Part shown: positions 1 through 60,919 of the stretch, piece after piece
How the letters are laid out: the number at the start of each line of letters is the position of its first letter
How positions within the stretch are numbered: position 1 is the stretch's first letter
Assembly (NCBI GenBank): GCA_903835685.1
Contig: CAILNX010000044.1
Location: 1 to 60,919 of the forward strand
Length of the DNA stretch: 60,919 nt
DNA from: an uncultured delta proteobacterium
GTDB lineage: Bacteria; Desulfobacterota; Desulfovibrionia; Desulfovibrionales; Desulfovibrionaceae
Direction: 5' to 3'
Program-made: the position numbers and the translations under genes
The notes under the pieces: model-generated
Seen by the model: the letters and a program-made list of their open reading frames with translations, nothing else
Told to the model about the DNA's origin: nothing
Database searches by the model: none

Positions 1-371
1 ACCGTGAGTGGCTGGTCGAAAAGAATGGTTTTCTCAGCCCCTTACAGCTCCGACAGCACCGGCTGAATCAAGAGGTGTTCCCGATGGCGGCGTAAGAAAG
101 TCTTGTGTCCAGGAAACCGGGTGCGGTACAGTCTTCACTCATGCTGGACCCCCGCAAGCAGCCTGCCGTTCGCACCATTTGATCCTGTCCGGGGGATTAC
201 CCCTTTTTTGGCCACAGTGCATCCCCCCGGATGCAAGGACCGGAGGATCAGGCAAGAACTTCGGAGAATCTTGACCCGGCCGAGGCCAGGCGCGGCAAGG
301 TGTGGGCCTTAAGCCGGAACCGCCGCTCTTCAGACTGCCATGTCCTGGCGCGGGCCTTCAGTCCGGCGGGT
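1..371. other. Left-edge region without a confident gene
   Basis: No convincing complete gene is seen. A short open frame runs in from the left edge on the plus strand (about 3-92) and ends in TAA. It would encode roughly 29 residues that could be the C-terminus of a truncated protein, possibly a transposase, but I cannot identify it. A GGGG-ATTA-CCCC stem followed by six T residues near 192-208 could be a weak terminator for that frame. The rest shows no recognisable protein or RNA. Confidence 0.4.
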
Positions 372-935
372 CTACTGGATGATGGCGCTGCGGAAGGCCG
401 TGGCCACCTGGTCCGCCAGGGGTTCGTACTTGGTCTCGTCCTTGCCCGGAAGCGCGAAGCAGAACACCGTGACCCCTCCGCCCGAGAAAAAGGCCTGGGT
501 GACGACCACGGTGTTGGTGGAGGTGTCCCGGACCTTAAGCCGGAAGAAGTCCTGCTCCCGCTTGAGGCTCTCCTGCTTGATGCTCCCGCTGCTCACGTCC
601 GAGCCGGAAAGGACCAGGTCCAGAAAGCGGATGTCCGCGCTGTTCTCCGCGCGCAGAACGGCCAGAACCGGCAGATCCTTGGCCCCCACGGGCGCGTAGG
701 CCGCGCACAGGGTGCGGCGCTCGACCTTGATCTTGTGCACGATGAACTCGAAAATCTTGCGTTCGGTGGCCTCGCTGGCCCGCTCCCAGTCCGCCGGGAT
801 GGAAATTTTGGTCCCGGGCACGCAGCGCGGGGCCATGATCTCTTTCAAGGCCGGAAGCGGGGCGGGCTGCATGGTGGCGCAGGAGGTCAGGGCCAGGAGG
901 AGAGCCAGGGCCGCGAAAAGGGAGAGTTTGTGCAT
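372..935 (-). CDS. Putative lipoprotein of unknown function
   Basis: I do not recognise the family. The start at 935 gives an N-terminus MHKLSLFAALALLLALTSC, a classic lipoprotein signal with lipobox LTSC, so the mature protein should be anchored to a membrane facing the periplasm. An upstream in-frame start would place 12 extra residues before the signal and is less likely. The mature part is about 170 residues, has a conserved-looking core without metal-binding or catalytic motifs, and ends in a probable amphipathic helix. It is the last gene of a minus-strand series that starts with nrdJ and continues with the methyltransferase 46 bp upstream. Function unknown. Confidence 0.75.
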   Translation of the reverse strand: MHKLSLFAALALLLALTSCATMQPAPLPALKEIMAPRCVPGTKISIPADWERASEATERKIFEFIVHKIKVERRTLCAAYAPVGAKDLPVLAVLRAENSADIRFLDLVLSGSDVSSGSIKQESLKREQDFFRLKVRDTSTNTVVVTQAFFSGGGVTVFCFALPGKDETKYEPLADQVATAFRSAIIQ

Positions 936-980
936 GGAGGCCATATACAGCGGCGGGGCAGCGGACGGCAAGCCCGGAGT

Positions 981-1766
981 CTAGGCTGGCCGCACCCCTT
1001 CCATGAACAACGAATCCGGCTTGCGCACCGCCCCGTCCCCCCCCACATCCAGGCAAAAGGCTGCGAACTCCGGGATGCCCGACTCCTGGGCCGTGACCAC
1101 GCGCACCTCTTCAAACCCGGCCGCCCGCATGAGCCGCCCCAGGGAGAAGCGGTCGTACATCCATTGGTGCGCCTCGCCGCTGGTGCGAAAGGCCCCGACC
1201 TCGGCCGGGGTCAGGTCCCTCTCGTCGATCTCCGGGATGGCCCGCACGGCAGCGGCATTGGCCGGGTCGCGCAAGCGGGTGAGGGTCTCCCGGGCCTCGG
1301 CCCCGGCCCGGGCCAGGACAAAGGATTCGGCGGGCATGGGATCTTTCAAAAAGGCCCGGAACATGCGGCCGCCCGGGAACACCCGGACCAGTTGGTCCAG
1401 CATCTCCAGCAGGAGCCAGTCGTACTGGGCCTCGGCCTCGCGGTCCCCGGCCAGGGCCTTGTCCAGGCGCTTTAAGTACAGCCGGGCCATGGCCTCCAGG
1501 TCGGGCACGGCCACGCGCAGAATCCCGCCGGGCGCAAGCACCCGCAGGCATTCGGCCAGGAACCCCGGGGCTGCGCTGGCCGGGAAATGCTCCAAGAGAT
1601 GGGAGTGGTACACGGCGTCAAAGGAGGCCTCGGCAAAGGGCACGCCCCGGGTCAGGTCACAGGTCTGGACGCCCGGTCCCTGGGCCTTGAAATCCACGTT
1701 CACCCAGTCCGGGTGGAAGCGGGCGCCGCAGCCGAGGTTCAGGAGACGGGGAGAGGATGCGGGCAT
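981..1766 (-). CDS. Class I SAM-dependent methyltransferase
   Basis: The 261-residue protein begins with LLNLGCGARFHPDWVNVDF (residues about 8-26), the glycine-rich SAM-binding motif I followed by an acidic residue that would hold the ribose. HSHLLEHFP near residue 55 matches the post-II motif of the Methyltransf_11 group that often works on sugars, lipids or small molecules. The substrate cannot be told from sequence. A GAGG ribosome-binding site lies just upstream of the ATG. The gene sits between nrdJ and a lipoprotein gene on the same strand, and that context does not point to one pathway. Confidence 0.85.
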   Translation of the reverse strand: MPASSPRLLNLGCGARFHPDWVNVDFKAQGPGVQTCDLTRGVPFAEASFDAVYHSHLLEHFPASAAPGFLAECLRVLAPGGILRVAVPDLEAMARLYLKRLDKALAGDREAEAQYDWLLLEMLDQLVRVFPGGRMFRAFLKDPMPAESFVLARAGAEARETLTRLRDPANAAAVRAIPEIDERDLTPAEVGAFRTSGEAHQWMYDRFSLGRLMRAAGFEEVRVVTAQESGIPEFAAFCLDVGGDGAVRKPDSLFMEGVRPA

Positions 1767-1889
1767 GGGACCTCGTTTTGAAAAAGGCCGGGAGGTCTCC
1801 GGGGAGTCCTCCCGGCCTGGATTGAGCCGGTTGTGTGCGCTGCCCGTTCAGGTCCGCGCGGGGGTGGCCGGTCCCTGTTACCAGCGCAC

Positions 1890-1918
1890 AAGAATAAGAA
1901 ATAATTTATCTTATTCTT
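1890..1918. repeat. AT-only palindrome downstream of nrdJ (AAGAATAAG element, copy 1)
   Basis: A perfect 10-bp inverted repeat, AAGAATAAGA at 1890-1899 and TCTTATTCTT at 1909-1918, with a 9-nt loop of A and T. It starts 29 nt beyond the nrdJ stop codon. The first 16 bases match 5821-5836 at 15 of 16 positions, and related sequences lie at 28767 and 54325. It could be an AU-rich terminator, an RNA-processing signal or a protein-binding palindrome. Confidence 0.6.
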
Positions 1919-1946
1919 CTGTCTTGCTCTTGTTCCGCAGCTTTCC

Positions 1947-4187
1947 CTACCCGCACTTGGTGAACGCACAGGACTTGCAAATAAAACACCCTTCCTCAAA
2001 GACCAGGATCTCCCCGCAGTCCGGGCAGATGTCCTTTTGCAGGCTCACCCCGTGCTCGTCCACCTTCTCGCCCTGCAAGTAACGGGTCTCGAAGACCCAG
2101 GACACCGCGTCCGGGATGGACAGGAGCATGCCCTTCTTGCGGAACTTGGGATGCTCGCCGCCGATGCCCTTGAGCTGGCCCACGATGTCCCGCACCTCCA
2201 CCCCGCTGCGCAGGGCCAGGGAGACCAGGCGGCCGATGGCCTCGGCCTTGGCCGTGATGGACCGGCCGGACTTGCCGATGGTGGCGAAGACCTCAAAGGG
2301 CCTGCCGTCCATCTCGTTCACCGTGAGGTAGAGCACGCCCAGGCCCGTCTCCACCTTCTGGGTGAAGCCGTAGATCACGTCCGGGCGCTTGCGCACCACG
2401 GACTTCTTGCCGTCCACGCCCTCGGCGGCCTTTTCCTGGCCGTCGCCGGTGCACAGGACCTGGTTGGCCTTGCACCCGTCGCGGTACACGGTCACGCCCT
2501 TGCAGCCGTATTCGTAGGCCTTCCAGTAGATGTCCCAGATCTCGTCCTTGGTGGCCGAGTTGGGCAGGTTCACGGTCTTGGACACCGCGTTGTCCGTGTA
2601 TTTCTGGAAGGCGGCCTGCATCTTCAAATGCCAGATGGGCTCGATGTCCATGGCCGTGACAAAGACCTCGCGCAGGTCCTCGGGCAGGAACTCGAGGGCG
2701 CGCACCGAGCCCTTCTTGGCCACCTCTTCCATGAGGCCCGGGCTGTGGCACTGGGCCTCTTTCATGGCCTCTTCGAAGATGGGGTTCACCTCGATGAGCT
2801 TGTCGTTGTCCATGACCGTGCGCACGAAGCTTAGGGCGAACAGGGGCTCGATGCCCGAGGAACAGCCGGCCAGGATGGACAGGGTGCCGGTGGGCGCGAT
2901 GGTGGTGGTGGTGGCGTTGCGGAAGGGGCCTAAGTCCTTGGCCGCGTAGGTGGAGGTGGCAAAGGCCGGGAAGGCCCCGCGCTCCATGGCCAGATGCTTG
3001 GACCCGATGCGGCTCTCGTCGTGCACAAAGGCCATGATCTCTTCGGCCAGGTTCACGGCCTCCTGGCTGTTGTAGGGGATGCGCAAAAGGAAGAGCAGGT
3101 CGGCGAAGCCCATGACCCCCAGGCCGATCTTGCGGTTCTTGTGCACCATCTCGGTGATCTGGGGCAGGGGGTATTCCGAGGCGTCGATGACGTTGTCCAA
3201 AAAGCGCACGGCCAGGTGCAGGTCCCGTTTCAGGGCCTCCCAGTCGATGCCGTCGGCCGCCTTGACGTCGTGGTAGGTGGACAGGTTGATGGAGCCCAGG
3301 TTGCAGGCCTCATACGGCAGGAGCGGCTGCTCCCCGCAGGGGTTGGTGGACTCGATCTCGCCCTGGTCCGGATTGGGGTTGTCCCGGTTGATGCGGTCCA
3401 GGAACACGATGCCCGGGTCCCCGGACTCCCAGGCCTTTTGCACCAGCATGGAAAAGACCTCCCGGGCCTTGAGCCGGGTCTTCTCCTGCTTGGTGTGCGG
3501 AGCGATCAAGGCGTAGTCCTGGTCCTTTTCCACGGCCTGCATGAATTCCTCGGTCAGGGCCACGGACAGGTTGAAATTATTCAGTTCGCCCTCGCGCTCC
3601 TTGGCCTTGATGAAGGCCAGGATGTCCGGATGGTCCACGCGCAGGATGCCCATGTTGGCCCCGCGCCGGGTGCCGCCCTGCTTGACCTGCTCGGTGGCGG
3701 TGTTGAAGATGCGCAAGAATGACAGCGGCCCCGAGGCGATGCCGCCGGTGGAGCCCACCCGGGCCTTGCTCGGCCGCAGGCGGGAGAAGGAGAAGCCCGT
3801 GCCCCCGCCGGATTTGTGGATGAGCGCGGCGTACTTCACCGCGTCGAAGATCTCCTCCATGGAGTCGCCCACGGGCAGCACGAAGCAGGCCGCCAACTGG
3901 CCGAGTTCGGTCCCGGCGTTCATGAGCGTGGGCGAATTGGGCAGAAAGCGGCCCGAGATCATGAGATCGTAGAAAATCGGGGCCAACTGCTCGGGCTGGA
4001 TGGAGGACTTGGGATACTTGGCCTCTTCCCGGGCAATGGCCTGGGCCACCCGCCAGAACAATTCCTTGGGGGTTTCGTAAGGATCGCCCTTTTCATCCTT
4101 CTTCAGATAGCGCCTTTTGAGCACTGTCAGGGCATTGGGATTCACCGTCACTTCAGGCAGATCAGCAGGCATGGGAAGGTTTTGCAT
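1947..4187 (-). CDS. nrdJ: Adenosylcobalamin-dependent (class II) ribonucleotide reductase
   Basis: This enzyme reduces ribonucleotides to deoxyribonucleotides with a cobalamin-generated radical and needs no oxygen, which fits an anaerobe. The 746-residue protein shows the NPCGEQPLLPYEACNLGS stretch with the active-site radical cysteine, the N-terminal redox cysteine in QLAACFVLPVGDSMEEIFD, and the phosphate-binding loop APTGTLSILAGCSSGIEP. The C-terminal 25 residues contain CPDCG and CxxCx(5)C-type cysteines, likely a redox or zinc tail. Length is typical of the short NrdJ form. An alternative ATG lies five codons downstream. No cobalamin riboswitch was found upstream. It is the first of three minus-strand genes. 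Confidence 0.97.
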   Translation of the reverse strand: MQNLPMPADLPEVTVNPNALTVLKRRYLKKDEKGDPYETPKELFWRVAQAIAREEAKYPKSSIQPEQLAPIFYDLMISGRFLPNSPTLMNAGTELGQLAACFVLPVGDSMEEIFDAVKYAALIHKSGGGTGFSFSRLRPSKARVGSTGGIASGPLSFLRIFNTATEQVKQGGTRRGANMGILRVDHPDILAFIKAKEREGELNNFNLSVALTEEFMQAVEKDQDYALIAPHTKQEKTRLKAREVFSMLVQKAWESGDPGIVFLDRINRDNPNPDQGEIESTNPCGEQPLLPYEACNLGSINLSTYHDVKAADGIDWEALKRDLHLAVRFLDNVIDASEYPLPQITEMVHKNRKIGLGVMGFADLLFLLRIPYNSQEAVNLAEEIMAFVHDESRIGSKHLAMERGAFPAFATSTYAAKDLGPFRNATTTTIAPTGTLSILAGCSSGIEPLFALSFVRTVMDNDKLIEVNPIFEEAMKEAQCHSPGLMEEVAKKGSVRALEFLPEDLREVFVTAMDIEPIWHLKMQAAFQKYTDNAVSKTVNLPNSATKDEIWDIYWKAYEYGCKGVTVYRDGCKANQVLCTGDGQEKAAEGVDGKKSVVRKRPDVIYGFTQKVETGLGVLYLTVNEMDGRPFEVFATIGKSGRSITAKAEAIGRLVSLALRSGVEVRDIVGQLKGIGGEHPKFRKKGMLLSIPDAVSWVFETRYLQGEKVDEHGVSLQKDICPDCGEILVFEEGCFICKSCAFTKCG

Positions 4188-4602
4188 GGGCGGGGACGGT
4201 CCTTATAATGTGGATTTGTTCGATAAAAGATCTGGCAGGGCCATTGAAAAAGAAGTCTAACGGAGTCTTTGGAGAAAATCCAGACCTTGCGAATCCGCGC
4301 CGGGCGCGGGTTTTCGCCAGCCCCCTCTGGCAGCTCCCGCCGGGCGTGGGTTTCCGGATGGCGGATAAGTTACGGCCCGGAGAAGGAACTTGGCCGATCC
4401 GGGCGGGCCGATCTCCGTGAGCCTTGTGCTCCGGGGAAAATCAGGCCGTGATTTTCTTTCCGGCCGGTATCCGCACCATTTACCTCTCCATTGTTTTGAT
4501 CTAGGGTCCCTCCCTGTTCCCAGGGCCGAAACCCAGGCGTGGGTTGGGCCGTCCGTATTTCCAGCCGTGAGGCGTCAACCCCCAACCTTTCCGAGACCGG
4601 GC
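4188..4602. other. Divergent intergenic region between nrdJ and the aminotransferase gene
   Basis: About 415 bp without a supported gene. On the minus strand, TTCAAT and TTTTAT with about 16 bp spacing near 4223-4250 could be a weak promoter for nrdJ. Two imperfect copies of CGCCGGGCGYGGGTTT lie near 4299 and 4339. No riboswitch fold, terminator or small ORF could be supported. Confidence 0.4.
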
Positions 4603-5775
4603 ATGAACATTTCCGAACGACTGAAGAGACTCAAGCCTTCCGCCACCCTGACCATCAGCTCCAAGGCCGCGGGGCTCAAAGCCCAGGGCCGGGAGATCGT
4701 GAATTTGAGCGTGGGCGAGCCGGATTTCGGCACCCCGGCCCATGTTATCGAAGCGGCCAAAAAGGCCCTGGACGAGGGCTTCACCCGCTACACCCCGGTG
4801 CCGGGCATCCCGGCCCTGCGCGAGGCCGTGGCCGGATACTACGAGCGCTTCTACGGAACCAAGGCCGGGGCCGCGAACACCATCGTGTCCAACGGCGGCA
4901 AGCAGGTGCTCTACAATCTTTTCGCCGCCCTGCTCAACCCGGGCGACGAGGTGCTCATCCCCGCGCCGTACTGGGTGAGCTACCCGGACATGGTCAGCCT
5001 GTTCGACGCCACGCCCGTGTTCGTGACCACCCGGGCCGAGGACGATTTCCTGGCCTCGGTGGTGGACCTGGAGGAAGCCTGCACCCCGCGCACCCGCATG
5101 CTCATATTAAATTCGCCCTCCAACCCCACGGGCACGCACTACACCCAGGAAAAACTCCTGCAAATCGCCGAATGGGCCAAGGCCCGGGGCGTGTTCATCG
5201 TGTCCGACGAGGTTTACGACCGCCTGGTATTCGCCCCGGCCCAGCCCGCCACCCTGTCCAAATGGTGGGAGACCAACCAGGAGCACGTGGCCGTGGTGGG
5301 GGCCCTGTCCAAGTCCATGTGCATGACCGGCCTGCGGGTCGGTTTCGCCCTGGCCCAGGCCGACCTGGTCAAGGCCATGAGCAAGATCCAGGGCCAGAGC
5401 ACCTCCAATGTCAATTCCGTGGCCCAGAAGGCCGCCCTGGCCGCCTTGACCGGCCCCTGGGACGTGCTCGAAGAGATGAACACGGCCTTTGCCCGCCGCC
5501 GGGACCTGGCCCTGGCCATCATGAAGACCTGGCCCGGGGTGATCTGCCCCAAGCCGGACGGGGCCTTCTACCTCTTCCCGGTGGTCAGCGCCTGCTACAC
5601 CAAGGCCATCCCGGACTCCGTGACCCTGTGCTCCCGCCTCCTGGAAGACGCCGGAGTGGCGGCCGTGCCTGGCGCGGCCTTTGGCGACGACCGCTGCATC
5701 CGCCTGTCCTACGCCGTGGCCGACGAGGTGCTGGAAGGCGCGCTTTTGAAGATCGGGAAGGTCTTGCTGGGATAG
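4603..5775 (+). CDS. Class I pyridoxal-phosphate aminotransferase (aspartate aminotransferase type)
   Basis: It probably transfers the amino group between aspartate (or a related acid) and 2-oxoglutarate in the cytoplasm. The ATG at 4603 gives 390 residues starting MNISERLKRLKPSATLTISS, the normal N-terminus of the AspC/AatA subfamily; the longer frame upstream has no family similarity. Motifs are VGEPDFGTP (about residue 38), the SNGGKQVLYN cofactor loop, NSPSNPTG, SDEVYDRL and SKSMCMTGLRVGF, which carries the PLP lysine. Aspartate, prephenate or aromatic substrates cannot be separated by eye. It stands alone before pgi, with an AT-rich palindrome 46 nt after its stop. Confidence 0.93.
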   Translation: MNISERLKRLKPSATLTISSKAAGLKAQGREIVNLSVGEPDFGTPAHVIEAAKKALDEGFTRYTPVPGIPALREAVAGYYERFYGTKAGAANTIVSNGGKQVLYNLFAALLNPGDEVLIPAPYWVSYPDMVSLFDATPVFVTTRAEDDFLASVVDLEEACTPRTRMLILNSPSNPTGTHYTQEKLLQIAEWAKARGVFIVSDEVYDRLVFAPAQPATLSKWWETNQEHVAVVGALSKSMCMTGLRVGFALAQADLVKAMSKIQGQSTSNVNSVAQKAALAALTGPWDVLEEMNTAFARRRDLALAIMKTWPGVICPKPDGAFYLFPVVSACYTKAIPDSVTLCSRLLEDAGVAAVPGAAFGDDRCIRLSYAVADEVLEGALLKIGKVLLG

Positions 5776-5820
5776 CCCGGGGTCCCGCACCAGAATGGAG
5801 CAGGGCTTCGGTTTGGGCCT

Positions 5821-5850
5821 AAGAATGAGAAATAATAATTTTTCTTTCTT
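5821..5850. repeat. AT-rich palindrome after the aminotransferase gene (AAGAATRAG element, copy 2)
   Basis: AAGAATGAGAAATAAT at 5821-5836 differs at one base from the element after nrdJ and is followed by a TTTTTCTTTCTT arm, giving an imperfect AU-rich hairpin. It begins 46 nt after the aminotransferase stop and lies before pgi. Terminator or shared regulatory element are both possible. Confidence 0.5.
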
Positions 5851-5924
5851 CAGTGGGATGTTTTATTGAGCGCGTCACTCAAGACCCTGGTCGAAAACCC
5901 CACGAACCCGCTGGAGGGACCGCC

Positions 5925-7280
5925 ATGACCGCCTGCCGCATCGACTGGACCAACGCTGTCATCAACGGCATGGACCTTGCGCCGTTTCAGGCCCGGGCCG
6001 GGGAGATGGCCCAGCGCCTTTCCGCCGAGGTCGCGGCCGGGAAGCTGCCCTTTCTGGCCATGCCCTACATGGACGCCCTCATCGCGGACCTGTCGGCCAT
6101 GCAGCCCTGGATCAATTCCTTCGAGCACCTGCTGGTCCTGGGCATCGGCGGCTCGACGCTCGGCGCGCGCGCCCTGCAAAAGGCCTATATGCCCGGCCAG
6201 GACCTGCCCGGGCACAAGGGTCCCTGGATCTGGATCGCGGACAACGTGGACGTGCTCTCCCTGGAAACCTGCCTGTCCCGGCTCCCGGCGGACAAGACCC
6301 TGGTGCTGACTATCTCCAAGTCCGGGGACACCATCGAGACCTTGGGCTGGTATTTCCTGGTCAAGGCCTGGCTCAAGAGCAAGCTCCCGGACTCCTGGGG
6401 CCAGCACATGCTCCTGGTCACCGACGAGCACAAGGGCTATCTGCGCGAAGAGGCCGGGCGCATGGGGGCCAAAACCCTGGCCGTGCCCGACAACCTGGGC
6501 GGCCGCTACTCGGCCCTCTCGGCCGTGGGCCTGGTCCCGGCGGCCTTCATGGGCATGGACTGGCAGGGACTGGCGGCCGGGGCCAGGGCCGTGGCCGCTC
6601 CCCTCATCTCGGCCATGTCCAAAAACGCCCTGGACGGCCCGACCCTGGCCAGCCACCCGGCCTTTGAGCTGGCCTGCTGGAACCTGGCCCTCATGGCCAA
6701 GGGCTACGACCAGCTCATTTTCTTCAGCTACATCCCCCAGTGGGCCTGGTACGGGGACTGGTTCTGCCAGCTCTGGGCCGAGAGCCTGGGCAAGGAGGGC
6801 AAGGGCAGCCAGCCTCTGCGCTCGGTGGGGGTCACGGACCAGCATTCGGTGAACCAGATGTACCTGGACGGCCCGCGCAACAAGGCCTGCCTCTTTGTGA
6901 CCAACGCCACCGCGCCCCAGGGACCGCACTTCCCCACGGACCTGCCGGACATGTTCTCCTACATCCAGGGCCGCCCCTTCGGCGACCTGCTGGAGGCCGA
7001 AGGCCTGGGCACGCGCATGGCCCTGGTGAAGACCGGCGTACCCCTGGTGGAGCTGAAAATGGCCGACCACTCGGCCAAGAGCGCGGGCAGGCTCATGCTC
7101 CTGCTGGAGGCGGCCACCATCCTCACCGGCTGGCTCATGGGCATCAATCCCGTGGACCAGCCCGCAGTGGAGCTGGGCAAGCGCCTGGCCAAGGCCCGCC
7201 TGGGGGCCGAGGGGCTGGCCGAAGAGAAAAAAGACCTGGACGCCTTTCTTTCGGGCCAGCGCCTGGTGAAGGAATTTTAA
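5925..7280 (+). CDS. pgi: Glucose-6-phosphate isomerase
   Basis: It interconverts glucose 6-phosphate and fructose 6-phosphate in the cytoplasm. The ATG at 5925 follows a clear GGAGGG ribosome-binding site and gives 451 residues, the size of the shorter bacterial Pgi. Visible motifs are LVLGIGGSTLGARAL (about residues 68-82), the sugar-phosphate loop ISKSGDTIETL, and VTDQHSVNQMYLDGP with the conserved histidine near residue 308. An upstream in-frame start adds 24 residues with no family match. The next gene, a histidine kinase, starts 9 bp after the stop, so they may be co-transcribed, although a functional link is not obvious. Confidence 0.95.
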   Translation: MTACRIDWTNAVINGMDLAPFQARAGEMAQRLSAEVAAGKLPFLAMPYMDALIADLSAMQPWINSFEHLLVLGIGGSTLGARALQKAYMPGQDLPGHKGPWIWIADNVDVLSLETCLSRLPADKTLVLTISKSGDTIETLGWYFLVKAWLKSKLPDSWGQHMLLVTDEHKGYLREEAGRMGAKTLAVPDNLGGRYSALSAVGLVPAAFMGMDWQGLAAGARAVAAPLISAMSKNALDGPTLASHPAFELACWNLALMAKGYDQLIFFSYIPQWAWYGDWFCQLWAESLGKEGKGSQPLRSVGVTDQHSVNQMYLDGPRNKACLFVTNATAPQGPHFPTDLPDMFSYIQGRPFGDLLEAEGLGTRMALVKTGVPLVELKMADHSAKSAGRLMLLLEAATILTGWLMGINPVDQPAVELGKRLAKARLGAEGLAEEKKDLDAFLSGQRLVKEF

Positions 7281-7289
7281 GCGAGTTGC

Positions 7290-8801
7290 ATGGATAAGCC
7301 CGAAATAGTCCAACAATCAGGCCAGACCCCTGGCCCGGACAAGACCCCCATGAGCCTGGGCGGTCCCTTTGACTTCGTCAAGTTCCTGTCCTGGTCCGTG
7401 TTCGTGCTCCTGGGCGGGTTCTCCCTGGCCCTGTCCATCTCCATCTCCAATTACGCCGAGACCACGCTTTTATCCAAGCAGGAGCAGTTCGCCCTGCTCC
7501 TGGCCGAGAACCTGAACCACCAGATTTACCGCCGCTTCACCCTGCCCACCCTGATCGGCTATGGGTACATCACCTTAAAAAACGACGAGCAGTACGCCCG
7601 CCTGGACCAGGTGGTGCTCTCCACCATCCACAGCTTCCACGTCATGGAGGTGCGGGTCTACGACTTGGTGGACCGCATCTCCTACGCCACCAACAAGGAC
7701 CTGGTGGGCAAGACGGAACAGGCCGGGGAAGCGGTGAAAAACGCCCTGGAAAAGGGCGAGAAGACCTATGAGATCGTCAAGCGCTCGCCCCCGCTCCTGG
7801 GCTTTTTCTTCATCCAGCCCAAGGCCGGGGACGTGGCCCTGAAAATCACCTACCCCTTGCGGGCCGAGCAGTCCTTGAGCAACCCCTCGGAAAACCCCAT
7901 CATCGGCATCCTGGAGATCACCCAGGACATCACCGAGGACTACGACACCGTGCTCACCTTCGAGCGCCTGGTGGTGGTGTCCACCTTCCTGGGCGCGGCC
8001 CTGCTCTTTTTCGTCATGCTCGCGGTGTTCCGCCGGGCCGACCGCATGAACGCCGAGCGCATCCGGGAAAAGGAGCGCCTGGAGCGCCAGTTGCACCAGC
8101 AGGAGAAGCTGGCGGGCATGGGCCGCATGGTGGCTGGCGTGGCCCATGAAATCCGAAATCCCCTGGGCATCATCCAGAGCAGCGCCGAGCTATTGCTCAA
8201 AAAAGCCTCCAAGGAGAACGACCGCAGCGCCCTGATCTTGAAGGCCATCTACGACGAGGCCAAGCGCCTGGGCCGCATCGTGGGCGACTTCCTGGACTAC
8301 GCCCGGCCCAAGAAACCCCGCCTGGACCCGGTGAACCTGTCCCTGGTCCTGGATCAGCTGGTCTTTTTCCTGGAGCGGGAATGCGCCGAGCACGGGGTGG
8401 AGGTGGCCAAGGACTATACGCCGGAAATCTTTGTGGCCGGGGACAAGGACCTGCTCTACCGGGCCTTCTACAACATCGTGAGCAACGCCATCCAGGCCCT
8501 GACCGGAAGCAACAGGCCCGGCCGCATCCAGATCACCGGCCGGGTCCAGGACCAGGTGGCCCAGTTCAGCTTTGCGGACAACGGCCCGGGATTCGATGCC
8601 CAGTCCCGGGACCAGGCCCTGGACCCCTTCTTCACCACCAAGGACTCGGGCACCGGCCTGGGACTTGCCATTGTGGCCAATATCGTGGAAAGCCACGGGG
8701 GACGGCTGGCCATCACCGACCACCCCGGGGGCGGGGCGCGGGTGGAGGTGGCCCTTCCGGCCATGACCCCCTCCCCAGCCGCTCAGATAAACGCCAACTG
8801 A
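7290..8801 (+). CDS. Membrane-bound sensor histidine kinase
   Basis: The sensor of a two-component system. Of 503 residues, about 30-54 form a first membrane segment, about 55-222 a periplasmic sensing domain, and about 223-247 a second membrane segment. A short coiled coil (ERLERQLHQQEKLAGMGRMV) leads into the HisKA box GVAHEIRNPLG with the phospho-accepting His near 286. The ATPase domain has the N box (FYNIVSNAIQA), G1 (FADNGPGFD) and the TTKDSGTGLGLAIV loop. The sigma-54 response regulator starts 30 bp downstream and is the obvious partner. The architecture resembles AtoS/ZraS-type kinases; the signal is unknown. Confidence 0.93.
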   Translation: MDKPEIVQQSGQTPGPDKTPMSLGGPFDFVKFLSWSVFVLLGGFSLALSISISNYAETTLLSKQEQFALLLAENLNHQIYRRFTLPTLIGYGYITLKNDEQYARLDQVVLSTIHSFHVMEVRVYDLVDRISYATNKDLVGKTEQAGEAVKNALEKGEKTYEIVKRSPPLLGFFFIQPKAGDVALKITYPLRAEQSLSNPSENPIIGILEITQDITEDYDTVLTFERLVVVSTFLGAALLFFVMLAVFRRADRMNAERIREKERLERQLHQQEKLAGMGRMVAGVAHEIRNPLGIIQSSAELLLKKASKENDRSALILKAIYDEAKRLGRIVGDFLDYARPKKPRLDPVNLSLVLDQLVFFLERECAEHGVEVAKDYTPEIFVAGDKDLLYRAFYNIVSNAIQALTGSNRPGRIQITGRVQDQVAQFSFADNGPGFDAQSRDQALDPFFTTKDSGTGLGLAIVANIVESHGGRLAITDHPGGGARVEVALPAMTPSPAAQINAN

Positions 8802-8831
8802 CCGGTCCAGACCGGTTTCCGAGACCCACCC

Positions 8832-10205
8832 ATGTCCTGCCATATTCTCATCCTAGACGACGAACAGAACTACCTGCTCATCCTGGAGGCCCTGCTTTCC
8901 GACGAGGGCCACAAGGTCACGGCCCTGGCCGACCCGGAGATGGGCCTGGCCTTTCTGGAAGAGTCCGAGGTGGATGTGATCATCACGGACATGAAGATGC
9001 CCAAGCTCACGGGCCAGGACATCCTGGAGCACGTGAAGAAGAACTATTCGCACATCCCGGTGCTGATCATGACCGCCTTCGGCAGCATCGAGGCGGCCGT
9101 GGAGGCCATGAAGGTGGGGGCCTTCGACTACATCACCAAGCCCTTTTCCAACGAGGAGATGCTCCTCTCCATCACCAAGGCCGCCCAGTACGCCCTGGCC
9201 CAGCGGGAGAACCGGCTGCTCCGCAGCGAACTCCAGGCCCGCTTCGGCCTGGACAAGATCATCGCCCGGGGCAAGGCCATGCGCGACGTGCTGCAAATGG
9301 TGGCCAAGGCCGGGCCGACCAAGAGCACGGTGCTCATCTGCGGGGAGTCCGGCACGGGCAAGGAGCTGGTGGCCAGGGCCTTGCACCACGCCTCGCCCCG
9401 GGCCTCCGGGGCCTTCATCTCGGTGAACTGCATGGCCTTAAATCCCGGGGTGCTGGAATCCGAGCTTTTCGGGCACGAAAAGGGCTCCTTCACCGGGGCC
9501 GTGGCCCGCAGGCGGGGCCGCTTCGAGATGGCCGACAAGGGCACCCTGTTCCTGGACGAGATCGGCGAACTGAGCCAGGACCTCCAGGTCAAGCTCCTGC
9601 GCGTGCTCCAGGAGCGCACCTTCGAGCGGGTGGGCGGCACGGACCCGGTGGAGGTGGACATCCGCATCGTCACGGCCACCAACAAGGATCTGCAACTGGC
9701 CGTGGCCGAGGGCCGCTTCCGGGAGGACCTGTACTACCGCCTGAACGTGGTCCGGCTGGACCTCCCTTCCCTGCGCGAGCGCCGCGAGGACATCCCCCTT
9801 TTGGCCGCCCATTTCCTGGAGAAATTCGCCAAGGAGAACAACAAGGCCGTGTCCTCCTTCACCGCCGGGGCCATGGACTACGTGAGTTCCTACGAATGGC
9901 CGGGCAATGTGCGGCAACTCGAAAACGTGGTGGAGCGCTGCGTGGTCCTGGCCCACGGCACATCCATCGGGGTGGAGGACCTGCCGCCCGAGATCAAGGA
10001 CGAGGAGGCCCAGTACAAGAGCGCCGTGGACCTTCTGCCCGCCACCATGGACCTGGCCGACACCCTGGAGAAGATCGAGGCCGCCCTGGTGCGCCGCGCC
10101 CTGGCCCGCTCGGACTTCGTGCAGGTCAAGGCCGCCGAGGCCCTGGGCATCTCCAAAAGCCTTTTGCAGTACAAATTGAAGAAGTACAAGATCACCGGGC
10201 ACTAG
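8832..10205 (+). CDS. Sigma-54-dependent response regulator (NtrC/ZraR type)
   Basis: It activates sigma-54 promoters after phosphorylation by the upstream kinase. The 457 residues hold a receiver domain (acidic DDEQ near 9-12, phospho-Asp near 53 in ITDMKMP, TKPFSN lysine), an AAA+ domain with Walker A GESGTGKE near 170, the sigma-54 contact loop as GSFTGA (GAFTGA in most relatives), Walker B LFLDEIGE, and a Fis-type helix-turn-helix at the C-terminus (AAEALGISKSLLQYKLKKY). Its stop overlaps the end of the convergent toxin gene by 4 bp. Target promoters are not evident in the window. Confidence 0.95.
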   Translation: MSCHILILDDEQNYLLILEALLSDEGHKVTALADPEMGLAFLEESEVDVIITDMKMPKLTGQDILEHVKKNYSHIPVLIMTAFGSIEAAVEAMKVGAFDYITKPFSNEEMLLSITKAAQYALAQRENRLLRSELQARFGLDKIIARGKAMRDVLQMVAKAGPTKSTVLICGESGTGKELVARALHHASPRASGAFISVNCMALNPGVLESELFGHEKGSFTGAVARRRGRFEMADKGTLFLDEIGELSQDLQVKLLRVLQERTFERVGGTDPVEVDIRIVTATNKDLQLAVAEGRFREDLYYRLNVVRLDLPSLRERREDIPLLAAHFLEKFAKENNKAVSSFTAGAMDYVSSYEWPGNVRQLENVVERCVVLAHGTSIGVEDLPPEIKDEEAQYKSAVDLLPATMDLADTLEKIEAALVRRALARSDFVQVKAAEALGISKSLLQYKLKKYKITGH

Positions 10206-10492
10206 CCTGGGGGTCGCCCTGCTCCTCCGGCCACTCCCGGCTGGTGTAGGACCCTGAGCACGCGCACGCCTGCCCCGGCCTGATACACCACCACATAAGG
10301 CAGCTGCGGGACCAGGAGTTCCCTGGTCCCTTCCACGCGGCCAGGACGGCCCCGGCCGGGGAGAGGCTCCAGGCTCCGGACGGTCTGGACGATGCTCCGG
10401 GCGATACGCGCCGCTGTCTCCTGGTCGTCGCTGCTCAGATAGCCCGCTAGCTCCAGCAGGTCGGCCCGGGCGGACTCGGTCCACTCAATCAA
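10202..10492 (-). CDS. ParE/RelE-family toxin, apparently frameshifted near the C-terminus
   Basis: The 96-residue frame begins MIEWTESARADLLELAGYLSS and contains the RELLVPQLPYVVVY and VRVLRVLH strands typical of ParE/RelE toxins. After VLH the frame reads QPGVAGGAGRPPG, while the next frame reads SREWPEEQGDPQASAR and stops at 10192. SREWPEE is the usual end of this family, so about two bases seem to be missing near 10243. The C-terminal strand matters for ParE activity, so this copy may be inactive, or the base could be a sequence error. It overlaps its antitoxin by 8 bp, the normal operon layout. Confidence 0.75.
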   Translation of the reverse strand: MIEWTESARADLLELAGYLSSDDQETAARIARSIVQTVRSLEPLPGRGRPGRVEGTRELLVPQLPYVVVYQAGAGVRVLRVLHQPGVAGGAGRPPG

Positions 10493-10730
10493 GGTCGATC
10501 CCCAGCTTCCGGATGCTGGCGACCACCTCCCCGTGGCTCACGACCCGTCCCGCCTTGATGTCGTCCAGACCTTTCCGCACCTCTTGCCGGAACCAGACCT
10601 CATATTCGAGGTACTTGTCCACGGCCTCCTTGATGACCCAGGACCTGGGCCGACCAAGGCCCTTGGCCAGTTCGTCGAGCTGGGCCAGGGTGTCTTGCGG
10701 GAAGCGGACGGTGGTGATTTGGGTGTGCAT
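10485..10730 (-). CDS. Ribbon-helix-helix antitoxin
   Basis: The 81-residue protein starts MHTQITTVRFPQDTLAQLDE, a classic ribbon-helix-helix DNA-binding strand and helix, with GRPRSWVIKEAVDKYLEYE as the second helix. The charged C-terminal half (about residues 45-81) would wrap the toxin. It should neutralise the downstream ParE/RelE-like toxin and repress the pair by binding its own promoter, where a direct repeat is visible. The stop overlaps the toxin start by 8 bp. The ParD, RelB or CopG subgroup cannot be fixed from sequence alone. Confidence 0.85.
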   Translation of the reverse strand: MHTQITTVRFPQDTLAQLDELAKGLGRPRSWVIKEAVDKYLEYEVWFRQEVRKGLDDIKAGRVVSHGEVVASIRKLGIDLD

Positions 10731-10740
10731 GGCGGCTCCT

Positions 10741-10757
10741 GTATTCTTACGTATTCT
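10741..10757 (-). promoter_or_regulatory. Candidate operator of the toxin-antitoxin operon
   Basis: Two copies of AGAATAC (minus strand) begin 10 bp apart, one helical turn, 10-27 bp upstream of the antitoxin start. RHH antitoxins commonly bind paired short repeats at their own promoter. The assignment is inference from position and spacing. Confidence 0.4.
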
Positions 10758-10827
10758 CTTGTAGTCTCCAAGATTACACGCACGCCGCAGGATGTCAAGA
10801 AACGGTTCCGGTCAGACCGGTCCCATT

Positions 10828-11097
10828 TCAGCGGATGTATTCGGGAATGTTCAGGAAGAGATTCTGGGTGTACACGACCATCTTGTCCATGATCCAGGGG
10901 AAGGCCACCAGAAGGGCCAGGAACACGGCGATGATCTTGGGCACAAAGGACAGGGTCATCTCCTGAATCTGGGTGGCGGCCTGAAGCACGCTGACCACGA
11001 CGCCCACGATGAGCCCCACGCCGAGCATGGGCAGGGAGATGGCCAGAGTCATCTCAATGGCCTCGCGGGCGAACCCGATGATGAAATCCTGGGTCAT
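10828..11097 (-). CDS. fliQ: Flagellar export apparatus protein FliQ
   Basis: FliQ is a small membrane subunit of the export gate at the flagellar base and forms the export channel with FliP and FliR. The 89 residues contain two hydrophobic segments (about 15-40 and 50-75) and the family pattern QAATQIQEMTLSFVPKI between them. Length is exactly typical. It follows fliP by 13 bp and is the last flagellar gene here; FliR, FlhB and FlhA are not in this window. Confidence 0.96.
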   Translation of the reverse strand: MTQDFIIGFAREAIEMTLAISLPMLGVGLIVGVVVSVLQAATQIQEMTLSFVPKIIAVFLALLVAFPWIMDKMVVYTQNLFLNIPEYIR

Positions 11098-11110
11098 ATC
11101 CCGCCTCCGG

Positions 11111-11890
11111 TCATTGGAAACTGTTCACGATGGAGCCCACGAGCAGGTTCCATCCATCCACCATGATGAATAAAAGCACCTTGAACGGCAGGGAAACCAT
11201 GACCGGCGGCAGCATCATCATGCCCATGGCCAGCAGGATGCTCGAGACCACCATGTCCAGGATGAGGAAGGGGATGTAGATGAGAAAGCCGATGGTGAAC
11301 CCGGTCTTGACCTCGGAGATGACAAAGGCCGAGGTGAGCAGCAGGGTGGGCACCTCGTCCTTGCTCTGGGGCCTCTCCATCTTGGCGATGGCGTAGAACA
11401 CCGAGAGGTCCTTTTCCCGGGTGTGCTTGAAGAGAAACCCCCGCAAGGGAATCTCGGCCCGGCTCATGGCCTCCTTGAATCCAATCTCCTCCTTCATGTA
11501 GGGCTGCAGGGCCTTGTCGTTGATCTCCTTGCCCACGGGCATCATGATCACGAAGGTCATGAAGATGGCCAGGCTGGCCATGACCTGGTTGGGCGGCATC
11601 TGCTGGGTGCCCATGGCCTGGCGCAGGAAATGGAAGACGATAATGATACGGGTGAAGGAGGTCACGGTCAGGATGATGGACGGGGCCAGCGACAGGATCG
11701 TGAGCAGGAAGAGGATCTCCAGGACCACGGAAACCTGCTCGGGCTCGGCCTTGCCCGCGGCCAGCCGCATGGTCACGGTGGGCAGGGTCGGCTCCTGGGC
11801 CAGGACGGGCCAGGCCAGGGCAGTCAGGGCCAGCAGGCTAGCGGCGGCCAGCAGGATTTGTCTTGGAGTCCAGGACATCGGCGAATTCAT
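11111..11890 (-). CDS. fliP: Flagellar export apparatus protein FliP
   Basis: A core subunit of the flagellar type III export gate. A start at 11890 (MNSPMSW) gives about 259 residues with a cleavable-looking signal sequence ending near AWPVLAQE, as usual for FliP; an upstream start adds 10 residues. Family signatures are SLAPSIILTVTSFTRIIIVFHFLRQAMGTQQMPPNQV and LLTSAFVISEVKTGFTIGFLIYIPF, followed by the last membrane segments. The gene overlaps the end of fliO by about 50 bp, suggesting coupled translation. Confidence 0.95.
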   Translation of the reverse strand: MNSPMSWTPRQILLAAASLLALTALAWPVLAQEPTLPTVTMRLAAGKAEPEQVSVVLEILFLLTILSLAPSIILTVTSFTRIIIVFHFLRQAMGTQQMPPNQVMASLAIFMTFVIMMPVGKEINDKALQPYMKEEIGFKEAMSRAEIPLRGFLFKHTREKDLSVFYAIAKMERPQSKDEVPTLLLTSAFVISEVKTGFTIGFLIYIPFLILDMVVSSILLAMGMMMLPPVMVSLPFKVLLFIMVDGWNLLVGSIVNSFQ

Positions 11891-12206
11891 CCTCAAGCCC
11901 CGCAGGCTCTTTTTCCTCAATGGTTTCCGTGAGCAGGTTGACCTGGTGTTCGGTCACCCCGAGCACCAGCACCCGGTCCAGATAACGCACCACGGCCACG
12001 CCCCGCCGGGGTCCCAGGGGGAGTTGGCCCAAAAGTTCGAGCCCGGTGCGCCGGTTTGCGCCCACGCCCAGCTTGTGCCCGTAGCGGCGCAGAAAATAGG
12101 AGGCCAGAAGGAGCAGGGCCAGGACCAGGAACAGGCCGCCAGCCATCTGGAAGACCATGGAATAGCCCATGTCCGGGGCGTGCAGAGTGGTGGTCGCGTT
12201 AGGCAA
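11838..12206 (-). CDS. fliO: Flagellar biosynthesis protein FliO
   Basis: FliO helps FliP assemble into the export gate. The 122-residue protein has one membrane segment near residues 20-40 (MAGGLFLVLALLLLASYFL) followed by a basic RRYGHK stretch and a small cytoplasmic domain with LELLGQLPLGPRRGVAVVRYLDRVLVLGVTEHQVNLL, the pattern that identifies this poorly conserved family. It overlaps fliN by 8 bp upstream and fliP downstream, consistent with the usual fliN-fliO-fliP order. Confidence 0.9.
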   Translation of the reverse strand: MPNATTTLHAPDMGYSMVFQMAGGLFLVLALLLLASYFLRRYGHKLGVGANRRTGLELLGQLPLGPRRGVAVVRYLDRVLVLGVTEHQVNLLTETIEEKEPAGLEDEFADVLDSKTNPAGRR

Positions 12207-12864
12207 GTTGCTTCACCCGCTCGATCGGAGAGATGATGTCGGTCAGCCGTATGCCGAATTTCTCGTTGATGACCACGGCTTCGCCTCGGGCCACGAGCTT
12301 GCCGTTGACGTAGATCTCCAGCGGCTCGCCCGCGAGTTTGTTCAGTTCGACCACGCTGCCCTGGCCCAGCTGCAACAACTCGTTGATCAAAAGTTTGGCG
12401 CGTCCCAGTTCAGCCGAAACGTCCAGGGGAATATCCAGGATGAAGTCCAGATCGCGCTTCATCCCTTCCACCCGGGGGTTCTTGGCCTCCTTGGTCAAAT
12501 CCCTGAAATCGGCCGGGCGGGTCTGGGTGCGCAGGTACTGCTGCTCCTTTTCCTTCTTGATCCCGTCCTCTTCCTGCTGGGCCAGGGCAGCGGCCCAGTC
12601 CCCGGCCACGGCGTCTCCGCCCGAATCGCCCCCGGAGTCCGCTCCGCCCTCGGACAGGGCGGCGGCCCATTCATCGGCCAGGGCGTCGTCCTCGACCTTG
12701 GCCCCGCCGCCCCCGGCAGCCGGTGCGCCGCCCTCGGTCTGGGCCAGGGCCTTGGCCCACTCGTCGGCCAGGGGATCAGGGGCCGGGGTGTCGTCGGCTC
12801 CGCCATCAGCCAGGGCGGCGGCCCATTCCTCGGCCAATTTGTCTTGTTCGTCGTCCGGGGCCAT
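12199..12864 (-). CDS. fliN: Flagellar motor switch protein FliN with a four-fold amplified N-terminal motif
   Basis: FliN forms the lower C-ring of the flagellar switch. The C-terminal 85 residues are a standard SpoA domain (DIPLDVSAELGRAKLLINELLQLGQGSVVELNKLAGEPLEIYVNGKLVARGEAVVINEKFGIRLTDI). The N-terminal 100 residues are unusual: LAEEWAAAL (10-18), LADEWAKAL (32-40), LADEWAAAL (62-70) and VAGDWAAAL (86-94), separated by Gly/Ala/Asp-rich spacers. E. coli FliN has one such motif (DDLWAEAL). The ATG at 12864 has a GAGGA ribosome-binding site and is preferred over a GTG five codons upstream. Confidence 0.93.
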   Translation of the reverse strand: MAPDDEQDKLAEEWAAALADGGADDTPAPDPLADEWAKALAQTEGGAPAAGGGGAKVEDDALADEWAAALSEGGADSGGDSGGDAVAGDWAAALAQQEEDGIKKEKEQQYLRTQTRPADFRDLTKEAKNPRVEGMKRDLDFILDIPLDVSAELGRAKLLINELLQLGQGSVVELNKLAGEPLEIYVNGKLVARGEAVVINEKFGIRLTDIISPIERVKQLA

Positions 12865-12974
12865 CTCGTGTCCTCGCACAAAAAATGTTCAGGTACCAGC
12901 CTACCCGGCCGCCTTGGGTTCCGGCGACTGAAGAATCAGCGCTGGCGGCTGAAGAGCCTTATGCAAAAACCGTA

Positions 12975-13544
12975 CTACTGGATGACCATCTCCGTAAAAT
13001 AGACCTGCAACACCTTGGAGCCGCCCAAAATCTGGTTCAGCCTGCGGATGATGTCAGCCTTTAAGGCCATCTTGCTCTCCATGGTGGCCAGGTCCTGGAT
13101 GGATTTGCTGGACAGGAGCATGATCACCTGGTCCCGGACCTTGGGCTCCTGGTCGGCCAAATCCCTGCTGGCCGCCTCGTTCATGGTCTCCACCATGATG
13201 GTCAGCTTCAGGTAGCGCCGCCCCAGGGGGTCGGACAGGTTGACCACAAAGGGGGCCAGGGCCACGGGCCTGTTCTTGCCCGCGCCTTCCTTGCCCTTTT
13301 CTCCGGCCTTTTCTCCGTGCCCGCCACCGCCGCCGCCACCGCCGTGGCCGCCCTGGTCCTCGGCCGGTGCGGCGGCCTCCTGCTGGGCCTCGCCCCCTTC
13401 AACCTTGGGCTTGCCGAAGAACTTGGGGTACAGGAACCACCCGGCCCCGCCCAGACCAGCGAGCAGAACCACCAGGAGGATCCAGATGAGCTTTCCTTTT
13501 TTCTTTTTCGGCTCTTCTTGGCCGTCCAGTTGCTCGTCAGCCAC
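12975..13544 (-). CDS. fliL: Flagellar basal body-associated protein FliL
   Basis: FliL sits at the inner membrane around the stator and supports motor torque. The 189-residue protein begins at a GTG with AAGGAG upstream, has a basic stretch (KKKKGK) and a single membrane segment near 19-40, then a long Gly/His/Glu/Lys-rich linker (about 50-90) and the FliL domain with NLSDPLGRRYLKLTIMVE and the C-terminal VLQVYFTEMVIQ. The linker contains a run of glycines (GGHGGGGGGGGHG) and is longer than usual. It is the first gene of the fliL-N-O-P-Q operon. Confidence 0.94.
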   Translation of the reverse strand: MADEQLDGQEEPKKKKGKLIWILLVVLLAGLGGAGWFLYPKFFGKPKVEGGEAQQEAAAPAEDQGGHGGGGGGGGHGEKAGEKGKEGAGKNRPVALAPFVVNLSDPLGRRYLKLTIMVETMNEAASRDLADQEPKVRDQVIMLLSSKSIQDLATMESKMALKADIIRRLNQILGGSKVLQVYFTEMVIQ

Positions 13545-13605
13545 CGCATTCTCCTTGCTTGGTCGCGTCCCCGGGCCTGGGAATCAGGCTGCGGTCCTTT
13601 AAGGC

Positions 13606-13634
13606 AGCAAAGAGGGAAAATCTCCCCCTGTCAA
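13606..13634 (-). promoter_or_regulatory. Candidate sigma-70 promoter of the flagellar operon
   Basis: On the minus strand a perfect TTGACA (13634-13629) is followed 17 bp later by TTTGCT, a weak -10 match. It lies about 62 bp upstream of the fliL start. I saw no sigma-54 or sigma-28 pattern here. Assignment is by sequence match only. Confidence 0.35.
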
Positions 13635-13668
13635 GCCCTTGGCGGAAATCCTCGGCCGGGTTTGGGGA

Positions 13669-14376
13669 TCATCCCCCACCTTCGGGCCGCTCACCGAAAA
13701 TCCGGGTCCCCACCCGCACCAGGGTGGCCCCTTCCTCTATGGCTGGCGCGAAATCCCCGCTCATGCCCATGGACAGGTGGGCCAGGGGCTGGCCGAGCTC
13801 CCGGGCCAGCCGGTCCCGCAACTGCCTGAGACGGACGAAATACGGGCGTGAAATCTCCGGGTCCGGGTCATAGGGCGGCAGGACCATGAGCCCGGTCAGG
13901 TTCAGCCCGGGCAGTCCCAGGACCTCTTCGGCCAGGGCCTTGGCCTGATCCTCGGCCACCCCGGATTTCTGCTCCTCGCCCGCCAGGTTCACCTGGATGA
14001 GCACGTCCTGGGTTCCGGCCCGCTCGGTCAGGGCCCGGCTCAAGGCCCGGGCCAGCTTGCCCGAGTCCAGGCTGTGGATCAGGGCAAAACGCCCGGCCAC
14101 GTGTTTGGCCTTGTTGGACTGCAAGCCGCCCACCAGATGCCAGGACAGGGGCAGGGCGGCCAGTTCGGCCATCTTGCCCAAGGCCTCCTGCACATAGGAC
14201 TCGCCAAAGGCGCTCTGCCCGGCCCCATGCACCTCGGCCACGCTGGCGGCCGGATGAAATTTCGAGACCGCCACCAGGCCCACATCGGCCGGGTCGCGTC
14301 CGGCCCTCCTGGCGGTCTCGGCGATCTCCGCCAGGGTCTGGACGAGCCGTTGGCCCAGATCGCTCTTCACGCTCAT
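13669..14376 (-). CDS. YggS/PROSC-family pyridoxal phosphate homeostasis protein
   Basis: A PLP-binding barrel protein of the YggS family, which buffers cellular pyridoxal phosphate and has no proven enzymatic reaction. The ATG at 14376 has an AAGGAAGAG ribosome-binding site and gives 235 residues. The cofactor lysine is in LVAVSKFHP near residue 36; FGESYVQEALGK, WHLVGGLQSNKAKH, IHSLDSGKLA and LSMGMSGDFAPAIEEGATLVRVGTRIFG are family blocks, although the usual FGEN is FGES here. An upstream start adds 17 residues. It lies between fliL and era on the same strand with no clear functional link. Confidence 0.92.
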   Translation of the reverse strand: MSVKSDLGQRLVQTLAEIAETARRAGRDPADVGLVAVSKFHPAASVAEVHGAGQSAFGESYVQEALGKMAELAALPLSWHLVGGLQSNKAKHVAGRFALIHSLDSGKLARALSRALTERAGTQDVLIQVNLAGEEQKSGVAEDQAKALAEEVLGLPGLNLTGLMVLPPYDPDPEISRPYFVRLRQLRDRLARELGQPLAHLSMGMSGDFAPAIEEGATLVRVGTRIFGERPEGGG

Positions 14377-14557
14377 CTCTTCCTTCTCCAGGCCCAGGCG
14401 CCTGGCAGGTGACCCGAACCGGGCCAAGAGGTCTGGACAGACTCAAGACATTTTTTAGAGATGTACTGGAAGACAGGAGGAAACACAAGCAGTTCGAAGG
14501 AATTTCTCAAGAAAGGGAAGGGGCCGGGCGCGAGGCCCGGCCAGCGTTGGAAAACGG

Positions 14558-15469
14558 CTATTCGCCCAGGCCGATGGAGCGCATGAACCCGGAGTCCTCG
14601 GTCCAGCCAGCCCGGACCTTGACCCACAGCTTTAAGTCCACCTGGCCCTCCAGAAGCTCCTCCATCTCCAGGCGGGCCATGGTGCCCACTTTTTTCAGCA
14701 TGGCCCCGCCCTTGCCGATGATCATGGCCTTGTGGCTGTCCTTGGCCGTGTAGATCACGGCAGCCACGTGGGTCAGGCCGCGCTCGGTCTCCTCTTCCCA
14801 GGACTCGATCTCCACGGCCGTGGAATAGGGCAATTCCTGGGACAGGGTGAGAAAGAGCTTCTCGCGCACGATCTCCGCAGCCATGAAGCGCAGGGGGACC
14901 GTGGACACCTGGTCCTCGGGGAACATGGCCGGGGCCTCGGGCAGAAAGGTCAGGATGCGGGAGAGCAGTTGGTCCGCGCCATCGCCGGTCAGGGCCGACA
15001 GGGGGAGGAGTTCGGCCTCGGGCCAGATCTTGGCCAGTTCCTCAATCACCGGCAGGAGCCGGGCCTTTTCCTTGAGCAGGTCGGCCTTGTTCACGCCCAC
15101 CAGGACCGGGCGGCCGCAGCGGGACACGGCCTTGACCAACGGGGAGAGCTCGCTTAAGGCCCGGTCCGGGTTCTTGGCCATGGCCGCCCCGTCCACCATG
15201 ACCGTGACCACGTCGGCCGAGCCTAAGGCCCCGTAGGCCGCCTCCATGAGGAAGCGGTTCATGCGGCCGCGGTGCTGGTGCACCCCCGGGGTGTCCAGAA
15301 AGACCACCTGGCAGTCCTCCCGGGTCAGGATGCCGCTGATGCGGTTGCGGGTGGTCTGGGGCTTGGGCGAGACAATGGCCACCTTCTGGCCCACCAGGTG
15401 GTTCATCAGGGTGGACTTCCCAGCATTGGGGGGGCCGACCAGGGCCGCGAAACCGAAACGATGGCTCAT
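14558..15469 (-). CDS. era: GTPase Era
   Basis: Era is an essential GTPase that binds 16S rRNA and assists 30S subunit maturation. The protein starts best at 15469 (MSHRFGFAALVG), after an AGGAG site, giving 303 residues. G1 is GPPNAGKSTL near residue 11, G3 DTPGVHQH, G4 NKADLLKEK; the C-terminal KH domain carries VIYTAKDSHKAMIIGKGGAMLKKVGTMAR. All GTPase motifs look intact. It is separated from the YggS-type gene by about 180 bp. Confidence 0.96.
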   Translation of the reverse strand: MSHRFGFAALVGPPNAGKSTLMNHLVGQKVAIVSPKPQTTRNRISGILTREDCQVVFLDTPGVHQHRGRMNRFLMEAAYGALGSADVVTVMVDGAAMAKNPDRALSELSPLVKAVSRCGRPVLVGVNKADLLKEKARLLPVIEELAKIWPEAELLPLSALTGDGADQLLSRILTFLPEAPAMFPEDQVSTVPLRFMAAEIVREKLFLTLSQELPYSTAVEIESWEEETERGLTHVAAVIYTAKDSHKAMIIGKGGAMLKKVGTMARLEMEELLEGQVDLKLWVKVRAGWTEDSGFMRSIGLGE

Positions 15470-15566
15470 AGCGCTCCTCATGACTGCAAGAATGCACAAC
15501 GCCCCCCCTCCCTCTCCCGAGACGGGAAAAATAGCAAGCCGTCCGTTGCCAAGCCCTCCTCATGGG

Positions 15567-15594
15567 TTTACCAATCCTTTCATTTCGGTATACA
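15567..15594 (+). promoter_or_regulatory. Candidate promoter of the GGDEF-EAL gene
   Basis: TTTACC and TATACA with 16 bp spacing lie in a locally AT-rich patch about 125 bp upstream of the GTG start. Both hexamers match the sigma-70 consensus at four of six positions. No other regulatory feature was seen between era and this gene. Confidence 0.3.
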
Positions 15595-15718
15595 TTGCCT
15601 CTCATTCGCCTTGGCAGCGTCCTTTTCCCGGAGGAAAACGAGCGGTGCGGAGCCTCCCCCCTTTCTTCAACCAGACAGCCACGGCCCGGCCCCGGTCGTG
15701 CGCTCCGCCCCCTGACCT

Positions 15719-18700
15719 GTGAGCACGAGCACGCCCCCGGCCCTGGCGCCGCCACCGGTTCCGCCTCCGGCCCAACCCCTGGCCCAGGAGCTGCCCCCCG
15801 GTCGGCCGCGCCTGTCCCGCAGGACCCGGCTGAACCCCTTGGCCTCGCGCCTGGGCCGCCGCCTGGCCGCGACCTCGCTGTTCATGGTGCTCATCCCCTC
15901 CCTGGCCATCGCCCTGTGCGTGGCCTATATCCTTGAACAAAACGGCGAACGCCAGGCCTTTGACCGCCTGCGCACCGTGGCCGCCCTGAAAGAGGCCTCG
16001 GTGAATGGCTGGGCCAGGCGGGTCCAGAGCGACCTGGCCGTGGTCCTGCATTCAGACACCCTGCGTCGGCTGCTCCCGGACCTTTTCCCCCGATCCCCCT
16101 CTTCATCCGACCTTGAGGTCAAGAACCAGATTCGCCATTATCTGCGCGAGTATCTGGTGCACACCGACCGCCTGGACGAGTTCCTCGTTCTTGATCCGGA
16201 CGGGAAGGTCGTCCTCTCCACTTTCCAGGAACACGAGGGGGACCGGATGGACCGCCCGGTCCGGCCTGCGGACGGCCTGTCCGCCCCTGAGCCGGACCAG
16301 CCCCACCTGGAGTTCATCCGCGGCCCGGAGACCTATGCCAGCGTGATGGCCGTGCAGCCCCTGGAATCCCTGAATCGTTCGCTCAAAGGCAGGCTCATCG
16401 CCCTGGCTTCCCTGGCCCGCTTGAGCGACATCATGGAGGAGCGCACCGGCTCGGGCCGCACCGGGGAAACCTATCTGGTGGGACCGGACGCCTTGTTGCT
16501 GACCGATTCCCGGCTGCCCGCGCACCAGAACGCCCCCTTTGTGCTGCGCAGCCAGGGCGTGGACGCGGCCCTGGCCCGGGTAAGCGGCCAGGGGCTCTAT
16601 GCCAACTACCGGGGCGCGCCAGTGGTCGGCGTGTACCTCTGGCTCACGGACCTGGGCGTGGGCCTGGTGGCCGAGCAGGAACAGGCCGAGGCCTTTGCCC
16701 CCATCCGCTCCACCATCACCGCCATCCTGGTGGTGGGCGTAGCCGCCCTGCTCCTGGCCTTGGGCGCGGCCGTGTTCATCCACCGGGACATCGTCACCCC
16801 CATTTCGGACATGGTCGAACTGGCCAAGGGCATTGCCGAGGGAAACATCCGGGCCACGGCCCAGGTGGCCCGGGAGGACGAGATCGGGACCCTGGCCCGG
16901 GCCTTCAACCTCATGACCGCCAATCTGGCCCGGCGCATCAGCCTGGACGAACTCATCGGGGCCATGTCCCGCCGGTTCATCGCCCTGGAATGCGGGGCCA
17001 TGGACCAGGCCCTGGCCAAGGGCCTGGCGGACTTGAGCCAGATCATCGGCGCGGATCGGGCCGAGTTGTATCTTTCCCCGGAACCGGGCGCGCTGCCGGT
17101 CATGGCCCAGGAGTGGAACCGCATCGGGTCCGGCCTTGGACCAGCCGGGTTCGGGTGCGCCGAGCTGACCGGCGGGGCCTGGCTCGGCCCGAACCAGGAC
17201 CGGACCATGACCCTCTTTGTCCCGGACGTGGAAAAACTGCCGGAGGATGCGGCCGGTTGGCGGAAGAAATGGCTGGCCGGAGGGGTGCGGGCCGTGGTGG
17301 CCCTGCCCCTGGTGAGCAAGGACCAGGGCCGGGGCTGTCTGCTCTTTCACAGCGCCCGGGCCCAGAACCTGTGGACCGAAAAAGATTTGCGCATCATGGG
17401 CATTTTCGGGGAGATCATCAGCAACAGCCTGGAACGCCGGGAGGCCGAGGAGGTCATGCGGGCCTCGGAAGAGCGCTATCGGACCATCGTGGACTATACC
17501 TACGACTGGGAGTCCTGGATCGGACCCTCGGGGGAGATCCTGTACGCAGGCCCCTCCTGTGAGCGCATCACCGGGTACCCGCCCCTGTTCTTCTTGCGCG
17601 ATCCGGCCTTCATCCACCGCCTGATCCACCAGGAGGACCTCCCTCTGTGGAAGGACTACATGTCCGACGAAACCCGGGTGGAAGGGGACTCCATAGACTT
17701 TCGCATCTTTCGGCGCGACGGCCGCATGCGCTGGCTCAGCCAGGTCAGCCGCAAGGTTTTTGACCAGGAGGGCAAATACCTGGGGCTTCGGGTCAGCATG
17801 CGGGACATCACCGACCGCAAGTACATGGAGCGGCAGTTGGAGTACGAGTCCTTGCACGACCCGCTCACCGGCCTGCCCAACCGGGTCCTGTGCCTGGACC
17901 GCATCAAAAGGGCCATGGACCGGGCCAAGCGGCGGGACTCCTACTACTACGCCGTGGTCTTCATGGACTTGGACCGCTTCAAGATCATCAACGACAGCCT
18001 GGGCCACGCCTTCGGGGACTGGATATTGGTGGAGACCGGGGAGCGCCTCCTGCGCGCCGTGCGCGAGATCGACACGGTTTCCCGTTTTGGCGGCGACGAG
18101 TTCATCCTGCTTCTGGAGGACCTGATCCTGCCCCGGGAGGCCATCCGCATCGTCAAGCGCATCCAGGCCGCCCTGGCCGAGCCCTTCGTGCTCCAGGACC
18201 ACGAGATGCGGGTCACGGCCAGCTTCGGCATCGTGCTTTCCCCCACGGACTACAAAAAGCCCGAGGAACTGCTCCAGCACGCCAACATCGCCATGCACCG
18301 GGTCAAGGAGACCGGCCGGGGCCGCATGAAGGTGTTCACCTCGCACATGCTGGAGATGGCCATCATGCGCCTGACCATGGAAAGCGAGATCCGCCGGGCC
18401 ATTGCCGGGGACGAGTTCTTCCTGGAGTTCCAGCCCATCGTGGATTTGAAAAATCGCCGCACCGTGGGCTACGAGACCCTGGTGCGCTGGCAGCATCCCC
18501 AGCGGGGCCTGATCCCCCCGGCTCAGTTCGTGCCCACGGCCGAGGAAACCGGGCTCATCCTGGACCTGGGGGCCTGGATTCTGCGCCAGTCCTGCCTGAC
18601 CCTGGCCTCCTGGCGCACAATGTCCCCGGCGGCCGAGGACCTGTTCATCTCGGTGAACATCTCCGGCCGCCAGTTCTCGGCCACGGACCTGGTGGACCAG

Positions 18701-19144
18701 GTCACCCGGGTTCTGGCCGAGACCGCCCTGCCGCCCAAGAACCTGAAGCTGGAGATCACCGAGACCTCCATCATGGAGCGGGCCGAGAGCTCGGTGGACA
18801 AGCTCCTGCGCCTGCGCCACCTGGGCGTGACCTTGAGCGTGGACGATTTCGGCACCGGGTACTCGTCCTTGAGCTATCTCCAGCGCTTCCCCTTGGACAT
18901 CCTCAAGATCGACTTAAGCTTCGTGCAGGGCATCGACGGATCGGCGGAGAACCTGGAGATCGTGCGGGCCATCATCAACCTGGCCCACAACCTGGGGCTC
19001 AAGGTGGTGGCCGAGGGCATCGAGCGGGAGAGCCAGATCACAGCCCTCATGGACCTGGGCTGCGAGTTCGGCCAGGGCTACCTGTACTCCCGGCCCATCT
19101 CGGCCGAGAAGGTGGTGGCCTCCCTGGTCAGTCTGCCGGAGTGA
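15719..19144 (+). CDS. Membrane-bound sensor with HAMP, GAF, PAS, GGDEF and EAL domains
   Basis: A large (1141 residues) cyclic-di-GMP signalling protein. After a Pro-rich start there is a membrane segment (about 50-72), a periplasmic sensing region (about 75-335), a second segment (about 338-362), HAMP (about 363-415), GAF (about 430-580), PAS (about 590-700), GGDEF (about 710-870) and EAL (about 885-1135). The cyclase motif FGGDEF is intact and is preceded five residues upstream by REID, an RxxD inhibitory site. In the phosphodiesterase domain EAL is replaced by ETL, but DDFGTGYSSL and AEGIE are present. It could be bifunctional. The start is a GTG; the 3' end overlaps convergent rlmN by 17 bp. 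Confidence 0.93.
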   Translation: MSTSTPPALAPPPVPPPAQPLAQELPPGRPRLSRRTRLNPLASRLGRRLAATSLFMVLIPSLAIALCVAYILEQNGERQAFDRLRTVAALKEASVNGWARRVQSDLAVVLHSDTLRRLLPDLFPRSPSSSDLEVKNQIRHYLREYLVHTDRLDEFLVLDPDGKVVLSTFQEHEGDRMDRPVRPADGLSAPEPDQPHLEFIRGPETYASVMAVQPLESLNRSLKGRLIALASLARLSDIMEERTGSGRTGETYLVGPDALLLTDSRLPAHQNAPFVLRSQGVDAALARVSGQGLYANYRGAPVVGVYLWLTDLGVGLVAEQEQAEAFAPIRSTITAILVVGVAALLLALGAAVFIHRDIVTPISDMVELAKGIAEGNIRATAQVAREDEIGTLARAFNLMTANLARRISLDELIGAMSRRFIALECGAMDQALAKGLADLSQIIGADRAELYLSPEPGALPVMAQEWNRIGSGLGPAGFGCAELTGGAWLGPNQDRTMTLFVPDVEKLPEDAAGWRKKWLAGGVRAVVALPLVSKDQGRGCLLFHSARAQNLWTEKDLRIMGIFGEIISNSLERREAEEVMRASEERYRTIVDYTYDWESWIGPSGEILYAGPSCERITGYPPLFFLRDPAFIHRLIHQEDLPLWKDYMSDETRVEGDSIDFRIFRRDGRMRWLSQVSRKVFDQEGKYLGLRVSMRDITDRKYMERQLEYESLHDPLTGLPNRVLCLDRIKRAMDRAKRRDSYYYAVVFMDLDRFKIINDSLGHAFGDWILVETGERLLRAVREIDTVSRFGGDEFILLLEDLILPREAIRIVKRIQAALAEPFVLQDHEMRVTASFGIVLSPTDYKKPEELLQHANIAMHRVKETGRGRMKVFTSHMLEMAIMRLTMESEIRRAIAGDEFFLEFQPIVDLKNRRTVGYETLVRWQHPQRGLIPPAQFVPTAEETGLILDLGAWILRQSCLTLASWRTMSPAAEDLFISVNISGRQFSATDLVDQVTRVLAETALPPKNLKLEITETSIMERAESSVDKLLRLRHLGVTLSVDDFGTGYSSLSYLQRFPLDILKIDLSFVQGIDGSAENLEIVRAIINLAHNLGLKVVAEGIERESQITALMDLGCEFGQGYLYSRPISAEKVVASLVSLPE

Positions 19145-20174
19145 GGCCACCTTGCTGTTCGGCCTTGAGCTGGCCGCAGGCAGCCGCGATGTCCGCGCCC
19201 ATGCTCTTGCGCAGGGTCACGGACAGCCGCTTTTCCTTCAGGAAATTCTCGAAAGCCAGGACCTGGTCCATGGACGGGGCCACATAAGGCAGGCCCGGGG
19301 CCGGGTTGTAGGCGATGAGATTCACCTTGCACTTCATCTGGCCCAAAAGGCCCACCAACTGCCGGGCCTGGACCAGGCTGTCGTTCACCCCGCCCAAAAG
19401 CAGGTACTCGAAGGTGATGCGCTCACGATCCTTCATGGGATAGCGCGCCAGCGCGGCCATGAGCTCACCTAAGGGGACCCGGGCGGCCTTGGGCATGATT
19501 CTCTCCCGAAGCTCCTGGGTGGGCGCGTGCAGGGAGATGGCCGGCATGGCCAGGCCCAGGGCCCCCAGCTCGGCCAGCTTGTCCGGCAGGCCCACGCTGG
19601 ACACCGTGATGCGGCGGTGGGAAAAGCCCAGGCCCAGGTCGTGGTTCAAGGTTTCCAAGGCTCGGGTCAAGTGGCCGAGATTCAGCAGGGGCTCGCCCAT
19701 GCCCATGAACACCAGGTTCTTCAAGGGGGCAAGCCCCTGTTCCTGGACGTATTTCCGGGCCACCAGAACCTGGCTTAAGATTTCCCCGCTGGTCATGTTG
19801 CGGGCAAAGCCCATCTGGCCCGTGGAGCAGAAGGTGCAGCCCATGGCGCAGCCCACCTGGGTGGACAGGCACTGGGTCAGGCGGCCCTCGCCCGGAATGA
19901 GCACGGTCTCCACCAGGGCCGCATCCGCCAGGCGCAGCAAAAATTTCACCGTGCCGTCCCGGCTGATGCGCACCGTGTCCACCCGGGGCCAGTCCAGGCT
20001 GGACACATCAGCCAGTTTTTTGCGCAACGATCCGGAAAGATTGGTCATGAGCGAGAAATCCGCACAGCCCTTTTGCCACATCCACTGAAAGACCTGGCTG
20101 GCCCGAAAGCCGCTTTCCCCCAGATTCCGGATCAGGTCCGAGAGTTCGGCAAAGGAGAGATCCAGCGCGTTCAT
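19128..20174 (-). CDS. rlmN: Dual-specificity RNA methyltransferase RlmN (23S rRNA and tRNA A2-methylation)
   Basis: A radical-SAM enzyme that methylates C2 of adenosine in 23S rRNA and some tRNAs. The start at 20174 (MNALDLSFAEL) follows AGAGGA and gives 348 residues; the longer upstream frame has no family similarity. The radical cluster motif CAMGCTFCSTG is near residue 120, GMGEPLLN binds SAM, and SLHAPTQELRERIMP and ITFEYLLLGGVNDS are typical. The C-terminal catalytic cysteine lies in the AAACGQL segment. The gene faces away from dnaA across the candidate origin region. Confidence 0.95.
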   Translation of the reverse strand: MNALDLSFAELSDLIRNLGESGFRASQVFQWMWQKGCADFSLMTNLSGSLRKKLADVSSLDWPRVDTVRISRDGTVKFLLRLADAALVETVLIPGEGRLTQCLSTQVGCAMGCTFCSTGQMGFARNMTSGEILSQVLVARKYVQEQGLAPLKNLVFMGMGEPLLNLGHLTRALETLNHDLGLGFSHRRITVSSVGLPDKLAELGALGLAMPAISLHAPTQELRERIMPKAARVPLGELMAALARYPMKDRERITFEYLLLGGVNDSLVQARQLVGLLGQMKCKVNLIAYNPAPGLPYVAPSMDQVLAFENFLKEKRLSVTLRKSMGADIAAACGQLKAEQQGGLTPAD

Positions 20175-20215
20175 AGGGGTCCTCTTGCCCCATCCGGACG
20201 GAAAGAGGAACCCTT

Positions 20216-20269
20216 TTTTCCACAAAGCGGAATCCTCCAAGGACAACAGGAGGTTATGCTTGTGGAAAA
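20216..20269. other. Candidate origin element: two inverted DnaA-box-like sites
   Basis: TTTTCCACA occurs at 20216-20224 on the plus strand and, inverted, at 20261-20269. It differs from the consensus DnaA box TTATCCACA at one base. Both lie between rlmN and dnaA, about 125-175 bp before dnaA, next to an AT-rich stretch (20340-20360) that could serve as an unwinding region. Together with the dnaA-dnaN-gyrB-gyrA order this suggests oriC, but the number of boxes is small and the assignment is inferred. Confidence 0.45.
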
Positions 20270-20391
20270 GCCTTGGCTTGAATCCATATTTGGGGTAAGA
20301 AGGAACGTGCTTCGGAGGGGAGTCGAAAGAGGAAAAACCTCTCAATTTTAATCATCTTTTTCACCAGGTTTCCCCCCGGCCGCCCAGTGTC

Positions 20392-21705
20392 GTGTTGAAA
20401 GAAAAACTGCGCCAATTCTTCCTTGCCACCTGCCCGGAGCAGGAGCTGAAACGCTGGTTCGACCCTCTCTCCATCCGTCTCCTGGATGAGGAGAAGCGGG
20501 TCAACGTGGTCTTTCCGCACAGCTTCTTTTCCCAGTGGTTTGCGTCCAGCAATCAGGACCGGTTCGAGGAGGGTCTGCACCGCTTCCTGGGCAACGGCTT
20601 CACGGTCCAGTACAAGCACGGACCCGAGGCCGGTCCAAACGGCCACGGACCAGCCGCGCCCAAGGCCACCAACATCGATTTCCCCTTTGGTCCCCAGTTC
20701 ACCTTTGAGAATTTCCTAGTGAACAAGAAGAACTACTTTCCGGTGGCCTCGGCCCGGGAGGTGTCCAAGCAGCGGGAGATCGTGTTCAATCCCTTTGTGA
20801 TCTGCGGCCAGGGCGGATGCGGCAAGACCCACCTGCTGAAAGCCGTGGGCAACGAGATCAGCAAGAAACAGGCCTCCCGGCAGATATTCTTCGGATCGGT
20901 GGAGGATGTGGAGTCCATCTACGAGACCCGGTTCGCCAATGACCCGTTCAAGGCCAGAGACTACCTGTATTCCTTTGATTTTCTGCTGGTGGATGATTTC
21001 CAGCGCATCCGTCGCAACGGCACCCTCCAGCAGGAAATGATCCTCATCTTCAATCATTTCTACGACAACAAGAAGCAGATGGTCTTTTCCTGCGCGGACA
21101 AGCTGGCCTCCTACGACTTCCTGGACCCCACCCTGAAATCCAGGCTGGAATGGGGGCTCATCGTCAACTTGAAGCAGCCGGATTTGGACATCCGCCTGCA
21201 CTTCATCCAGGGCCAGTGCAAAAACAAGAAGATCGCCTTGAGCAAGGAGCAGATCCTGTCCCTGGCCCAGCGTTTCCAGGACTTCCGCTATCTCCAGGGC
21301 ATCCTCATCAAGATTTTCGCCTTCAAGGAACTGCTGAAAAGGGACATTGACGAGCGGGATTTCGAGCACATCCTGAACAACACCGAGGACCGGGGGGCCG
21401 GAACCCTGTCCACGGAGCTCATTCTGTCCATCACCGCGAATTATTACAAGATGCGGGTGGACGACCTCATGGGCAACAGCCGCAAGCAGAACATCGCCCT
21501 GGCCCGGCAGGTGTCCATGTTTCTGTGCCGCCAGCTCCTGGGGGCCTCCTTCCCGGCCTTAGGGAGGGTCTTCGGGGGAAAGGACCACAGCACGGTCTTG
21601 TATTCTGTCCGAAAAATCGATGAATTACAGAAGGATGATAAGGATATGAAACGGGTGTTACAAGAATTGAAGGATCTGTGTTTGTTACCCCGGGGCAATG
21701 ACTAA
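20392..21705 (+). CDS. dnaA: Chromosomal replication initiator DnaA (divergent)
   Basis: DnaA opens the origin and loads the helicase. The 437-residue protein has a short domain I (about 1-75), an AAA+ core with Walker A GQGGCGKTHL near residue 140 (commonly GGVGLGKTHL), a Walker B region LLVDDFQRI (commonly DDIQF) and LKSRLEWGL with the arginine finger. Domain IV contains RVFGGKDHSTVLYSVRKI, matching the DnaA signature that contacts the DnaA box. The start is GTG with no clear ribosome-binding site; no better start lies upstream in frame. dnaN begins about 135 bp downstream. Walker motifs are unusual but complete, so I expect activity. Confidence 0.9.
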   Translation: MLKEKLRQFFLATCPEQELKRWFDPLSIRLLDEEKRVNVVFPHSFFSQWFASSNQDRFEEGLHRFLGNGFTVQYKHGPEAGPNGHGPAAPKATNIDFPFGPQFTFENFLVNKKNYFPVASAREVSKQREIVFNPFVICGQGGCGKTHLLKAVGNEISKKQASRQIFFGSVEDVESIYETRFANDPFKARDYLYSFDFLLVDDFQRIRRNGTLQQEMILIFNHFYDNKKQMVFSCADKLASYDFLDPTLKSRLEWGLIVNLKQPDLDIRLHFIQGQCKNKKIALSKEQILSLAQRFQDFRYLQGILIKIFAFKELLKRDIDERDFEHILNNTEDRGAGTLSTELILSITANYYKMRVDDLMGNSRKQNIALARQVSMFLCRQLLGASFPALGRVFGGKDHSTVLYSVRKIDELQKDDKDMKRVLQELKDLCLLPRGND

Positions 21706-21838
21706 AAGGACCAACACAGGCCTGGGGCGAACGGATGGCGCACAGGCTCGTGTCAATAAAAAATTTCACGTTTTCAGTGAGTTGATTGAGTAAGGAACAA
21801 AAGAGCACTCCCTTCTCAAACTACAAGGAGAAAGTATT

Positions 21839-25391
<3,553 letters not shown>

Positions 25392-25446
25392 TCCCTCCTG
25401 GCGACCAGAAAGCGAGAAGTAAACACGCAAGTTGGGTGAGGATACA

Positions 25447-27879
25447 GTGAACAATCAGATCAGCGTCGAACAGGAACTCAAGCAGTCCTACCTTGAGTAC
25501 TCCCTTTCGGTCATCATCGGCCGGGCCATCCCGGACGTGCGCGACGGCTTGAAACCCGTGCACCGCCGCATTCTGTTCGCCCAGCACGAGTTGGGCAACT
25601 CCTACAACCGGACCTACAAAAAATCCGCCCGCGTGGTCGGCGATGTCATCGGCAAATACCACCCCCACGGCGATTCGGCGGTGTACGACGCCCTGGTGCG
25701 CATGGCCCAGGACTTCGCCATGCGCGATCCGCTGGTGGACGGGCAGGGCAACTTCGGGTCCATCGACGGCGACGCGCCAGCGGCCATGCGTTACACCGAG
25801 GTGCGCATGTCCCGGCTGGCCAGCGAGTTTCTGGCCGACATCGACAAGAACACCGTGGATTTCAGGCCCAACTACGACAACTCCATGGAGGAGCCCACGG
25901 TCCTGCCCGCCCGGGTGCCCAACCTGCTCTTAAACGGCACGGCTGGCATCGCGGTGGGCATGGCCACCAACATCCCACCCCACAACCTGGGCGAGCTCAT
26001 CGGGGCCACCCTGCACCTCCTGGACAACCCGGAATGCACCGTGGCCGACCTTATGGTCTTCGTCAAAGGCCCGGACTTCCCCACCCGGGCCTCCATCTAC
26101 GGGGGCAAGGGGCTCATCGACGCCTACACCACGGGCCGCGGGTCCTTTCGCATCCGGGGCCGGGTCAATGTGGAGGAGAGCCAGAAGGGCCGGGAATCCG
26201 TGGTCATCACCGAGATTCCCTACGCCCTGAACAAGTCCAGCCTGGTGGAGAAGATCGCCCACCTGATCAACGAGCGCAAGATCGAGGGCGTGTCCGATCT
26301 GCGCGACGAGTCGGATCGAAACGGCATCCGCATCGTGCTGGACATCAAGCGCGGGGCCATCACCGAGATCATCGTCAACTCCCTGTACAAGTTCACGCCG
26401 CTGGAGACTTCCTTCGGCATCAACATGATGGCCGTGGTGGGGAAAAGGCCCATGCTTTTGTCCCTGAAGAAGGTCCTGGCCTATTTCCTGGACCACCGCC
26501 GCGAGGTCATCATCCGGCGCACCCGCTTCGACCTGGACAAGAGCGAGAAGCGGGCCCACCTCCTGGAAGGCCTGCGCGTGGCCCTGGACAACATCGACAA
26601 GGTGGTGGCCCTGATCCGGGCCTCCAAGACCGCCACCGAGGCCAAGGACGGCCTCATGGCCGCCTTCTCCCTGTCCGAGGTCCAGGCCCAGGCCATCCTG
26701 GAGATGCGCCTCCAGCGTCTGACCAACATGGAGCGGGAAAAGCTGCTCGAGGAATACGCCGAGCTGCTGAAAAAGATCGAGTTCTTCAAGAGCATCCTGG
26801 ACAACGAAGACGTGCTCAAGTCCGTGATCCGCGAAGAACTCGAGGAGATCGGCAAGACCTACACCACCCCGCGCAAGACCGAGATCCTGGCCGACAACCT
26901 GGGGGACATCAACATCGAGGACCTGATCGCCGACGACGAGGTGGTCTTCACCCTGTCCCAGCGCGGCTACGTCAAGCGCACCTCGCTGTCCAACTACCAG
27001 CAGCAGAAACGCGGGGGCAAGGGCATTACCGGGGTGCAGTCCGCTGACGGGGACTTCATCAACACCTTCCTGATCACCTCCAACCACCAGTTCCTCCTGC
27101 TCTTCACCAACCTGGGCAAGATGTACCAGCTCAAGATGCACCAGATTCCGGAAGGGTCGCGCTACGCCAAGGGCGCGCACATCTCCAACATCCTGCCCCT
27201 GGACAAGGGCGAGTCCGTGACCACGGCCCTGACCATGCGCGAACTCACCGACGACCGCTTCCTGCTGTTTGTCACCCGCCGGGGCATGGTCAAGCGCTCC
27301 AGCCTGGGCCTGTACCGCAACTGCCGGTCCACGGGCATCAAGGCCGTGGGCCTGCGCGACGACGACGAGCTCATGACGGTTAGGCGCATCGAGTCCGACG
27401 CGGACGTGATCCTGGTCACCGAGCAGGGTACGGCCATCCGCTTCAGCCTCTCGGACGTGCGGCCCATGGGCCGTTCGGCCACCGGGGTCAAGGGCATCGC
27501 CCTGCGCGGGGACGACCGGGTGGTCTCGGCCGTGGTCACGGGCGACGACACCCGGGACGAGCTGCTCACGGCCGCGGCCAAGGGCTACGGCAAGCGCACC
27601 ACCCTGGACCAGTACCGGCTCCAGTCCCGGGGCGGCAAGGGCATCATCAACATGCGGGTGACGCCGAAGACCGGCGCGGTCATCGGCGCGGTCATGGTCA
27701 ACGAGACCGACCAACTGGTGCTGCTCACCTCGGAGAACAAGGTCATCCGGTTTGCCGTGTCCGAGACCAACAACGTGGGCCGGGCCACCCAGGGCGTGCG
27801 CCTGGTGCGCATGGACATCGACGGCTCGGTGGTGGGCTTTGACCTGGTCCAGGACGAAAACCTGGACGTGCACGGGTAG
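25447..27879 (+). CDS. gyrA: DNA gyrase subunit A
   Basis: The breakage-reunion subunit of gyrase. Start at the GTG (25447), seven bases or so after GGTGAGG, gives 810 residues. [26 protein letters not shown] and [21 protein letters not shown] are the quinolone-resistance-determining region; the catalytic tyrosine lies in [17 protein letters not shown] near residue 520 is a GyrA box, which separates gyrase from ParC, and six beta-pinwheel repeats follow. A TTG five codons upstream is an alternative start. Confidence 0.97.
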
Positions 27880-27897
27880 GACGTCAAGAGGCATATC

Positions 27898-28755
27898 TTG
27901 CGGAAACTCGCGGGCGCGGCCTGGACCATGAGGTTCACGGGCCGCGCCCTTCTCCCTTTCCTGGCCCTGTGGGCCACACTCACCCTCCCGGCCTGCACCC
28001 AGGACCCGGAAGAGAAGCTGGCTGCGGCTCAGGCCCGGGACGCCCTGGCCAACGGCTATTTCCTGGAAGCGGAAAAGGGCTGGGAAGACTACATCCGCAC
28101 CTATCCGCGCGGCCGCTCCCGGCTGGAGGCCTGGAACCGGCTGGTGGACATGTCCGAACTGCGCGGGGATGCGGAGAAATCCGCAGACATCATGGAGGCC
28201 ATGCTCCTGGAGTACGCCCAGGAGCCCGAGGTGCGCCGGGCCACGGCCCTGCGCCTGGCCGCCCTGTACAACCGGCTGGATCGTGGCGACCTGGCCCTGG
28301 ACCTGTGGCGCGGCGTCCTGGGCTCCAAGGACCTGCCCTCGGAGAAGCGATCCGAGATTCAGTTGCTCATGGCCAAGACCTCCCGGGACCGGGGCGCGGC
28401 CGAGGCCTCGGTCCAGCTCCTGCGGGAATGCGTCAAGAACGCGCAGGCCCCGGGAACCCGGGCCCTGTGCCTGTACGACCTGGCCCAGGGCCTGACCCTG
28501 GATCAGCGCTTCCCGGCGGCCATGGAGGCCATTGAGGAGGTCCGGCGCATGCGCGAGGCCCCGGAGCATATCCGCATCCAGGCCACCTTTCTGCTGGCCG
28601 AAATCCACGAACTGGACCGCAACACCAAGAAGGCCCGGGAGCTCTACGAATCCATCCGTGGTCTCTATCCCAACCGCGAGGTGGTGGAATACCGCCTGCG
28701 CAATCTGGGCCAGGATCGCGGCAAGGCTGAACCGACCCCTGAACCGGCCCAGTGA
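27898..28755 (+). CDS. TPR-like lipoprotein downstream of gyrA
   Basis: The 285-residue protein starts near a TTG (or an ATG ten codons later) and has a hydrophobic signal ending LTLPAC, a lipobox. The mature part is almost fully helical with repeated patterns such as ALANGYFLEAEKGWEDYIRTYPRG and ALRLAALYNRLDRGDLALDLWRGVLG, as in tetratricopeptide repeats of the YfgM/BamD type. It follows gyrA by 18 bp. A TPR-type protein in this position is, from memory, common in Desulfovibrio. Function unknown; a role in envelope protein assembly would be a guess. Confidence 0.8.
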   Translation: MRKLAGAAWTMRFTGRALLPFLALWATLTLPACTQDPEEKLAAAQARDALANGYFLEAEKGWEDYIRTYPRGRSRLEAWNRLVDMSELRGDAEKSADIMEAMLLEYAQEPEVRRATALRLAALYNRLDRGDLALDLWRGVLGSKDLPSEKRSEIQLLMAKTSRDRGAAEASVQLLRECVKNAQAPGTRALCLYDLAQGLTLDQRFPAAMEAIEEVRRMREAPEHIRIQATFLLAEIHELDRNTKKARELYESIRGLYPNREVVEYRLRNLGQDRGKAEPTPEPAQ

Positions 28756-28766
28756 ACCAATCCCGT

Positions 28767-28789
28767 AAGAATTAGTGCGTCTTATTCTT
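28767..28789. repeat. AT-rich hairpin between convergent genes (AAGAAT element, copy 3)
   Basis: AAGAATTAG (28767-28775) and CTTATTCTT (28781-28789) pair at eight of nine positions around a 5-nt loop. It starts 12 nt after the TPR lipoprotein stop and overlaps the last codons of the convergent membrane protein gene, a position expected of a bidirectional terminator. Confidence 0.5.
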
Positions 28790-29269
28790 CGTTCTCAGGG
28801 CCAAGTGCGCGATCAGATTCGCGAGCAGGTACAGGGGAATGAAAAAGGCGGCCGGTCCCCACCCCTCACCCACAAGCGGCAGGGGCGTGTCGCTGAAACG
28901 CCAGGACAGCCAGGTCAGGGCCGCGGCCCCGGGCCAGAGCAGGGCCGCCCCGCGTCCGGCGGCCAGGGCCATGGAGAATCCGTAGGCGTCCTTGGCCAGT
29001 TCGTTCTGGGCCAGATAGGCGGTCTTGTCCTTGGCCGCCAGGGCCTGAAAGGACAAGGCCTGGCGACTGGCCACCTCCTGGTCGTTCTCCAGGCGCTTGG
29101 CCCGCTGGGAGAAGGCCACGGACCACAGGCTGGCCCGGCCGACCAGGGCGCTGACCAGGGCCAGCACGGCCGTGCCCAGCAGAAATCCGGCCTCGGGCGA
29201 GTCCGGCCAGCGGAAGGGCGCGATGAGCAGGAGGTCGCAGGCGTTGATAAGGGATTGAAGGGCGTTCAT
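28772..29269 (-). CDS. Small membrane protein of unknown function, three predicted segments
   Basis: The start at 29269 (MNALQSLINACDLLLIAP) gives 165 residues. There is one membrane segment (about 25-50), then a charged, probably coiled-coil stretch (about 52-85: QRAKRLENDQEVASRQALSFQALAAKDK), then two more segments near 100-120 and 140-160. One segment, coiled coil, two segments is a layout known from small YidC-like proteins of the DUF106/TMCO1 type, but I see no diagnostic motif, so this is only a topology comparison. It lies 55 bp downstream of the TauE/SafE gene on the same strand and may work with it. Confidence 0.65.
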   Translation of the reverse strand: MNALQSLINACDLLLIAPFRWPDSPEAGFLLGTAVLALVSALVGRASLWSVAFSQRAKRLENDQEVASRQALSFQALAAKDKTAYLAQNELAKDAYGFSMALAAGRGAALLWPGAAALTWLSWRFSDTPLPLVGEGWGPAAFFIPLYLLANLIAHLALRTKNKTH

Positions 29270-29324
29270 GGGGGCAAAGGCCGGACCCTCTCCTTCAAGG
29301 AGAAGGCCCGGCCCAGGGGTGGTT

Positions 29325-30611
29325 CTAGACGCCGGGGATCTTGATGCCGAAGAAACCGGCCAGGAGATAGCCCACGCCCACATAGAGCGAGAGCACGATG
29401 AACAGGCGCTTGAGCCACACGTCCGAGAGGTACTTGGAGGTCATGGGGCCGATGATGGACCCGATGGTAATGCCGACGAGTTCAATGCCGATGAGGCTCC
29501 ACTCGATGGGCGTGCCCTTGCTCATGAGGGTGATGATGCTGGTGATCATGCCCACCAGAACGGCCAGGGCCGAGGTTCCGGCCGCCAGGTACATGGGCAG
29601 TTGGGTCACGCTGGTCAGAAAGGGCACCAGCAGGAACCCGCCGCCCACGCCCAGGAAGGCGGCCACGGCCGAGATGACCACGCCGCCCAAAAATGGCACC
29701 AGGGGGTTGAACTTGAAGGGCACCCCGTAGAAGGTGAAGGCGCAGGTGGAGGCCGTGAAGGCCTGGATGTGGAGGCCGTCGCAGGAGGCGTCCAGGGTCT
29801 CCCCGCATTTCAGCTTCTTGACCGCGTCCTCAAAGGCCTTGGCCGCGGCCTTGGCCGTCTTTTTCTTGGACTGCCCGGCCGGGGTGGTCTCGTAGAAGAG
29901 CCAGGCCCCCAAGAGGAGCACGAAGAGGCCGAAATAGCCCTGGTAGGATTTGAAATCGAGCTTGCCGGCCGAGAGTTCCTGCGCGCCCCAGGCCCCGATC
30001 AAGGAGCCCAGACCCAGGCTGATGGCCAGGGGCAGGACCAGGCGCTTCATCTTCAGGTAGTTGAAGGAGCTGATGGCCGCCGAGAGGCCCACCAGGAACT
30101 GGTTGGAGGCCTTGATGGAGTCGGTGATGACCTTGCCCAGCTCCGGGGCGCTCTTCTTGAACCCGCCCGCGTAATTGCCGAAGCCAAACACGCTCATATG
30201 CCCCACGCCAGCCATGACCCCGCCAAAGGCCCCCACGGTGGAGAAAATCCAGCCCACCCACAAGGCCCAGACAAAGGCCAGGACGATGTTCACATTGGGC
30301 GCGCCCGGGATGCCCAAGAAGCCCAGGGGCTTGCTCTCGTCGATCTGTCCGGGCTCCGCGCCGTGGGGGGCCTTGGCAATGGCCTCGGCCAGCTTGGACC
30401 CCTTGGGGGCGGCTGCGGCCGCTGGAGCGGCAGGAGTGGCAGCGCCCAGAGCCTGGGTCGTTTCGGGAAGTTTGGGGGCCTCGATCACCACGGGCGCAGG
30501 GGCCGGTTCAGCGGCCGGGGCGGCCTGCTGGGCCGAGGCCAGGCCCAGCCAGAGGCACAGGACGCTGGCCAGAATTGCGGAGATCGTCAGGGAGAGTCTG
30601 CGGATAGGCAC
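29325..30611 (-). CDS. TauE/SafE-family membrane exporter
   Basis: A permease of the TauE/SafE (DUF81) family, whose members export sulfite, sulfoacetate or other organosulfur anions. The 428-residue protein begins with a hydrophobic signal (MPIRRLSLTISAILASVLCLWLGLASAQ), then a Pro/Ala-rich spacer and at least seven membrane segments. FLGVGGGFLLVPFLTSVTQLPMYLAAGTSALAVL is the family's second conserved block. The first block is spread around VGAFGGVMAGVGHMSVFG. A central loop (about 240-290) carries four cysteines (KCGETLDASCDGLHIQ and STC). Start is GTG. The neighbouring molybdoenzyme genes suggest sulfur metabolism. Confidence 0.88.
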   Translation of the reverse strand: MPIRRLSLTISAILASVLCLWLGLASAQQAAPAAEPAPAPVVIEAPKLPETTQALGAATPAAPAAAAAPKGSKLAEAIAKAPHGAEPGQIDESKPLGFLGIPGAPNVNIVLAFVWALWVGWIFSTVGAFGGVMAGVGHMSVFGFGNYAGGFKKSAPELGKVITDSIKASNQFLVGLSAAISSFNYLKMKRLVLPLAISLGLGSLIGAWGAQELSAGKLDFKSYQGYFGLFVLLLGAWLFYETTPAGQSKKKTAKAAAKAFEDAVKKLKCGETLDASCDGLHIQAFTASTCAFTFYGVPFKFNPLVPFLGGVVISAVAAFLGVGGGFLLVPFLTSVTQLPMYLAAGTSALAVLVGMITSIITLMSKGTPIEWSLIGIELVGITIGSIIGPMTSKYLSDVWLKRLFIVLSLYVGVGYLLAGFFGIKIPGV

Positions 30612-30671
30612 GGATATGCTCCTGTTTATTGGTTGGTCTGATCCAGGCCCGGCCAGGAACCGTCTTGCGCC

Positions 30672-31121
30672 TCAAGGGCGGACAAAGGTGAGCGCGTGCC
30701 CGGTGCATCCGGCCACGCAGGCCGGGTCCAGACCCCGGTCGATGCGCTCCATGCACAGGTCGCATTTGATCATTTTCCCGGTGGCCGGGTGCATGCGGGG
30801 CACGCTCCAGGGACAGGCCGAAACACAGGCCTGGCACCCGTCGCACAGCTCCTCTTTCAGGAGCACCAGGGCGTCGCTCTCGCGGATGTACAGGGCGCCC
30901 GTGGGGCAGGCCGCCACGCATTCGGGCTTCTTGCAGTGCAGGCAGGGCTGATATTTGGGTTTCATTCTGGGCCGCCCCTCATCGTCCGCCTCAGGCCCCT
31001 GGGCGGTAATGGAGTTGAGCCTTAAGCTCGGGGGCATGCGGTTTTGCACCTGGCAGTGGATTTCGCAGGCATGGCAGAGGATGCAGCGTTCCTTGTTCAA
31101 CTTGATTTTATACAGGCTCAT
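30672..31121 (-). CDS. Four-cluster ferredoxin-type electron transfer subunit (PhsB/DmsB-like)
   Basis: The start at 31121 (MSLYKIKLNKERC) follows a GGAGA site and gives 149 residues. Four Cys groups are visible: CILCHACEIHC, CLHCKKPECVAACP, CDGCQACVSACP and CDLC...CVAGC, enough for four [4Fe-4S] clusters, as in beta subunits of thiosulfate, polysulfide, DMSO and formate oxidoreductases. It is divergent from the molybdoenzyme gene, separated by about 210 bp, and is its likely electron partner. No Tat signal or membrane segment is present, so it should be cytoplasmic. Confidence 0.9.
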   Translation of the reverse strand: MSLYKIKLNKERCILCHACEIHCQVQNRMPPSLRLNSITAQGPEADDEGRPRMKPKYQPCLHCKKPECVAACPTGALYIRESDALVLLKEELCDGCQACVSACPWSVPRMHPATGKMIKCDLCMERIDRGLDPACVAGCTGHALTFVRP

Positions 31122-31333
31122 GGCTGGCGCTCTCCTTTCATCTTCTCCTGAACATACCACCAAGCTTCCTGTCAACCTTGTGAAAAAAACTGCAACATCC
31201 GAACCGGATAGTTCAAAGGAAGGGGAGTGAGGAGTCACGTTTTCCAGACTTTCAGGGTTGAATCCAGGCTGTGGAGAGCGTATACCTTGCCAGCGTGAAT
31301 CATGGGGAACCTTGGCCTTAAAGGGAGCGTGGC

Positions 31334-33427
31334 ATGGCCTCATCCACTGTTTTCAGCGTCTGCGGCATGTGTTCGGTTCGCTGTCCCATCCAGGTCGAGG
31401 TGGAGGACGGGGCGGTGCGCCGCATCCAGGGGAACCGCCAGTGCGCGGGCATCCAGGGGGCCTTGTGCGCCCGGGGCGCGGCCGGGGTGGCCCTTTTGAA
31501 CGACGACGAGAGGCCGCAGTTTCCCATGATCCGGGAGGGCGCGCGGGGCGAGGGCAAGTGGCGGCGCGTGAGTTGGGACGAGGCCCTGGATTATGTGGCC
31601 GAGCGGCTCCAGGCCGTGCGCGCGAAGTACGGGGACACCTCGGTGCTGCTCTCGGATCGGGGCGGCCCGTTTCGGGACATCTACCGGGCCTTTTTGCGCG
31701 GGATCGGGTCCCCCAACTACTGCAACCATGATTCGGCCTGCGCCCGCAACGTGCAGCACGCGGCCCTGTCCACCTTCGGCTTCGGCCGCAAGGACATGGC
31801 CCACGACTACAAGAACGCCAAGCACGTGGTGCTCCAGACCCGCAACATCTTCGAGGCCATAAACGTCAAGGAGGTCAACCAGCTCCTGGACGGCATGGAC
31901 GCCGGATGCAAACTCACGGTCATCGACATCCGGGCCACGGTCACGGCCTCCAAGGCCGACAATTTCTTCCTGCTCCGGCCGGGCACGGACTATGCCTTCA
32001 ACCTGGCCATCATCCACGTGCTGCTCACTTCCGGGCTGTACGATGCGGCCTTTGCTCAAGCCCACATCCTGGGCCTGGAGGAGATCCAGGCCTTCGTCCT
32101 GCCCTACACCCCGGCCTGGGCGGAGAAAGAGACCGGAATCCCGGCCGAGCGCATCATCGACCTGGCCGAGCAACTGGCCCAGGCCGCCCCGTCCGTGATC
32201 TGGCATCCCGGGTGGATGGCCGCCCGCTACCAGGACTCCTTCTACGTCTGCCGCACGGCCTACATTATCAATGCCCTGCTGGGGGCCATCGGGGCCAAGG
32301 GCGGCCTGCCTTTTGTGAACAAGCCCGGGGACGTGGGCCGCAAGGGGCTCAAGTCCGTGCTGGACATCTACCCCAAGCCCAAGGGCCAGCGGGCCGACGG
32401 CGTGGGCTGGCAGGAGGGCCGCACCCATTTCGAGGCAGGACCCGGCCTGCTGCACCTGGCCTTCGAGGCCATGGCCACGGATCAGCCTTATCCGGTCAAG
32501 GCCTACATCGCCCACCGCCACGACCCGCTCATGGCCTACCCGGACCCCACGGCCTTGAAAAAGCTCTGGGACCACCTGGAGCTTCTGGTGGCCGTGACTT
32601 TCACCTGGTCGGACACGGCCTGGTACGCGGATGTGGTCCTGCCTCTTTCCACCTATCTGGAGCGGGAGAGCATCCTGGGCTCCAAGAACGGGCTCAAGCC
32701 TGAATTTTTCGTGCGCCACCGGGCGGTTGAACCTCGGTTCGAGACCAAATCCGAATGGGAGATCTATTGCGGCCTGGCCAAGCGCATGGGCCTGACCGAC
32801 CTGGCTTTTTCCAGCATCCAGGACATCTGGCGCTTCCAGCTCGAAGGCACCGGGGTCGCGCCCGAGGACTTCGAGCGCATGGGCTTTGTGTCCCTGACGG
32901 ACAAGCCCAAGTACCGCACCGTGGAGGAACTGACCTTCAAAACTCCCTCGGGCAAGATCGAGCTGGTGTCCAGCAATCTGGCCAAGGACGGTTTGCCCTC
33001 CCTGGCCCCGTACGTCTCCCCGGCCCATCCGCCCGTGGGGCGCTTCCGTCTGACCTTCGGCCGCTGCGGGGTGCACACCCAGGGGCATACGGTGAACAAC
33101 CCCCTGCTGCACGCCCAGGTCCCGGAGAACGTCCTGTGGATCAACGAGGACAAGGCCGAGGCCCTGGGCATCGAGCACGGCGAGATGGTCCAGATCACTG
33201 GTGGACGTCATTCAGGCAAGATCAAGGCCCATGTCACGCCCTTCATCCATCCCGAGGCCGTGTTCATGCTGCACGGGTTCGGCCACGACCTGCCCGTGGA
33301 GTCCCGGGCTCGGGGCAAGGGCGTGGCCGACCAGGAGCTCATGGACCAGGGGCTCTCAAACTGGGACAAGGCCGGGGGCGGAATCTGCATGCAGGAGCAT
33401 TTCGTCGAGGTCCGCAAGATCGTCTAG
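31334..33427 (+). CDS. Molybdopterin oxidoreductase catalytic subunit (PhsA/PsrA-like, cytoplasmic)
   Basis: A 697-residue enzyme of the DMSO reductase superfamily. FSVCGMCSVRCPIQVEVEDG (residues 7-26) with a later cysteine (GALCARG) forms an N-terminal [4Fe-4S] site. NYCNHDSACARNVQHA near 135 has a cysteine in the place that binds molybdenum or tungsten in PsrA/PhsA enzymes. The C-terminal molybdopterin-binding region contains RCGVHTQGHTVNNPLLHAQVPENVLWINEDKAEALGIEHGEMVQI. No Tat signal is present, unlike periplasmic PhsA. Thiosulfate or polysulfide reductase is the nearest guess; no anchor subunit is next to it. Confidence 0.88.
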   Translation: MASSTVFSVCGMCSVRCPIQVEVEDGAVRRIQGNRQCAGIQGALCARGAAGVALLNDDERPQFPMIREGARGEGKWRRVSWDEALDYVAERLQAVRAKYGDTSVLLSDRGGPFRDIYRAFLRGIGSPNYCNHDSACARNVQHAALSTFGFGRKDMAHDYKNAKHVVLQTRNIFEAINVKEVNQLLDGMDAGCKLTVIDIRATVTASKADNFFLLRPGTDYAFNLAIIHVLLTSGLYDAAFAQAHILGLEEIQAFVLPYTPAWAEKETGIPAERIIDLAEQLAQAAPSVIWHPGWMAARYQDSFYVCRTAYIINALLGAIGAKGGLPFVNKPGDVGRKGLKSVLDIYPKPKGQRADGVGWQEGRTHFEAGPGLLHLAFEAMATDQPYPVKAYIAHRHDPLMAYPDPTALKKLWDHLELLVAVTFTWSDTAWYADVVLPLSTYLERESILGSKNGLKPEFFVRHRAVEPRFETKSEWEIYCGLAKRMGLTDLAFSSIQDIWRFQLEGTGVAPEDFERMGFVSLTDKPKYRTVEELTFKTPSGKIELVSSNLAKDGLPSLAPYVSPAHPPVGRFRLTFGRCGVHTQGHTVNNPLLHAQVPENVLWINEDKAEALGIEHGEMVQITGGRHSGKIKAHVTPFIHPEAVFMLHGFGHDLPVESRARGKGVADQELMDQGLSNWDKAGGGICMQEHFVEVRKIV

Positions 33428-33468
33428 TGCGACGGCTCAAGCCATCCGGGGGGACTTTGAACCGCATC

Positions 33469-34854
33469 ATGAACACTTCTGTTTCATCCCTTGTCCTGTC
33501 CCTGCTTTTGGGGGCTCTGGCCCTGCCCTGGGCCAGCCCGGCCCAGGCCCAAGACGCTCCTACTCCAGGGCGCAAGCCCGTGGTGGGCGAATTCTACGTC
33601 CAGCCCCCGGATACCTTGGCCCCGCGTATGGTCCAATCCTTAAAGGAGCACATCGACCACCTGCTGCGCAAGGTCTACGTCAAACCCGAGGACCTCTATC
33701 GGCCGCCTCTGGAAGGGACCGAGGGCTTCACCTACGACCAGGTCACGCCCCAGGAGGCCGTGCCGGTGCTGGCGGGCAATGTGGCGGCCATGACCGGGGA
33801 GATCGAGGGTCTGGCCGTGGGCCAGGCCAATGGCGATATCTTTGTCTGGAGCGGCTTTGCCTGCCGCCAGATGGCCATGCCCGGGGGACGCCAGCCCGCC
33901 ATCCTGGCCTGGGGCCATGGCAGCCCCCTTCTGGCCGCCGTGGACGCCACCAGGCGCACCATCCAGGTTTTTGACCTGCGCACCTGTGGCCCGCCCCGCG
34001 CTCCCGCCCTTCCGGCCGGAATCCAGATCATCCAGGCGGCCATGTCCGACCAGGGGTTCTGGCTGGCCTTCATCGATGCGGATGGCGGCCTGTGGGCCGG
34101 GCCGCCCCTGGGGCCGTTCACCCGGGTGGAGGGCCTGCCCGGTGCTCCGATCATGGTCGGCTTCACGGCCTTGCAGGGCCTGCTGGTGGCTGCGGACGCA
34201 AGCGGCCAGACCCTGGGCTTTGCCCTGATGAACCGGCAGGTTCTGCGCCGCATGGAAGTACCCGGCGGACCCTTCACCCAGGGCTTTGTGTCCGGCCAGG
34301 CCGTCAACCTGGTCACCGGCTCCGGGAGCACGGTGGCCTGGAACCTGCTCCAGCCTGGCCCGGTCCAGGCCACGCAGCAGGAACAGGGCCGCATCTTCAT
34401 CCGGGACGGCAAGGTCTTTTACACCACGGGCCTGACCCGCTGGCTGAAAACCACCCGCATGCGTCGGCCAGAATTCCTCCTGTCTCATTCGGCCTCCCTC
34501 GGGCTCCTGCGCCTGCGCGACCTGGACGGGGAGACCCGCTATTTTAGCGTACACACGGGCGAACCCGCCCAGGCCCCGGTCCAGGACTCCCCGGACTGGG
34601 CGTTGGCCACTGGCAAAGCCGGGGTGTTCCAGGTTAATGGGCAGGAGTTCAAGGTCTATGATCCGGTCTGCCAGGTGGGCTACCTGCGGCTGCTCTGCCG
34701 GTACATCCCCAAGAAGGGATTTTTCATTTGGTGGCAGGGCATGGAGTCCCAGAACTCCTTCAACATCCGGCCCATGCACCTACCCGTGCGGACCTCGCTC
34801 AAGGCTGACAGCGAACCGGCTTGGAAAGATCTGTACAGCGGGGATTTGCCGTAA
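33469..34854 (+). CDS. Secreted protein of unknown function, possibly propeller-like
   Basis: The start at 33469 (MNTSVSSLVLSLLLGALALPWASPAQAQ) gives a clear cleavable signal peptide and 461 residues. A TTG four codons upstream is possible. After an N-terminal region rich in Pro and charged residues, about residues 100-400 are repeating beta-type segments (VAVGQANGDIFVWSG, LAAVDATRRTIQVFDL, LVAADASGQTLGFALMN) reminiscent of WD/YVTN-like propellers. Cysteine pairs could form disulfides, for example RLLC and DPVC near the C-terminus. I do not recognise a family. It lies 41 bp after the molybdoenzyme gene and 27 bp before pfkA. Confidence 0.75.
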   Translation: MNTSVSSLVLSLLLGALALPWASPAQAQDAPTPGRKPVVGEFYVQPPDTLAPRMVQSLKEHIDHLLRKVYVKPEDLYRPPLEGTEGFTYDQVTPQEAVPVLAGNVAAMTGEIEGLAVGQANGDIFVWSGFACRQMAMPGGRQPAILAWGHGSPLLAAVDATRRTIQVFDLRTCGPPRAPALPAGIQIIQAAMSDQGFWLAFIDADGGLWAGPPLGPFTRVEGLPGAPIMVGFTALQGLLVAADASGQTLGFALMNRQVLRRMEVPGGPFTQGFVSGQAVNLVTGSGSTVAWNLLQPGPVQATQQEQGRIFIRDGKVFYTTGLTRWLKTTRMRRPEFLLSHSASLGLLRLRDLDGETRYFSVHTGEPAQAPVQDSPDWALATGKAGVFQVNGQEFKVYDPVCQVGYLRLLCRYIPKKGFFIWWQGMESQNSFNIRPMHLPVRTSLKADSEPAWKDLYSGDLP

Positions 34855-34881
34855 GCGCCTGCAACCTGACCGGAGGGATTC

Positions 34882-36210
34882 ATGTCGAAAAGCAAGCTGA
34901 AACCGCTTCAAATCGAGGCCACGATCCCGGTGCTTGGTTCGGCCAAGGTGGCCTCCCCCCTGCCCCGCTGCAATTTCACCCCGGACAACGCGGCCGTGCG
35001 GGTGGACTTGACCGAGGACGAGCTGGGGTTCGTGCCCGAGACCCCCATCTATCACGAATTCGAAAAGGCCGGACCCCGGGCCAAAATCTTCTTTGAGCCG
35101 ACCAAGACCAAATGCGCCATCGTGACCTGCGGCGGGCTGTGTCCGGGCTTAAACGACGTGATCCGGGCCATTGTCATGGAGGCCCACCACAACTACAAGG
35201 TGGCCGCCGTGCTGGGCATCCGCTTCGGTTTGCAGGGCTTCATCCCCAGCTACGGGCACGACATCATGGAGCTTGATCCCCAGCGGGTGGCGGACATCCA
35301 CCAGTTCGGGGGGACCATCCTGGGCTCCTCGCGCGGCCCCCAGCCAGCCGACGAGGTGGTGGACGCCCTGGAGCGCATGAACATCAGCATCCTGTTCATG
35401 ATCGGTGGCGACGGCACCATGCGCGCGGCCCAGCACATCGTGGACGAGATCAAGGCCCGCAAGCTCAAGATATCGCTCATCGGCATCCCCAAGACCATTG
35501 ACAACGACATCAATTTCGTCAGCCGTTCCTTTGGGTTCGACACGGCCGTGGAAAAGGCCACCGAGGCCATCCAGTGCGCCCATGTCGAGGCCCAGGGCGC
35601 GGTGAACGGCATCGGGCTGGTCAAGGTCATGGGCCGGGACGCGGGTTTCATCGCGGCCCAGGCCACCCTGGCCCTGAAAGAGGTGAATTTCGTCCTGGTG
35701 CCTGAGAACCCCTTCACCCTGGAAGGCCCGGGTGGGCTCATCCCCGGCCTGGAGCAGCGCTTGAAGGAGCGCCAGCACGCGGTGATCCTGTGCGCCGAGG
35801 GCGCGGGCCAGGACCTGACCCAGTCCACGGGCCAGCAAGACGCTTCGGGCAACAAGCAGTTGGCCGACATCTGCTCGGTCCTGTCGGAAAAGATCAAGGC
35901 CCATTTCAAGGCCAGCCACACAGAGATCACCCTGAAATTCATCGACCCGAGCTACATGATCCGCTCGGTCCCAGCCAATGCCAATGACCGCATCTATTGC
36001 GGGTTCCTGGGCCAGCACGCGGTGCATGCGGCCATGTCCGGCCGCACGGGCATGGTGGTGAGCAATTTGAAGTCCCATTATGTGCACTTGCCCGTGGCCC
36101 TGGTCTGCGGCAAGGGCAAGCGTCTGAACACCCAGTCGGATTATTGGCGCGCGGTCCTGGAGTCCACCGGCCAGGCGGATTTCATGGAGGCCCCCCATTT
36201 CTGCCCCTGA
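34882..36210 (+). CDS. pfkA: 6-phosphofructokinase, ATP-type with Lys in the PKTIDND loop
   Basis: It phosphorylates fructose 6-phosphate in glycolysis. The 442 residues are longer than E. coli PfkA. Motifs are CGGLCPGLNDVIRAIV near 80, GGDGT near 176, PKTIDNDI, and GRDAGFIAAQATLA. In this superfamily the Gly in GGDGT points to ATP as donor (pyrophosphate enzymes have GGDD), and Lys in PKTIDND is seen in pyrophosphate enzymes and in some long ATP enzymes; I expect ATP use by inference. An AGGGATTC-type site precedes the ATG. It follows the secreted protein by 27 bp. Confidence 0.93.
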   Translation: MSKSKLKPLQIEATIPVLGSAKVASPLPRCNFTPDNAAVRVDLTEDELGFVPETPIYHEFEKAGPRAKIFFEPTKTKCAIVTCGGLCPGLNDVIRAIVMEAHHNYKVAAVLGIRFGLQGFIPSYGHDIMELDPQRVADIHQFGGTILGSSRGPQPADEVVDALERMNISILFMIGGDGTMRAAQHIVDEIKARKLKISLIGIPKTIDNDINFVSRSFGFDTAVEKATEAIQCAHVEAQGAVNGIGLVKVMGRDAGFIAAQATLALKEVNFVLVPENPFTLEGPGGLIPGLEQRLKERQHAVILCAEGAGQDLTQSTGQQDASGNKQLADICSVLSEKIKAHFKASHTEITLKFIDPSYMIRSVPANANDRIYCGFLGQHAVHAAMSGRTGMVVSNLKSHYVHLPVALVCGKGKRLNTQSDYWRAVLESTGQADFMEAPHFCP

Positions 36211-36244
36211 TTCGCCAGTCGTTGTCCTTTCCCTTTTTTTTCCA

Positions 36245-36279
36245 GGAGTCCAGGACGTCCATCCTCGGGCTCCTTTTTT
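36245..36279 (+). terminator. Weak candidate terminator after pfkA
   Basis: GGAGTCC and GGGCTCC pair at six of seven positions and are followed by six T residues. The 15-nt loop is long, so the stem is weak. It lies about 35 nt after the pfkA stop. Confidence 0.35.
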
Positions 36280-36376
36280 GTGGCCTATACCTGCGTGGTT
36301 CGAGAGCCTTCTCCCTGAGCTGCCAGTCCTTTTCCCTGCCTTTGGCCCGGTCCCTTGACCCCTGGCCCATCCTGTG

Positions 36377-36411
36377 ATATCGATAAGCGACGATAGCGAA
36401 AATCGGCTTAT
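36377..36411. promoter_or_regulatory. GCTTAYCGATA site 1 upstream of the MerR-type regulator
   Basis: TATCGATAAGC at 36378-36388 is the reverse complement of GCTTATCGATA and is followed by a partial GGCTTAT at 36405-36411, so the two ATAAGC/GCTTAT halves form an inverted repeat. It lies 44-78 bp upstream of the preferred start (36455) of the next gene, a normal operator position. Related sites lie inside and after that gene. Confidence 0.5.
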
Positions 36412-36454
36412 ACCAGCATCTTTAGGTTCTCCGTCTTTCAAGGATATTCTGGCC

Positions 36455-37618
36455 ATGGCTGAACCCACCCCCCGTACCTTGACCCATCAGGACCTGGCCC
36501 GCCGGGTGGGGGTGTCGGTCACGACCATCAAAAGCTATCGCCGGAAGTTCCCGGAGTTCTTCCAACCGCCCACCCTGACCAAACCCCTGCGTTTTGTCCC
36601 GGACACCGAGAAACTCTGCCGCACGATTTTCGACCTGTTCCAGGAAGGGCTGTCCATCAAGCAGGCCAGACGAGAACTTGCCAAGGTGTTTCCAATTGTT
36701 GCGGACATCGATAGCTTACCGATAACTCATGATTCAACCCAGGGGTCTGCGGAAAGCACGGGGGATTTCGAGCGGCTGTTCCATGTGCTTGGCCAGATGT
36801 CCAAGGGCATGGGGGCCATGGCCACGGCCCAGGCCAAATTCGGCCTGGAGGCGGCCAAGGACAAGGACCGCATCGACACCCTGTTCGCCCAGCAGAACGC
36901 CCTGGTGGCGCATTTGAACGAGATATCGGCGAATCTGAACAAGGCGCTGGCGGGTCTGGCCCAGCAGGCCGGGAAAAGTCCTGCGGCCGCCCCCCGGCGG
37001 GTCATCAATGTGCGGGGAGAACAGGGGGCGGTCCATGCCTATGAGTTCACGGATAGGCCCCCGGAGTCCGGGACAGCAGGACCTGAGCCTCGCAAGCCTG
37101 GCGAAGAGCCAGCCCGGTCTCGGGCCGAGGAGCCGACCGGGTCGTTCCAGACACCAGGTCCGGAATCCGGTCCTACTCCAAGTTCCCAATCAGGCCCGAC
37201 CCCTGGCCCGACTCCTGGTCCGCCAGTTGGCCCGAAACCTGGCCCGCGCGACGTTGTAGGACGTCCGGATTTTCTCGACCTGCCTGCGGTCATGCATTCG
37301 GCTCGGGGCGAATACCTCGGGCTGACCGGACCCTCGGGCCGACCTTTCAGCCTGGGTGAACTGGAAGCCTATTTGGGCCAGCGACCGGATTTGAAGCCCC
37401 TGGACGAGGCCTGGCAAGGGGCGGACGAGGAGTGGACCCTGACCTTGCAGTCCCCGCATTCCACCCGGGGCCGACACGCCTTCAGCTTCAGAAAAACCCA
37501 GACCCCCAAGGGCAACCACGTGGCCCTGCTCCGTCAGCTCTCCATTGACGGAACGACCGTGACCGAAGGCTTTCTCCAGGCCTTTTTCCGACAAATTCGT
37601 GAATCGTTACTGCATTGA
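36455..37618 (+). CDS. MerR-type helix-turn-helix protein with coiled coil
   Basis: The start at 36455 (MAEPTPRTLTHQDLARRVGV) gives 387 residues; a GTG 27 codons upstream is less likely because it would put the putative operator inside the gene. Residues about 10-75 form a MerR-like winged helix-turn-helix (LTHQDLARRVGVSVTTIKSYRRKFPEFFQP). About 100-175 is a coiled coil (TAQAKFGLEAAKDKDRIDTLFAQQNALVAHLNEISANLNKAL), then a Pro/Gly/Ser-rich linker to about 275 and a C-terminal domain of about 110 residues of unknown type. The three sites GCTTAYCGATA around the gene suggest autoregulation or a DNA-organising role. Family not recognised. Confidence 0.7.
   Translation: MAEPTPRTLTHQDLARRVGVSVTTIKSYRRKFPEFFQPPTLTKPLRFVPDTEKLCRTIFDLFQEGLSIKQARRELAKVFPIVADIDSLPITHDSTQGSAESTGDFERLFHVLGQMSKGMGAMATAQAKFGLEAAKDKDRIDTLFAQQNALVAHLNEISANLNKALAGLAQQAGKSPAAAPRRVINVRGEQGAVHAYEFTDRPPESGTAGPEPRKPGEEPARSRAEEPTGSFQTPGPESGPTPSSQSGPTPGPTPGPPVGPKPGPRDVVGRPDFLDLPAVMHSARGEYLGLTGPSGRPFSLGELEAYLGQRPDLKPLDEAWQGADEEWTLTLQSPHSTRGRHAFSFRKTQTPKGNHVALLRQLSIDGTTVTEGFLQAFFRQIRESLLH
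36714..36724. promoter_or_regulatory. GCTTAYCGATA site 2 inside the MerR-type gene
   Basis: GCTTACCGATA at 36714-36724 lies inside the coding region, and overlaps an ATCGATAGC half (36707-36715), giving a compact palindrome-like cluster. It shares the 11-bp core with the sites at 36378 and 37643. Confidence 0.45.
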
Positions 37619-38115
37619 AATACACCGTGTAAATTGATCGGCGCTTACCGATATTGCCACTTCACCGGTCCATCAGGTCGCCATGCCGACCAGACCGCAA
37701 ATCTTCAACCACACGTTGAAGGACGAACCACACGCACAGGTCCAGGCCGTGGCTGGCCTTTCTTCAGTCCCTGTCCGCTCGGACTCTGGTCAATGGCATG
37801 GGCCACTTCCGCCCCTGCGGCCAAGCCTGTTTGATGCCCACGCTCAACCGCACCCGGTCCAGGGCCGAAGTCCGAGAGGCTGCCATCCTGGTCAGGGACT
37901 CAAAAATCCGCCTGAACAGGCCAATACGAGGGATTTTTTGTTGATAGCTGGGAAAAGGGGGGGTACATTCCGCATGTTCCTGCCTCTCCCTGTCTTTTTT
38001 TCTGGTTTTTTGCGCCATTTCTTCCTTCGACCGGATTTGCGCGAGGCAGGATTTCTGAAGTCGATCTTTTCCACTCTTTACGACGTTCAACATTTCCAAC
38101 CGACCGGAGGGAAAT
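37619..38115. other. About 500 bp without a supported gene before glnA
   Basis: The first part holds GCTTAYCGATA site 3. Arms AAAAATCC (37902-37909) and GGATTTTT (37931-37938) could form a hairpin. Short frames on both strands (up to about 110 residues on the minus strand) have no recognisable family and look unconvincing. No sigma-54 promoter was seen before glnA. The stretch could hold remnants of a lost gene or a long leader. Confidence 0.4.
37643..37653. promoter_or_regulatory. GCTTAYCGATA site 3 downstream of the MerR-type gene
   Basis: GCTTACCGATA at 37643-37653, 25 nt after the stop codon, is identical to the copy inside the gene. Three copies of an 11-mer with one variable base within 1.3 kb is far above chance. 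Confidence 0.45.
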
Positions 38116-39459
38116 ATGGATCAGCCCGTGTTCAAATGCAAAAACGCCGACGATGTGCTCAAAGCGGTCAAGGACCACAACATCAGTTTCCTGCAATTCT
38201 GGTTCGTGGACATCCTAGGGATGCTCAAAAGCTTTCAGATCACGCCCAAGGAGCTGGAGGCGGCCTTTGAGGAGGGCATGGGCTTTGACGGCTCCTCCAT
38301 CCTCGGGTTCACCCGCATCGATGAATCCGACATGGTGGCCATTCCGGACCCGACCACCTTTCAGATCGCCTCCTGGCGGCCCATGGACCGGCCCGTGGCC
38401 CGCATGTTCTGCGACATCGTCACCCCTGACGGCAAACCCTATGAGGGCGACTCCCGCTTCGTGCTCAAGCGCCAGCTCAAAAGAGCCGCAGCCAAGGGCT
38501 ACACCTTTTACGTCGGACCCGAGCTGGAGTTCTTCCTGTTCGCCAGCCACGAATATCCCGAGCCCATTGATGCGGGCGGGTATTTCGACGCCCCACCCCT
38601 GGATCTGGGCAACAACATCCGCCGCGACATCATCTTCGCCCTGGAAAGCATGGGCATCAGCGTGGAGTACAGCCACCACGAGGTCGCGCCCAGCCAGCAC
38701 GAGATTGATCTGCGCTACCAGGAAGCCCTGCACATGGCCGACACGGCCATGACCTACCGGGTGGTGGTCAAGGAGATGGCCCGCAAGCACGGCTGCTACG
38801 CTACCTTCATGCCCAAGCCCATTTTCGGGCAGAACGGGTCCGGCATGCACGTGCACCAGTCCCTGTTCAAGAACGGCCGCAACACCTTTTTCGATCCCAA
38901 CGACCCCTACCATCTGAGCGCCGAAGGAAAAGCATATATTGCTGGAATATTGAAGCATTCTCGGGAAATCTGCTGCGTGACCAGCCAGTGGGTCAATTCC
39001 TACAAGCGTCTGGTGCCTGGCTACGAGGCCCCGGTGTACGTGGCCTGGGCCCGGCGCAACCGCTCGGCCCTGGTCCGGGTGCCCATGTACAAGCCCGGGA
39101 AAGAGTCGGCCACGCGCATGGAATTGCGCTGCCCGGACCCGGCCGCCAATCCGTACCTGTGCTTCGCGGTCATGCTGGCCGCTGGACTCAAGGGCGTGGA
39201 GGAGGGCTACACCCTGCCCGATCCGGTGGAGACCAACATCTTTGACATGGAGCCCAGCCAGTTGAAAAAGCACAAGATAAACTCTTTGCCCGGAAGCCTC
39301 TACGAAGCGGCCGAGGAGATGTACAAGAGCAAGCTGGTGCGGGAGACCCTGGGTGAGCACATCCACAAGAATCTGTACCACAACAAGATCAAGGAATGGG
39401 ACGACTACCGGGTCAGGGTGACCGAGTACGAGTTGGAGCGCTATCTGCCCATCCTGTAG
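38116..39459 (+). CDS. glnA: Glutamine synthetase, type I (alpha-like)
   Basis: It makes glutamine from glutamate and ammonium with ATP. The 447-residue protein is preceded by a GGAGG site and shows GFDGSSILGF near 52, YVGPELEFFLF, HHEVAPSQHEID, NGSGMHVHQSL, VPGYEAPVYVAW and RMELRCPDPAANPYLCFAVMLAAG. The length and the absence of a recognisable NLYDLPPEE adenylylation segment suggest the alpha-type enzyme, which is not adenylylated; that is inferred. An intrinsic terminator follows 36 bp after the stop. Confidence 0.96.
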   Translation: MDQPVFKCKNADDVLKAVKDHNISFLQFWFVDILGMLKSFQITPKELEAAFEEGMGFDGSSILGFTRIDESDMVAIPDPTTFQIASWRPMDRPVARMFCDIVTPDGKPYEGDSRFVLKRQLKRAAAKGYTFYVGPELEFFLFASHEYPEPIDAGGYFDAPPLDLGNNIRRDIIFALESMGISVEYSHHEVAPSQHEIDLRYQEALHMADTAMTYRVVVKEMARKHGCYATFMPKPIFGQNGSGMHVHQSLFKNGRNTFFDPNDPYHLSAEGKAYIAGILKHSREICCVTSQWVNSYKRLVPGYEAPVYVAWARRNRSALVRVPMYKPGKESATRMELRCPDPAANPYLCFAVMLAAGLKGVEEGYTLPDPVETNIFDMEPSQLKKHKINSLPGSLYEAAEEMYKSKLVRETLGEHIHKNLYHNKIKEWDDYRVRVTEYELERYLPIL

Positions 39460-39495
39460 TTCGCAGAACCTGCCCGCCTTCAGGCGTATTCCAAG

Positions 39496-39525
39496 CCCCT
39501 CCCGGTCCAGCTGGGAGGGGTTTTT
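39496..39525 (+). terminator. Intrinsic terminator of glnA
   Basis: A stem of CCCCTCCC and GGGAGGGG with a 9-nt loop is followed by five T residues, about 37 nt after the glnA stop. It is a strong rho-independent terminator. Confidence 0.85.
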
Positions 39526-39614
39526 CTTGGGCAAGGGGGGAAGGGGCAATGGGGCGGGCCAAAGTCGAAGGCGGCCCAGGGCGCAAGGCCAGGACGGGTA
39601 TCGTCGGACGCGGT

Positions 39615-40634
39615 TCAGGCCCCCAGGGCGGTGAGAGGCGTGGTCGCGGGCCAGTCGCCCGAGGCCATGGCCGCCTTGAGCTCGGCCTGGGTCACCGAGG
39701 CCGCGCCCACCTCGCCCACCACCACCCCGGCCGCGAAATTGGACAGGATGCAGCTTTCCAGAAGGGGCAGCCCGGCCGCCAGGGCCAGGCCCAGGGTGGC
39801 GATGACCGTGTCTCCCGCGCCGGTGACGTCAAAAACCTTTTGGGCCAGGGTGGGGATGTGCCAGGCCTGGTCGCGGCTCTCGAACAGGGCCATGCCGTCC
39901 TTGCCCAGGGTGATGAGCAAATGTCGCAACTGTAAGGCGTCCATGAGTTTCTGGCCCACGGGCAGGACATCGGCCAGGGACCGGATGGGCTGACCCACGC
40001 ATTCCCCGGCCTCCTTGGCGTTGGGGGTGAGCAGGTCGGCCCCCTGGTAGAGCCCGGCCTGGCTGGGCTTGGGGTCCACCAGGATGAGCGGCTTCTTGCC
40101 CTGGGCGGCCACCAGGGGCCGGAGACGGTCCATGAGGGCCTGGCAGATGACCCCCTTGCCGTAGTCGGACAGGATGATCACCTTGAAATCCCCAAGCCTC
40201 GGCCCGATGGCCGCAAACATCTGCTCGACCTGGCCTAAGTCCAGGGTCCCGCCGTTCTCGAAATCCACCCGGACCACCTGCTGGTTGTGGGCCACGATGC
40301 GGGTCTTGCGCGTGGTCGGACCCATGCCCTGGGGAATGAGCAGGCTCTCCACCCCGCTCTCGGCCAGAAGCGCAGACAGGATGTCTCCGTCCGGGTCCTG
40401 GCCCACGCAGCCCACCAGGAGGGGCCTTCCGCCCAGGGCCGCGATGTTCTTGGCCACGTTCCCGGCTCCGCCCAGGCGGTGGTACTGGGAGTTCACCTTG
40501 ACCACCGGCACCGGGGCCTCGGGGGAGATGCGCTCCACCGTGCCCACGATGTAATGGTCCAGCATGACGTCGCCCAGGATGAGAATGGGCTGTCCGCTTA
40601 AGGTATCGACTGATTTGAGTCTGTTTTGCTGCAT
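39615..40634 (-). CDS. rfaE1: D-glycero-beta-D-manno-heptose-7-phosphate kinase
   Basis: It phosphorylates heptose 7-phosphate on the way to ADP-heptose for lipopolysaccharide core. The 339 residues match the PfkB-type kinase half of HldE (RfaE), with ILGDVMLDHYIVG near 20, RLGGAGNVAKNIAALGG near 53 and FDVTGAGDTVIATLGLALAAG near 269 (GAGD anion hole). The nucleotidylyltransferase half is absent, so it must be encoded elsewhere. Its ATG follows GGAG and lies 42 bp after the parB stop, so parB and rfaE1 probably form one operon. Confidence 0.94.
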   Translation of the reverse strand: MQQNRLKSVDTLSGQPILILGDVMLDHYIVGTVERISPEAPVPVVKVNSQYHRLGGAGNVAKNIAALGGRPLLVGCVGQDPDGDILSALLAESGVESLLIPQGMGPTTRKTRIVAHNQQVVRVDFENGGTLDLGQVEQMFAAIGPRLGDFKVIILSDYGKGVICQALMDRLRPLVAAQGKKPLILVDPKPSQAGLYQGADLLTPNAKEAGECVGQPIRSLADVLPVGQKLMDALQLRHLLITLGKDGMALFESRDQAWHIPTLAQKVFDVTGAGDTVIATLGLALAAGLPLLESCILSNFAAGVVVGEVGAASVTQAELKAAMASGDWPATTPLTALGA

Positions 40635-40676
40635 CTTAGGGCTCCGTCCCGCCTCTTCTTCGATACGGCCGAGAAT

Positions 40677-41645
40677 TTAACCGGCAATGGCTCCGAGCTG
40701 AAGCTGTTCGGCCAGCCGGGTCAGTTCGGCCTGGTTCTGGAAATGGAAGCTGATGACCCCGCGCTCCATATTGCCCGAGACCGTGATTTTGAGTCCCAGG
40801 ATCTCGTCCATGCGGTTCTTGAGCTGGCGCAACTCCTCGTCGATATACTTGGGTTCGCGCGCCCTTTTAGAGCGTTTTTCGGCCTTGGCCTGGACCCTAG
40901 AGTCCAAAAAGGCCCCGGATTCGGGAAAACGGCCATGAGCCTTGAAATACGCGGATTCGGCCTCGGCCTGTCGCACGGACATGGAAAGTTCCAGCATGCG
41001 CAGGCGGAAGGGCTCGCGCGCCTCCTCGTCCAGGCTCATGATGGACCGGCCGTGTCCGGCGGAGAGCCGCCCCTCCTGGATGTCCATCTGGGCGTTTTGG
41101 GGCAGGGAGAGCAGGCGCAGGGTGTTGGACAGGGTCGAGCGGCTCTTGCTCAGCTGCTTGGCCAGGTCCTCCTGGGTCAGGCCGAATTCCTGGATCAGGC
41201 GTTCGCAGCCCTTGGCCTCTTCAATGGGATTTAAGTCCTCGCGCTGCAAATTCTCGATCAGGGCGATGGCCATGCCCTCGGCATCGGTCAGCTCCCGGAC
41301 CATGGCCGGAATCTGGGTCAGCCCGGCCAACTGGCTGGCCCGCCAACGCCGTTCGCCAGCCACGATCTGGAACTGGCTTTTTCCCTCTTCTTTGATGGGC
41401 CGCACCAGAATGGGCTGGAGCACGCCCTGGTTGCGGATGGATTCCGCAAGCTCGGCCAGGGCTTCCGGGGCGAACACCTGCCGGGGCTGCATGGGATTGG
41501 ACACGATCTGGCCCATGTCGATGAGGCGCGCCCCGTGGGCCGGGCTGCCGTGCTGGGCGCCAGCGCCCTGGCGGGCCACCATGGGGGCGTCGTCTCCGAA
41601 CAAGGCCTGCAACCCTCTTCCCAATCCGCCTTTCACCGCCGCCAT
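40677..41645 (-). CDS. parB: Chromosome partitioning protein ParB
   Basis: ParB binds parS sites, spreads on DNA and works with ParA in chromosome segregation. The ATG at 41645 follows AAGGAG and gives 322 residues: MAAVKGGLGRGLQALFGDDAP is the normal N-terminus with a ParA-stimulating basic stretch. QIVAGERRWRASQLAGL is the GERRWRA box of the CTP-binding domain, LTQEDLAKQLSKSRSTLSNTLRLLSLP is the helix-turn-helix, and the C-terminal 60 residues form the dimerisation domain. Two parS sites lie 1.4 kb away. parA is on the same strand but separated by an opposite-strand gene. Confidence 0.96.
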   Translation of the reverse strand: MAAVKGGLGRGLQALFGDDAPMVARQGAGAQHGSPAHGARLIDMGQIVSNPMQPRQVFAPEALAELAESIRNQGVLQPILVRPIKEEGKSQFQIVAGERRWRASQLAGLTQIPAMVRELTDAEGMAIALIENLQREDLNPIEEAKGCERLIQEFGLTQEDLAKQLSKSRSTLSNTLRLLSLPQNAQMDIQEGRLSAGHGRSIMSLDEEAREPFRLRMLELSMSVRQAEAESAYFKAHGRFPESGAFLDSRVQAKAEKRSKRAREPKYIDEELRQLKNRMDEILGLKITVSGNMERGVISFHFQNQAELTRLAEQLQLGAIAG

Positions 41646-41767
41646 GCCCTTCTCCTTGCGCTTAAAAACCTGTTTATGCCGCCTTGCGCCCAAACCCGCC
41701 CAGGGATAGCCTTGACCTTTGCCGTCGTGGCCTTACCTCTGGCGAAACCTCTCACCCGGGACATCCA

Positions 41768-42178
41768 ATGAAAAACAAAGCCCAATCCCTGGTCAAAATG
41801 TATACGGCCACCGGCGAATTCCTCGGCGTGTTCATCCCCCCGGAACTCTGGGGCCAGATCAAGGCCCCGGTGCAGGAGGCCGTGGAGCGCCTGACCCCGC
41901 CCCAGGCCGTCAAAGAGCCCTTGGCCGACCTGGAACTGCTCAAACAGCACTGGGATTTCCAGTATCCGGTGGACACCGATGTCCAGTGCAAAATCTGCGG
42001 GGCCGAAACCCCTGACTGGGCGGCCGACGACCCCCGGAAATTCCTGCTCAAGGCCGCCAGCCTGGGCGGGCTGGTCAGTTACGAGTGCCAAACCTGCAAG
42101 GCCCGGGTGAAGAAGATGCATTTCAAGCGCGAAATCTGCGTGGAATGCGTGCCCTGCCCGGCCAAAGCCTGCAAATGA
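41768..42178 (+). CDS. Cys-rich, zinc-ribbon-like protein between parB and parA
   Basis: The start at 41768 (MKNKAQSLVKMYTATGEFLGVFIPPELW) gives 136 residues; the longer frame upstream would overlap the parB promoter. About residues 70-136 contain CKICG, CQTCK, CVECVPCP and a terminal CK, nine cysteines in all, plus several basic residues, typical of a zinc- or iron-sulfur-binding domain. I do not recognise the family. It is divergent from parB and convergent with parA, separating two genes that normally form one operon. Confidence 0.75.
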   Translation: MKNKAQSLVKMYTATGEFLGVFIPPELWGQIKAPVQEAVERLTPPQAVKEPLADLELLKQHWDFQYPVDTDVQCKICGAETPDWAADDPRKFLLKAASLGGLVSYECQTCKARVKKMHFKREICVECVPCPAKACK

Positions 42179-42212
42179 GCCGTAAGACCCCCACCTCTTT
42201 CTCTGCGCAGAC

Positions 42213-42980
42213 TTACACGATGCGCTTCACGACCTCCTGGGCCAGGGACAGATAGGCCTCGGCCCCGGAGGACTTGATGTCGTAGGTGACCACGGGCTTG
42301 CCATAGCTCGGGGCCTCGGACAGGCGCACGTTGCGCGGCACGATGGACTCGAACAGATGGCCCGGGAAGGTCTTGCGCACCTCGTGCCGCACCTGCCGCG
42401 ACAGGCGGTTGCGCTGATCGTACATGGTTAGCACCACGCCCAAAAGTTTTAAGTCCGGGTTGAGCCGCTTTTTCACCAGTTCATAGGTGTTCAGCAGGTG
42501 GGCCACCCCTTCCAGGGCGTAATATTCGCACTGCAAGGGCACGAGCATTTCCGTGGCCGCGCACAGGGCGTTTACAGTCAGTAAACCAAGGGACGGCGGG
42601 CAGTCGAAAAAGATGAAATCGTAGTCATCCTGGACCTTTTCCACCAATTCCTTGATGTAGTATTCTCGCCCCATCTTGTCGATGAGCTCGATTTCCGCAC
42701 CCACCAGGTCCTGGTTCGCGGGCATGATGTGCAAATAGGGGAGCTCCGCACTGTAGAGCGCTTCCCTGGCCCGTTCCGGCTCAAAAAGGACTGAATAGAT
42801 CGTGGTCCGCTCGTCCCCGGGGAAGAAATTCAGCCCGCTGGAGGCGTTCCCCTGGGGATCGCAGTCCACCAGGAGGACCTTTTTTTCCATCACAGCCAAT
42901 GAACTGGCCAGATTGACCGAGGTGGTGGTTTTGCCCACCCCGCCCTTTTGATTCGCAACCACGATTCTGCGTGCAGACAT
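42213..42980 (-). CDS. parA: Chromosome partitioning ATPase ParA (Soj)
   Basis: A deviant Walker-type ATPase that moves ParB-bound origins. The ATG at 42980 follows GAGG and gives 255 residues, the usual size of chromosomal ParA. VVANQKGGVGKTTTSVNLASSLA (5-27) is the deviant Walker A, DCDPQGNASSGL the A' motif, and FDCPPSLGLLTVNAL the B motif. A longer frame extends to 43049 but its extra residues are partly encoded by parS. The gene is downstream of the UDG-like gene and ends 35 bp before the convergent Cys-rich gene. Confidence 0.96.
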   Translation of the reverse strand: MSARRIVVANQKGGVGKTTTSVNLASSLAVMEKKVLLVDCDPQGNASSGLNFFPGDERTTIYSVLFEPERAREALYSAELPYLHIMPANQDLVGAEIELIDKMGREYYIKELVEKVQDDYDFIFFDCPPSLGLLTVNALCAATEMLVPLQCEYYALEGVAHLLNTYELVKKRLNPDLKLLGVVLTMYDQRNRLSRQVRHEVRKTFPGHLFESIVPRNVRLSEAPSYGKPVVTYDIKSSGAEAYLSLAQEVVKRIV

Positions 42981-43004
42981 GTCAGCCTCGTTGGGAGTTT
43001 TAAG

Positions 43005-43020
43005 CGTTTCACGTGAAACC
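43005..43020. promoter_or_regulatory. parS site 1 (parA leader)
   Basis: CGTTTCACGTGAAACC contains the full 14-bp core GTTTCACGTGAAAC of the bacterial parS consensus and lies 25-40 bp upstream of the parA start. ParB bound here could also repress parA. Confidence 0.9.
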
Positions 43021-43096
43021 CGTCTACCCTTGAAGAGGCTGAAGGGCAAGTCACGGCAAGCAGTCTTTGTGTGAAAAGTGGAAAAAGAGTCAGAAA

Positions 43097-43858
43097 TTAT
43101 GTTTCACGTGAAACAAGCTGGTCCAGGTGCAGGGTGTGCAGGGCCTGGATCATGCTGGTTCGCTTGGGCGGAGAGGCCTGGGCCAGGTCCTGGGGGGCTG
43201 GGAGGTGGTGGAGCAGATAGTCCTTGTAGGGCTGGGCGTGGAGGTTCGGGTCAGCGTCCGGGGCGATGAGTTGAAAAGCCGCCTGGCCGAAGCAGGCTAT
43301 GTATTGAGGCTGAAGTCTGCGGATTCCTTCCCAGAACATGTCCGGCCTGGGAGTGAAAGCCCCTTCATGATATTCGGACATGGGCCAAAAACCGAACATG
43401 CCCCGGGGCCAACCCAGGGATTTGAGGAGGAATTTCCACAGGACGCTCCGTTCCTTGGACTGCGCCTGCGGCTGGGTCAGGTCCAGGGACAACTCCTGAT
43501 AGGTCCAGACGATGGTGGGGGTCTTGATGGTTTTTTGCCAAAAGATCGACCAGGGCTCAGGCCAGTCGGCCGGGGCAAGGAGAGGCTCGGCGCAGGTGGC
43601 GGCGTGTTGTCCAGTCGCAGGAGGCTGATGAGGGAGCGGACCTGGTTTCTGGGCGTGTTGCGGGTGTGGAGTCGCCGGGTAAGGCTGGGACTGTGTGTCG
43701 GGCTGGCTGTGCTGGGCTGGCCGGGACTGCGCTGCTGGATTGGCCTGGGTGGAGGGCAAGGCTTTAAGTCCTTCCGGGCCTAGAATCCAATCCAGACCCA
43801 GGGTCGAGAAAGGTTTGCAGGCCGCCGGGAGATTTACAAGCAGGGAAGGAAGTCCCAT
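43097..43858 (-). CDS. Uracil-DNA glycosylase-like protein of unknown function
   Basis: The 253 residues start inside the end of coaBC (25-bp overlap, suggesting coupled translation). About 35-90 is a Pro/Gln/His-rich low-complexity region. About 100-240 shows TPTIVWTYQELSLDL, WKFLLKSLGWPRGMFGFWPMSEY and FWEGIRRLQPQYIACFGQAAFQLI, a layout like the nuclease-free core of the uracil-DNA glycosylase superfamily (start, middle W-rich and late beta-alpha blocks), but I cannot see clean active-site motifs. The C-terminal VSRET is encoded by parS site 2. It lies in one run with coaBC upstream and parA downstream. Confidence 0.65.
   Translation of the reverse strand: MGLPSLLVNLPAACKPFSTLGLDWILGPEGLKALPSTQANPAAQSRPAQHSQPDTQSQPYPATPHPQHAQKPGPLPHQPPATGQHAATCAEPLLAPADWPEPWSIFWQKTIKTPTIVWTYQELSLDLTQPQAQSKERSVLWKFLLKSLGWPRGMFGFWPMSEYHEGAFTPRPDMFWEGIRRLQPQYIACFGQAAFQLIAPDADPNLHAQPYKDYLLHHLPAPQDLAQASPPKRTSMIQALHTLHLDQLVSRET
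43100..43115. promoter_or_regulatory. parS site 2 (inside the 3' end of the UDG-like gene)
   Basis: TGTTTCACGTGAAACA is a perfect 16-bp parS. It forms the last codons (VSRET, stop) of the UDG-like gene. Its centre lies 95 bp from that of site 1. Placement inside coding sequence of the gene next to parA may help ParB load near the origin. Confidence 0.92.
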
Positions 43859-45051
43859 AAGCGCCAGGCGATCTCGGTCTTGGGCAGGCAGGGCCAGGTC
43901 TCCTGGCGGCCGTTCTTGGCATACAGCACCACTTCATTGGTGTCCGAGGCAAATCCCGACCCTTCCTGGTCGATGCGGTTGGCCAGGATGAGGTCCAGAT
44001 TCTTGGCTTGAAGCTTGCGTTGGGCTTCTTCGTGCAGGGTTGTCGATTCGGCTGCAAAGCCAATGAACACCTGTTGCGGTCTCTTGTTCTTGCCCATTTG
44101 GGCCAGGATGTCCGGGACCGGCTTACAGGGGATGGACAGGCCTGATTTCGGAAGGGTGCTCTTTTTGACCTTCACGCTGTCAACAGGAACAGGAGCGAAA
44201 TCCGCCACAGCCGCAGTCATGCACACAATGTCCTGGCTGGGCGCAAGGTCCAGGCAGGCGGCCAGCATTTCCTGGGCGGAAGTCACGTTGTGCTCAGGGA
44301 AAAGACCGGGCAGTTCCAGGGCCACCGGGCCGCGCACCACCGTGACCTCGGCCCCGCGCAGCCAGGCGGCCATGGCGATGGCCGCGCCCATCTTGCCGCT
44401 GGAGGGGTTGCTTAAATAACGGACCCGGTCCCAATACTCCTGGGTCGGTCCCAGGGTGACCAGAATCTTCTTGCCAGCCAGATCCTGGGGGCTGCACTGG
44501 CGCAGGACCTGGGCAGCCAAAATATCCGTGGAGGGCAGTCTCCCCTGCCCGGTGTCTCCACAGGCCATTTCGCCCAGCACTGGCTCGATGCACACAAAGC
44601 CCAGCTCCTTGGCCTGCGCCCAGTTGCGGCGGGTGGCCGGGGCGGCCCACATGACCGGATTCATGGCCGGAGCCAAGATAATGGGGCCGGGAAAGGCCAG
44701 GGCCTGGCAGGAGAGCAGGTCGTCGGCCAGGCCGTGCGTCAGCTTGGCCAGGATATTGGCCGTGGCCGGGGCGATGATCAGGCACTTGGCCCTTTGTCCG
44801 GGCTCCAGATGCGGGAAGGCCGTGGCCGCTGGGTCGAACATTCCAGCGTAGACCGGGTCGGCTCCCAAGGCCCGGAAGCTGTCCGGGGTGGCGAAGCGCT
44901 GCCCGGCGCTGGTCAGGGTCACGGACACCTGGCAACCGGCCTTGAGCAGGGTGCGCAGGAGATCCAGGGCCTTGTAGGCCGCGATGGACCCTGTGACGCC
45001 CAGGTGGACCTGGGCGCCGCAGAAGGTGGAGGGAATGAGGGAAAAGCTCAT
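43834..45051 (-). CDS. coaBC: Bifunctional phosphopantothenoylcysteine decarboxylase/phosphopantothenate-cysteine ligase
   Basis: It makes 4'-phosphopantetheine precursors in coenzyme A synthesis. The 405 residues begin with a flavin-binding CoaC half: VHLGVTGSIAAYKALDLL, IIAPATANILAKLTHGLADDLLS, APAMNPVMWAAPA and GEMACGDTGQGRL, the last with the catalytic cysteine. The CoaB half has VTLGPTQEYWDRVRYLSNPSSGKMGAAIA and the C-terminal FIGFAAESTTLHEEAQRKLQAKNLDLILANRI. The start codon follows the stop of the lipoprotein gene without a gap. Confidence 0.96.
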   Translation of the reverse strand: MSFSLIPSTFCGAQVHLGVTGSIAAYKALDLLRTLLKAGCQVSVTLTSAGQRFATPDSFRALGADPVYAGMFDPAATAFPHLEPGQRAKCLIIAPATANILAKLTHGLADDLLSCQALAFPGPIILAPAMNPVMWAAPATRRNWAQAKELGFVCIEPVLGEMACGDTGQGRLPSTDILAAQVLRQCSPQDLAGKKILVTLGPTQEYWDRVRYLSNPSSGKMGAAIAMAAWLRGAEVTVVRGPVALELPGLFPEHNVTSAQEMLAACLDLAPSQDIVCMTAAVADFAPVPVDSVKVKKSTLPKSGLSIPCKPVPDILAQMGKNKRPQQVFIGFAAESTTLHEEAQRKLQAKNLDLILANRIDQEGSGFASDTNEVVLYAKNGRQETWPCLPKTEIAWRLWDFLPCL

Positions 45052-45621
45052 CTAATTGATGTTCTTTTCATTCTTGAACGCAGGCTTGAGTTCCCCGGAT
45101 TTGGGCTTGCCCGTTCCGGACGAAGGAGCGGCGGGCGCGGCGGCCGGAGCCGATTCCTGGGCCGAGGAACTGCCCGGAGTCTTGAGTTCCACGGCCGTGA
45201 TGGCCATGCGGGTGTAAATGGTCCCCTCGGAAATCTGGATGACGCAACTCTTGTTGGGCTTGTCGAAAACCAGGGTGGACTTGGTGGATTTCAGCGTGCT
45301 CTGCACTATCCACTTGCGCTTGACCATGGTGTTGATCATGAAGTCGATGAGGGAGTTGTAGTCCACGCGGCCTTCATAGACCAGGATGCCCATCTTGAAC
45401 TGCTTGGTCTCGAAAAAATTGGTCTCGTCCGACACCCGGGTCAGGTCAGCAGGCAGGGTAATGTCCGTGAATTCCGTTCCGGCGTTCACTTCGTCATAGG
45501 TTTCAACAGGTTTGCCGCCCGCATTGTCCATGGGCGCGTCGTCAGCGGGGGTGGATTTCGACGCGCAGGCGGAACAGATCAGCGCGGCCCCAAGACAGAG
45601 GGTCAAGAGCAAGGTCTTCAT
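45052..45621 (-). CDS. Lipoprotein of unknown function
   Basis: The 189 residues begin MKTLLLTLCLGAALICSAC with a lipobox CSAC, followed by an acidic spacer and a compact domain (about 45-140) with ADLTRVSDETNFFETKQFKMGILVYEGRVDYNSLIDFMINTMVKRKWIVQST, then an Ala/Ser/Pro-rich tail. I see no enzyme motif; the middle resembles small DUF-type envelope lipoproteins. Its stop abuts the coaBC start, so the two are co-transcribed, but no functional link is clear. Confidence 0.78.
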   Translation of the reverse strand: MKTLLLTLCLGAALICSACASKSTPADDAPMDNAGGKPVETYDEVNAGTEFTDITLPADLTRVSDETNFFETKQFKMGILVYEGRVDYNSLIDFMINTMVKRKWIVQSTLKSTKSTLVFDKPNKSCVIQISEGTIYTRMAITAVELKTPGSSSAQESAPAAAPAAPSSGTGKPKSGELKPAFKNEKNIN

Positions 45622-45725
45622 GGAGAGGGCTCCTTGTTGGAAGTGGATGCGGCGTACTGCCTGCGGTTGTGCTATCCAAATTCTGAAGAAACTTCAAATG
45701 GGACCTGGCCCTGAAGACATCGGGT

Positions 45726-46427
45726 TCAGGACGTTTTTTCGGGTCCGGCCTGGGCCTGGGAAATCTTGTCCAGAAGATAGCGCTCCAGATCCCGGCGGTC
45801 CTTGCGCAAACGCACGATTTCCGCTTCCAGCACCTTGAGTTTGGCCGTGATCTCACCCTGTTCGCTCAGAAGCTCCTGGGTGGTGGCCTCCAGTTCCGCG
45901 TCTTTCTGGGCCAGGACCTGGCTGCGGCGCTCCTGATCCAGGGCCACGGGCCGGATGAGGGCCTGGGGAAGGTGCTTGAGCCGCTTTTGATTTTGGGCTA
46001 GCTGGACAAAGGCGGTTTTGAGGCGCTGGATGTCCAGGCGCTGATGCTCAATGAGCGATTTCTGATTGCTGAGCACTTCCAGGCATTTGCCAAAACGTCC
46101 CAAGAGATCGGTCACGGTGCTCACCAGGGCCGGATCAAAGCCCGCATGCACGGCAGGCAGGGGCGACTGGACCACCGGGCTGGAGGAGACCTCAATGGTG
46201 CGCGGGATCTCCTGGTGCAACTCTTCCTCGATCTCGTGGGTCAGCCGTCCGTCCTGATACTCGGCATTGATGCGCTGGAACAGGGTCAGGGCCTCTTCCG
46301 GGTACTTGGTGGTCCGGCCCATGCGCTTGCCCGGGAGATACTCCTTGAACAGCAAGGCGTACCGCCGGGCCGTGGGCGCTGGAATGCGGGTGAGCTTGGA
46401 GATTTCCGCCAAGGAGTACCAATTCAT
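45726..46427 (-). CDS. MerR-type helix-turn-helix protein with long coiled coil
   Basis: The 233-residue protein starts MNWYSLAEISKLTRIPAPTARRYALLFKEYLPG, a MerR-like helix-turn-helix in residues 1-35, with a winged part up to about 75. After a spacer, about 120-225 is an almost continuous coiled coil rich in Lys, Gln, Leu and Glu (IEHQRLDIQRLKTAFVQLAQNQKRLK... and LSEQGEITAKLKVLEAEIVRLRKDRRDLERYL). There is no visible ligand domain. The architecture resembles RacA-type DNA-organising proteins, but that is only a comparison of layout. A 16-bp palindrome sits just upstream of its start. Confidence 0.78.
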   Translation of the reverse strand: MNWYSLAEISKLTRIPAPTARRYALLFKEYLPGKRMGRTTKYPEEALTLFQRINAEYQDGRLTHEIEEELHQEIPRTIEVSSSPVVQSPLPAVHAGFDPALVSTVTDLLGRFGKCLEVLSNQKSLIEHQRLDIQRLKTAFVQLAQNQKRLKHLPQALIRPVALDQERRSQVLAQKDAELEATTQELLSEQGEITAKLKVLEAEIVRLRKDRRDLERYLLDKISQAQAGPEKTS

Positions 46428-46439
46428 GTGTTTGCTCTA

Positions 46440-46455
46440 CCATCCTGCGGGATGG
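46440..46455. promoter_or_regulatory. Palindrome upstream of the second MerR-type gene
   Basis: CCATCC-TGCG-GGATGG, 13 bp upstream of the start of the regulator gene, is a perfect inverted repeat, and another CATCCC lies 20 bp further out. It could be an operator for autoregulation; this is inferred from position. Confidence 0.4.
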
Positions 46456-46629
46456 AATCAAGAAAAATCGTGAGCATCCCATGAAGGTCAGTTCAAACAT
46501 CATTTCAGAAGGTTGGAGTTGTCATCATCAGATCATCATAAGCTTGTCAGCCGACTGTGCCCAGGCATCCTTGGCCGGGACACGCGTGACGAGGATGGAG
46601 CTGGGCTGGCCTCTCGCGTATTGAACAGT

Positions 46630-47715
46630 ATGAAAGAACAAGATTTTTTGCTTTCCTCCTACGAGTACGACCTGCCCGAGTCTTCGGTTGCCCAGCATCC
46701 GGCTGCGGATCGGGACGGGTCGCGTCTGGCCGTGGTCCCGCGCCTGTCCGGGGATATCCAGTGGACGGATTTCTCCCGCTTGGCCGCGCATCTCCCGGCC
46801 GGGGCCGTGCTGGTGGCCAACAACTCCAAGGTGTTTCCGGCCCGGCTCCTGGGCCGTAAGCCCACGGGCGGGCAGGTGGAGTTCCTCCTGCTCACCCCCC
46901 TGCCCCTGGTCCAGGAACAGGCTGGCGTTGCTCCGGGCTGGAAACAGGCCCAGGTGGAGGGCCTGGCCAAGGCTTCCCGGGGGCCACGACCGGGTGAACG
47001 GGTGGATTTCGGTCCCAAGATGCACTTGACCGTGACCGGCCAGGGCGAGTTCGGCCGGATATTCGGGGAATTGTCCTGGACCGGGGGCCTGACCCAGCGG
47101 GTGGACGAACAGGGGGTGTTGCCCCTGCCTCCCTATATCCAGCGGGCCGTGGACCAGGCAGACGTAAGCCGCTACCAGACCCTGCACGCCCGGGCGGACA
47201 AGGCCGGTTCCGTGGCCGCGCCCACGGCCGGGCTCCATTTCACCCCAAAGGTCCGCGAAGAGTTGCAAGCGAGAGGCATCGAATGGTATGAGGCCACGCT
47301 CTATGTGGGCTACGGGACGTTCAGCCCGGTGCGGACAGCGGATATCCGCAAGCACGGCATGCACCGCGAGTATCTGGAATTGCCCGAGGAGACCGTGCAG
47401 GCGGTCCTGCGCGCCAAAGAGGAAAAAAGGCCGGTCATTGCCGTGGGCACCACCTCGGCCCGGATTCTGGAGGGCGTGGCCCAGGCCCGGGGGGGCCTCA
47501 CGGCCTGGTCCGGGTCCACGGACATCTTCATCATCCCGGGCTATGAATTCCAGGTCGTGGACGGGCTCATTACCAATTTTCATCTGCCCAAATCCACCCT
47601 GCTCATGCTGGTGTCCGCTCTGGCCGGGCGCGAGCGCATGCTGACCGCCTACCAGGAGGCCCTGGCCCGGGGCTTCCGGTTTTTCAGCTACGGGGACGCC
47701 ATGCTCCTGCTTTGA
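46630..47715 (+). CDS. queA: S-adenosylmethionine:tRNA ribosyltransferase-isomerase
   Basis: QueA makes epoxyqueuosine in tRNA wobble positions by transferring the ribosyl part of SAM. The start at 46630 (MKEQDFLLSSYEYDLPESSVAQHPA) gives 361 residues; the longer upstream frame has no family match. Motifs are LVANNSKVFPARL, GSVAAPTAGLHFTP, GTFSPVRTADIRKHGMHREY, IAVGTTSARILEG and TNFHLPKSTLLMLVSALAG. The ribosome-binding site is weak. A short ferredoxin gene follows after about 100 bp. Confidence 0.96.
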   Translation: MKEQDFLLSSYEYDLPESSVAQHPAADRDGSRLAVVPRLSGDIQWTDFSRLAAHLPAGAVLVANNSKVFPARLLGRKPTGGQVEFLLLTPLPLVQEQAGVAPGWKQAQVEGLAKASRGPRPGERVDFGPKMHLTVTGQGEFGRIFGELSWTGGLTQRVDEQGVLPLPPYIQRAVDQADVSRYQTLHARADKAGSVAAPTAGLHFTPKVREELQARGIEWYEATLYVGYGTFSPVRTADIRKHGMHREYLELPEETVQAVLRAKEEKRPVIAVGTTSARILEGVAQARGGLTAWSGSTDIFIIPGYEFQVVDGLITNFHLPKSTLLMLVSALAGRERMLTAYQEALARGFRFFSYGDAMLLL

Positions 47716-47817
47716 GCATCCCCTTCGCGAGTTAGTCCGGGAGTCCTCTTGAATAACACGGGTCTTTGTGCCAAAACTCGCCTTTCCGTGATCGCCCCTG
47801 TTGGCAAAGGAGGGAGG

Positions 47818-48063
47818 ATGTCACGTATCGAAATACGGGAGGACCGATGCAAGGGCTGTCTGCTCTGCACCACGGTCTGTCCCAAGGAGATCATCAAACA
47901 GGCTGACCGCTTCAATCAGCACGGCTACAAACCGGCCGAGGTTCCGGCCGGGGACATGAAGAAGTGCACGGGTTGCGCGTCCTGCGCCACCATCTGTCCG
48001 GATGTGGCCATCACCGTTTACAAGACCAAGAAGAAGGCGAAAAAGGGGGCGAGCCATGGCTAG
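47818..48063 (+). CDS. korD: Ferredoxin subunit of 2-oxoacid:ferredoxin oxidoreductase
   Basis: The delta subunit that passes electrons. The ATG at 47818 after AGGGAGG gives 81 residues with two [4Fe-4S] sites, CKGCLLCTTVCP and CTGCASCATICP. The longer upstream frame lacks family similarity. It overlaps the alpha-subunit gene by 8 bp, and the order ferredoxin, alpha, beta, gamma is the common layout of Kor/Vor operons. Confidence 0.93.
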   Translation: MSRIEIREDRCKGCLLCTTVCPKEIIKQADRFNQHGYKPAEVPAGDMKKCTGCASCATICPDVAITVYKTKKKAKKGASHG

Positions 48064-49117
48064 CGGCGACAAGCTCTTCCTCAAGGGCAACGAGGCCATT
48101 GCCCGGGGCGCTCTGGCCGCCGGGTGCCAGTGCTTTTTCGGTTATCCCATCACCCCCCAGAACGACATCCCGGAGTACCTGTCCAAGGCCCTGCCCGACC
48201 GGGGCGGCGCGTTCGTGCAGGCCGAGAGCGAGGTGGCCGCGGCCAACATGCTGCTCGGGGCCACGGCCTGCGGGGTGCGGGCCATGACCTCCTCCTCCAG
48301 CCCGGGCATCTCGCTCAAGCAGGAGGCCATCTCCTACATGGCTGGCAGCGAACTTCCGGCAATCATCGTGAACATGAACCGGGGCGGCCCGGGCCTGGGC
48401 GATATCGGCCCCTCCCAGGGCGACTATTTCCAGTCCACGCGCGGCGGCGGGCACGGCGACTACCGCCTGCTGGTCCTTGCCCCGGCCACCTGCCAGGAGG
48501 CCTACGACCTGACCCGGGAGTCCTTTGACCTGGCCTTTCAGTACCGCAACCCGGTCATGATCCTGGGCGACGCCATCCTGGGCCAGATGAAGGAGCCGGT
48601 GCTCACCGCTCCGGATCGCCCGGCGGACCCGGCCGAGGCCAGGGACTGGTCCCTGGACGGGGCTGTGGGACGCGGTCCCCGGTTGCTTAAATCCCTATTC
48701 CTCCAGGACGGGGCCTTGGCCGACCAGAACCGCATGCTTCAGGCCAAGTACGAGGCCATGCGCGCGGAAGTCCGCTGGGAGTGCTTCGAGACCGAGGACG
48801 CCGAGCTCGTGGTCTGCGCCTACGGCACCATCGCCCGCATCGCCAAGAGCGCCATCCGCAAGCTGCGCAAGAAGGGGCTGAAAGTGGGGCTGTTTCGGCC
48901 CATCACCCTGTACCCCTTCCCGTCCGAGGCCCTGGCCAAGCTGGTCAAGCCCGGCCGGAAGTTCCTGACCGTGGAGCAGAACCTGGGCCAGATGGTGGAG
49001 GACGTGCGTCTTTCCCTGTGCGGCCTGGCCACCTCGGAATTCTTCAGCATCTATCCGGGCAACCTGCCTGTGCCCGACGACTTCGACGAGCCCATCGCCC
49101 GCGCGCTCGGCCTGTAG
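48056..49117 (+). CDS. korA: 2-oxoacid:ferredoxin oxidoreductase, alpha subunit
   Basis: The 353-residue subunit (start MASGDKLFLKGNEAIARGAL) binds the pyrophosphate part of the substrate pathway and the alpha core: FFGYPITPQNDIPEYL near 27, AESEVAAANMLLGATACG and SSPGISLKQEAISYMAGSELPAIIVNMNRGGPGLG. The C-terminal domain carries KGLKVGLFRPITLYPFP. It probably oxidises 2-oxoglutarate or branched 2-oxoacids to acyl-CoA with ferredoxin; the substrate cannot be fixed. The start overlaps korD by 8 bp. Confidence 0.93.
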   Translation: MASGDKLFLKGNEAIARGALAAGCQCFFGYPITPQNDIPEYLSKALPDRGGAFVQAESEVAAANMLLGATACGVRAMTSSSSPGISLKQEAISYMAGSELPAIIVNMNRGGPGLGDIGPSQGDYFQSTRGGGHGDYRLLVLAPATCQEAYDLTRESFDLAFQYRNPVMILGDAILGQMKEPVLTAPDRPADPAEARDWSLDGAVGRGPRLLKSLFLQDGALADQNRMLQAKYEAMRAEVRWECFETEDAELVVCAYGTIARIAKSAIRKLRKKGLKVGLFRPITLYPFPSEALAKLVKPGRKFLTVEQNLGQMVEDVRLSLCGLATSEFFSIYPGNLPVPDDFDEPIARALGL

Positions 49118-49126
49118 GGAGGACGT

Positions 49127-49921
49127 ATGTACCAGGACGAAGAATTGGTCTTTTCCTGCCCGCAAGTGGTGGCCGACCGGCCCACCCACTATTGCCCGGG
49201 CTGCCATCACGGGGTGGCCCACCGCCTGGTGGGCGAGCTTTTGGAGGAAATGGGCCTGGTGGAGAAAACCATCATGGTCACGGCCATCGGCTGCTCGGTG
49301 TTTCTGTACAACTACCTGCTGGTGGACGCGGTGGAGGCCCCGCACGGGCGGGCCCCGGCCGTGGCCACGGGCGTGAAACGGGCCAAGCCGGACAAGTTCG
49401 TGTTCACCTACCAGGGCGACGGCGACCTGGCCTCCATCGGCATGGCCGAGATCATGCACTGCGCCAACCGGGGCGAGCGGGTCTCGGTGGTCTTCGTGAA
49501 CAACACGGTCTACGGCATGACCGGCGGCCAGATGGCCCCCACCACGCTCATCGGGCAGAAGACCACCACCTGCCCGGGCGGCCGCTGCGCCGAGCGCGAG
49601 GGCATGCCCATCAAGATGGCCGAGATCATCGCCTCCCTGGGCGGCTCGGCCTACGTGGCCCGCACGGCCTTAAACAACGTCAAAAACATCAACAAGACCA
49701 AGAAGTGCCTGCGCAAGGCCTTCGAGGTCCAGACCTCCGGCCTTGGCTTCGGGTTCGTGGAGGTTCTGTCCGCCTGCCCCACCAACTGGAAGATGAGCGC
49801 CATCAAGGCCAACGAACGCATCGCCAACGAGATGATCCCCTACTTCCCCCTGGGCGTGTTCAAGGACGCTACGGCTGACGTCACGGGTGAAGCTGCGGGC
49901 AAAGGCGAGGAGGGCAAATGA
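49127..49921 (+). CDS. korB: 2-oxoacid:ferredoxin oxidoreductase, beta subunit (thiamine pyrophosphate)
   Basis: The 264-residue TPP subunit has CPGCHHGVAHRLV near 22, GCSVFLYNYL, and the TPP motif GDGDLASIGMAEIMHCANRGERVSVVFVNNTVYGMTGGQ (about 92-130). It lies 9 bp after korA, and its stop overlaps the korC start (ATGA), so the four subunits are translated as a unit. Confidence 0.95.
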   Translation: MYQDEELVFSCPQVVADRPTHYCPGCHHGVAHRLVGELLEEMGLVEKTIMVTAIGCSVFLYNYLLVDAVEAPHGRAPAVATGVKRAKPDKFVFTYQGDGDLASIGMAEIMHCANRGERVSVVFVNNTVYGMTGGQMAPTTLIGQKTTTCPGGRCAEREGMPIKMAEIIASLGGSAYVARTALNNVKNINKTKKCLRKAFEVQTSGLGFGFVEVLSACPTNWKMSAIKANERIANEMIPYFPLGVFKDATADVTGEAAGKGEEGK

Positions 49922-50463
49922 GCCTGTATCAGGATGTCATCATCGCCGGATTCGGCGGCCAGGGGGTCCTCTTGATCGGGAATCTCCTGGCCTACGCGGG
50001 CATGAACCAGGGCCTGAACGTGACTTACATCCCGGTCTACGGGGCCGAGATGCGCGGGGGCACGGCCAACTGCACCGTGGTCCTGTCCGAGGAGGAGATC
50101 GGGTCCCCGGTGATCCACCGGCCGCTCTCCACCATCATCATGAACCGGCCGTCCCTGGACAAGTTCCAGTCCCGGCTGGTGGACGGGGGGGTGCAGATCG
50201 TGAACACCTCCCTGGTGGACATGGACCTGGCCGAGCAGGGCCGCATCCGCTCGGTGCCCGTGGCCGCAGGCGAGATCTCGGACAAGCTCGGGGACACGCG
50301 CATGGCCAACATGGTGGCCCTGGGCGCATACATCCAGGCCACCGGGGTCCTGCCTTTGCAAGCGGTCATCGACAGCCTGGTCAACGTCATCTCGGCCAGC
50401 TACAAGCACATGATTCCCAAGAACGCCGCAGCCATCGAGGCTGGGGCCAAGGCCGCGCAATAA
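49918..50463 (+). CDS. korC: 2-oxoacid:ferredoxin oxidoreductase, gamma subunit
   Basis: The 181-residue gamma subunit begins MSLYQDVIIAGFGGQGVLLIGNLLAYAGM, the glycine-rich start of the family, followed by VTYIPVYGAEMRGGTANCTVVLSEEEIGSP. It completes korDABC. A strong terminator lies about 20 nt after the stop. Confidence 0.94.
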   Translation: MSLYQDVIIAGFGGQGVLLIGNLLAYAGMNQGLNVTYIPVYGAEMRGGTANCTVVLSEEEIGSPVIHRPLSTIIMNRPSLDKFQSRLVDGGVQIVNTSLVDMDLAEQGRIRSVPVAAGEISDKLGDTRMANMVALGAYIQATGVLPLQAVIDSLVNVISASYKHMIPKNAAAIEAGAKAAQ

Positions 50464-50485
50464 CGCGGCAAAGTCGCCTGGATGA

Positions 50486-50517
50486 GGGCCTGTTCCCCCT
50501 GGGGACAGGCCCTTTTT
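50486..50517 (+). terminator. Intrinsic terminator of korDABC
   Basis: GGGCCTGTTCCCC pairs with GGGGACAGGCCC and is followed by five T residues. It lies 22 nt after korC and 20 nt before the aroE start. Confidence 0.85.
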
Positions 50518-50537
50518 CTCCACTGGGGGAAACGCGC

Positions 50538-51362
50538 ATGGTCCCGGAAAAGCTCTACGGCATCATCGGCCACCCCTTGGGCCACTCTTTGAGCCCGGTG
50601 CTGCACAACTGGGCCTTTGACCGCCTGGGCGTGAAGGCCGCGTACCTGGTCTGGCCCCTGGCCCCCGAACATCTCCCGGATTTCCTGCGCAGCGTGCGCA
50701 TCCTGCCCGTGAGCGGGGTCAGCGTGACCATCCCGCACAAGGAAAAGGTCATGGCTGGCCTGGACCGGCTTACGGATCGGGCCCGGCACATCGGCGCGGT
50801 GAACACCCTGTTCTGGAAGGACGGGGAGCTCTGGGGGGGGAACACGGATATTCTGGGGTTCATGGCCCCGTTTCGGACCATGGTCCACCAGCCGGAGTCC
50901 GCCCTGGTCCTGGGCGCTGGCGGGGCCTGCCGGGCCGTGCTGGCGGGCTTGAAAGAGCTGGGGATTCAGGAAATTCTGCTGGCCAACCGCACCCGGGACC
51001 GGGCCGAGGCCCTGGCTCGGGACTTCCCCGGGGTCCGGGTGGTGGACTGGGACAAGCGCCACGATCCGCAACTGGATCTTTTGGTCAACGCCACGCCCCT
51101 GGGCATGGCCGGGGGCCTGGTTGGGGAGACGCCCTACGAGGCGCACAGGCTGTCGGCCGGGATGATGGTCTACGAACTGATCTACAACCCTCTGCAGACC
51201 CGTCTGGTGCAGGAGGCCCGCGCTGCCGGTTGCCGGATCGCCACGGGCCTGGAGATGTTTCTGGCCCAGGGGGCCGAGCAGTTCAAGCTGTGGACCGGGC
51301 TGGAGATGGATATTTCCGAGGCGGGCAAGATCCTGCTGGCCGCCCTGAAGCCAGACGCCTAG
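50538..51362 (+). CDS. aroE: Shikimate dehydrogenase
   Basis: It reduces 3-dehydroshikimate with NADPH in aromatic amino acid synthesis. The start at 50538 gives 274 residues with YGIIGHPLGHSLSPVLHNWAF (shikimate binding), VTIPHKEKVM with the catalytic Lys, VNTLFW, GNTDILGF with the catalytic Asp, VLGAGGACRAVLAGLKELG and NRTRDRAEAL (NADP loop). The stop overlaps the end of the convergent lytic transglycosylase gene by 4 bp. Confidence 0.95.
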   Translation: MVPEKLYGIIGHPLGHSLSPVLHNWAFDRLGVKAAYLVWPLAPEHLPDFLRSVRILPVSGVSVTIPHKEKVMAGLDRLTDRARHIGAVNTLFWKDGELWGGNTDILGFMAPFRTMVHQPESALVLGAGGACRAVLAGLKELGIQEILLANRTRDRAEALARDFPGVRVVDWDKRHDPQLDLLVNATPLGMAGGLVGETPYEAHRLSAGMMVYELIYNPLQTRLVQEARAAGCRIATGLEMFLAQGAEQFKLWTGLEMDISEAGKILLAALKPDA

Positions 51363-53308
51363 CGATAGATCTTGAGGGTGGTCCCGGGCTGAAGGTCCTG
51401 GCTGCCGAGCTTGTTCCACTGCTTGATGGCCTCCGGGCTGACCCCGTTCTTGGAGGCGATCTTGCCCAGGGTGTCGCCTTTGCGCACCTGGTAGCGCACC
51501 AGGCCGACGTCCTTGCCCTGGCCCTTCTTGTCCTGGGCCGAATCCTTTCCCTTGCCCTTGCCTTTGGCCGTGTCCTTGCTTTTGTCCTTGCCCTTGGCGG
51601 ACTTGGACGACTTGGATTTGGCGCCTTTGGCCTCTTTTTCCGGCGAGCCGGGCAATGAGATGGTCTGCCCGATCTTGAGCGCGGCTCCGGGCTTCATGCC
51701 GTTGTCAGCCAGCAGGGTCTCCACCGGCACATTGGCTTTCTTGGCCAGGGAATACATGGTGTCACCCTCGCGGATGACGTATTCCTGGCGGGCCTTGGCC
51801 TTGGTCTTGTCCTTGGCCCCGGCCTTGGCCCCGGCCTTGGACAGACTCTTGGACTGGTCTTTGGCCTGGTCTTTGGATTGGCCCTTGACGCTGACCTTGG
51901 GGGCGTCGGCCGCATCGTCCGGGTCCGGCTTGGCGGCCTTGCCCTTGCGGGTTTTCTTGCCTTTGGGGGTCTCGTCCGGAACGTCCTGAAGCGGGAACTT
52001 GGACTTCTTCCCGGATTTGGCCGAAAGGTCCGAGGCGTCGGCCAGGGTGTCCATGACCGGGGGCAGGTTCTTGATCCCGGACTTGGTGGGAATGAGCAGT
52101 TCGTGGCCCGGGCTGAGCTTGGGCGATTTCAAATGGTTGGCGGATTGTATGGACGCGGCCGAAACCCCGAATTTGCGGGCCAAGAGTTTCAGGGTGTCGC
52201 CCCGGCGCACCTTCCATTTGCGATATTCGGCCATGTTCTTGGCCTGGGGGCTGGCCAGATAGGCCAGGGCCGCCTCCCGGGTATCCGGCGGGATATGGGC
52301 CACGCCGCTGGAAATGGGCGAGCTGGTCATGCGGGTGAAGGCCGGATTGTAGGTGGCGAACTGCTCCCAGTTCATGTCGCAGGACTTGGCCAGGGACATG
52401 AGGTCCGTGCCCTTGGGGATTTCCAAGTCGATGAAGGGCGGGGCCGCGTTCCAGTTCAGGGGCTCAAAACCCAGGGGCTCCAGGTTGCGCACGATTTTCA
52501 GCGCGGCCAGGAACTGGGGGACGTAGTTCTTGGTTTCCCGGCGCAACTGGGCCCGGCGTCCCAGTTTGTGGTTCTGTTCCACCAGCTCGTTGAACCCGCC
52601 CGCCCCGGTCTGTTCCAGAGCCTTGGCGATCTTGGCCTCGCCCGCGTTGTACGCGGCCAGGGCCAGGTACCAGTCCCCGAACATGGCGTAGAGTTCTTTC
52701 AAGTACTTAGCTGCCGCGTGGGTGGCCAGGTAGGGGTCGAAGCGCTGGTCCACCCAGGAGTCCGTGATCAGGCCGTAGCGGCTGCTGGTGCCCACCATGA
52801 ACTGCCACATGCCCCCGGCCTTGGCCTTGGATATGGCCCGGGGGGAGTAGCCGCTCTCGATGAAGGGGAGCACGGCCAAATCATGGGGCAGGCCGTACTG
52901 GTCCAGCACGTCGCGGACGTACGGCAGGTAGATCTGCGCCCGGCGCAGCCATTTGGCGAAGAGTTCGCGTTTTTCCTGGGTGAAAAACTCGAAGTAGCGC
53001 TGGATCTCCTCGTTGTCTTCCTTGTCCAGTTGGAAATCCATTTCCGTGGGCGTTTCCAGGGCGGCCTGCTCCTGGGGGGTCAGGGGCCGGTAGTGGCGGC
53101 CCAGCCGCTTCATGTCGAAAATCTCCTCAGGGGTGATCTCTTCGCCGTTCTCGCCCAGAATGGGGTCCTGGTCCCCAGCCAGGTCCTGGTCATCCAGGGG
53201 CGGGGCCGGGTTCTTCTTGGGCGCGCATCCGGCGGAAAAAATCAATAGGCTGAGGAGACAAAGAAAAAAGCAGAAGAATTTCACCCTGTCGGGTTTTATT
53301 GCCATCAT
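51359..53308 (-). CDS. Membrane-bound lytic transglycosylase with three LysM domains
   Basis: An MltD-like lipoprotein that cleaves peptidoglycan strands. Start MMAIKPDRVKFFCFFLCLLSLLIFSAGC has a lipobox SAGC; 649 residues follow in this frame. The SLT domain (about 145-300) contains FIESGYSPRAISKAKAGGMWQFM with the catalytic Glu, ALAAYNAGEAKIAKAL and YVPQFLAALKIV. Three LysM modules follow: WKVRRGDTLKLLARKFGV (about 395), YVIREGDTMYSLAKKANV (about 520) and YQVRKGDTLGKIASKNGV (about 605). The linkers between them are highly lysine-rich and repetitive. An earlier start would add an unrelated stretch. Confidence 0.92.
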   Translation of the reverse strand: MMAIKPDRVKFFCFFLCLLSLLIFSAGCAPKKNPAPPLDDQDLAGDQDPILGENGEEITPEEIFDMKRLGRHYRPLTPQEQAALETPTEMDFQLDKEDNEEIQRYFEFFTQEKRELFAKWLRRAQIYLPYVRDVLDQYGLPHDLAVLPFIESGYSPRAISKAKAGGMWQFMVGTSSRYGLITDSWVDQRFDPYLATHAAAKYLKELYAMFGDWYLALAAYNAGEAKIAKALEQTGAGGFNELVEQNHKLGRRAQLRRETKNYVPQFLAALKIVRNLEPLGFEPLNWNAAPPFIDLEIPKGTDLMSLAKSCDMNWEQFATYNPAFTRMTSSPISSGVAHIPPDTREAALAYLASPQAKNMAEYRKWKVRRGDTLKLLARKFGVSAASIQSANHLKSPKLSPGHELLIPTKSGIKNLPPVMDTLADASDLSAKSGKKSKFPLQDVPDETPKGKKTRKGKAAKPDPDDAADAPKVSVKGQSKDQAKDQSKSLSKAGAKAGAKDKTKAKARQEYVIREGDTMYSLAKKANVPVETLLADNGMKPGAALKIGQTISLPGSPEKEAKGAKSKSSKSAKGKDKSKDTAKGKGKGKDSAQDKKGQGKDVGLVRYQVRKGDTLGKIASKNGVSPEAIKQWNKLGSQDLQPGTTLKIYR

Positions 53309-53492
53309 GAAAGTGCCTGTATCTGTCGCCCTGTGGGAATGCCAGGGCTGCGTTTCGACCTTCGGAATCACTCGGAATGTCGTGCTGAAAGAAAGGGATA
53401 GGTTCAAAGCTTGTAGCTGAAATATTAAGTGATGACAAGGCGGAAAGAATAGGGGATTTTCGGGTCTTCGGCCAGGCCGGAAGGGGAGAGAC

Positions 53493-54260
53493 ATGGACAA
53501 GGATATGCGAGAGGACCAGACGGTGTTGTTTGGTCGCAAGCCGGTGTTGGAGGCCTTAAGGCGGGGCCAGGGTGATGTGGACTCGGTCTGGGTGCGAAAA
53601 GGGGCCGGTGGCCGGGAGATCGGCGAGGTGCTGGACGCCTGCCGGGAGCACCATGTGCGCTTCCGCCTGGTGGAAGGCCGGGAACTGGACCGTCTGGCCC
53701 CGGGCAATCACCAGGGCGTGGCCGCCCGTATGACCTCTCGGGGTTTCGTGGATTTCCCGGACCTGCTGGATGAGGCCCTCTCCGCGCCCCTGCCCCTGCT
53801 GGTGGCCCTGGACCAGGTCCAGGACCCGGGCAATGTGGGGGCCTTGGCCCGGACCCTCTACGCCCTGGGCGGGGCCGGGATGGTCATGACCCGGCACCAT
53901 TCGGCCCTGATCGGGCCAGGGGCGGTGCGGGCCAGCGCCGGGGCGGTCAACCTTCTGCCCATGGCCAAGGTGGCCAACCTGGCCCAGAGCCTGGACGCCT
54001 GCCAGGAGGCCGGGTACCGCATCTACGGGACCCGGGCCTTGGGCCAGGATCAGGCCACGGTCAACGTGTTCAAGGCCGAGCTGGAGTTTCCGGCCGTGCT
54101 GGTGCTCGGGAGCGAGGAATCCGGGGTGCGGCCGAATGTGGCCAAGCGCTGCGAAATCTTTCTGGGCATTCCCTTCCTGCGGGCCTTTGACTCCCTGAAC
54201 GTGGCCCAGGCCGGGGGCATCGTGGCTGCGGAATTCTTGCGGCGGCGCTCCAAGGCCTGA
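53493..54260 (+). CDS. rlmB: 23S rRNA 2'-O-methyltransferase, TrmH/SpoU family
   Basis: The 255-residue protein has an N-terminal L30e-like substrate domain (LFGRKPVLEALRRGQGDVDSVWVRKG) and the SpoU methyltransferase core with the trefoil knot: LVALDQVQDPGNVGALARTLYALGG, VLVLGSEESGVRPNVAKRCEIFLGIPF and SLNVAQAGGIVAAEFLRR. It follows a GGGGAGAG site. RlmB modifies G2251 in E. coli; whether this copy has the same target is inferred. A bidirectional terminator and an AT-rich element follow. Confidence 0.88.
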   Translation: MDKDMREDQTVLFGRKPVLEALRRGQGDVDSVWVRKGAGGREIGEVLDACREHHVRFRLVEGRELDRLAPGNHQGVAARMTSRGFVDFPDLLDEALSAPLPLLVALDQVQDPGNVGALARTLYALGGAGMVMTRHHSALIGPGAVRASAGAVNLLPMAKVANLAQSLDACQEAGYRIYGTRALGQDQATVNVFKAELEFPAVLVLGSEESGVRPNVAKRCEIFLGIPFLRAFDSLNVAQAGGIVAAEFLRRRSKA

Positions 54261-54324
54261 CCTCGGATTGAAAGGCCCGGACGAGATTTTGTGATCCGTG
54301 CTCGAAAAGGTCCTGGCAAAGAGG

Positions 54325-54353
54325 AAGAATAAGAATAAAATATAAATTATTTC
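54325..54353. repeat. AT-rich element after rlmB (AAGAATAAG element, copy 4)
   Basis: AAGAATAAGAATAAAAT followed by ATAAATTATTTC, 65 nt after the rlmB stop. It matches the start of the other AAGAAT elements, although its second arm pairs poorly. Confidence 0.4.
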
Positions 54354-54401
54354 AAATTGTTGCGCGTATAGACAACAAAACTATCGTTTTCCAGCGGCCA
54401 T

Positions 54402-54449
54402 AAAAAGACCGGCTTCCTGCCCCTCGTCGAGGCGGAAGCCGGTCTTTTT
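54402..54449. terminator. Bidirectional terminator between rlmB and the CBS-ACT gene
   Basis: GACCGGCTTCC (54407-54417) and GGAAGCCGGTC (54434-54444) form a perfect 11-bp stem with five A residues before and five T after, so it can stop transcription from both sides. It lies 13 bp from the end of the convergent CBS-ACT gene. Confidence 0.88.
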
Positions 54450-54462
54450 GGTCCGGGCCTGC

Positions 54463-55140
54463 CTAGGAAACCAGGGGGTTCACCGTGTCCCGGGTCCAGT
54501 ACAGAAGCTCGAAGCGCTGTTCCAGGCCCTCCTTGATCTTGTTCAGGCTGGGCTTGTCCATGTCCTTGATGCGGATGAAGACCTTGCGCATCTCCACGTC
54601 GCTGGGCTCATAGGTGGTCAGGATGCTCATGAGCCTGGCCCCGTTGTCCTTGAGGAAGTCCAGGGCCGGGACCAGGCCGCCGGGCTTGTTGGACAGGCGC
54701 AGGCCGAACTGGACCCCGCCGTGCAGCACGCCCGTGGTCTGGATCAGGGCCTTGAACACGTCCTTGTCCGTGATCACCCCCACCACCTTGTGGGCCTCGT
54801 CCACCACTGGCAAGCCCCCGATGTCCTTCTCCATCATCAGGGCCGCGGCCTTTTCGATGGTCTCGTGCGGCTTGATGGTCACCGGGTTCTTGGTCATGAT
54901 GTCCTTCACCTTGATCTCCGAAAGCAGATAATACAGCTCGTGCATGTCCAGGGTGGTGGCCTTGGAGGGCGAGGCTTCCTTGATGTCGTGATCAGTGACG
55001 ATGCCCACCAGGGTCCCGTTCTCGTCCACCACCGGCAGGCGGTTGATGTCGTTATCCTTCATGAGCTTGGAGGCCTTCATCATGGAGCGATCCGGGGTGA
55101 TGGAAATGACCTCAACGGTCATCCAGTCGGAAATGAGCAT
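54463..55140 (-). CDS. CBS-domain pair with C-terminal ACT-like domain
   Basis: The start at 55140 (MLISDWMTVEVISITPD) follows AAGGAG and gives 225 residues. Two CBS domains fill about 1-150 (ISDWMTVEVISITPDRSMMKASKLMKDNDINRLPVVDENGTLVGIVTDHDI and VKDIMTKNPVTIKPHETIEKAAALMMEKDIGGLPVVDEAHKVVGVITDKDVFK). An ACT-like region (about 155-220) begins GVQFGLRLSNKPGGLVPALDFLKDNGARL. Such proteins sense adenine nucleotides and amino acids; the AcuB-like role is inferred. It is the only gene in its minus-strand unit. Confidence 0.87.
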   Translation of the reverse strand: MLISDWMTVEVISITPDRSMMKASKLMKDNDINRLPVVDENGTLVGIVTDHDIKEASPSKATTLDMHELYYLLSEIKVKDIMTKNPVTIKPHETIEKAAALMMEKDIGGLPVVDEAHKVVGVITDKDVFKALIQTTGVLHGGVQFGLRLSNKPGGLVPALDFLKDNGARLMSILTTYEPSDVEMRKVFIRIKDMDKPSLNKIKEGLEQRFELLYWTRDTVNPLVS

Positions 55141-55216
55141 ATTCAAGTCTCCTTGGCTGGCGTTTTGCGAGTACGGAGCCAAAATATATCCGACTTACGG
55201 TCCCTTGGCTAGTGGC

Positions 55217-56491
55217 TCAGGCCTGGCGCAGAAAAAGTCCCGGGGCCAGACCGGGAGCCACGTCCGGCCCCAAGTCAGACGAGGGTCCGCGCAGCACGAT
55301 CACGGCCCCGGGATGGGCCACGGTCAAGGCGTGTCCGTCCGTGCCTTCCAGACCGTACTGGCCCGGGATCAGCCTGGGCCGCCTGAGACCGGGGACCAGG
55401 ATGTCCACGCTGCTTAAGGCCTGCCAGGTGGCCTTGACCTGGACCTGCCAGGCCCCGTCTCCCAGGGCGCGTAAGACCCGGCCCAGGACCGGCCGCTTGC
55501 GCTGCGGGGGCCGGGCCAGGATCTTGCGCTGGGGCAGGAAGAAGCCGGTGCTCAACGGCCGGGTGGCGGAGTTGGACAGCTCCTCCAGAAAGACGGACAG
55601 GCCCGGGCCTCGGGTCTCGGGCCGCCGCACCGCGCTGGCGTACACGTCCAGCACCTGGCAGAGGTAGGCGCTGCTCTTGGTCCGGCCCTCGATCTTGGCC
55701 GCCCGGACCCCGGCCCGGGCCAGGAAGGGCAGATAGGGCAGCAGGCAGAGGTCCTCCCGGGCCAGGAGCTTGGAGAATTCCGCCGATTCTTCGCTGTCCT
55801 GCAGCTCCCAGAGGTCTTCCCCGGGCCGCAGCTTCTCTTCCAAGACCAGACCCATCTCCCGGTACTCGAAGCGGCAGGGATGGGTGCAGGCCCCCCGGTT
55901 GGCCGAGCGTCCGTTCAAATAGACCGAAAGCAGGCACTGGCCGGACAGGGCCAGGCACATGGCCCCGTGGGCGAAAATCTCCAGCTCCAGGCCAGGCCCC
56001 AGGCGCTGGATCTCCCGGCCGATGCCCAGGATGTCCCGGCCGGACAGCTCCCGGGCCAGGTTCACCCGGCGCGCGCCCAGATCGGCCCAGGCCCGGGCCG
56101 CCTCCACGTTCATGGTGTTGGCCTGGGTGCTGGCGTGCAGGGCCAGGTCCGGGAGCCTGCGCCGGGCCAGCCGGGCCACGCCCAGGTCAGCCACGATGAG
56201 CCCGTCCAGGGCCAGGTCCGAAATCTCCTCCAGTCGGGCTTCGACGCCCACCAGTTCCCTGGGCCTGGCCAGGACGTTCAGGCAGTAATAGACCCGCACC
56301 CCGGCCGCGTGGGCCAGGGCCAGAGCCTCTTCCAGACCCAGGCGGTCAAAGCCCGAGGCCGCAGCCCGAAGGCTCAAGTCCGGGCCGCCCAGGTACACGG
56401 CGTCCGCCCCGTAGAGGATGGCGGTCTCCAGTTTTTCAAGGTCCCCGGCCGGGGCCAGGATTTCCAGTCTTGGGAAGGATTGCGGGGTCAT
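55217..56491 (-). CDS. Peptidase U32 family protein
   Basis: The start at 56491 (MTPQSFPRLEILAPAGDLEKLETAILYGADAVYLGG) gives 424 residues; the upstream frame runs through the previous gene. Family blocks are LPDLALHASTQANTMNVEAA, EIFAHGAMCLALSGQCLLSVYLNGRSANRGACTHPCR with its conserved cysteines, and LPFLARAGVRAAKIEGRTKSS. Members include TrhP/YegQ-type tRNA hydroxylation factors rather than true proteases; which applies here is unknown. There is no clear ribosome-binding site: the region upstream is a tandem 11-bp repeat. It follows the PHP gene by 26 bp. Confidence 0.9.
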   Translation of the reverse strand: MTPQSFPRLEILAPAGDLEKLETAILYGADAVYLGGPDLSLRAAASGFDRLGLEEALALAHAAGVRVYYCLNVLARPRELVGVEARLEEISDLALDGLIVADLGVARLARRRLPDLALHASTQANTMNVEAARAWADLGARRVNLARELSGRDILGIGREIQRLGPGLELEIFAHGAMCLALSGQCLLSVYLNGRSANRGACTHPCRFEYREMGLVLEEKLRPGEDLWELQDSEESAEFSKLLAREDLCLLPYLPFLARAGVRAAKIEGRTKSSAYLCQVLDVYASAVRRPETRGPGLSVFLEELSNSATRPLSTGFFLPQRKILARPPQRKRPVLGRVLRALGDGAWQVQVKATWQALSSVDILVPGLRRPRLIPGQYGLEGTDGHALTVAHPGAVIVLRGPSSDLGPDVAPGLAPGLFLRQA

Positions 56492-56512
56492 TGTGGTCTT
56501 GTTGTGGTCTTG
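56491..56512 (-). repeat. Tandem 11-bp repeat in the leader of the U32 gene
   Basis: TTGTGGTCTTG occurs twice in a row (56491-56501 and 56502-56512, plus strand), overlapping the start codon of the U32 peptidase gene on its A. It fills the place where a ribosome-binding site would be. Confidence 0.8.
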
Positions 56513-56517
56513 CGGAG

Positions 56518-57375
56518 CTAGACGGGCAGGCCCTGGGCCGCCCGGCGTTCCTTCATGCGGTCCAGCAGGGAGCGGGGCACGAACAGCCGACCCTTGCCCT
56601 GGCCCAGTTCGATGTCCGGCTTGTTCCGGCCGTGGAAGTCCGAGCCGCCGGTCAGGCACAGGTCCAGTTTGGCGGCCAGGTGCATGTACACATCCATCTG
56701 CGAGGGGCTGTGCTCGCTGTAGAAGACCTCGATGCCGTCCAGGCCCAGGCTCTTCAAACGGACCAGCAAATCGTGCAGGGCCGGGCCGTTCAAACCCAGG
56801 AGAAAGGGGTGGGCCAGGACCACGGTGGCCCCTTCGTCCTTGAGCGCGCCAATGGCCCGGGCCGGGTCCAGCTTGACCTTGGGCACGTAGGCCTGGCCCT
56901 TGCGCCCCAGAAAGCGTTCAAAGGCCCGGTCGGCCGTGGGCACAAAGCCCTTGTCCGTAAGCACCCGGGCGATGTGCGGCCGCCCCACGGTCCCGCCCGC
57001 CTGGGCCAGGACCTCTGCGTAGGAGATGTCCGCGCCCAGGGCCTGAAGCTTGTCCAGCATCTCCAGGTTGCGGGCCAGGCGCGAGGCGTTGAGCTGGCCG
57101 AGGACCGTCAGGAGATGGGTGGGCTGCCTGGGCAGGAAATAGGCCAGGATGTGCATGGGACCCCCGGCGTGGTCAGCGGAGATCTCGCAGCCCGCCACCA
57201 CCTCCAGGCCCAACTCGGCCCCGGCGTCCAGGGCCTCGGCGTTGCCGGACACGGTGTCGTGGTCGGTGATGGCCACGGCCGCAAGACCCCGGTCCTTGGC
57301 CCGGCGGACCAGTTCGGCCGGGGTCAGGGTCCCGTCCGAGGCCGTGGTGTGGGTGTGCAGATCGATTGCTTCCAT
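56518..57375 (-). CDS. PHP-domain phosphoesterase (RNase AM/YciV-like)
   Basis: The start at 57375 (MEAIDLHTHTTASDGTLTPAELV) follows AAGG and gives 285 residues; a start 9 codons upstream is possible. The PHP metal-binding motifs are DLHTHTTASDG, AITDHDTVSG, GCEIS, VLAHP and GGSDFHG, the latter with the last His and Asp ligands. Relatives in E. coli remove 5' nucleotides from RNA or dephosphorylate 3',5'-bisphosphonucleosides. The U32 peptidase gene follows 26 bp downstream and they likely form one operon. Confidence 0.9.
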   Translation of the reverse strand: MEAIDLHTHTTASDGTLTPAELVRRAKDRGLAAVAITDHDTVSGNAEALDAGAELGLEVVAGCEISADHAGGPMHILAYFLPRQPTHLLTVLGQLNASRLARNLEMLDKLQALGADISYAEVLAQAGGTVGRPHIARVLTDKGFVPTADRAFERFLGRKGQAYVPKVKLDPARAIGALKDEGATVVLAHPFLLGLNGPALHDLLVRLKSLGLDGIEVFYSEHSPSQMDVYMHLAAKLDLCLTGGSDFHGRNKPDIELGQGKGRLFVPRSLLDRMKERRAAQGLPV

Positions 57376-57538
57376 GGGGCCTTGCTTAAGGTCAAAAGAC
57401 AAAGAAACAGAGTATCCCGCAGAGGTTCGAATGGCAACACAGAGAGAACCGAGGGGGAAAATGGGGGAAAAGAGGTTGAGTCCTGGCCCTGGACGGGATA
57501 GACCGGGCCGGTCAAGCCTGATTCACGAGGAGAGCGCC

Positions 57539-57733
57539 ATGACCTTGAACCACGAGTTGCTGAACCTTTTGGCCTGCCCCAAATGCAAGGGCGACCTGGC
57601 CCTGGTGGACCGGGAGAAAGGCCTGCATTGCTCCAAATGCCGCCTCATCTATCCCATCCGGGACGAAATCCCCATCATGCTGGTGGAAGAGGCCGTGGAG
57701 GAAACGGCCTGGGAGGGAAGTCTCAAGCCCTAG
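57539..57733 (+). CDS. Trm112/YcaR-like zinc protein
   Basis: The 64-residue protein begins MTLNHELLNLLACPKCKGDLALVDREKGLHCSKCRLIYPIRDEIPIMLVEEA, with CPKC and CSKC, the classic UPF0434/YcaR (Trm112-like) fold. Eukaryotic Trm112 activates methyltransferases; bacterial members are often near lipid A or methyltransferase genes, which is not the case here. An ACGAGGAG site precedes the ATG. Its stop overlaps the convergent response regulator gene by 4 bp. Confidence 0.9.
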   Translation: MTLNHELLNLLACPKCKGDLALVDREKGLHCSKCRLIYPIRDEIPIMLVEEAVEETAWEGSLKP

Positions 57734-58098
57734 GCCAGGCTTTCCTGGATGCACTGCTGCAGGACGTTCATGTCCAGGGGCTTGGGCACGAAGCGGTTGG
57801 CCCCCAGCCTGAGCACGTCCTGGATGTCCTGCACGCTGACCACCGCGCTCATGATGATGATGGGCAGGGCCTGGAACTGGGTGTCCCCGCGCAGGGTCTG
57901 GATCAGGTGTTTGCCGTCCATTTCCGGCATCATCACATCGGTGATCAGAAGGTCGAAGGTGTTCTCGGCCTTGAGCGTATCATAGGCGTGCTTGCCGTGG
58001 GGACTGACAAAGGCGCTATGCCCCATGCCCTCCACGATGTGGCGCACCACCTTCTGGGTGATCCGGTCGTCCTCGGCGATGAGTACGTTTTTTTTCAT
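57730..58098 (-). CDS. Single-domain response regulator (receiver domain only)
   Basis: The start at 58098 (MKKNVLIAEDDRITQKV) gives 122 residues and only one CheY-like domain: acidic pocket D10-D11, phospho-Asp near 54 (LITDVMMPEMDG), Ser in IIMSAVVS and Lys in FVPKPLD near 104. No output domain is present, so it may act like CheY/Spo0F by protein binding. No kinase is adjacent. The ribosome-binding site is weak. It is convergent with the Trm112-like gene. Confidence 0.9.
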   Translation of the reverse strand: MKKNVLIAEDDRITQKVVRHIVEGMGHSAFVSPHGKHAYDTLKAENTFDLLITDVMMPEMDGKHLIQTLRGDTQFQALPIIIMSAVVSVQDIQDVLRLGANRFVPKPLDMNVLQQCIQESLA

Positions 58099-58391
58099 AG
58101 ATTTTTCGATTGAAGGTCCATGGGTGAAGCCCCCATTGTCTACACTCCTCTCCTGACCTTGGCAAGAGAGACCGGCCAAGGCCCCTTCCCTGAAATAAAG
58201 TGGGCATAAAAATCCTGGGGTGTAACCATGAACCCCTGGGCCGCGTTTATCCTTTGGGAGAACCGATCCGCGCCGGGAAGAGCGAGTCCCGGGCCTGACC
58301 GGCCGGAAAGGAGGCAACCCACGCAGGCGTTGTGACCAGGGACGGTCGTGACGAAACGGGAGGGGCAACCCACAACGTGAAGGAGACGACC

Positions 58392-59120
58392 ATGGCAATA
58401 AGCGCCATCAGTTCCACTGGGTCAACGGATTGGGCTCAAGCCCTGAAGGGGATGCAGAACCGGAACCAGGGCATGCCCAGCGACATGGCTGAGAAGATGT
58501 CCGCGAACATGATCTCGGAGAACGATTCGGACAAGAGCGGGGGACTCAGCGTCAAGGAATCCAAGCTCTCGGCCGACGATTTCAAGAAGCTGGACAGCGA
58601 TTCGGACGGGAGCCTGACCCAGTCCGAACTGAAAACCGGCCTGACCAGCAACAACCAGTCCCTGACCGCCCTCATGCCCCCGCCGCCCTCGGGCGTGGGC
58701 GGCGGCAAGATGGGCCAGAACATGCCCGCCGAGATCGCTTCCAAGATCGCGGACAGCATGGTCTCCACCTACGACACGGACAAGAGCGGCACGGTGAGCG
58801 CCAAGGAGTCCGGGCTTTCGAACGATGACTTCAAGAGCCTGGATGCGGACGGGAACGGGTCCCTGACCACCGCCGAACTGAAAAGCGGCCTGACCAGCCG
58901 CAACAAGGCCCTCAAGGGGCTCATGCCCGAGCCGCCCTCGGGCAGCCAGTCCGGGACCCTGGACACCAGCAGCTCGGACAGCTCGAGCAGCTCGGACTTG
59001 AGCACCACCCTGTCCAAGTACGCGACCACCCAGGGCCTGACCGCCTATCAGAACAGTCTGACCGCGAGCCTTCTGGATTCCATCACGGGCAGCGGAACCT
59101 CGCTCAGCGCTGCGGCCTAG
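58392..59120 (+). CDS. EF-hand calcium-binding protein with two repeated halves
   Basis: The start after GAAGGAG gives 242 residues without a signal peptide. Four EF-hand loops are visible: DSDKSGGLSVKE (about 46-57), DSDSDGSLTQSE (about 69-80), DTDKSGTVSAKE (about 131-142) and DADGNGSLTTAE (about 154-165), arranged as two duplicated halves joined by a Pro-rich linker. The C-terminal 60 residues are Ser-rich with an ALS-type helix. The N-terminus (MAISAISSTGSTDW) looks like a secretion-signal type seen in flagellar-export or type I substrates, but this is a guess. Function unknown. Confidence 0.85.
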   Translation: MAISAISSTGSTDWAQALKGMQNRNQGMPSDMAEKMSANMISENDSDKSGGLSVKESKLSADDFKKLDSDSDGSLTQSELKTGLTSNNQSLTALMPPPPSGVGGGKMGQNMPAEIASKIADSMVSTYDTDKSGTVSAKESGLSNDDFKSLDADGNGSLTTAELKSGLTSRNKALKGLMPEPPSGSQSGTLDTSSSDSSSSSDLSTTLSKYATTQGLTAYQNSLTASLLDSITGSGTSLSAAA

Positions 59121-59151
59121 GCCGGGCGAACGGGCCGTACGGGACATAAAA

Positions 59152-59181
59152 GAGCCGACCCCTTGAACGAGGGGTCGGCTC
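59152..59181. terminator. Strong hairpin after the EF-hand gene
   Basis: GAGCCGACCCC and GGGGTCGGCTC form an 11-bp stem with an 8-nt loop. On the plus strand no T run follows; on the minus strand the stem is followed by TTTTAT, so it would end minus-strand transcription better. It sits 31 nt after the EF-hand stop. Confidence 0.6.
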
Positions 59182-59265
59182 CATGAGAAAAGAACCCCTG
59201 CCTGGTCAGGCAGGCGCAAAGCAGGTTCGCAGGCGGCCCTGGCCGTCAACAGGGCATGGGACGGG

Positions 59266-59862
59266 ATGGGCAAAGCACCGGGCGGGTTCGACGAATGGGA
59301 GGTGATCGAGCGGGTGCGTACTGGCGAGGTCAACGCCTATGCCCTGCTGGTGGACCGCCACGCGGCCCATGTGGCCCGCATCGTCACCCGGCACGTGCCC
59401 CGGTCCCAGGTCCCGGACGTGGCCCAGGAGACGTTCTTGCGGGCCTTTCAGGGGCTCAAGACCTTTGACGGACGCAAGCCCTTCGAGCATTTTCTGGCCT
59501 GCATCGCGGTGCGCTGCTGTTGCGATTTCTGGCGGGCCAAGGCCAATTCCGCCGAGACGCCGGTGAGCGCCCTGGCGGCCGACACCCAGGACTGGCTGGA
59601 CCGCATGACCGCGGACCAGGGCCGGGTCATCTTCGAGGAGGAGGCCGAGCGCCGGGAGGCCCTGGAGTTGGTGGCCTGGGCCTTGGCCAGGCTTGGGCCG
59701 GAAGATCGCATGGTTTTGACTCTGACCGGTCTTGAGGGGTATTCCACGATCGAAGCGGCCGCTCTTTTAGGCATGAGCACGGCCACGGTGAAGATCCGGG
59801 CCTTTCGCGGCCGGGCCAAGCTCTTGAAAATTCTCACCCAGGCTCAGGGAGAGGGACGATGA
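59266..59862 (+). CDS. ECF-type RNA polymerase sigma factor
   Basis: The 198-residue protein has sigma region 2 (DVAQETFLRAFQGLKTFDGRKPFEHFLACIAVRCCCDFWRAK, about 50-90) and region 4 (VLTLTGLEGYSTIEAAALLGMSTATVKIRAFRGRAKLL, about 150-190), typical of extracytoplasmic function sigma factors. Three consecutive cysteines in region 2 are unusual. The ATG of the next gene overlaps the stop codon (ATGA), and a CpxP-like sensor follows, so these three likely form one stress-response unit. The activating signal is unknown. Confidence 0.88.
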   Translation: MGKAPGGFDEWEVIERVRTGEVNAYALLVDRHAAHVARIVTRHVPRSQVPDVAQETFLRAFQGLKTFDGRKPFEHFLACIAVRCCCDFWRAKANSAETPVSALAADTQDWLDRMTADQGRVIFEEEAERREALELVAWALARLGPEDRMVLTLTGLEGYSTIEAAALLGMSTATVKIRAFRGRAKLLKILTQAQGEGR

Positions 59863-60188
59863 AAACCAGCAAGGGATTGCGCACGGTGCTTTCATCCATG
59901 GCCCAGGCCCACCAGGCCCAGGCCCAGGCCGACCTGGGGCCGGATTTCACCGGCCGGGTCATGCAGGCCGTGCGGGCCGAGGCCCTGCGATCCGGCTGGC
60001 CGCAGGCCGGGCTCTGGGAAGGCTTGAGGGACTGGCTCACGGCCCGGTTCGTGCTCTCCCTGGGAGGCGCGGCCCTGGCTGCCGCCACCTTGGCCGTGGG
60101 CCTGATCCGGGGGCTGGAGGCCGACCTGTTGCGCTCAGCCCTGCACGGGGCCATGGCCGTGCGCTATCTGTCCCTGGGACTGTACTAA
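59859..60188 (+). CDS. Putative anti-sigma factor, single membrane segment
   Basis: The 109-residue protein overlaps the sigma factor gene by 4 bp. Residues about 1-60 are polar and helical, and about 63-90 form one membrane segment (TARFVLSLGGAALAAATLAVGLIRGL). A small polar N-terminus in the cytoplasm and one membrane span fit a CnrY-like or minimal anti-sigma factor, but I do not see a zinc-binding ASD motif. The role is inferred from position. Confidence 0.65.
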   Translation: MKTSKGLRTVLSSMAQAHQAQAQADLGPDFTGRVMQAVRAEALRSGWPQAGLWEGLRDWLTARFVLSLGGAALAAATLAVGLIRGLEADLLRSALHGAMAVRYLSLGLY

Positions 60189-60225
60189 CAAACGCGCCGA
60201 ACCGACCGCCAGTCACACCAGGACC

Positions 60226-60645
60226 ATGAATAAAATAAAGACGATACTCCTCATCCTGGCCATCTTCTTTTCCGGATCGGCCTTTGGCATCTTCGGGACC
60301 GCAGCCTATCTGCGCCACCACCTGGGACCCTTCATGGACGGCCCGCCCCCTGATCCAATCCGGCATCTGTCCGCCCGGCTGAGTTTAAGCCCGGCCCAGG
60401 AGGAACAGGCCCGGCTCATCCTCCAGGGTTTCTTGAAGCAGATGGAGACCGTGCACCAGGAGTTCAAGGCCAAGGCCGACCCCCTGCTCCTGGCTGCCGG
60501 GGAAAGGCTCAAGGCCCATCTGGATAAGTCCCAGCAGGTCAAACTGGACACCGTGCTGGACGACATCATCAATCATCCCCATCCGCCGCCAGGTCCCATG
60601 GGCTTCGGCCCTCCGCCGGGCGGCCCCCGGCCTCCCCGGCCATAG
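60226..60645 (+). CDS. Periplasmic CpxP/CnrX-like sensor protein
   Basis: The 139-residue protein has an N-terminal membrane anchor (ILLILAIFFSGSAFGIFGTAAYL, about 7-29) and an alpha-helical periplasmic part with LSARLSLSPAQEEQARLILQGFLKQME and AAGERLKAHLDKSQQVKLDTVLDDII, as in the heavy-metal sensor and CpxP families. It begins with HHLGPF after the anchor and ends in a His/Pro/Gly-rich tail, possibly metal-binding. It lies 37 bp after the anti-sigma gene and probably relays the periplasmic signal. Confidence 0.78.
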   Translation: MNKIKTILLILAIFFSGSAFGIFGTAAYLRHHLGPFMDGPPPDPIRHLSARLSLSPAQEEQARLILQGFLKQMETVHQEFKAKADPLLLAAGERLKAHLDKSQQVKLDTVLDDIINHPHPPPGPMGFGPPPGGPRPPRP

Positions 60646-60692
60646 TTCCGGGCCGCGACTCCCCTCCCCTTTGAAGTCGCGGTCCCTTCATG

Positions 60693-60722
60693 AAAAAAGC
60701 CCGGCTTGACCGGGCTTTTTTC
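60693..60722. terminator. Bidirectional terminator after the sensor gene
   Basis: AGCCCGG and CCGGGCT with a 5-nt loop are flanked by six A residues before and six T after, a compact terminator that works in both directions. It lies about 50 nt after the sensor stop and next to the insertion sequence end. Confidence 0.85.
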
Positions 60723-60781
60723 GTGGGAAATGTCCAAAGGGCGCAAGGGCCCCGTGGCGTCTGGAACCTGGCTCAAGGCTA

Positions 60782-60919
60782 GAGCAATTCACACTTGAAA
60801 TGGTTTATATCCACAGTTTTTGAACCACCCCAGGGCATCGTTTGCGCAGACCAGATCAAGTGCGCTGGCGATGCCCTTTTCCAAAGCATCGTACGTTCGC
60901 ATCTCCATGCCCCGCAACA
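60782..60919 (-). mobile_element. IS630-family insertion sequence, 3' part (cut by the window edge)
   Basis: A minus-strand frame entering at the right edge ends at 60789 and encodes a C-terminus with LRGMEMRTYDALEKGI and DALGWFKNCGYKPFQV, the typical tail of IS630-family transposases (a tryptophan followed by FxxCGY). The element end is probably at 60782, after a TA at 60780-60781, the dinucleotide that IS630 elements duplicate. The rest lies outside the window. Confidence 0.8.
60789..60919 (-). CDS. IS630-family transposase, C-terminal fragment
   Basis: Only the last 43 residues are in the window. The FKNCGY end and the absence of stop codons suggest an intact transposase that continues beyond the edge; whether it is complete cannot be known here. 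The DDE catalytic residues would lie outside this window. Confidence 0.8.
   Translation of the reverse strand, partial: LRGMEMRTYDALEKGIASALDLVCANDALGWFKNCGYKPFQV

Follow-up and report, generated by a model that had tools for sequence, protein, structure and literature searches.

A putative autoregulatory operator array, partly conserved among relatives, at the gene of an uncharacterised MerR-like coiled-coil protein

What is a short sequence doing three times in and around a single gene and, in exact form, nowhere else in the genome? The question is raised by GCTTAYCGATA in a contig from an uncultured member of the Desulfovibrionaceae (the window, by which we mean the whole stretch of 60,919 nucleotides analysed here). 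A sequence-only reading had reported copies upstream of, inside and downstream of a gene for a MerR-type coiled-coil protein, had judged three such copies well beyond chance and had offered two explanations, an autoregulatory array or a DNA-organising or partition-like system. The copies are indeed where they were placed, at 36378-36388 (minus strand), 36714-36724 (plus) and 37643-37653 (plus); the window holds no further copy even at one mismatch, and 100 shuffles gave a mean of 0.26 copies, with three in none of them. Across the whole genome (3.94 Mb in 65 contigs, of which the window is one) there are likewise three exact copies, all at this locus. The observation is confirmed, and is stronger than was claimed.

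The three copies are the cores of a longer inverted repeat, TATCGRTAAG(N)GACGAT, of 16-18 bp, whose occurrences we call O1, O2 and O3. O1 and O3 have the form ATCG-N8-CGAT and O2 the form ATCG-N9-CGAT; in reverse, O3 reads TATCGGTAAGCGCCGAT and O2 reads TATCGGTAAGCTATCGAT. The longer pattern TATCGRTAAGNGMCGA matches the genome without mismatch at O1 and O3 only. With up to three mismatches the genome has 88 matches, whereas the reversed control pattern has 156; near sites are thus not in excess elsewhere in the window genome. O2 directly follows the part of the gene that encodes the HTH, and the spacings are 336 bp (O1-O2), 929 bp (O2-O3) and 1265 bp (O1-O3). The features of the locus are as follows.

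36355..36383, plus strand: putative sigma-70 promoter (-35 TTGACC at 36355-36360, 17-bp spacer, -10 TATCGA at 36378-36383)
36378..36394, plus strand: O1, candidate promoter operator holding copy 1 (minus strand), TATCGATAAGCGACGAT; from the sequence and from relatives with the same geometry upstream
36455..37618, plus strand: family A gene, 387 amino acids, encoding a MerR-like HTH, coiled coil, linker and C-terminal domain
36455..36694, plus strand: MerR-like DNA-binding domain, residues 1-80 (Pfam MerR_1; structure model)
36707..36724, plus strand: O2, candidate intragenic operator, ATCGATAGCTTACCGATA, variant with a 9-bp spacer, codons 85-90 (sequence; PWM)
36761..36970, plus strand: coiled coil, residues 103-172 (modelled as a single 70-residue helix, block pLDDT 85-96 over 111-170)
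37262..37615, plus strand: C-terminal alpha/beta domain, residues 270-387 (structure models)
37637..37653, minus strand: O3, candidate operator, TATCGGTAAGCGCCGAT, 18 bp past the stop codon (sequence)

The likeliest start of the gene is the ATG at 36455, which is preceded by AAGGA and gives the protein of 387 amino acids, instead of the GTG at 36374; with this correction copy 1 sits in the promoter, outside the reading frame. The domain description given for the protein was borne out. Residues 10-76 match Pfam MerR_1 with 25.7 bits (cut-off 21.6), and a MerR_1 match at E ≤ 0.1 is found in all 50 A2 members. An AlphaFold2 model built on 50 sequences (mean pLDDT 80, pTM 0.41) runs from the HTH through the helix at 103-172, a hairpin and a low-confidence Pro/Gly-rich linker to a confident C-terminal domain, which when modelled alone (pLDDT 90.8, pTM 0.83) appears to be separately folded. 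Comparison of the HTH with the PDB in Foldseek places the RacA DNA-binding domain (5i44) among the top rows (E 7.6e-3 and up, target TM 0.74-0.79), a weak match that ranks below HiNmlR.

No solved structure matches the C-terminal domain convincingly: the best Foldseek hit (E 0.013) is a designed protein, and the best VIA hit (Z 6.5, rmsd 3.5, 89 residues aligned) is Flpp3, which may reflect a common arrangement only. Pfam finds HTH-type models alone in the window protein and no family at its C-terminus, six NCBIfam queries produced no match near a cut-off, and a profile run against PDB sequences gave eight weak matches (E 0.028-0.081) that mostly cover the coiled coil. A phage origin of the domain was considered and dropped, with no match at E 1e-5 in 50,697 phage records.

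Relatives of the family A protein were found in 52 of 150 genomes of the order when the window protein was the query. An alignment-based search matched 112 of 199 genomes, paralogues and single-domain matches included, and among the genomes listed found nothing in at least 18 genomes of genus g3 (genera are given here by g numbers). The named relatives belong to the Desulfovibrionaceae and related MAGs: Pseudodesulfovibrio, Halodesulfovibrio, Humidesulfovibrio, Fundidesulfovibrio and Desulfocurvus, which points to the Desulfovibrionaceae as the most likely source of the window too. Among the literature matches listed none names the family A protein, and among those listed as holding one of three bare motif 10-mers none is, by title, about it.

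To score the element across relatives, we assembled 86 loci from a sample of genomes of the order: 46 (the window and 45 others) together with 40 of 54 from a later search, from which 11 contigs taken as duplicates on their length and position and three loci that were cut or masked (L134, L147, L162) were left out. Gene starts were set by script at the nearest ATG before the HTH, with L058, L062 and L069 set by hand; the start chosen in L122 probably makes that gene too long. The PWM was trained on ten sites from the window, g2 and g4 loci and applied at a threshold of 9 bits. The training genera are g1, g2 and g4, and some of the sites counted below also trained the PWM. A held-out set of 71 loci was formed by removing these genera and nine loci that resemble g2 (L121, L122, L123, L125, L126, L153, L154, L157, L161). 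The best PWM match of a locus lies within 400 bp of the gene start in 39 of the 80 loci outside g1, g2 and g4 (expected 5.6) and in 31 of the 71 held-out loci (expected 4.9). Many of the 86 loci are close relatives, and none of the counts given here are of independent events.

The -10 hexamer of the window promoter forms the first part of O1, so that O1 overlaps it; a generic promoter scan did not flag 36355..36383. Of the 86 loci, the window among them, 31 have the pattern TTGACN-N16-18-TATCG in the 400 bp before the gene; the remaining 1,171,152 bp hold it twice. The spacer, free to vary from 16 to 18 bp, is 17 bp in 27 of these loci and 18 bp in four. Among held-out loci the pattern is present in 17 of 71. 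It is found in every locus of g14 (6/6), g2 (3/3), g4 (2/2), g19 (2/2), g9 (2/2) and g1 (1/1), in part of g5 (1/2), g6 (1/5) and the unlabelled loci (13/40), and in none of g8 (0/13), g10 (0/5), g20 (0/3), g16 (0/1) or g18 (0/1).

The PWM gives an upstream match (-320..-20) in 42 of 86 loci against 1.12 expected (29/71 held out), 13 of the 42 being g8 leader repeats (TGACGAT...GGTGACGAT) and not O1 at -10. The match is missing from the other 44 loci, including all five of g10 and all three of g20. The sequence-only reading had named absence of the site near orthologues as one thing that would refute it: many relatives have the site, and the g10 and g20 loci carry no such element. None of the 13 g8 loci, which a shared contig identifies as Pseudodesulfovibrio, has the promoter pattern or O2. 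Their leader is built differently, with TTGACC and TCTAGA-type sequences followed by (T)ATCGGTAAG, tandem GGTGACGAT repeats, a small ORF and the gene. By eye this ORF has about 65 codons, lies between the family A promoter and the gene (about -220 to 0) and apparently reaches the gene start (L041, L050, L051, L054, L055, L065 and L067 are examples).

Inside the gene, a PWM match falls at +236..+264 in 18 of 86 loci, where the match rate in the rest of the loci would predict 0.11; 12 of the 80 loci outside g1, g2 and g4 and five of the 71 held-out loci have such an O2-like match. On these counts O2 is firm in g1, g2 and its kin, g4, half of g14 and g18; in the other loci it is absent or unrecognised. 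In the window it scores 9.4 bits, just above the threshold, with its 9-bp spacer; its orientation differs among genera and its distance from O1 varies among loci. The leucine codon at O2 is TTA in 11 of the 14 loci with a GC content of at least 0.60, a figure partly built in since O2 loci were picked by PWM, and TTA makes up 16 of 755 leucine codons in 15 window genes. Such codon use, as evidence only partly independent, suggests that the DNA itself is conserved, beyond the peptide. An equivalent of O3 (at least 9 bits, within 100 bp past the gene) is found in the window and L073 only among the 86 loci. Conserved sites are present, then, in the gene's own promoter and its own coding sequence, though not in all genera. 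The earlier suggestion of an autoregulatory array is thereby well supported at the level of sequence: a promoter site lies at the -10 with a spacing conserved at 17 bp, and several genera have a site inside the gene at a constant codon position.

A second line of evidence comes from a paralogous family (family B). Its proteins have a coiled coil and the same C-terminal domain as family A (an example of the latter, G119:C1:7762-8115, matches with E 4.9e-22), and the one member compared with MerR_1 matches it with 32.4 bits. Both the recognition helix and the motif, here TGATCA, differ from those of family A. TGATCA repeats were first spotted by eye in L085, L086 and L088, after which 20 further loci were added; 21 of 24 loci were recognised by HTH pattern, and L164, L174 and L175 were dropped. 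Of the 21 recognised loci, 19 have TGATCA inside the gene at +245..+278 and 18 have it in the 250 bp upstream (16/17 and 14/17 among the 17 recognised new loci). In total the 14.7 kb near the start hold 66 sites, and the 108 kb farther away hold 38. All but L087 come from g8 and g14, so these loci represent few independent lineages. Family B repeats, as far as its sequences tell, the design of a promoter site plus an intragenic site with another motif, and the motif changes together with the HTH, which would be expected of proteins that each bind sites of their own. In the window genome's own family B copy (L084, G000:C10) the coiled coil and the C-terminal domain are present, and the reading frame shows no HTH.

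The data directly support the sites, their confinement to the locus, the promoter geometry and its conservation, and the same design in family B. From these we infer binding of the protein to the sites, the sign of the effect and loop formation. We propose that O1-O3 are probably operators through which the MerR-like coiled-coil protein represses its own gene. That the gene is autoregulated through these sites is the part we hold most confidently, as very likely; that the effect is repression is also likely, O1 binding being such as would cover the -10 hexamer, which makes repression the natural reading. The HTH would recognise ATCG...CGAT half sites around an AT-rich TAAG centre. At high levels of the protein O1 would be occupied, the -10 hexamer covered and RNA polymerase kept off. 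O2 and O3 would strengthen repression. The likeliest means is a repression loop, in which the coiled coil and the C-terminal domain would bridge these sites to O1; otherwise the sites would act as roadblocks. Distances of 336 and 1265 bp are within looping range. The O1-O2 spacing varies among loci, however, so the case for looping between the operators is one of analogy, and we put its chances at a little under even. A genome-wide regulon was also considered and rejected: TATCGRTAAGNGACGA with up to two mismatches gave 44 matches in ten genomes against 72 for the reversed control. The best TATCGRTAAGNGACGA matches lie at the gene in G000, G036, G068, G005 and G084.

What of the proposal that the locus organises or partitions DNA? 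It had been said to lie 16 kb from dnaA, and it is indeed near, although the distance is about 15 kb (dnaA at 20392-21705). In the window the gene lies between dnaA and parABS, with parB at 40677-41693 and parA at 42213-43049 (both named by eye) and parS-like sites at 43006 and 43100. The minimum of cumulative GC skew falls in the 41-43 kb step. The locus does not belong to the ParB-parS type, since separate parA/parB genes and parS-like sites are present and the GCTTAYCGATA sites are unlike parS. About 2.6 kb from the parS-like sites there is a second HTH-plus-coiled-coil ORF (45726-46427, minus strand, 233 amino acids), MerR-like by eye yet lacking a MerR match in Pfam; three 8-mers are common to its upstream region and codons 60-140, and are unlike an operator.

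Of 14 large-contig genomes searched, G093 has no family A gene; in all 13 others the gene lies 2 to 170 kb from dnaA (by hand, relative to the dnaA copy neighbouring dnaN-gyrB-gyrA). As a control, queA lies 4-103 kb from dnaA in 12 of the same 13 genomes and 1.6 Mb away in one, whereas pgi lies 13-733 kb away in the 11 genomes with a good match and is mostly not near. Since queA too is near in 12 of the 13, the origin proximity of the gene is not specific: its position is conserved, though not specially so, and proximity as proof of an origin function is weakened. All 14 genomes contain two dnaA-like genes, and the records of G068, G110, G115, G122 and G130 begin near a divergent copy (24-25% identity to the window dnaA) and not near the better match. 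In L150, L158 and L160 the family A gene diverges from dnaA across a gap of about 0.2 kb (L150, L158) or 1.3 kb (L160), with a TTATCGGTTGCTTTACGATAA-like palindrome upstream of the gene in L150 and L158 and half of it in L160; with this arrangement dnaA itself might be controlled.

An origin-region organiser, RacA-like or centromere-like, in which the sites would nucleate a complex that marks or tethers the origin and autoregulation would be a by-product, nonetheless has evidence to draw on, and we rate it as unlikely. The gene is near dnaA in all 13 large-contig genomes as in the window, at most 2 kb from it in L136, L150, L158 and L160, and the HTH resembles the RacA domain, weakly and behind HiNmlR. 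Exact TTATCGATAA sites number 0 to 25 per genome in ten genomes. In eight g14 genomes, eight of 120 such sites lie within 8 kb of the gene against about 0.46 expected if uniform, a hand count that leaves out the gene's own promoter sites and its -400..+400 region and ignores kinship. These extra sites, which keep an organising role in play, come two each from G096, G114, G128 and G153 and none from G100, G101, G109 or G155; they may be shared by descent, and most g14 sites lie elsewhere. In G068 (4.4 Mb) the third and last exact TTATCGATAA is 8.3 kb from dnaA, between coaBC and parA (L089:7526; G068:C1:2888525). The window genome, by contrast, has no strong site outside the 1.3 kb locus. For the partition-like proposal, then, the extra sites in half of the g14 genomes speak in favour, and the lack of strong sites elsewhere, the separate parABS and the position of queA speak against. 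A self-centred, centromere-like locus, at which the family's strong sites, confined to or clustered at its own origin-near gene, would form a chromosomal landmark while paralogues of other specificity mark other loci, seems to us distinctly unlikely.

The same sites could belong to another regulator that controls the family A gene, given that binding by the encoded protein is a prediction from sequence; this is improbable, as a regulator with a single target would be unusual unless autoregulatory, and family B, with a different HTH, has a different motif in the same places. Quite improbable, too, is that O3, and partly O1 and O2, serve the downstream glnA, so that the protein would also control glutamine synthetase. 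O3 does lie some 460 bp upstream of glnA, which is beside the gene in 14 of 86 loci (the window, six g14, one g19, two g8, L109, L112, L113 and L124), but not at a recognisable glnA promoter, the scan's only promoter-like site being at 37941. In the flanks (0.5-8 kb) of the other 72 loci glnA was not found, and in L052 (g14) the downstream site comes after glnA, not before. As an inverted repeat the element might form an RNA hairpin, or it might reflect coding constraint. Rfam gives no match across 35000-39500, however, and the element is found in either orientation and in coding as well as non-coding DNA; O1, covering the -10, would hardly be transcribed, which goes against an RNA element. 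This reading is largely refuted by position, and its probability is close to nil.

Taken together, and as read from sequence, these results point to an autoregulatory operator array that is real and in part conserved, in an uncharacterised family of MerR-like coiled-coil proteins. A family found in many Desulfovibrionaceae genera thereby gains a candidate DNA target and a testable circuit. That two paralogue families, each with its own motif, have a candidate operator inside the coding sequence at one and the same domain boundary suggests that this operator belongs to the wiring of these proteins and is no accident. If the protein has an organising role at the origin as well, sulfate reducers would possess a new type of segregation factor.

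How does the proposed circuit compare with known systems? In the classical MerR regulators (MerR, CueR, BmrR), as here, a MerR_1 winged-helix domain is followed by a coiled-coil helix, and autoregulation is common among MerR regulators. Classical MerR operators lie within a 19-20 bp spacer and serve activation, in the passages of PMC5859096 that concern them. Here there is no operator inside such a spacer; instead the spacer is 17 bp, the putative operator lies over the -10, a second one is intragenic, and neither Pfam nor NCBIfam yields a family for the C-terminal domain. Spacer length and placement over the -10 led us to reject the reading as a canonical MerR activator.

RacA of Bacillus subtilis shares the MerR-like HTH (with the weak fold match to 5i44), the coiled coil and origin-proximal sites. 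Its ram sites are described, in the relevant part of PMC6593407, as dense near the origin and also present throughout the chromosome, and RacA as binding DivIVA through its own C-terminal coiled coil; its site is GC-rich according to the section on it in PMC5859096. The window locus differs in having three AT-rich sites in or next to its own gene and an extra C-terminal domain, and the window genome does not have many sites at the origin and genome-wide (g14 has more). BldC of Streptomyces has a MerR-like head and binds direct repeats, as seen in the g8 GGTGACGAT and family B arrays, and is characterised in the portion of PMC5859096 devoted to it as a protein of 68 residues lacking a coiled coil and effector domain. 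The family A protein, at 387 amino acids, has both a coiled coil and a C-terminal domain. There is a parallel in layout with lac O1/O2 and gal OE/OI, where an operator at the promoter and another inside coding sequence act by looping and the repressor controls a gene other than its own. Here, by contrast, the regulated gene is proposed to be that of the repressor itself, and the candidate intragenic operator lies at the boundary between HTH and coiled coil, in two paralogue families.
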